From: a virus
Direction: 5' to 3' (one strand)
IMG/VR virus record: IMGVR_UViG_3300032294_001477
Coordinates: 1 to 25,306 of that record
Length of the DNA: 25,306 bases
Positions 1-25,306 of this stretch are shown in pieces; the first letter of the stretch is position 1, and each line of letters begins with the position of its first letter. Below the pieces are notes generated by a model that was not told the origin of the DNA, searched no databases, and worked only from the letters and a program-made list of their open reading frames with translations. Made by a program: the position numbers and the translations under genes.

Positions 1-2
1 AA

Positions 3-46
3 GCCGCAGGGGAGACGGAGCCATGCCGCAGGGGAGACGAAACCAA
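3..46. repeat. Two 22-bp tandem repeats plus a degenerate third, possible iterons
   Basis: Units at 3-24 and 25-46 share GCCGCAGGGGAGACG and differ at only a few 3' positions. A third copy starts at 47 but diverges into GCCGCA-ACTG-TGCGGC, a 6-bp stem with a 4-base loop. The period of 22 is not a multiple of three, so the protein reads the units in different frames, which suggests selection on the DNA rather than the peptide. Directly downstream are two copies of AACCATCAA (67-75 and 78-86) in an AT-rich patch. The array may continue to the left of the window. Confidence 0.6.
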
Positions 47-638
47 GCCGCAACTGTGCGGCATAGAACCATCAAATAACCATCAAGGAACTAACCCCCA
101 TACCCCCCAAGGGGGGCGGGAGGGGGAGGGCGCTTCGCGGCCCTGCGAGGAAGGGCCGAGACGTTCGGGACAACGGACGCAGGCCGAGGCCGACGCGGCG
201 CGGGTGGATCGATGGGAGCGGTTTGAGCGGCTGTGGCCATGGGATGCGACCGAGCTTCCCGGCCAGGCGCGGGGCGCGTTCATGCGCCTTGCCGACGACG
301 AGCAGGAACGGGCGATCGAGGCCGCGCCGCTCTATGCGGCGGCCTGCAAGACGCGCCAGACGAGCGCGCGCAATCACGGCATGGCGCATGCGAAGAAATG
401 GCTGGCCGAAGAGGGCTGGAAAGTCGTCAAGGCGCGCACGGTCGAAAGCGCGGCGGCAAAGGGCGGCCTGCCGTTCACGGTCAAGCAGGGCTCGCAACAG
501 GCGGCGGCATGGGCGGCCTATGAGGCGGCCGTCTATGGCGCGCCGAGGCTGAAATTCTTCTCCTCGAAAACGCTGGGCATGGTCTGCCAGCGCCCGACCG
601 AATGGCCTCCGCCCCTGCCGCAGCGGGAGGCGGGTTAG
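3..638 (+). CDS. Partial replication-type phage protein (C-terminal part), 5' end outside window
   Basis: The frame is open without a stop from the left edge to the TAG at 636-638, so the gene very likely begins upstream of the window. The only in-frame conventional start seen is a GTG at 204, which would give 144 residues. The upstream portion (about residues 1-65 here) is polar, rich in Gly, Glu, Pro and Arg, and built partly on DNA tandem repeats, as expected for a linker. The C-terminal part begins RWERFERLWPWD, followed by Ala-rich helices and HAKKWLAEEGWK. From memory, this Trp-rich tail occurs at the end of helix-turn-helix replication-type proteins in alphaproteobacterial prophages. 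No catalytic motif is visible. The position just before the late genes fits an early replication gene, but the function is inferred and the N-terminal domain is not seen. Confidence 0.6.
   Translation, partial: AAGETEPCRRGDETKPQLCGIEPSNNHQGTNPHTPQGGREGEGASRPCEEGPRRSGQRTQAEADAARVDRWERFERLWPWDATELPGQARGAFMRLADDEQERAIEAAPLYAAACKTRQTSARNHGMAHAKKWLAEEGWKVVKARTVESAAAKGGLPFTVKQGSQQAAAWAAYEAAVYGAPRLKFFSSKTLGMVCQRPTEWPPPLPQREAG
103..116. repeat. Perfect C6-AA-G6 inverted repeat
   Basis: Six Cs, two As and six Gs form a perfect short palindrome just downstream of the AT-rich patch, inside the open frame of the partial gene. The AA loop is too small for a stable hairpin, so this may be chance in GC-rich DNA or a protein-binding palindrome. 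It is recorded because it belongs to the repeat-dense first 130 bases. Confidence 0.35.
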
Positions 639-705
639 GGCGCGTCCCGATGGCGTGAGCGTGCGCGTGTCTGCGTTTTGGCGAAGGGCGACGAAAGGGC
701 TGCAG

Positions 706-1293
706 ATGGGCGAGGAAACCGGCAAGCGCTGGCATGTGATCGAATGTTTCGACGGGAAGGACCGGGACGCCTATGGCCGACTGGCCGCCTTGGGTTATGA
801 GGCATGGCGGCCCGTGATCGAGGTGCGCCCGTCGCAGCGCGTGCCGGGAACGAACAAGATTACGAGGCGGGCGCAGCTCGTCGCGCTGTTCGGGCGCTAT
901 CTCTTCGTCCGTGTCGTCATGAGTGATTCGGTCTATGGCGCCATTCGTGAGGTGGCCGGCGTGCGATCTTGGGTCTGCATGGCGGGCAGCGACGACCCGG
1001 CGACAGTGCCCGACGAGCTAATATCTTTCTATCGCGTGTATCGCCCGCAAGCTGTTCACTCGTCTGGAGTTTGTAAGCTGCGCGACCGGGTGCGCATCAT
1101 GGGCGGCCCGTTCGTCAACCACGAAGGGGTTGTCGTGCGGGTTGACTCAGACAAGGGCGTCGTGGTCGAAATAGACATATTCGGCAGACCGACGCCATTA
1201 CCTCTCCCGGTCGGTCTCGTCGAGCTTGTGGAGCAAGGCCGCCGGCCTCCGATCAAGCGCGACGATGCGCAACGCCAGCGAAAGCGGGCGTGA
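706..1293 (+). CDS. NusG-family transcription elongation/antitermination factor
   Basis: A 195-residue protein with two recognisable parts. Residues about 8-115 look like an NGN domain, with the motif LFGRYLFVRV (61-70) matching the FPGY-V signature of NusG, which packs on the beta' clamp of RNA polymerase. Residues about 125-175 are a KOW domain (LRDRVRIMGGPF, then GVVVRVD, then VEIDIFGRPT), the part that contacts NusE or Rho in NusG and RfaH. The ATG at 706 is chosen over an in-frame GTG at 655 because a purine-rich GAAAGGG lies 7 bases upstream, and the extra 17 residues do not look like protein. It sits directly before the late morphogenesis genes, so a role in late-gene antitermination is plausible, as with lambda Q though by an unrelated protein. 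Family call firm; role inferred. Confidence 0.85.
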   Translation: MGEETGKRWHVIECFDGKDRDAYGRLAALGYEAWRPVIEVRPSQRVPGTNKITRRAQLVALFGRYLFVRVVMSDSVYGAIREVAGVRSWVCMAGSDDPATVPDELISFYRVYRPQAVHSSGVCKLRDRVRIMGGPFVNHEGVVVRVDSDKGVVVEIDIFGRPTPLPLPVGLVELVEQGRRPPIKRDDAQRQRKRA

Positions 1294-1458
1294 GTGCGAA
1301 GCTATCCCCTCCCGCCCCCTGCCCTGCCGCCGAGGCCATGCTCTCGGCCTGCCTGCGCATGGGTCCTCCCCCGCCCCGCGTATAACGGATAAGGCGGGGG
1401 TCCGGGGGAGGGGGCGTAATTGTAATTTTGCTCAGGGTTGACGAAGCCAGCAAGGCCG
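1294..1458 (+). promoter_or_regulatory. Non-coding leader with overlapping GC hairpins (attenuator or cos candidate)
   Basis: No gene is seen here. A first stem pairs 1329-1334 with 1343-1348 (GCCGAG/CTCGGC, 8-base loop). A second pairs 1368-1375 (CCCCCGCC) with 1393-1400. A third pairs 1365-1373 (CCTCCCCCG) with 1403-1411. The second and third share the same left arm, so only one can form at a time. The third is followed by an AT-rich patch around 1417-1429 containing TAATTGTAATTTT, which resembles a weak intrinsic terminator tail. Position between the NusG-like gene and the small terminase fits a regulated terminator; it is also where lambda-type phages carry cos. No clear -35/-10 promoter could be assigned. 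Confidence 0.45.
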
Positions 1459-2055
1459 ATGCAAGAGGCGGTTGACAATGGGGAATGGGTTGCGGTTTCG
1501 CAGATCGCCGAGCGGCGGGGCGTTTCGCGGCAAGCCATTTCGAAGCGCGTTCTAAAGCTCGGCGAGCGGCTGCCGACGCGCGGGGCCGGTCGCGGGCTGC
1601 GCGTGCATCTTCCGACCTTCGACGCGCTGGACGCCCAGATGCACGACCCGGCGCAGGATCTTCGCAACCGCGCCAGCGCCCGCCCCGCCCCCGCGGCCGA
1701 GGATGCGCCCGAAGCGCCCCCTGGGCCGCCCGCCCCGCGCGAGCCGTCCGAATATGACTCGGCCTCGGCCCGCAAAAAGAATGCGGACGCCGAAGCCGCC
1801 GAAATGAAGCTCGCGCAGTTGCGCGGCGAGCTTGTGCCGGTTCGCGAGATTACAAACGCCGCCGTCGTCTGCGGCACGGAAATCACGCAGATCGTGAACG
1901 GAATGAAAGCCGCCTCCGGCAAGCTCTATGCGGCCTCGAAAGGCGGCGAAGAGGCTCTCGCAATCGCCCTCCTCGAGATGGTCAACGGCGCCGTCGTCAA
2001 GATCGGCGACTCCCTGTCTAAACTGGCCGCCCGCGGCGCGCCCGAAAGCGACTAA
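1459..2055 (+). CDS. Terminase small subunit-like, winged-helix DNA-binding protein
   Basis: A 198-residue protein. Its N-terminal 50 residues contain a helix-turn-helix (VAVSQIAERRGVSRQAISKRV, residues 11-31, split as VAVSQIAERR and GVSRQAISKRV). A Pro/Ala linker follows (about 75-110), then an Ala/Glu-rich helical C-terminal half suited to oligomerisation or binding the large subunit. This resembles the plan of lambda Nu1: winged helix for cos recognition followed by helices. The next gene is a gpA-type large terminase. An in-frame TTG at 1438 would add seven residues, but its only SD-like sequence is two bases away. The ATG at 1459 has a modest AAGG four bases upstream. The assignment rests on the HTH plus position, so moderate certainty. 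Confidence 0.7.
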   Translation: MQEAVDNGEWVAVSQIAERRGVSRQAISKRVLKLGERLPTRGAGRGLRVHLPTFDALDAQMHDPAQDLRNRASARPAPAAEDAPEAPPGPPAPREPSEYDSASARKKNADAEAAEMKLAQLRGELVPVREITNAAVVCGTEITQIVNGMKAASGKLYAASKGGEEALAIALLEMVNGAVVKIGDSLSKLAARGAPESD

Positions 2056-2063
2056 CGCCCCTT

Positions 2064-4109
2064 ATGCGCTCACCTTTTGCAAATGCGCTAGCGATCATCG
2101 CCGGCGCGATGGCGGCTGCGATCACGCCGCCCTCGACGCTCACGCCGACGCAATGGGCGCAGGATAATCTCGTCTTGGTCGAGGGGCCGCGCGCCGGGCA
2201 GAAATGGGATCCCGCGCAGGCGCCCTATATCTGCGCCATTATCGACGGCGTGTTTTCCGGGCCGCACACGAAAGGCACAGTCCGCAAGTCCGCGCAGGTC
2301 GGCTACACGCAGGGGCTTACGGCGCTCGCCGGCTGGATTGTCGCCGAAAGCCCGGCGCGCACGCTCGTCGTTTTGCCGACAACCTCGCTCGCCCTCTCGC
2401 TCAACCGCGAAAAGCTGCAGCCCGCGATCGACGCGACGCCGGCGCTCAAGCGCCGCGTCATGGCCATGTCGAAGCGCGAGTCGCTTGGCTCCTCGGCGCT
2501 GTTCAAAAGCTTTCCCGGCGGCTCGATCGCGATCACGGGCGCGAATTCCGCCGCCGAATTGCAGATGCGCACGATCAAATTTGCGCTCTGCGACGAGATC
2601 GACCAATGGCCGAAAGACCTCGACGGCCAGGGCTCGCCGATGGCCATGGTCGACGGCCGGCAAATCGCCTTTCACGCCACGCGCGACTATCGCAAGCTGC
2701 AGGGCGGCACGCCGACCATGAAAGGCGCGTCGCTCGTCGACGCGGAATTCGAAGCCGGCGATCAGCGATTCCAGCGTCTGCCCTGCCCGCATTGTGGCGA
2801 GCGCATCAAGCTTGTTTTCGGCGGCTTCGCCGATCAGCCGGGGCCGGGCCTGCGATTCAACCGCACGCATCCATATGATGCGCATTATATGGCGCAATGC
2901 TGCGGCGCGCGTATCGAGCATTGGCAAAAAGAGGGCATGATCGGCGCGGCCATGAGCCTGCCCGATTATGGTTTCATCGCCGAAAAACCCGAGCCGGGCC
3001 GCCATCCGTCGTGGCATATCGACTCGATTTCCTCGAATTTCACGACATGGGACAAGATTGCCGAGACGTTCGTCACGGCCGGCGACGATCCGCAAAAGCT
3101 CAAGAGCTTTTATAATCACTGGCTCGGCCTCGCCTATGAGGAAGTCGCCGACGTTCCCGATTGGGAATCGCTCTACAAGCGGCGCGAAAGCTACGCCGAG
3201 CGCGTCATTCCCGCCGACGCGCTGCTCGTGACCATGGGCGTCGACGTGCAAAAGCGCGGGCTTTATGTCGAGATCGTCGGATGGCGGCCGGACGCCGGCA
3301 GCTACACGATTTATGCGACCTACATAAACGCCGGAACGATCGAAAAGCCCGGCGATACGGCCGACCCGGACGATGCATGCTGGCGGCGTCTTACCGAGCT
3401 GCACGAAACGCCGCTGCTCGACGCTTTCGGCGGCGCAAGGCGGGTCGATGCGACGGGCCTCGACTGCCGCTTCGAATCTGCCACAGTTTACGATTGGGTC
3501 CGGCGTCACCATGGCGCCTATGCAATCCGCACAATTGAGGGCTGGGGGCAGCCTTCGCTTGGCGCGCCCAAGCTCGTTGACTTCGACTGGCGCGGCAAGC
3601 GCATCCGCAAGGGCGTGCAGCGCTGGCATGCGGGCTCCTACAATCTCAAGAGCCGTTTTTATGCCTATCTCAAGCGCGAGACCGAAATCGACCCGCTGGG
3701 CGAAATCATCATGCCGCGCGGCTATTGCCGGTTCGGAACTTTCCTTAACGAGCAATATTTCCGGCAGATCACGGCCGAATATATCGGCCAGGACAAGGCC
3801 GGAAACCGCGTCTGGAAAGAGCGCGAGCAAGACAATCACTGGCTCGACTGCCGCGTGATCAATATGGCGCTCGCTTTTGGCGCGCCGACCTTCGACATTG
3901 GCAATCGCCCGGAAAGTTTCTGGCGCGACCTGGCGCATGAGCGCGGCGCATCGTCGGCGGTCGCGCCCTTGTTGCGCGCACTGACTCCGGCGAGCGCGGC
4001 GCAAACGGATGCGCCGGCCGATGCGGACGCATCAACCGTTGCGGAAGCGCCGGCCGAGCCTGCCGCCGCGCCTGATGGCTGGACCTATGGGGGCGACTCT
4101 TGGCTCTGA
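2064..4109 (+). CDS. Terminase large subunit, lambda gpA family (packaging ATPase/nuclease)
   Basis: A 681-residue protein close in size to lambda gpA (641). It would pump DNA into the prohead and cut it at genome ends. The ATPase P-loop is the deviant gpA form, KSAQVGYT (residues 75-82), comparable to lambda KSARVGYS with the lysine at the front. A Walker B-like FALCDEID follows (173-180). A CPHC plus a later CC pair (about 243-280) looks like a zinc-binding insert. The nuclease half begins near TMGVDVQKRGLYVEIVGW (about 390-407), with the metal-binding Asp in GVDVQ. The C-terminus has DNHWLDCRVINMALA, typical of the family. The last 60 residues are a low-complexity Ala/Pro tail that probably contacts the portal. 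A later in-frame ATG at 2109 is an alternative start. Confidence 0.95.
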   Translation: MRSPFANALAIIAGAMAAAITPPSTLTPTQWAQDNLVLVEGPRAGQKWDPAQAPYICAIIDGVFSGPHTKGTVRKSAQVGYTQGLTALAGWIVAESPARTLVVLPTTSLALSLNREKLQPAIDATPALKRRVMAMSKRESLGSSALFKSFPGGSIAITGANSAAELQMRTIKFALCDEIDQWPKDLDGQGSPMAMVDGRQIAFHATRDYRKLQGGTPTMKGASLVDAEFEAGDQRFQRLPCPHCGERIKLVFGGFADQPGPGLRFNRTHPYDAHYMAQCCGARIEHWQKEGMIGAAMSLPDYGFIAEKPEPGRHPSWHIDSISSNFTTWDKIAETFVTAGDDPQKLKSFYNHWLGLAYEEVADVPDWESLYKRRESYAERVIPADALLVTMGVDVQKRGLYVEIVGWRPDAGSYTIYATYINAGTIEKPGDTADPDDACWRRLTELHETPLLDAFGGARRVDATGLDCRFESATVYDWVRRHHGAYAIRTIEGWGQPSLGAPKLVDFDWRGKRIRKGVQRWHAGSYNLKSRFYAYLKRETEIDPLGEIIMPRGYCRFGTFLNEQYFRQITAEYIGQDKAGNRVWKEREQDNHWLDCRVINMALAFGAPTFDIGNRPESFWRDLAHERGASSAVAPLLRALTPASAAQTDAPADADASTVAEAPAEPAAAPDGWTYGGDSWL

Positions 4110-4327
4110 CGACGCAACAAATCCAAGGCTTGATCAGCCAACTGCAAACGGCGCTCGGCTCCGGCGCGGTCACTGTCGAATATGACGGCCGGCGCGTGAC
4201 CTATCGCAGCCAGCAAGAGATCGAGGCGGGCATCGCCTATTTCCAGCGGCTCTTGACGGCGTCCGCCGGCGCGATTGCGCCCGAAAGCGCCTCGCGCACT
4301 TCCTATGCAGCGTTTTCGCGGGATTAA
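4100..4327 (+). CDS. gpW-like head-tail connector protein
   Basis: A 75-residue protein starting with TTG at 4100, overlapping the terminase end by 10 bases, with a G-rich stretch just upstream as ribosome-binding signal. It consists of an N-terminal helix, a beta-hairpin-like VEYDGRRVTYRS (about 25-36) and a second helix (EIEAGIAYFQRLL). This is the layout of lambda gpW (68 residues), the connector that completes the head after packaging and lets gpFII and tails bind. Its place between large terminase and portal is the same as in lambda. No other in-frame start upstream gives a sensible protein. Confidence 0.85.
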   Translation: MALTTQQIQGLISQLQTALGSGAVTVEYDGRRVTYRSQQEIEAGIAYFQRLLTASAGAIAPESASRTSYAAFSRD

Positions 4328-5845
4328 ATGACCTTCAAACCGAGCCTTTTGGATCGCGCGCTGCTCGCGCTCGCGCCGCAAGCCGGCCTGGCGCGCGTCA
4401 AGGCGCGCATGCAGGCCGCCGAGCTGTTTCGCGCCTATGACGGCGCGGCCAAAGACCGGCGGCTCTCGGGCTGGCGCGCCTCAAGCAGCGGGCCGCGCGC
4501 AGAAGGCGACACGGGCCGCGAAACGCTGCGTTATCGCGCCCGCGATCTCGCTCAAAACAACGCCACGGCCGCAGCCGCAAAGTTGCAATTCGCCGCGCAG
4601 ACTGTCGGCTCGGGCATTACGCCGCGCGCGGTCGGCGGATCAAAAGCGATGCGCAAGCGCGCGCAAGATGCATGGAAACGCTTCGTCGACACATGCGACG
4701 CGGACGGAAATCAGGATTATTACGGCCTGCTCTCGCTTACCGCGCAAAGCCTCTTTACCGACGGCGAGGTGCTGCATGTGTGGCGCCAGTCCGGCGGCGA
4801 GCGCTGGCGCAAGCTGCGCGTGCTCGAGGCCGATCACCTTGACGAGACGCGCGTCGAGCTTGCGCGCGGTCGCAATGACCGCGTCGTCAACGGCATCGAA
4901 TTCGACAAGGAAGGCGCCCGCAAGGCCTATTGGCTTAACAAGGTGCATCCTGGCGAGACGGATGTGCTGCGGCTGTTGAGCGAGGCCGAGCGGATCGAGG
5001 CGCAGCATGTCGATCATTATTTTCACGTTGCGCGGCCCGGCCAGATCAGGGGCGTTTCGTGGCTGGCGCCGTCAATCGTCTCGCTGCGCGGCCTCGACGA
5101 CGTCGCCGAGGCGGTTCTCTGGCGCAAGCGGCTTGAGGCGTGCATCGGCATCATTATTCGCACGCCCGAGGCCGCTGGGTCGCTGCCGACCGTCGGCAAG
5201 CAATCAACCGGCGATAGCGGCGAGCGGCTGGAGACGATGCGGCCCGGCATGATGCCGCGCCTCGGGCCTGGCGAAGACCTTACGGCTTTTCAGCCAACCG
5301 TTTCCGCCGATACGATCGATTTTATACGCTGGCGGCTCTATGCGTTCTGCGCAACGACGGGCCTCGCCTATCACGAAATCACGGGCGACGCCTCGCAAGC
5401 CAATTATTCATCGATGCGCTCGGCGAAACTCGCCGGATGGGCGCTGCTCGACCTTGTGCAATGGGTCGTCTTTGCACCGCGCATCAAAACGGCCTGGCGC
5501 CGCGTCATGGAAGCCGAATACAACGCGACCGGCAACGATGTGCGGTCGATCGGCTGCGAACTTTCCATGCCGGTTAGGCCGTGGGTCGATCCGCTGAAAG
5601 ACATTATGGCCAAGGTGCTCGAAATCCGCGCGGGCCTGCTTTCGCATCCTGACGCGCTCGCTGAGCGCGGCGTCAATATGGATGAATTCATTGCCGAGTC
5701 GGTCGCTTTCCTCAAGGAAATCGACGTCGCTGGCCTGATCTTCGACACGGATCCCCGCAAGACGAACGATTCCGGCGCGCTGCAGGCCGCCGTGAAGGCG
5801 CAGGGCGCCAGCGCCGGCGGGCAAGACGCTCAACCCACAAACTAA
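4328..5845 (+). CDS. Portal protein, lambda gpB family
   Basis: A 505-residue protein starting directly after the gpW stop (TAAATG). Family hallmarks of lambda-type portals are visible. The N-terminal RARDLAQNN is followed by a repeated helical core. The middle has FTDGEVLHVWR. A later stretch has YHEITGD, then NYSSMRSAKLAGW (about residues 358-370), where the conserved Asn-Tyr-Ser-Ser precedes the long helix lining the channel. The C-terminus is disordered and Ala/Gly-rich. Portals form a dodecameric ring at one capsid vertex, dock the terminase and admit DNA. The size is close to lambda gpB (533). The downstream capsid gene starts 9 bases after the stop, with its ribosome-binding site in that gap. 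Confidence 0.95.
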   Translation: MTFKPSLLDRALLALAPQAGLARVKARMQAAELFRAYDGAAKDRRLSGWRASSSGPRAEGDTGRETLRYRARDLAQNNATAAAAKLQFAAQTVGSGITPRAVGGSKAMRKRAQDAWKRFVDTCDADGNQDYYGLLSLTAQSLFTDGEVLHVWRQSGGERWRKLRVLEADHLDETRVELARGRNDRVVNGIEFDKEGARKAYWLNKVHPGETDVLRLLSEAERIEAQHVDHYFHVARPGQIRGVSWLAPSIVSLRGLDDVAEAVLWRKRLEACIGIIIRTPEAAGSLPTVGKQSTGDSGERLETMRPGMMPRLGPGEDLTAFQPTVSADTIDFIRWRLYAFCATTGLAYHEITGDASQANYSSMRSAKLAGWALLDLVQWVVFAPRIKTAWRRVMEAEYNATGNDVRSIGCELSMPVRPWVDPLKDIMAKVLEIRAGLLSHPDALAERGVNMDEFIAESVAFLKEIDVAGLIFDTDPRKTNDSGALQAAVKAQGASAGGQDAQPTN

Positions 5846-5854
5846 GGATTGACC

Positions 5855-7849
5855 ATGCATCGGAACCATGGGGCGCAGCCGGCAGGCTTCCAGCCCGGCG
5901 GAACGCTTGCGCGCGAGCTGCGCTTCGCCGCCGCGGCGAATAGTTACGACTCGAAGGCGCGCACGGTCGAGGGCGTCTTCGCCGCCGGTTCGCCCGTGCG
6001 GCGCTGGGGCTTCGTCGAGACGCTCAACATGGACGCGGCGGCCGTCGACCTCTCGCGCGTCGCGGGCGGTCAATGCAAGCTGCTCGACTCGCATAATTCC
6101 TATGAGATCGACGCCATCCTCGGCGTCGTCGAAGAGGCGCGGATCGAAGGCGGGCAGCTCGTCGGCCGCATCCGCTTCGCCGAAACCGAGGCTGGCCGCA
6201 AGGCCGAAGGCATGGTCGCGCGCGGCGAGCTGACGGGCTTCTCGATCGGCTATTCGATCCAGCGCTGGTTGAACGTGTCGCAGGAAGATACGGGCCTCGA
6301 GGAATGGCGCGCCGACGCCTGGACGCTCCTCGAGGTGACTTTGTGCGCCGTCCCCGCAGATCCCGCCGCGACGGTCAGGGCCGCCGCTGCACATGGGCTT
6401 GACCCCCTGGCTTCAACTGCAACAGCAACCCAAGAGGATGACATGACCCGATCCGCCGTCGCTGCGGCCGCTCCGGCGGCCGAAACCCCCAATACGCCCG
6501 CGGCCGCCCCTGCGCCCGAGCAGCGCGCCGCCGCGCCCGCCGCCCCCGCGCCCGCGCCTGCCGCACCGGAAACCGAGCGCGCCGCGCCCGTCATGACGCC
6601 GGCGCAGACGATCGAGCTGCTCGATCGCGCCGCTTTCTTCGGCCAGCGCGGCCTTGCCGAGCGCATGCTGCGCGAAAACGCGACCGAGGCCGAGATTATC
6701 GCCGCCGTGCGCGCTGCGCCGATCGAGCCGCTCGACCCTACCGCGTCGATCGGCGGCCCGCGCGCCTCGATCGGCCGCGACGAGGGCGACACGCGCCGCC
6801 GCGCGATCGAGGATGCGCTCGCGATCAATCTGGGCGACGGCGCGCCGAGCGACGCCAACGAGCCTGCCCGCGCCTTTATGGGCAATCGCACGCTTGTCGA
6901 TTTCGCCGCCGACTGGCTCGGCGAGCGCGGCCGACTCTCGACTGTGGGCGAGCGCGAAGACGTCATGCGCCGCGCGCTGTCGACGAGCGATTTCCCGATC
7001 CTTATGGACAATTCCATGAATCGTGCGCTGCGCGCGCGTTACATGGTCGCGGCGCCGACCTATCGCGCCTTTTCGCAGGAGCGCACTTACTCCGACTTCC
7101 GCGCGCATGCGAGCGTCCGCGACGGCGACTTCCCGCAGCCGCAGGAAGTCAAGGAAAATGGTGAGGTTAAGCTCGGCACCTTCAGCGAGTCGCGCGAATC
7201 GACGAGCGTCGTCGCCTTTGGCGTGATCGTGCCGTTTACGCGCCAGCTTCTGATCAACGACAATTTGAACGCGATTGCTCGCGTCATCGCCAGCCGCGGC
7301 GAGGCCATCGCCCGATTCGAGGAGGAGCGTTTCTATTCGATGATGCTTCAGGCCTCGGGCGCTGGCCCGACACTGACGGAAACGACGCGCGCGGTCTTCA
7401 ACACGACCGAAGGCACGCTCGCGGGCACGGCGACGGCGATCACAAACGCTGCGCTCGGCCTCGGCCGTCAGGCAATGCGCAACATGAAAACGCGCGACAA
7501 TACCTTCCTCGCCATCAGCCCGGCCATTTTGCTTGTCGGCCCGGCAAAGGAAACCGAAGCGCAACAGATTCTGGCGCCGCTCTACGCCGCCCAGGCGTCG
7601 AATGTGCCGATTTTCCAGAACTTGCTGCGCCTCGTCGTCTCGCCGCAGATCACCGGCAACGCCTGGTATCTCTTTGCCGACCCGATGGCCGGCGCAAACT
7701 TCGAATGGGGCCTCCTCGACGGCTACAGCGCCCCGCGCTTTACAACCGAAATGGGTTTCACGACGCAGGGAATGCGCGTGAAGCTCGAGCACGATTTCGG
7801 CTGCGGCGCGATCGACTATCGCTTCGGCTATCGCAACGCCGGCGCGTAA
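5855..7849 (+). CDS. Prohead protease/major capsid protein fusion
   Basis: A single 664-residue chain with two parts. Residues about 15-180 are an HK97-type (U35) prohead protease: LLDSH (His80) and ELTGFSIGY (Ser130) fit the His/Ser catalytic pair, and TLLEVTLCAVPADP near 157-170 is a family signature. Residues about 185-250 are a Pro/Ala linker. Residues about 250-664 are an HK97-fold major capsid protein ending VKLEHDFGCGAIDYRFGYRNAGA (split as VKLEHDFG and AIDYRFGYRN), like other fusion-type capsids. The region before DNSMNRALRARY (about 385) probably acts as the scaffold (delta) domain removed on maturation. The ATG at 5855 is chosen because AAGGA lies 6 bases upstream; a TTG at 5849 is in frame. 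Protease-capsid fusions are a known family, but less common than separate genes. Confidence 0.92.
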   Translation: MHRNHGAQPAGFQPGGTLARELRFAAAANSYDSKARTVEGVFAAGSPVRRWGFVETLNMDAAAVDLSRVAGGQCKLLDSHNSYEIDAILGVVEEARIEGGQLVGRIRFAETEAGRKAEGMVARGELTGFSIGYSIQRWLNVSQEDTGLEEWRADAWTLLEVTLCAVPADPAATVRAAAAHGLDPLASTATATQEDDMTRSAVAAAAPAAETPNTPAAAPAPEQRAAAPAAPAPAPAAPETERAAPVMTPAQTIELLDRAAFFGQRGLAERMLRENATEAEIIAAVRAAPIEPLDPTASIGGPRASIGRDEGDTRRRAIEDALAINLGDGAPSDANEPARAFMGNRTLVDFAADWLGERGRLSTVGEREDVMRRALSTSDFPILMDNSMNRALRARYMVAAPTYRAFSQERTYSDFRAHASVRDGDFPQPQEVKENGEVKLGTFSESRESTSVVAFGVIVPFTRQLLINDNLNAIARVIASRGEAIARFEEERFYSMMLQASGAGPTLTETTRAVFNTTEGTLAGTATAITNAALGLGRQAMRNMKTRDNTFLAISPAILLVGPAKETEAQQILAPLYAAQASNVPIFQNLLRLVVSPQITGNAWYLFADPMAGANFEWGLLDGYSAPRFTTEMGFTTQGMRVKLEHDFGCGAIDYRFGYRNAGA

Positions 7850-7858
7850 TTCCTGACG

Positions 7859-7916
7859 CGCGCCGCCAAGCGCGGCGCGTGTCCTTTCAATGTGCGCGCC
7901 GCTTATCGCGGCGCGC
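7859..7916 (+). promoter_or_regulatory. Twin hairpins with the same stem between capsid and decoration genes
   Basis: Two perfect stem-loops stand in the 94-base gap after the capsid gene. The first pairs 7859-7866 (CGCGCCGC) with 7872-7879 around loop CAAGC. The second pairs 7894-7902 (GCGCGCCGC) with 7908-7916 around loop TTATC. The stem sequence is shared, so cross-pairing between the hairpins is also possible. Neither is followed by a long U-run, so complete intrinsic termination is unlikely. An mRNA stabiliser or partial attenuator that keeps capsid transcripts abundant fits better, as an inference. Confidence 0.6.
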
Positions 7917-7943
7917 CCTGCACTCTCACGAAAGACGAAGACA

Positions 7944-8276
7944 ATGGCGACCAACAAGATTCAGGACGGCTATATCGTCGAATATGCCGCGCCCTATGCC
8001 GTGACCTCCGGCCAGGGCGCATTGATCGGCGTTCGCTTCGGCGTCGCGCAGGCGACGCTTGGGAATGGCGAGCGCGGCAATTTCGAGCACGCGGGCGTGC
8101 ATCGCCTCACCAAGGCGACCGGCGAGGCGTGGACCGAGGGCGCGGCGCTGTTTTGGGACAACACAAACCGCCGCGTCACGACGACGTCGTCGGGCAATAC
8201 GCGCATCGGCACCGCCGCCGCCGCCGCCGCGTCCGGCGACACGCTCGGCAATGTGCTCCTTAACTGGTCTGCGTAA
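7944..8276 (+). CDS. DUF2190-type capsid decoration protein
   Basis: A 110-residue protein beginning MATNKIQDGYIVEYAAP. Family features of DUF2190 are visible in order: an N-terminal beta strand, SGQGALIGVRFGVA (about 21-34), a GVHRLTKATGEAWTEGAALFWD block (about 53-74, read as GVHRLTKATG and EGAALFWD), and a C-terminal GNVLLNW strand. DUF2190 proteins are trimeric beta-proteins that stud and stabilise capsids, analogous to lambda gpD, and the location right after the capsid gene fits. A run of six to seven Ala codons lies on a GCC/CCG microsatellite at about 8211-8231. The start at 7944 has only a weak purine-rich sequence upstream; an in-frame earlier start near 7890 would cover the second hairpin and looks non-coding. 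Confidence 0.85.
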   Translation: MATNKIQDGYIVEYAAPYAVTSGQGALIGVRFGVAQATLGNGERGNFEHAGVHRLTKATGEAWTEGAALFWDNTNRRVTTTSSGNTRIGTAAAAAASGDTLGNVLLNWSA

Positions 8277-8600
8277 GTGAGCAACGCTTTCGACGCCGCC
8301 GTGCAGACCATGCTCGGCGACGTTTTCACCCTGTTCGGCCGGGCGGCGGCCTATACGCCGCCCGGCGGGGCGCCTGCGCCCTGCATAGTGCTGCAGGATC
8401 GCGCCGACGACATGCCGACGCTGGGCGCCGAGCCCTTCGTCGCGTTTCAGAACGTGATCGAAGTGCGCGCCGCCGACGTCAACGCGCCCGAAAAGGGCGG
8501 CGAATTCGCGATTGGCGCGGCGCGTTTCAAGATCATGGCCGCCCCCCGTCGTCAGGATCCCGACCGTCTGGTCTGGACCTGTCTTTGTAATCCGCTTTAA
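8277..8600 (+). CDS. Head-tail joining protein (FII/attachment-like)
   Basis: A 107-residue protein with a GTG start immediately after the decoration gene stop (TAAGTG). It opens with an amphipathic helix, FDAAVQTMLGDVF, then small beta strands such as APCIVLQDRADD and FVAFQNVIEVRAADV, ending in LVWTCLCNPL. Small beta-rich proteins of 100-120 residues at this position in lambda-type modules are head-tail joining proteins that cap the connector (lambda gpFII is 117 residues). The assignment relies on size, predicted fold and gene order rather than a strong motif. The next gene overlaps its stop by one base. Confidence 0.6.
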   Translation: MSNAFDAAVQTMLGDVFTLFGRAAAYTPPGGAPAPCIVLQDRADDMPTLGAEPFVAFQNVIEVRAADVNAPEKGGEFAIGAARFKIMAAPRRQDPDRLVWTCLCNPL

Positions 8601-9259
8601 TGGCGATGCTGTCCGCATCCTTCGACCGTTCGCAGATCGGCCGCTCGATCGACGAGCAGGTGCGCGCGGCCTCGCGCCGCATGCGCGCGGCGACCGAGCA
8701 GGCCGGCCGCGAGCTTTTGCTCGAGCCGCTGCGCCAGGCGACGCGCCAGGCGTTCAATTCGCGCAAGCTGCCGACGACATGGCGCGGCGCGGTCTATCCC
8801 AAGAGCGAGACGACGACGCTTTCGCCCGCTTTCTTCGTGCATAGCAAGGCGCCCAAGATCATCGCGGCTTTTGACGCGGGCGCGACGATCCGCCCGCTGG
8901 GCGCGAAAAAATATCTCTGGATTCCAACCGAGAATGTGCCGCGCACGCCGGGCGGCGGGCGCATGAAACCGCGCGACGTCGTGGCGCGCGTCGGGCCTTT
9001 CATCTTTCGCCCGTTGCGCGGCGGCGGGCTGATCGCCCTTGCGGCGGGCGCGACGGCCCGCAAGCGCGCGCGACGGCGCGGGGCCAACGCCTCGGGCCGC
9101 GCCGGCGCGCTCAAGATCAGCCGCGGCGGCGCGCTGATCGCCTTTTTCATTCTCAAGCCGCAAGTGCAATTGAAAAAGCGGCTTGATCTCGCCTCGATCG
9201 CCGACCGCGCCGGGGCGTCCTATCGCGTCATTCTGGAGCGCGCGGCCAACGCCTCATGA
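8600..9259 (+). CDS. DUF6441-like phage connector/minor tail protein
   Basis: A 219-residue basic protein starting at an ATG that overlaps the previous stop (TAATG). A helical N-terminus (RRMRAATEQAGRELLLEPLR) is followed by LPTTWRGAVYP, then KYLWIPTENVPR (about 111-122), and a second half with ISRGGALIAFFIL and KPQVQLKKRLDL. These blocks match my recollection of the DUF6441 family found beside head-tail genes in alphaproteobacterial prophages. Its place corresponds to lambda gpZ, the tail completion protein, and that role is a reasonable inference. A highly basic stretch (ATARKRARRRGAN, about 155-167) may contact DNA or a partner. No enzymatic motif is visible. Confidence 0.6.
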   Translation: MAMLSASFDRSQIGRSIDEQVRAASRRMRAATEQAGRELLLEPLRQATRQAFNSRKLPTTWRGAVYPKSETTTLSPAFFVHSKAPKIIAAFDAGATIRPLGAKKYLWIPTENVPRTPGGGRMKPRDVVARVGPFIFRPLRGGGLIALAAGATARKRARRRGANASGRAGALKISRGGALIAFFILKPQVQLKKRLDLASIADRAGASYRVILERAANAS

Positions 9260-9714
9260 CTGAAACCGAAAAAGCCTTTGTCGCGCTCGCTGCGGCGCTC
9301 AACGCTTCCTCGGCCCTTCCTGCCGTGCGGCGCGACGTCGTTTTTGAGGATGTGCTCGACGATCTGTCGAGCGGCGGCGATAGTTTCGGCGCGGCGCTCA
9401 CTCTCGCGCATGGCGAGGCGGTCGAAACCGTGCGCCGCATCGGCGAGGGGCCGAACGCTTTCGAGCTGACGCGCGTCGCGGACGTCGAATGGATCGCCGC
9501 GGGCGATCCCGCCGACGCGCTGCAGACCTTTTTTGACGCCGGCGTCGAGGCCGTCTTTGCGGCGATCGAGGCCGACCCGACGCTCGGCGCAAATGTCGTG
9601 CGCGCCGAAATCGTCGAGCAGCCGGAAATTTCGCGCGAGGCCGCAGGCGGCCGCGCGGCGCTGATCGCGCGCATCCGCGTGCAAATGCTGTTCACTTCGC
9701 CGAGGGCCTATTGA
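9256..9714 (+). CDS. Tail terminator-like protein (gpU position)
   Basis: A 152-residue acidic protein that starts in an ATGA overlap with the previous gene. The sequence alternates helices and strands and ends with AALIARIRVQMLFTSPRAY, a terminal strand commonly seen in tail terminator proteins. Lying between the gpZ-like gene and the tail tube, it matches the place of lambda gpU, which stops tail tube polymerisation and joins tail to head. No sequence motif is decisive, so the role comes from order, size and shape. The next gene starts in a TGATG overlap. Confidence 0.5.
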   Translation: MTETEKAFVALAAALNASSALPAVRRDVVFEDVLDDLSSGGDSFGAALTLAHGEAVETVRRIGEGPNAFELTRVADVEWIAAGDPADALQTFFDAGVEAVFAAIEADPTLGANVVRAEIVEQPEISREAAGGRAALIARIRVQMLFTSPRAY

Positions 9715-9920
9715 TGACGCAGGAACCGACCAAACCCAAAGCCCCGCCGCCCATGGCGCCGCCGCCCGGCGCCGCCGCCGCGACCGGCTATCTGCTCGAC
9801 ACGGCGAGCGGCAAGGTTTTGCCAGACACGCCCGAGACGCGCGCCGCGCTCGGCGACCGCGCGCGCCCGGCCACGGATTTCGACGTCGGCGTCGCCGGCA
9901 TTATGAAGCGGGAGCGCTAA
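9714..9920 (+). CDS. Small Pro-rich hypothetical phage protein
   Basis: A 68-residue protein that I do not recognise. The first third is Pro/Ala/Lys-rich and disordered (PKAPPPMAPPPGAAAA). The remainder has YLLDTASGKVLPDTPETR and FDVGVAGIMKRER. The start at 9714 overlaps the previous stop as TGATG; a TTG at 9711 is also in frame. It sits between the tail-terminator-like gene and the tail tube and appears to be co-translated with them. A GGGAG near its 3' end serves as the ribosome-binding site of the next gene. It could be a minor structural peptide; nothing more can be said from sequence. Confidence 0.6.
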   Translation: MTQEPTKPKAPPPMAPPPGAAAATGYLLDTASGKVLPDTPETRAALGDRARPATDFDVGVAGIMKRER

Positions 9921-9923
9921 GAC

Positions 9924-10889
9924 ATGGGAACAAGTTCAATCGCCCTCGGGCAGCTTTCGCGCCTCGCCTTCGCCAATGAGCCTGGCGCCTATGGCGTCGC
10001 GGCCACGACCGGCTATCGTTACGCGTTTTACTACGCCGCAAGCCTGCGCGAGACAAAACCGATCGAGGCGGATCCCGTCATCGGCGCCGGCTATCACAAT
10101 TTCCGCGACGCGACGCCGCCTGCGCCCTCGCAAAGCGAGCATGGCGGGCAGATCACAGTGCCTGTCTGCCTCAATCAATTCGGCGACTGGCTGCGCATGA
10201 TCTTCGGCGCTCCGGCGACGTCCGGCTCGGTGAATTTCACGCATGTTTTTTCGTCCGGCGGGCTCATTCTGCCGACGAACACGATTGAAATGAATCCGAT
10301 CGCAAGCGACTTCCGGCAGCATGTCGGCCTCGCCGCGCGGTCGCTGCGCCTCGATCTTGCCGGCGGCAATGGCTTTCAGCGCGCCGAAATCGACATGCTG
10401 GGTTTTGGCGAAACGCTGCTGGGCTCCTCGGCGGCAGGAACGCCGACGGCGGCGCGCGCTTATGACCCGATCAAGGCGACCGGCGCCGCCGTGTTTCTCG
10501 GCGGGACGCAGATCGGCGTGCTGCTGTCGGCCAGCATCAATTACGAAACCGGCCTTATGCAGGATCGGTATATCGACGCGACGGATAAATTCGGCGCGGC
10601 CATTCTCGCCGAGCAGGCGCAGCTTTCTGGCGAGTTGCGCGTCCGATACACGGGGCCGACCTTCGACGCCGCCGCCGTCGCGGAAACCGATCAGGCGCTC
10701 GAAATCCGCATGATCAGAACCGTCAATAATTCGCTTGTGCTGGCCGCCCCCGCCGTGCGTCTCGGCCGCGCCGGCGTGCCGATCAGCGGGCCGGGCGGCA
10801 TTGAGCAGTCGATCCCGTTTCGCGCGGCGCAAACGTCGGGCGCGGCCATGTTCTCGGCGACGCTCAAAAACCAGATTGCGACTTACTGA
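9924..10889 (+). CDS. Major tail tube protein
   Basis: A 321-residue, Gly/Ala-rich, beta-strand-rich protein. It begins MGTSSIALGQLSRLAFANEP, with further blocks AYDPIKATGAAVFLGG and a late SGELRVRYTGPTF. This pattern resembles the Phage_tube_2-type tail tube family, in which an N-terminal domain forms the hexameric ring and a later domain decorates the outside. The gene follows the terminator-like gene and precedes the chaperone and tape measure, exactly where the tube gene (lambda gpV) stands. A GGGAG motif about 9 bases upstream of the ATG supports strong independent translation, as expected for an abundant protein. The stop overlaps the next start (TGATG). Confidence 0.8.
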   Translation: MGTSSIALGQLSRLAFANEPGAYGVAATTGYRYAFYYAASLRETKPIEADPVIGAGYHNFRDATPPAPSQSEHGGQITVPVCLNQFGDWLRMIFGAPATSGSVNFTHVFSSGGLILPTNTIEMNPIASDFRQHVGLAARSLRLDLAGGNGFQRAEIDMLGFGETLLGSSAAGTPTAARAYDPIKATGAAVFLGGTQIGVLLSASINYETGLMQDRYIDATDKFGAAILAEQAQLSGELRVRYTGPTFDAAAVAETDQALEIRMIRTVNNSLVLAAPAVRLGRAGVPISGPGGIEQSIPFRAAQTSGAAMFSATLKNQIATY

Positions 10890-11407
10890 TGATTAAGATC
10901 GGCAAGAGCAAGACGCAGCAACGTCTCGACCTCGGCGCCGGGGCGTATCTGCTTTATCGCACGGCGACGACGATCGACCATGAGGCGGGCTCCTCGGCGG
11001 CGCGCGCCTTTTTCCGCGCCGTGCGCGAGGGGCGCGAGTCGCTCGACCGGTTTGGCCTCTCGGTCGGGCCGATCGAGGAAATCCAGCTCGACGATTCCCT
11101 CGCCTTCGGCGTGTCTGAAATCGTGTCGCTCACCGAGATCGCGCTGCGCTGCGTCGCGAGTTGGGAAGGCGTCGCCGACGAAGAGGGCGCGCCGCTGCCG
11201 CTGGATCGCGCCAGCATGTGCGCGCTCTTGCAGGATGCGCGTTACTTTCAGCTTGTGCGCGACGAGCTGCTCGCGCCGCTGCATGTGCTGGCCGCCGAGG
11301 GAAACGCATACGCGCCCTCGCAGAATGGCGAAGCGGCGGGGGCGCCAAATATTGCGCAGGCTGCCGCGACGCCGGCCTCCCCTGCGCAACCGGGCGAAGG
11401 GGCCTAA
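10889..11407 (+). CDS. Tail assembly chaperone, zero-frame product (gpG-like)
   Basis: A 172-residue protein starting MIKIGKSKTQQRLDLGAGAY, translationally coupled to the tube gene. It is mostly helical, with an acidic centre (GPIEEIQLDDSLAF) and a Pro/Ala-rich disordered end (from about residue 140). Position between tail tube and tape measure is diagnostic for the lambda G/GT chaperones, which hold the tape measure in an extended form during tail assembly. The same mRNA region stays open in the -1 frame from before 11161 to 11673, and the downstream part of that frame looks like genuine protein, so this gene probably makes two products. No homology to lambda gpG is visible by eye; the call rests on order and the overlapping frame. 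Confidence 0.75.
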   Translation: MIKIGKSKTQQRLDLGAGAYLLYRTATTIDHEAGSSAARAFFRAVREGRESLDRFGLSVGPIEEIQLDDSLAFGVSEIVSLTEIALRCVASWEGVADEEGAPLPLDRASMCALLQDARYFQLVRDELLAPLHVLAAEGNAYAPSQNGEAAGAPNIAQAAATPASPAQPGEGA

Positions 11408-11673
11408 GCGGCAAATATTGTCCCGAGCATGAAAACGCGCCCGCGACGATCGCCGGCGCGCTTGCCCTGCAAATCGCGCAGGCTCCGGGCGTCGCCCGTT
11501 ATGCTGGCATGGCCGGCGCTTTCGTCGGCCTCGATTACGCCGCCGCGCTGGCCCTCGCGCCCGAGGGCGTCGAGATCGAAGACTTCAAGCAACTTCTTTT
11601 GCGCGCCGAGGCCGGATTGATCGCCGGGCTCGCGAAACTGACGGAAGACAAGCCGGATGGCGGCCAAGAATAG
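11341..11673 (+). CDS. -1 frame extension of tail chaperone (gpGT-like, DUF1799-like)
   Basis: This frame has no ATG, GTG or TTG in a useful place before the ATG at 11509, yet it looks coding well before that: GLSGKYCPEHENAP (about 11401-11442), then MAGAFVGLDYAAALAL and EIEDFKQLLLRAEAGLI. The CPE and GLDYAA blocks resemble DUF1799, a small phage family found between tail chaperone and tape measure. A -1 shift from the upstream gene would join them into about 261 residues. The G5 run at 11338-11342, with the zero-frame GGG codon at 11339, can re-pair perfectly one base back and is the best slip site I see. It is not a full X XXY YYZ heptamer. If shifting occurs there, the added segment carries C-x2-C and two further cysteines. 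Coordinates assume that site. Confidence 0.6.
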   Translation, partial: GAKYCAGCRDAGLPCATGRRGLSGKYCPEHENAPATIAGALALQIAQAPGVARYAGMAGAFVGLDYAAALALAPEGVEIEDFKQLLLRAEAGLIAGLAKLTEDKPDGGQE

Positions 11674-14065
11674 CGTCACGCTGCGCCTTGGAACCGAGGG
11701 CGCCGAGCAGGTCACGGCGAAGCTGCGCGAGATCGGCGAGACGGCGCAGCGCGAATTCACGCGCACGACGAAGGAAGTCGACCAAGCCGCGCGCAGTTTC
11801 GGCGCGCTGGAGCGTCGCCTCGATCCGCTCGCCAGGGCAAGCCATGACCTCGCCCGCGCGCAGGACGTGGCGGCGCGCGCCGTCGAGACGGGCGCGAAGT
11901 CGCACGCCGACGCGGCGCGGGTTATCGATCTCGCCGCCGAGCGTCATCGCCGCTTGACGCAGGGCCTCGGCGAAAACGCCAAAGCGACGGCGCTTGCGCG
12001 TCATGAGTGGGTCAATCTCGGCCGGCAAATGACCGACGTCGGAACGTCGCTGGCCGGCGGCGCGTCGCCTTTCATGGTTCTGACGCAGCAAGGCGGCCAG
12101 ATCGCCGACGTCTTCAGCTCTTCGCGCGGCGGCGCGGCGGCGGCTATGAAGGAATTTGGCGCGGCGGTTCTGTCTTACGCCCTGCATCCGGCGACGCTGC
12201 TTGCGGGAACGATCGCGACGCTTACGCTGGGCGCGCATAGCGCGGCCGGGCGTCTGGCCGAAATGGCCGACGCGGCGAAAATGTCCGGCCTTGAAGTGAA
12301 TGCGCTGATGGGCGGCAGCGTCATCGGCGCGCGCGTCGGGCTCGACGAGGAAAAATCGACGGCGGCCATGGCCAACGCCGGCGCGGAATTCGAAGCCTTC
12401 AAGCGCAACGAAGGCGCGGTCAAGCAGACGCTCGAAAAGCTGGGCGGCGATTTTCTCGCCGTCGCCGACAAGGCGCGCACGGCCGGGCAATTCATTGACG
12501 CGATCGGCGGCATCATTCGCAGCCTTCCCGTGACGGAAGGCATGGACCTGGCCGAGCGGCTGTTTGGAAAGGACGCCGGGCGGCGCTTCTTCGACGGGCT
12601 GCGCGACGGTTCGATTTCCATGTCGTCGCTCGCCAAGGCGTCGAGCGACGCAGGCAACGCGCTCGGCCCGGTCGCAAAGCATGCGCTCGACGTCAAGCGC
12701 GAGATCGCGGAAGCCAACGCCATCGCCGACACGAAGTTGCTCAAGACGTTCGGGCGGCTGGCCGACCCGATCACGCAATTGCAACTGCTGTGGGCCAACA
12801 TCAAGGGCAGCATTGCCGACGCCACCATGGCGGCCGGCGATTTCGTCGAAACAATTTCCATGGGCCGCATCCGCAACGATCTGCGCGACGGTCCTGAGAC
12901 TCTTGCGCGCGCCGGCGTCGGCCGGATGGCGCCGGTCGGCCTGCGCGGCGGCATGACGACCCAAGAGCATAACATGCTGTTGCGGAATAACCGCCTTGGC
13001 GGCCTCATGCCGATTACGCCGCTCATTCCAGACAACGCGCGCGACCTGCGCGATCGTCTGACGTCGGGCCAATTCAACGCGCCCAACATCGCGACATTGA
13101 GCGACGGCGAGTCGGCGGGTGAGTCCCGCGCCCGCTACGCGATGCGCGACGAGAAAATGAAGCCAATCAAGGCCGCCCGGCTGCCGCGCCTTCGCAGTCC
13201 GCGCGCCGAGCGCGACCCGATCGCCGACATGATCCGGTCGCTCGAGGAGGAGCGCGCGCTCGCCGAGGCCGATCTCTCGACGGCGACGGCCAGCAACGCC
13301 GAGCGCGAAAGGGCGCGCGCGCTCGTCGCGGCCGAAAACACGGCGCGGCGCGAAGGCGTGACGCTGAGCAATGAGCAGCGCGCCGCGATCGAGGGCGTCG
13401 TCGCCGCGACGCAAAACGCCAAAAGCAGCGCCGAGCTTCTCGCCTCCTCCTCGCGCGAGGTTCTGGACACGACGCGGGAAATCGCGCGCGAGACGCTGGG
13501 CGGCGTCGTCAACGCCCTGCGCCAGGGCAAGGATATGGGCGAGGCGCTCGCCGGCGTGCTCGATCGCGTTCTCGGGCGCCTCTTGTCGATCGCGACCGAC
13601 AAAACCGTCGACGCGCTGCTCGGCAAGGCGGGCGACGCAGGCGGCGGCATGCTCGGCGGCGGCATGATGGGCGGCGGCTTGTCAAAGCTCGTGAGCAGCT
13701 TCCTTCCCTTCGCCTCGGGCGGCGTCATGACGAGCGCGGGCGCGCTGCCCTTGCGCCAATATGCGACGGGCGGCGTCGCCAATTCGCCGCAAGTCGCCGT
13801 CTTCGGCGAGGGGCGGCAGCCTGAGGCTTATGTCCCTTTGCCCGATGGGCGGTCGATTCCTGTCTCGCTGCAGATGAAAAACAGCGCATCGGCCGCGCGC
13901 GGCGGCGTTATGCCAAAAATGACCTTTATCGACCAGTCGACCGGCGTCAACGTCACGCCCCGCATGAGCGACGGCGAGATTTTTCTGCTCATCGAGAATC
14001 GCATCGCGGCCAGCGAGCGGGCCGCGCCCGGAAAGCAGGCCCGCGCGCAAATGGCCGCCTTTTAA
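11657..14065 (+). CDS. Tail tape measure protein
   Basis: An 802-residue protein that starts inside the end of the chaperone extension. It opens with a helical, coiled-coil-prone region. HEWVNLGRQMTDVGTSLAGG and SPFMVLTQQGGQIADVF (about residues 115-155) are hallmark blocks of the lambda gpH-type tape measure family. Hydrophobic stretches follow (about 170-200), consistent with membrane passage during DNA ejection. A long helical middle is followed by a Gly-rich section (about 655-680). The C-terminal LPFASGGVMTSAGAL, YATGGVAN and FGEGRQPEAYVPLPDG blocks are typical tape-measure ends. Length sets tail length: at the usual 0.15 nm per residue, about 120 nm (estimate from family knowledge). The gene ends in a TAATG overlap with the next gene. 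Confidence 0.95.
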   Translation: MAAKNSVTLRLGTEGAEQVTAKLREIGETAQREFTRTTKEVDQAARSFGALERRLDPLARASHDLARAQDVAARAVETGAKSHADAARVIDLAAERHRRLTQGLGENAKATALARHEWVNLGRQMTDVGTSLAGGASPFMVLTQQGGQIADVFSSSRGGAAAAMKEFGAAVLSYALHPATLLAGTIATLTLGAHSAAGRLAEMADAAKMSGLEVNALMGGSVIGARVGLDEEKSTAAMANAGAEFEAFKRNEGAVKQTLEKLGGDFLAVADKARTAGQFIDAIGGIIRSLPVTEGMDLAERLFGKDAGRRFFDGLRDGSISMSSLAKASSDAGNALGPVAKHALDVKREIAEANAIADTKLLKTFGRLADPITQLQLLWANIKGSIADATMAAGDFVETISMGRIRNDLRDGPETLARAGVGRMAPVGLRGGMTTQEHNMLLRNNRLGGLMPITPLIPDNARDLRDRLTSGQFNAPNIATLSDGESAGESRARYAMRDEKMKPIKAARLPRLRSPRAERDPIADMIRSLEEERALAEADLSTATASNAERERARALVAAENTARREGVTLSNEQRAAIEGVVAATQNAKSSAELLASSSREVLDTTREIARETLGGVVNALRQGKDMGEALAGVLDRVLGRLLSIATDKTVDALLGKAGDAGGGMLGGGMMGGGLSKLVSSFLPFASGGVMTSAGALPLRQYATGGVANSPQVAVFGEGRQPEAYVPLPDGRSIPVSLQMKNSASAARGGVMPKMTFIDQSTGVNVTPRMSDGEIFLLIENRIAASERAAPGKQARAQMAAF

Positions 14066-14805
14066 TGGCGATTGATCCGACAATACCGTTCTGGCCGCGC
14101 GCGCTCGGCCCGAAAAGCGTGCAGCCCTTTATCGTCAACGGCGCCGCCTCAGGACCGCAGCCGCTCGCCGGCGTCGCGCAGACGGCGCAATCGTCGCTCG
14201 GCCATCTGCAAATCAAGCTGAGTAATGTGACTGTGCACGACGGCGCGCCAATCACCTCTTTCGGCAATTACGATAAGCTGCGCGTTTTTCGGGCGCTGTA
14301 TTTCGGGCATTTGTCGCAGGGCAAGCCGGTTTACATGCCGCTGTGGGATTGGGTGCGCGGCCCGCGCCGGCGCGCCGGACTGGCGCTATTCGGCCCAAGC
14401 GTCCCGCATAGCGACGGATCGGGCTTTTCTGACGGCTCGTTTCATATGCAGGGCACGGGCGACGCTGTTCTCGCGCTCGAGGCGGGCGCGGGGCATCGCG
14501 CGATCGTGATCGAGGCGACCTCGGCCGCCGTGCCGCAGGCGGGCGACTGGATCGGTCTCGACGATCGCGCGCATCAGGTTTACGGCGCATGGCCCGACGA
14601 AACCGGCGAATTTCCCAATCGCTGGACGCTTGCCATTAATCCGCCCGTGCGCGCGACCTTGGCGGCGGGCGAAAATGTCGAAGTCGCCGACCCGTTTTGC
14701 AAAATGCAGCTCGCCGATCGCGACCGCGTCAACGGGGCCGAAATCGACTTTAACCGCATGGGCCGCGTGTCTCTGACCTTCGTCGAAAGCAACTGGCTTC
14801 CCTGA
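14065..14805 (+). CDS. Distal tail protein-like (minor tail protein)
   Basis: A 246-residue beta-rich protein, start overlapping the tape measure stop. Aromatic-rich blocks such as PTIPFWPRALGPKSVQPF near the N-terminus, VYMPLWDWVRGPRRR (about 91-105) and a C-terminal RMGRVSLTFVESNWLP stand out. Immediately after the tape measure, siphoviruses encode the distal tail protein (Dit, or lambda gpM/gpL region), which forms the ring joining tube to tip. I recognise no specific family, so this is a positional call. The final strand with FVESNW resembles ends of other minor tail proteins. Confidence 0.55.
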   Translation: MAIDPTIPFWPRALGPKSVQPFIVNGAASGPQPLAGVAQTAQSSLGHLQIKLSNVTVHDGAPITSFGNYDKLRVFRALYFGHLSQGKPVYMPLWDWVRGPRRRAGLALFGPSVPHSDGSGFSDGSFHMQGTGDAVLALEAGAGHRAIVIEATSAAVPQAGDWIGLDDRAHQVYGAWPDETGEFPNRWTLAINPPVRATLAAGENVEVADPFCKMQLADRDRVNGAEIDFNRMGRVSLTFVESNWLP

Positions 14806-15401
14806 TGGGCTTTTACAGCGAAAGCGAAGTGGCGGCGCTTCGCGGCGGCGCGGCGACGCTGGCCGACGGCGCGGTCTTTCGCTTCGCCAGCGAGACGATC
14901 GCGCTCTGGCCCGGCGTCGGGCCGCTCGACGCAACAGCGCTCGGCGGGCCGGTGTTTCTCGGCGTCGGCGCTCTCGGCCGGATCTCCGCGATCGAGCTGG
15001 GAACGATCGCGGCGACGCAACAAGTCACTTTTGAGCTGTCCGCGCTCGATCCGCAGATTTTCGCCATTGCGCAAGATCAGCTCGCCGAAGTGCAGGGCCG
15101 GCGCGTCGAAATCTGGCGCATGGTTTTCGACCTTTCGCAGCCTGCGCGGGATAATGGGCTGATCGCCTGCCGCAAGCGCCGCACGCTGTTGATGGACAAG
15201 ATCACGACCAATGTGCAGCCGTCCGAAGGCGGGCCGGTGATGACGATCTCCGTCACGGCCGAGCCGATCCTTTCGGCAAAAAACCGCGCGGGCAATTCCT
15301 ACCTGACCGACGCCGAGCAACGCGCGCGCTATCCGGGCGACAAAATCCTCGAGCGCACGACCTTCGCCGCCGGCAAGCGCACGGTCTATTGGTTCTCATG
15401 A
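14805..15401 (+). CDS. Minor tail / tip hub protein
   Basis: A 198-residue protein whose start overlaps the previous stop (TGATG). The N-terminal FYSESEVAALRGGAATLADG leads into beta strands, including LGRISAIELGTIAATQQVTFELSALD (read as GRISAIELGT and QQVTFELSAL). The C-terminus contains YLTDAEQRARYPGDKILERT, a motif I associate with minor tail proteins next to tail tips, where a Thr-Asp-x-x-Gln stretch closes the last domain. It probably occupies the place of lambda gpL or GTA hub proteins between the Dit-like ring and the J-like protein. No cysteine cluster for an iron-sulphur cluster (as in lambda gpL) is evident. Function inferred. Confidence 0.55.
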   Translation: MGFYSESEVAALRGGAATLADGAVFRFASETIALWPGVGPLDATALGGPVFLGVGALGRISAIELGTIAATQQVTFELSALDPQIFAIAQDQLAEVQGRRVEIWRMVFDLSQPARDNGLIACRKRRTLLMDKITTNVQPSEGGPVMTISVTAEPILSAKNRAGNSYLTDAEQRARYPGDKILERTTFAAGKRTVYWFS

Positions 15402-15796
15402 GCGACGTCATCCGTTTCATGCGCGCTTTTCCGCTCACGCCGCAAACGGTCTGCACCGAGGCGCCCATGGCGTGGCTCGCGCAGCGCTGCGGCGTCACGC
15501 CTGCGACGGTCGAAGAGCAGCGCGCGACCATGGCGCGTTTCGGCTATCCGCGCGGGCTCTATGTGGGGTGCGAACGCCACGGGCTCGCCATTCTCGACGT
15601 CGACGCAATCGACGCATTGGAGGGCGACGCGGTAATCGCGGCAAGCGCCGATCGCACGCTCTCGGCCGTCGGGATACTCGCGCATGGCGGGCTTGTCGTC
15701 GCGGCGAGTTTCGGCCGGCTGATCGTCGCGCATCTGCCGTTGCTGCGCGTGATTCGGCCTGTCGGTTTTGCGCCAGCCCGGCCGGGGGCCGAGTAA
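15398..15796 (+). CDS. Hypothetical tail-tip region protein
   Basis: A 132-residue protein starting at the ATG of an ATGA overlap with the previous gene. I do not recognise its family. It starts SDVIRFMRAFPLTPQTVCTEAP, then AWLAQRCGVTPATVEEQRATM, then strands ending in HLPLLRVIRPVGFAPARPG. Siphovirus tail operons usually have an NlpC/P60-type peptidase at this place (lambda gpK), but no Cys-His catalytic pair in the usual context can be made out here. The two cysteines of the first half and one of the second are not in peptidase motifs. It could be an assembly factor for the J-like tip protein, in the place of lambda gpI. An earlier in-frame start at 15389 adds three residues and lacks support. 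Confidence 0.6.
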   Translation: MSDVIRFMRAFPLTPQTVCTEAPMAWLAQRCGVTPATVEEQRATMARFGYPRGLYVGCERHGLAILDVDAIDALEGDAVIAASADRTLSAVGILAHGGLVVAASFGRLIVAHLPLLRVIRPVGFAPARPGAE

Positions 15797-17892
15797 TGCC
15801 GCAGGTTGTCGCGCTCGCGGTCGCGCCGGCTCTTGGCGCCGCTTTGGGGCTCACGACCTCGGGCGCGCTGATCAGCGCCGCGGGGCTCACATTCGCCGGC
15901 GTCAATGTTGTGAGCGCCATTTCGACGGCGATCGTTATCGGCGCGGTTTATGGCGCCGAGCGGCTGCTGTCCTCGCCGCGCGCGGGCAAGCCGCAACTTC
16001 AATTGCCGCCGGGGCCGGTCGCGCAGGAAATCGAGCTGCAGGCCGTTTCGGCGCGTTATTACACATACGGGCAAGACCGGGTCGGCGGCGCGATGTTCTT
16101 TCAGGAAGTCGGCGGCCAGCTCGGCGGCTGGCTCGGCTACGGCATCGTTTTGTCGTGCCGGCCGATCGACGGCGTCGTGACCTATTTCGTCGACGACGAA
16201 GCCTGGACGACGGCGACGGGGCTGGCCAATGAGCCGCTGGAATCGCCCATCGGTTTCACGCCGAACGCCGTCGACCTTGGCCCGAATGTCTTTTGGCCCC
16301 TTACCGGCGCAAAATTCACGGTGTTTTCGGTTTTGGTCTTTGTGCCAAACGCCGGGCCGCAGCCTGCGCCGACGGGCAATGGCCCGATCATGTTCGGCGA
16401 ATTCCGCAACGCCTCGCAGGCCGGCGCCGTCTCGACGCTGCTCACGCGCGATCATTCGTCGATCTGGGGCGCGTCGCATCTGGGCCGCGGCCTCGCATGT
16501 CTCTATTTCCGGGCAAACCGGCTCGATCGCGAATATCGTTTCGTTCGCTATCCGCGCGGCTTCCCGACGGCCTCGACCGTGCTGCGCGGCCAGCGGATTT
16601 TCGATCCGCGCGACTCCGGCCAGAGCTTCTATGCGACGGGCGCGCATCTCACGTCGGTCCTCGCCATCAAGGCGAGCGACGCGGCGTTTTACACGGGCGG
16701 CGATTTTCGCGAAGATACGGGCGGCATATGGTCGGCCTATAATCCGTCCTGGGAATACTCAACCAACCCGGCTTTGCAGATCGCAGATCTGCTCACATGC
16801 CCGGCCGGCTTTGGCCTGACTTATGATGATATGGACTGGCCGTCATTTGTCGAGGCGGCGAATGATTGCGACCGGCTCGTTACAGTGTTTGGCGGCGGGA
16901 CGGGCGCTTTCGCCCGCGCTCATCTGACATGGTCGGCGAGCGAAGAGCGACGCGACGTGCTGGGCAAGCTCCTCGCCGCCTGCGACGCGCAGGTTTACGA
17001 AAACGAAGACGGCAAAATTGCAATCTGGGTTGGCAAATGGATCGAGCCGACGGTGACTTTGACCGAAGCCGATCTCGCCATGCCGATCAGCTTCGACGCC
17101 TCCTCGGGCGTCTTTGAAAGCGACAATGTCGTTACGCCGGCCTATGTCGAGCCGCGGTCGAATTACCAGCGCAACACCTCGCTTTTTATCGAGGATGCGG
17201 CGTCGATCGCGCGCGTCGGTCGGCGCAGCGCGACGATCGACCTGCCCGCGGTCAAGGATTTCAACCAGGCCTATCGCCTCGCGGCGCGCGCCATGCGGCG
17301 CAAAAACACGCCGATGAAAATCGAATGCGTCGCAGGGCCGCGCGGCCTCCTCGCCGATGGCGAGCGCGTCGTTCGGCTGGAGTTGCCGACGTTCGGCGTC
17401 TCGGGCGTGTTTCGCGTCATGAGGCTTGAGGCGCAGTCGATTTCGACCGTGTCTCTCGTGTTGCATCAGGTAACTGAGGAAATGTTCGCAGACGTCGTCG
17501 CGCCCTTTGATCCGATCAATGGGTCGCTTCCGGGCGCGCCCGTCATCGCGCCCTATGTTCCGCCTGCGCCTGTTGCGCCGTCGCTCTCCTCGGCCGTCGT
17601 CGGTGGCGCGGCGGTCATTTCGGCGTCGGTTTCGGCGCCGGGCGGCGGCGACACAGTTCCGGACGCGCGCTTTCGATTCCGGCCGGTCGACGTCTCGACC
17701 AATGCGCCGCTGGGCGACGGCAGCTTTACGATCTTTCCCGACTTCACCGGCCAATACAGCGCCGCCTCGCCGGGCATTTCCGGCGTCAACGGCACGCCGC
17801 AGCGTTTCGAGGTTCAAGCCTGGTTCATCAACGCCGGGCAGCCAGGGCCGGTTTCGCCCTCAAGTTTCATCACAATCACAACCTTCACCTAA
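15796..17892 (+). CDS. Tail-tip attachment protein, J-like
   Basis: A 698-residue protein. The real start is the ATG in the TAATG overlap at 15796; the frame is open further upstream but that part is only a shadow of the preceding gene. A hydrophobic Ala/Gly/Val N-terminus (about residues 5-55) precedes a beta-rich body. YYTYGQDRVGGAMFFQEVGG (about 92-111) and TYFVDDEAW lie in the hub-like half. GKIAIWVGKWIEP, then YVEPRSNYQRNT and KDFNQAYRLAARAMRRKN (about 414-510), are characteristic of J-like central tip proteins. A fibronectin-like beta domain with PVAPSLSSAVV follows at about 595-698, ending SFITITTFT. This protein forms the tip hub and helps bind the receptor or carry side fibres. Confidence 0.85.
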   Translation: MPQVVALAVAPALGAALGLTTSGALISAAGLTFAGVNVVSAISTAIVIGAVYGAERLLSSPRAGKPQLQLPPGPVAQEIELQAVSARYYTYGQDRVGGAMFFQEVGGQLGGWLGYGIVLSCRPIDGVVTYFVDDEAWTTATGLANEPLESPIGFTPNAVDLGPNVFWPLTGAKFTVFSVLVFVPNAGPQPAPTGNGPIMFGEFRNASQAGAVSTLLTRDHSSIWGASHLGRGLACLYFRANRLDREYRFVRYPRGFPTASTVLRGQRIFDPRDSGQSFYATGAHLTSVLAIKASDAAFYTGGDFREDTGGIWSAYNPSWEYSTNPALQIADLLTCPAGFGLTYDDMDWPSFVEAANDCDRLVTVFGGGTGAFARAHLTWSASEERRDVLGKLLAACDAQVYENEDGKIAIWVGKWIEPTVTLTEADLAMPISFDASSGVFESDNVVTPAYVEPRSNYQRNTSLFIEDAASIARVGRRSATIDLPAVKDFNQAYRLAARAMRRKNTPMKIECVAGPRGLLADGERVVRLELPTFGVSGVFRVMRLEAQSISTVSLVLHQVTEEMFADVVAPFDPINGSLPGAPVIAPYVPPAPVAPSLSSAVVGGAAVISASVSAPGGGDTVPDARFRFRPVDVSTNAPLGDGSFTIFPDFTGQYSAASPGISGVNGTPQRFEVQAWFINAGQPGPVSPSSFITITTFT

Positions 17893-17915
17893 CGCCCCCG
17901 CAAATGAGGAAAGCA

Positions 17916-20900
17916 ATGACTCGCACGCTTCAACGCGGCGCGCTCGCGCTCGCTTGTCTTTTCGTGTCGGTTGCGGCGCTCGCGCAGTCGAGCGGCTCGA
18001 CCGTCACGACCAACGCGCGCGCGGTGTGGCGCGACTGGACAGTCGACGGCGTGCCCTCGTCGGGCGTCTGGAATCCGCTAAAGAGCGACATTCGCGCCTG
18101 GGGCGCGCTTGTCGGCGGCCAGCTTAATTCGCTGCAGGGCGCGCAGGTTGGCGGGACGCTGGCTTTCGACACGAAAGCCAATCTCGACGCAACTCTCGCC
18201 TATCCGGCCAATTCCATGGCCTTCGTCTTTGCCGATGCGACCTCGGCGAATAATGGCGTCTATCGCAAGAGCGGCGCGAGCGGCGCGGGCTCATGGGCCA
18301 AAGTCTCGTCGCTGATCTATGGCCCGCAACCGGTGTTTTCGGTTGCGGGTAGTTTTTCGACCAACCCGGCCGACGCGGCGGTTTCGATCGGCGGGTCGCC
18401 GACGTCGCCGCTGATCAGTTTCGTCGTGCCGCGCGGCACGCTTATTCATTCGACGTCCGGCACGCCCTCAACCGGCCTCGGCCTTAATGGCGATTACGCG
18501 ATCGACCCGTCGAACTATACGCTTTGGGGACCAAAAGCGGCCGGGGTTTGGCCCGCGCCTTCGGCGACGGCGCAGGGCGCCGCGGCGGCGGCGGCGTCGA
18601 GCGCCTCGGCGGCGGCTGTAAGCGCCTCGGCGGCGGCGGCTTCTGCGGCGGCGGCGGCGGCTCCCGCAACGTCGACAACGCGCGGCGGTGTGTATGTGCC
18701 CGGCGGCGCCAATCTCACACTGGCAGGCGACGGGGCTTTGTCGCTGTCTGGCGCCAATGTCGGGGCCGCCCTTGGATACACGCCCGTTAACAAGGCGGGC
18801 GACGCAATGACTGGAGGTCTTTCGACGACCGGGGGGCTTGCATCAAACAACCTTTTGCTGCAGGGCGACGGGGCGAATGGCTACATCCGCCCGACGAATG
18901 CGCCCGGCTCCCTTTATCTTGGCGCAGCAAATCAAAACCTAGGAATTATCACGAACACGGGGCATTGGGGCTTCGGAAATCTTAATCCAGCATCGGCCGG
19001 CGGCCGCTTCGTGTTCGATTACACAGCGAATGGCAATGGCAATTTGAGGGTTGTCAATGGCAGCTCGGGCGCGGATGCAATGGCCTCGGTTGAATATGTT
19101 TCAGGCATTGCAAATTCTTATGCAATAACCTCTCTGCGCAACAATGGCGGCCTTCCTTACTTTTTAATAGGAACCGGACCAGCCGTCACTGAGGGGATTC
19201 TTTACGACTCTGTGCGCCATGTGTTTCGCGATGAGGCCGGCGTCGAGGCGATGCGGATCGTTAATGACAACGTCGGAATTGGCGCGATTACACCATTAAC
19301 AAAGTTCATGGTCGCTAAGGATAGCAATCCGGTCGCGAGTGAGCCTTTCGGCGACTTTCAAGGAAATGGACAGCTTTTTGTCACGGGCAAAACAAATACA
19401 GCTAAGCGCCTTGCGCTAGGCGTCGATACAACCGTGACGCCGATGGCGGGCGTCATTCAATCTATCGAGGCGGGAACGGCGCTGCGTAACCTCGCTCTCA
19501 ACCCGTCCGGCGGCAATGTCGGCATCGGAATGATTGACCCGCCATCCAAGCTTTCTGTAACTGGAAATGGATATTTTAACGGCGCGCTCGGCATCGGGAC
19601 GCCGTCGCCTCGTGGGAGCCTTGAAGTTGCAGCCGCGGCGCCGTCAACGGTTTTCACCAATACGTCGGGGGCGACAAATGAGAAAACATACGATTGGCAC
19701 AGTAATTCGGGCGTTCTTTATGGGCGCATGTTAAACGACGCATTTTCGGATGCGAGGCACTGGATTGAAATTTCTCGATCCGGAATTAATCCGACGCAGG
19801 TTGGCTTCCCGAATGGCGTCGTCGATATCGGCGGCCTTGGGTCGACGCATAAATTCAACGTAAATGGAAATGCCGGCCTTGCGGCGGGGGGCTATCTTAA
19901 TTTTGGCACGGCAGACGGCGCCGCCGGCTACGGCATAAGAGACAATGCAGGCTCAATTGAGTGTAAAAACTCGGGTGGCTCCTGGGCGACCTGCGGCGGC
20001 GGCGGGGGGGGATCGCCGGCCGGGTTGACCGCATGGAAAAATATGAAAAGCGATTGCGGCGCGGCGGGTAACGGTTCGACTGACGATCTCGCTGCGATCA
20101 ATTCTTGCGTCGCCGACGCTAATAGCACGGGCGTCTCTCTCTATTTTCCGCCCGGCACTTACAGGGTTAGCGCTCCGATCAACGAAATCACGCGTTCGGG
20201 CGTGCGCATAAAAGGCGACGGCCGAAACTCAACGATCATTGCGGCGGCTTTCGCTGGAGGCGACACGCTCACAAGCAATGCGCAGTTTACCAGTGTTGAG
20301 GATCTGTCGCTCACGCCAAGCGTCTTCAAAACTAGCGGCTATGAGCTGGTCGTTAAGAATGGGTTTAACAATGTCATTCGAAATGTCTACGTTAACGGCG
20401 GCTTTAGAGGAATACAGGTTCTTTCGACGGCCTCGCCGTTCCTCGAAAATATCGGCATGCGCTACCTGACGGGCGACATAGGCCTCTATTTCACCGGCAC
20501 GGCCAGCGTCTCGTCATATGGCATGTATGCGAAAAACATGGTCGCAGACAACCCATATGCTGTGCCGATTTTTAACGAAAATCTGAAGTCCTGGGGGAAT
20601 TCGACGGCTTATGCTGTCGGCGACGCTTTCACGGTCAGCGGCTGGATCTGGCAGGTGGTCGTCGCCGGAACCTCGCAAAGCTCGGGCTTGCCCGCGGCGC
20701 CGACGGCGGCGGGATGGAACCTGACGAACGTCGCCAGCGGCAGCGCTCAACTGCGCCCGATCGCCAGAACAAGCCTTACCTGGGTTTATATGGATTCATA
20801 CGCTAACAGCCTTGTGGGTGTGAGCTTCGCGCTTTTGAACGGGGCGCGCGGCTTCGCAATGACCGACAACGCTAACACGACGGGGAGTTATCCCTCTTGG

Positions 20901-21398
20901 GCATATTTCTACGACTTGGAAGTCGATCACGCTTATTTCACTGGCGTCGACATCTCTGGCGGAGTTGGGTTTCACGCGACTAACGCATGGGTCGGCTCAA
21001 CCCTGACCGGGAACGCTTTGTTTTTTGGCGGCGCCTTCAAGGGTGAGGCGACCGTCACAGCCTCACGCATTGTTGCAAATGGCCAGCATGGCGTGCTGCT
21101 CAACGCGGGCGACGATGTGAAGATCCAAGGCAACATCATCGCCAATAACAGCGTCAACGCAGCTAACACATATCACGGCGTCGTCGTCGCCGCGAATATC
21201 AACCGCTTCACGATTCAGAATAATTCAACAGGCGTCGTGCGGCCTTTCACGACCTCGAATCAAGGTTGGGGCGTCATCGTGCTTCCCGGCTCTTCAAATT
21301 ACTACCTGATCCAAGGAAATCTTGGGTTTGGCAATGTTTCGGGCTCTGTCAGCGATGGCGGCAGCGGCGCGAACAAGTCTGTTAGCGGCAATATTTAA
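17916..21398 (+). CDS. Tail fibre/tailspike with Sec signal peptide and beta-helix domain
   Basis: A 1160-residue protein. The start at 17916 is preferred over the ATG at 17904 because GAGGAAAG lies right before it. Residues 1-23 form a textbook signal peptide ending ALA before Gln24. A tail-fibre N-terminus follows (WRDWTVDGVPSSGVWNP, about 38-54), an Ala-rich helical rod (about 219-251), and ALGYTPVNKAGDAMTGGL (about 286-303), a common fibre repeat. The middle contains GIGxxxP-type repeats like those before S74 domains, ending GIRDNAGSIECKNSGGSW. From about residue 700, NGSTDDLAAINSC and VSLYFPPGTYRV are classic of pectate-lyase-like beta-helices of phage depolymerases. Catalytic acids cannot be assigned by eye. 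From about 18840 to 21400 the DNA is more AT-rich than its neighbours, suggesting later acquisition. Confidence 0.88.
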   Translation: MTRTLQRGALALACLFVSVAALAQSSGSTVTTNARAVWRDWTVDGVPSSGVWNPLKSDIRAWGALVGGQLNSLQGAQVGGTLAFDTKANLDATLAYPANSMAFVFADATSANNGVYRKSGASGAGSWAKVSSLIYGPQPVFSVAGSFSTNPADAAVSIGGSPTSPLISFVVPRGTLIHSTSGTPSTGLGLNGDYAIDPSNYTLWGPKAAGVWPAPSATAQGAAAAAASSASAAAVSASAAAASAAAAAAPATSTTRGGVYVPGGANLTLAGDGALSLSGANVGAALGYTPVNKAGDAMTGGLSTTGGLASNNLLLQGDGANGYIRPTNAPGSLYLGAANQNLGIITNTGHWGFGNLNPASAGGRFVFDYTANGNGNLRVVNGSSGADAMASVEYVSGIANSYAITSLRNNGGLPYFLIGTGPAVTEGILYDSVRHVFRDEAGVEAMRIVNDNVGIGAITPLTKFMVAKDSNPVASEPFGDFQGNGQLFVTGKTNTAKRLALGVDTTVTPMAGVIQSIEAGTALRNLALNPSGGNVGIGMIDPPSKLSVTGNGYFNGALGIGTPSPRGSLEVAAAAPSTVFTNTSGATNEKTYDWHSNSGVLYGRMLNDAFSDARHWIEISRSGINPTQVGFPNGVVDIGGLGSTHKFNVNGNAGLAAGGYLNFGTADGAAGYGIRDNAGSIECKNSGGSWATCGGGGGGSPAGLTAWKNMKSDCGAAGNGSTDDLAAINSCVADANSTGVSLYFPPGTYRVSAPINEITRSGVRIKGDGRNSTIIAAAFAGGDTLTSNAQFTSVEDLSLTPSVFKTSGYELVVKNGFNNVIRNVYVNGGFRGIQVLSTASPFLENIGMRYLTGDIGLYFTGTASVSSYGMYAKNMVADNPYAVPIFNENLKSWGNSTAYAVGDAFTVSGWIWQVVVAGTSQSSGLPAAPTAAGWNLTNVASGSAQLRPIARTSLTWVYMDSYANSLVGVSFALLNGARGFAMTDNANTTGSYPSWAYFYDLEVDHAYFTGVDISGGVGFHATNAWVGSTLTGNALFFGGAFKGEATVTASRIVANGQHGVLLNAGDDVKIQGNIIANNSVNAANTYHGVVVAANINRFTIQNNSTGVVRPFTTSNQGWGVIVLPGSSNYYLIQGNLGFGNVSGSVSDGGSGANKSVSGNI
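20004..20011 (+). repeat. G8 homopolymer at a domain junction in the tailspike gene
   Basis: Eight consecutive Gs encode part of a Gly-Gly-Gly-Gly-Ser linker between the fibre body and the beta-helix domain. Gains or losses by slippage would shift the frame and remove the last 460 residues. This is seen in sequence; its use as a switch is inference. Confidence 0.7.
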
Positions 21399-21496
21399 CG
21401 AGCCTTTTTCGGGCCGCCGCAGCTTCGCCCTTCGAAGATCAAAGCAACCCGCCGCGCCCCGCGCGCGTCGGCGCGCAAACTTGCGAGAAAACCCCA

Positions 21497-22276
21497 ATGA
21501 TCGACGAGAAAAGCATACAGCGCGCGCTGCGCGCCATGGGGCATTACAAGGGCGCCATTGACGGCGCTTTGGGCCGCGCCTCATACGCCGGCATGCGCGC
21601 GGCGCTTGCGCCACTGGCGACCGGCGTCGAGCGCTGGCCGGCGTCGCGTGTGCTGCTCGCCTTTCAGCAGCTCATGATGCGCGACGTCGGAATCGCCGTC
21701 GGCGCGATCGACGGGCTGCGCGGGCCGCAGACAGAGGCCGCTTTCGAGTCCTGGCAAAACTATCTGCGCGACAAGGAAGACGACGAGGCCGACGCATCCG
21801 TCGCCGCGCCGCAGCTCTGGCCGCGACAATCGCAGATGCGCGCCGTCTTCGGCGACGTCGGGACAAGCCAGGTCCGCATTGATCTGCCCTATCCGCTTCG
21901 CATCGCTTGGGCGCCGGCGCAGACGATTGCGCGCATGACGCTGCATGCGCTTGTCGCCGAGTCGGCCAAGCGCGTTTTGTCGCGCGTTCATGAAAGCTAC
22001 GGCGAGCAGCGCATTCGCGAGCTGGGGCTCGATCTCTTTGGCGGCTCGCTCAATGTGCGCAAGATGAAGGGCGGCTCGAAATGGTCGATGCATTCATGGG
22101 GCGTCGCCATTGATTGGGATCCCGAGCGCAATCAATTTCGCTGGGGCCGTGATCGTGCGCATCTGGCGCGCCCGGCCTATGACGCCTTTTGGCGCGAATG
22201 GGAACGCGAGGGCTGGCTTTCTCTCGGCCGCGCGCGCAATTTCGATTGGATGCATGTCCAGGCGCCGCGGCTGTGA
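21497..22276 (+). CDS. Endolysin, M15-family D,D-/L,D-peptidase with peptidoglycan-binding repeats
   Basis: A 259-residue cell wall hydrolase. The N-terminal half has two PG-binding-like repeats: GHYKGAIDGALG (about 15-26) and AVGAIDGLRGPQTEAAF (about 67-83). The catalytic half carries the M15 zinc motif SMHSWGVAIDWD, with His199 and Asp206 as ligands, and DWMHVQ with His253 as third ligand and Asp250 as likely general base. Such enzymes cut peptide cross-links or stem peptides in the periplasm. There is no signal peptide, so export would depend on a holin. The start is preceded by a weak GAGAAAA. The 98-base gap before it holds short GC palindromes but no convincing terminator. It is the first gene of the lysis cluster. 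Confidence 0.92.
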   Translation: MIDEKSIQRALRAMGHYKGAIDGALGRASYAGMRAALAPLATGVERWPASRVLLAFQQLMMRDVGIAVGAIDGLRGPQTEAAFESWQNYLRDKEDDEADASVAAPQLWPRQSQMRAVFGDVGTSQVRIDLPYPLRIAWAPAQTIARMTLHALVAESAKRVLSRVHESYGEQRIRELGLDLFGGSLNVRKMKGGSKWSMHSWGVAIDWDPERNQFRWGRDRAHLARPAYDAFWREWEREGWLSLGRARNFDWMHVQAPRL

Positions 22277-22467
22277 TCGCGCGCATCGCCATGATCATCA
22301 TCGCGCTCGGCTGGCATGTGTGGCGGGTGCGCTATGTCGTGCTGCCGGTCGCGCTTGTCGTCTTCGCCGCCGCGGCGCTCTCGGGCTGCAATCATCAAGC
22401 GCCCGATCAACATCGCTGGGCCGCCTATCGGTTCGATAAGCATTGGCGCGCGCATAGGATCCATTAG
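22273..22467 (+). CDS. Small membrane protein or lipoprotein of the lysis cluster
   Basis: A 64-residue protein. A GTG at 22273 overlaps the endolysin stop (GTGA); ATG 22291 and GTG 22318 are alternatives. Two adjacent hydrophobic stretches (IARIAMIIIALGW and YVVLPVALVVFAAAALSG) are followed by Cys and a basic, His-rich tail. With the GTG at 22318 as start, the N-terminus becomes a classical lipoprotein signal (basic residues, hydrophobic core, LSGC lipobox). As a longer form it would be a membrane protein with two short helices. Position next to the endolysin suggests a holin, antiholin or outer-membrane lysis lipoprotein. The exact role is not decidable. Confidence 0.55.
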   Translation: MIARIAMIIIALGWHVWRVRYVVLPVALVVFAAAALSGCNHQAPDQHRWAAYRFDKHWRAHRIH

Positions 22468-22469
22468 CC

Positions 22470-22568
22470 ATGTGGAACGGACTTGGCGACGGGCGCTTCG
22501 TTGACGCGCTCGCGCTCTGGGCCTGCGTCGCCGCGATCATCGTCGGCGTGCGCTGGCTCTTTTCGTAA
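22470..22568 (+). CDS. 32-residue membrane peptide
   Basis: A very short ORF, starting ATG-TGG three bases after the preceding stop and ending TAA. After the polar MWNGLGDGRF, the segment VDALALWACVAAIIVGVRWLF is a single membrane-spanning helix flanked by Trp, followed by one Ser. It lies in a tight row with the genes on both sides. Such peptides are common in phage lysis regions as small holin partners or regulators. It could also be a chance ORF, but hydrophobicity, spacing and lack of overlap with other genes favour it. Confidence 0.5.
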   Translation: MWNGLGDGRFVDALALWACVAAIIVGVRWLFS

Positions 22569-22577
22569 GGCGAAAAC

Positions 22578-22949
22578 ATGCAGCAAATTTATGTAAAGCC
22601 AATCGTCAGAGGCTATCCCTTCGCCTTTTCGCTGCGCTTTGTCGACGCGGCCGGCGAGCCGATTCCGGGCTTTGACCTTTCGGCTGCGTCTCGCGTGCGC
22701 GGCGAGTTTCGCAGGAGCGTGGAAGATAACGGGACGCCTTACGCTGCCGTCGACACGGCGGTCGCCGGCACGCTGATCGTCGTCGACGCCAATACGATCG
22801 CGCTTACCATCAGCGCGGCCAATACCGCGAATTTCGCCACCAAGGCGGCATGGGTCGACTTCGCCCGTCTCGACGGCGGCGTGTGGTCGCTTATTCCCGT
22901 GCGCATCGCCTGGCCGGTCGAAGACCCCGTCACCAACCCGCCGGCCTGA
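22578..22949 (+). CDS. BppU-N-like adaptor protein for the collagen-like fibre
   Basis: A 123-residue beta-sandwich-like protein. [23 protein letters not shown] (read as [12 protein letters not shown] then PGFDLS), [10 protein letters not shown], a [20 protein letters not shown] stretch (about 68-87) and a last strand [16 protein letters not shown] resemble the small N-terminal domain type found in phage baseplate upper proteins and receptor-binding adaptors. The family is known for docking a receptor-binding fibre onto a tail. The next gene, a collagen-like fibre, starts two bases after its stop, so the two probably act together. GGCG only is seen as ribosome-binding sequence, so coupling with upstream genes may matter. 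The assignment is by pattern and context. Confidence 0.55.
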
Positions 22950-22951
22950 TC

Positions 22952-24592
22952 ATGACCAATCTCGCCAGCATCGCCGTCGTCTATCCCGCGCAATCGGCCG
23001 CCGCGGCGGTCTATCCGCTCGACGGCGCCGATATCGAAATCCGCCCCGCGGCCTCGCTCGCGGCGGTCGACGTCTCGCCCGTGCTTGTGCCCGGCCCGCA
23101 AGGCCCCGCTGGCCCTGCCGGGCCGCAGGGCGCGTCGGGCGCGCAGGGGCCGCAAGGCCCTGCCGGACCAACGGGCGCCACTGGCCCCGCCGGGCCGCAG
23201 GGCGCGACCGGGGCACAAGGGCCGCAAGGCGTCAAGGGCGACACGGGCGACGCTGGCCCGCAAGGCCCCGCCGGGGCGTCGGGGGCTCAAGGGCCGCAGG
23301 GTCCGGCCGGGCCGCAAGGCGCGACGGGCGCGCAGGGGCCGCAGGGCGTCGCGGGCGAAACCGGCGCGCAAGGCCCCGCTGGCCCTGCCGGGCCGCAGGG
23401 GGCGACGGGCGCACAAGGGCCGCAAGGCCCCGCCGGGCCGGGCGTTCCGGCGGGCGGCGCGACGGGACAGGTTCTCACAAAGGCCAGCGGCGCCGATCAA
23501 GACACGGTATGGCAGACGCCTGCTGGCCCGCCCGATTTGACCGACGCGGACCGCGCGCAGATTTTCGGCGAGCCGATCGCAAGCGCCTCGATCGCCGGGC
23601 TCACGCTCGACGCCAATGGCGACGTAACCGTTAATACGACGGTGACGCTTTCCAACGATCTTTACTGCCGCAATCTGACCGTCGGCGCATCCGGGATTAT
23701 CAATACGGTCGGCTACCGCATTTTTTGTGCGGGAACGCTGGACCTCTCGGCCGCGCAGGCGGCCGCGATCCGCTGGACGCCCAACAATGGCGGTTCGACG
23801 ACGACGCAGGCCGCTGGCGCGGCGGGCACGGCCCTTGCCGGCGTCACCATCGGCGGCGGCCTCGCGGGCGGCGCGGGCGCCGTGGCGACGGCCGCAGCCG
23901 GCGCGCAGGCTGCGGCCGTGGCGGTTTCCGCCGTTGCAATGGGGGGCGGCTCTGGCGCTTCCGGCGCGGGCGGGCTGGGCGCTTCCGGCGCGGGCGGCGT
24001 GCTGCGCGCGGATGCGGCCCTTGCGATCGGCCTGCGCTCGATTCCGCAGATCGTGACGCCGATCTTTCAGCGCGGCGTCGCGCTTCTCCTCGGCGGCCAG
24101 GGCGGGCCGGGAGGAGGCTCGGGCGGCAATGACGGCACGGCGACCTCGGGCGGCGGGGGCGGCGGCGGCGCCGGCGGCGGCTGCCTCGCCATCTTCGCGC
24201 GCACGATCGCGCTCGGCGCCAACGCAAACGATGGAATCATTCGCGCGCTCGGCGGCAATGGCGGGAACGGATCGGCGGCGACGGCGGGCAATCGCGGCGG
24301 CGGCGGGGGCGGCGCAGGCGGGGGCGGCGGCTTCGTCTGCCTCGCCTATGAGACGCTTACGGGGCCGCCCGGGCGGCAACTCGCATGGGCCGCCGGCGGC
24401 GCAGGCGGCAATGGCGGCGCGGGCTTTGGAACCGGCGTTCCCGGCGCCGGCGGCCAAGGCGGCGAAGGCGGCGTCGTCGTCGCGTTCAATCTCACGGCCG
24501 GAACGATCGCGCGCATCGTCGGCGCGGCGGGCGGCGCGGCCTCGGGCGTAACCGGCGGGACGGGCGGTCAATGCCGCTTCGCCCTGCCCTGA
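22952..24592 (+). CDS. Collagen-like and polyglycine-rich phage fibre (adhesin)
   Basis: A 546-residue protein. The ATG at 22952 is used; upstream in-frame sequence only overlaps the previous gene. Residues 1-47 form a small head domain. Residues 48-161 are 38 uninterrupted Gly-X-Y triplets, often Gly-Pro-Gln, Gly-Pro-Ala and Gly-Ala-Gln, expected to form a trimeric collagen triple helix. A linker [20 protein letters not shown] follows. Then [19 protein letters not shown] and [14 protein letters not shown] (about 200-262) open the tip domain, with four or more Gly-rich stretches (GGGGGGGAGGG type) alternating with strands such as [11 protein letters not shown] and [10 protein letters not shown]. 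This resembles the polyglycine II sandwich of the gp38 adhesins of T-even-like phages (S16). Host receptor binding is the likely role. Confidence 0.85.
23093..23434 (+). repeat. Collagen-type tandem repeat tract (38 Gly-X-Y codon triplets)
   Basis: The DNA shows imperfect nested repetition, with copies of GGGCCGCAGGGCGC-type segments every 9 bases and a larger block coding [16 protein letters not shown] at least four times with variation. Such tracts expand and contract by recombination, so length may vary between relatives. The glycine register is unbroken over the tract. Confidence 0.85.
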
Positions 24593-24639
24593 TGAAACCC
24601 GCGCCCGGCGGCTTCCGGGCATTGGTGAAAGGACTGGTC

Positions 24640-24894
24640 ATGTTTGAAACGAAAGAATGGTGGAAGTCGAAAGGCGTCTGGGGCTCGCTCGTCGTCATTC
24701 TCTCCTCGGCGGCCGGGCTGCTCGGCTATGTCGTGACGCCGGAAGAGCAGGCCGCGGCGATCGACATGGCGGGGCATGGCGTCGACCTTGGCCATCGCGC
24801 TTTCGAGCTGGGCGTCGAAGTCGCCGCTTTCTTTGGCGGCCTTGTGGCGTTCTGGGGCCGGATCACGGCGAAAAGCGCCATCGGCAAGTCGTGA
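24640..24894 (+). CDS. Putative holin
   Basis: An 84-residue protein. An upstream in-frame ATG at 24592 would add 16 residues and overlap the fibre stop (TGATG), but the ATG at 24640 has GAAAGGA about 9 bases upstream and begins with a sensible MFETKEWWKSKG. Two hydrophobic helices are visible, VWGSLVVILSSAAGLLGYVV (about 13-32) and AAFFGGLVAFWGRI (about 63-76), joined by an amphipathic acidic segment, with a short basic tail. This fits a small two-helix phage holin that permits the endolysin to cross the inner membrane. Its place directly upstream of a spanin pair supports a lysis role; holin families are poorly conserved, so the call is contextual. Confidence 0.7.
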   Translation: MFETKEWWKSKGVWGSLVVILSSAAGLLGYVVTPEEQAAAIDMAGHGVDLGHRAFELGVEVAAFFGGLVAFWGRITAKSAIGKS

Positions 24895-25109
24895 GCGCGG
24901 CGCTTTACGCCGCAGTCGTCGTGGCCGGGCTCGTCATTTACGGGCTCGGCCGCGTCGTGCTGGCGCGCATCGCGGCCGGCGGCGCGGCGAAGGCCCGCGC
25001 CGATCGCGCCGAAGGCGACCTCGCGGTCGCGAAGAAGCAAGGCGAGATCATCGCCGAGGAAAGGACAAGCGAAGATGTTGCGCGTCGCCTTGACGATGGC
25101 TCTTTCTAG
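24891..25109 (+). CDS. Inner-membrane spanin (Rz-like)
   Basis: A 72-residue protein starting with GTG in a GTGA overlap with the holin. It has an N-terminal membrane helix (LYAAVVVAGLVIYGLGRVVLA, about 4-24, read as AAVVVAGLVIYGLG) and then a charged coiled-coil-like helix (AKARADRAEGDLAVAKKQGE, about 34-53). This is the plan of i-spanins, whose periplasmic helix binds the outer-membrane partner and fuses the two membranes at the last step of lysis. It is shorter than lambda Rz (153). The 3' end overlaps the downstream lipoprotein gene by 35 bases in another frame, the usual Rz/Rz1 arrangement. Start at GTG 24891 is fixed by the coupling and by lack of better candidates. Confidence 0.8.
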   Translation: MSAALYAAVVVAGLVIYGLGRVVLARIAAGGAAKARADRAEGDLAVAKKQGEIIAEERTSEDVARRLDDGSF

Positions 25110-25281
25110 CCTCCTCGCCGCATGCCAGACGACGGGCGGCGGCTGCCCGCCGCTCGCGGCCTATACGCCCGCGACCATGAAACGCGCCGCGGCCGAAATC
25201 CGCGCCGGCCACGCTCCGACCCTAAGCGGCTTCGTCGTCGATTACGGCAAGCTGCGCGACGCCTGCCGCGTCCGCCGCTGA
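25075..25281 (+). CDS. Outer-membrane lipoprotein spanin (Rz1-like)
   Basis: A 68-residue lipoprotein. A short signal (LRVALTMALSSLLAAC) with lipobox Leu-Ala-Ala-Cys places the mature N-terminus at Cys17. The mature part has CPPLAAYTPATM and a C-terminal VVDYGKLRDACRVRR, a pattern I know from o-spanin-type genes of alphaproteobacterial phages. A strong GAGGAAAGGA (25056-25065) inside the i-spanin gene serves as ribosome-binding site. The frame differs from the i-spanin frame, giving overlapping out-of-frame genes. The protein would sit in the outer membrane with its C-terminus meeting the i-spanin coiled coil. Confidence 0.8.
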   Translation: MLRVALTMALSSLLAACQTTGGGCPPLAAYTPATMKRAAAEIRAGHAPTLSGFVVDYGKLRDACRVRR

Positions 25282-25283
25282 TC

Positions 25284-25306
25284 ATGCCCGCGCCGCTCGT
25301 CGATCT
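25284..25306 (+). CDS. Start of a further ORF, truncated by window end
   Basis: An ATG follows the o-spanin stop by two bases and opens MPAPLVD before the window ends. The spacing matches the tight packing of the operon, so a real gene is possible, but seven codons are not enough to say more. Confidence 0.3.

Follow-up and report, generated by a model that had tools for sequence, protein, structure and literature searches.

A predicted Sec signal peptide ahead of the docking module of a tailed-phage fibre

The fibre gene and its neighbourhood

The window, which is the whole stretch of DNA analysed here, is a viral record of 25.3 kb, and its fibre gene is set in a late tail cluster with a J-like gene on the 5' side and an endolysin gene on the 3' side. 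The J-like central tail fibre/tip protein (15796–17892, plus strand; phrog_5616 and phrog_31, taken to start at ATG 15796) carries no signal peptide. Its stop codon ends at 17892 and is separated from the fibre ORF by a gap of 23 nt (17893–17915, plus strand), which holds an SD-like gagg and an in-frame ATG at 17904. The fibre ORF (17916–21398, plus strand) encodes 1160 residues starting MTRTLQRGALALACLFVSVAALA/QSSGSTVTTNARAVWRDWTVDGVPSSG and can also be read in the same frame from ATG 17904. The endolysin (21497–22276, plus strand; phrog_17001) follows directly 3' of it. Further downstream, the window encodes a fibre with collagen-like (GPQGPAG) repeats and a glycine-rich C-terminal part, without a signal peptide (22953–24592), and a small lipoprotein-like ORF, MLRVALTMALSSLLAACQT (25075–25281), perhaps the Rz1-like part of a spanin. 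A host assignment through endolysin matches in genomes of the order of L121 (Variibacter) was rejected, as the matches were not syntenic with the window.

Alignments delimit a tail-fibre docking module at 18006–18125 (plus strand; TTNARAVWRDWTVDGVPSSGVWNPLKSDIRAWGALVGGQL) with the motif WRDW..DGVPSSG..NP.K..IRAWG, which forms the extreme N-terminus in other homologues. It is followed by a second conserved N-terminal fibre domain (18126–18335, plus strand) recognised by AF2 and Foldseek, with a pLDDT of about 87–94 over residues 81–130 and hits among viral proteins of fibre length, of which B4UTR2 (51% identical) is the best; a fold search of the N-terminal domain against the PDB returned nothing significant. 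The variable shaft (18336–20048, plus strand) gave no match in the phage collection. A pectate-lyase-like domain, PF12708, spans residues 712–914 (20049–20657, plus strand; E 3.6e-16, 60 bits against a Pfam cutoff of 27), its activity on polysaccharides being putative, and the AF2 model of the C-terminal part of the fibre has a pLDDT of 37.8.

The N-terminal signal of the window fibre

By rule-based score, and with a homologous signal in the relative L316, the first 23 codons of the fibre ORF (17916–17984, plus strand; M1–A23, MTRTLQRGALALACLFVSVAALA) constitute a predicted Sec signal peptide. Its n-region contains R3 and R7, its h-region LALACLFVSV has a Kyte-Doolittle mean of 2.8, and its c-region ends in ALA/Q, which together give the basic n-region, the uncharged h-region of at least seven residues and the small residues at −3/−1 of a Sec/SPI signal. 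The cleavage site lacks the lipobox Cys of a lipoprotein (SPII) signal; the only Cys nearby, Cys14, lies inside the h-region. The predicted cut at ALA/Q, ahead of the Q24 codon (17985–17987), leaves a mature start QSSG, and the predicted mature N-terminus QSSGSTV (17985–18005, plus strand) aligns just 5' of the start Met of the signal-less homologues. The sequence-only reading had described a 23-residue signal with a basic start, a hydrophobic core and an ALA/Q site directly before a fibre-type N-terminal domain; both parts are confirmed, the former at 17916–17987 with a score of 3.59 and the latter by the docking module that follows at 18006.

The score applies explicit rules to the n-, h- and c-regions and recognised four of five E. 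coli control signals; since it missed the PhoA control, the rule is conservative. The window signal exceeds the controls OmpA (3.36), LamB (3.31), Bla (2.82) and MalE (2.62), and the next-best window gene, the lipoprotein-like ORF at 25075, reaches 2.34, with no others near 3.59. Scores of at least 3.5 were obtained for three of the 378 window ATGs followed by 45 open codons, two of which are the fibre signal itself read from 17904 or 17916; the alternative start at ATG 17904 yields an identical signal and cleavage site. The ribosome-binding site had been called strong: the gagg lying 6 nt 5' of ATG 17916 does serve this start, but it is moderate and similar to the motifs of the homologues.

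GC-rich, Ala/Leu-rich frames may mimic signals by chance, and the homologues start at the module, as would be expected if the segment were not translated, or were hydrophobic only by chance, and the true start lay downstream at the docking module. We consider this very improbable, given that no SD motif was found at in-frame starts further downstream and that the only alternatives near the module are GTG and TTG codons without SD, that about one of the 376 other window ATGs scores as high, that L316 keeps the signal with a third-position bias, and that the layout of a signal followed by a module recurs on other fibres (see below). The N-terminus of the window fibre is thus, with high confidence, a real and translated signal, and its features suggest a selectively maintained and probably cleaved Sec signal of the signal peptidase I type.

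Distribution of the signal among fibre homologues

Among 159 non-redundant fibres bearing the docking module, a signal above threshold was found in two, those of the window and of L316, while the remaining 157 begin at the module. With only these two bearing it, both of one clade, the signal is not a compositional trait of the fibre family. Two sets of 80 IMG/VR loci each, one retrieved with a first profile and the other with a profile of the docking module itself, showed no signal, nor did 37 bacterial genome loci or a further genome set, and the equivalent fibre region of eleven annotated phages starts without one, the start Met usually lying at the module. As more than 150 distant homologues start after the segment, the signal was added at the N-terminus in a single lineage. 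Conservation of the signal among homologues, raised by the sequence-only reading, therefore holds for L316, which keeps a diverged but intact signal, and not for these distant homologues, which lack the whole segment. The seemingly long N-terminal matches of L080/L081 and L214 proved to be read-through 5' of the gene start rather than signals, and a reading of L073 as a fusion was rejected.

The nearest described fibres are of the type of p023 of Rhizobium phage 16-3, with those of AP-16-3, NV1.1.1, RHph_X2_25 and Nostoc phage Nsp-JY10, which have the docking module and the following domain in common with the window at about 41–50% identity. Where the record shows the neighbourhood, their genes lie directly 3' of a J-like gene, as in the window. 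However, these fibres start at the module without a signal. The window fibre agrees with them in module, following domain and gene position directly after the J-like gene; its presence on the virion is putative.

Signal-bearing fibres of L316 and L379

The closest and only close relative in the collections searched is L316 (IMGVR_UViG_3300035168_000106), found by a J profile search, with a J-like protein 48% identical to that of the window; a dedicated scan gave no third member, and scanning IMG/VR with either the window fibre or its J-like protein as a single query found no close relatives. L316 has two fibre genes 3' of its J-like gene, both with a signal. The second, MTQHRLGGALMRALACALMIVAALGAARA/DQITTDARSIWRDY, is homologous to the window fibre and 62–64% identical to it over the N-terminal 140 residues. 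The two signals align as MTRTLQRGAL--ALACLFVSVAALA and MTQHRLGGALMRALACALMIVAALG, so that the sequence has diverged and the form of the signal has been kept. Over the 22 aligned codons, changes fall 6/7/12 by codon position, the pattern expected of translated DNA.

In the docking module, 75 of 110 aligned residues are identical between the two phages, whereas the distal part of the fibre has been exchanged. A conserved docking module with a replaced remainder is what is commonly seen in virion fibres that bind receptors. Two alternatives of the sequence-only reading, capsule degradation by the lysogen and a decoy, find no specific support, since this late-cluster gene is flanked by the J-like and endolysin genes and has kept its docking module. 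Free tailspike enzymes are plausible, and the combination of a signal with the pectate-lyase-like domain in the window, and with a GH43-like region in L379, would suit a fibre gene that has come to encode a secreted free enzyme (a depolymerase, decoy or surface factor) no longer carried on the virion. The same gene placement, and a docking module conserved while the remainder diverges, argue against such a conversion, which we regard as unlikely.

The first L316 fibre carries the signal MINRLLRGALACAFALMLAGAPAPRAA/QQTIDLG, and its PF07880 domain (T4_gp9_10_N) begins at residue 28, at profile position 1, just after the signal. One of 80 IMG/VR loci with a gp9/10-like QQTIxxG module, that of L379, also has a signal, so that a third phage repeats the layout: signal MKTKSILILATLAALLLPPMHAAQQTINVG, gp9/10-type module, then the GH43-like region. 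The L379 signal was called by eye, the rule-based score having failed there, and its PF07880 match, from residue 24, is weak and below the cutoff. The T4 gp9/gp10-type domain thus begins at or beside the predicted cleavage site in L316 and L379, whereas the window fibre has a VWRD-type module instead. In L316, the fibre adjoining the counterpart of the window fibre (L316:6357–7460), which has its own signal, is glycine-rich (PF21722). In L379, the last approximately 45 residues of the signal-bearing fibre-like protein (2450–4483) share 78–84% identity with proteins from phages of Klebsiella and Acinetobacter.

Cysteine content of signal-bearing fibres

Proteins that fold in the oxidising periplasm tend to have paired cysteines. 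The four signal-bearing fibres have 4, 18, 0 and 2 mature cysteines, all even counts, for which the chance probability is about 1 in 16; odd counts occur in 52% of the signal-less fibres. The 18 mature cysteines of the L316 fibre follow one another in pairs (p=0.0024), the clearest such spacing of all fibres tested, and none of 53 signal-less fibres has a pairing p below 0.01. This pairing points to an oxidising compartment for the L316 fibre, as would be the case for periplasmic folding. The mature cysteines of the window fibre (683, 693, 714 and 731), all at the N-terminal border of PF12708, give a pairing p of 0.31, four being too few for the pairing test.

J-like proteins with signal-like starts

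By inspection, about 7 of 198 J-like proteins have a signal-like start 5' of the usual J start. Such starts were noted in L125 (1659–3827), L178 (411–2486)/L323, L278/L308 (5226–7721), L285/L306 (325–2430), L353 (4170–7820), L358 (4026–7160), L014 (689–2881) and the prophage phi3LM21. Examples are MRLVALILLLCPAVAWADPVSLIG and, in phi3LM21, MTSIRLLFASGASFLAMAADAHADPVSLI, and several of these segments end in A-x-A/DP[VI]S. L178 has the signal on its J-like protein and none on its fibre, the reverse of the window and L316. From lambda biology, J is expected to act in the cytoplasm when tail assembly starts, and an N-terminus of this kind on a tail protein does not by itself imply full export: either the J signals are unused for full export, or tail assembly is membrane-linked in these phages.

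These proteins bear on another reading of the fibre segment, as a hydrophobic N-terminal helix that is not used for export across the membrane. It would instead tether the fibre, or the tail tip, to the inner membrane while assembly proceeds, or be part of the virion tip, either buried there or displayed. Hydrophobic N-termini are general among the J-like proteins of these phages, some of which have the signal-like starts, and the mature cysteine counts of the signal-bearing ones are mixed odd and even, unlike those of the fibres. The window fibre, however, has a proper cleavage motif, the segment is absent from the 157 homologues that presumably dock well, and the cysteine pairing of the L316 fibre indicates an oxidising compartment; a membrane or tip helix therefore appears somewhat unlikely for the fibre. 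The phi3LM21 prophage was not induced in a published study (PMC5537653).

Discussion

The signal features of the window fibre, their conservation in L316, the second fibre type and the paired cysteines are the grounds from which we infer export, cleavage and joining at lysis. We propose the following hypothetical sequence of events, in which (i) the window fibre would be exported via Sec and cut after ALA (residue 23); (ii) it would fold in the periplasm, with disulfides where present; (iii) removal of the signal would leave a near-native N-terminus at the docking end, enabling the fibre to dock on the tail tip; and (iv) lysis by holin and endolysin would bring tails and fibres into one compartment, where the fibre would dock on the J-like tail tip. 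We put forward this whole mechanism of Sec export, cleavage and later docking on the virion tentatively, granting it a little less than an even chance. Among the alternatives offered by the sequence-only reading, assembly at or after lysis would fit best.

The Sec-exported tailed-phage proteins that we found as precedents serve in lysis or exclusion (PMC6116005, PMC7650644). For Spackle (gp61.3) of phage T4, sequencing the N-terminus of the protein from the periplasm showed a cleaved Sec signal (PMC7650644); like the window fibre it is a tailed-phage protein with a Sec signal, but it is a small lysozyme inhibitor. Lys44 of phage fOg44, a signal-peptide endolysin, is a late protein that uses the host Sec system (PMC6116005); in contrast to the structural fibre of the window, it is a lysis enzyme. 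The open-access literature searched yielded no account of a tail fibre that is exported, which does not prove that there is none.

The conventional view places both the folding and the assembly of tail fibres in the cytoplasm. The retention of the signal on both L316 fibres suggests that some phages may export fibres from the cytoplasm while the particle is still incomplete. If this is true, receptor-binding proteins would fold with disulfides in the periplasm and virions would be completed at lysis, or free enzymes would be released; either outcome would alter how annotation interprets signal-bearing fibre genes. It is conceivable, though doubtful, that some tailed phages finish their virions outside the cytoplasm as a wider strategy, in which fibre attachment modules have repeatedly acquired a Sec signal at their front and the fibres are exported, cleaved, oxidised in the periplasm and clipped onto tails when the envelope opens, the docking end being native. 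Elsewhere in the collection, a 594-residue tail-region protein (L350:8637–10421) starts with a strong signal peptide, MKKMILVAAIAAFMAVAGVAAADG.
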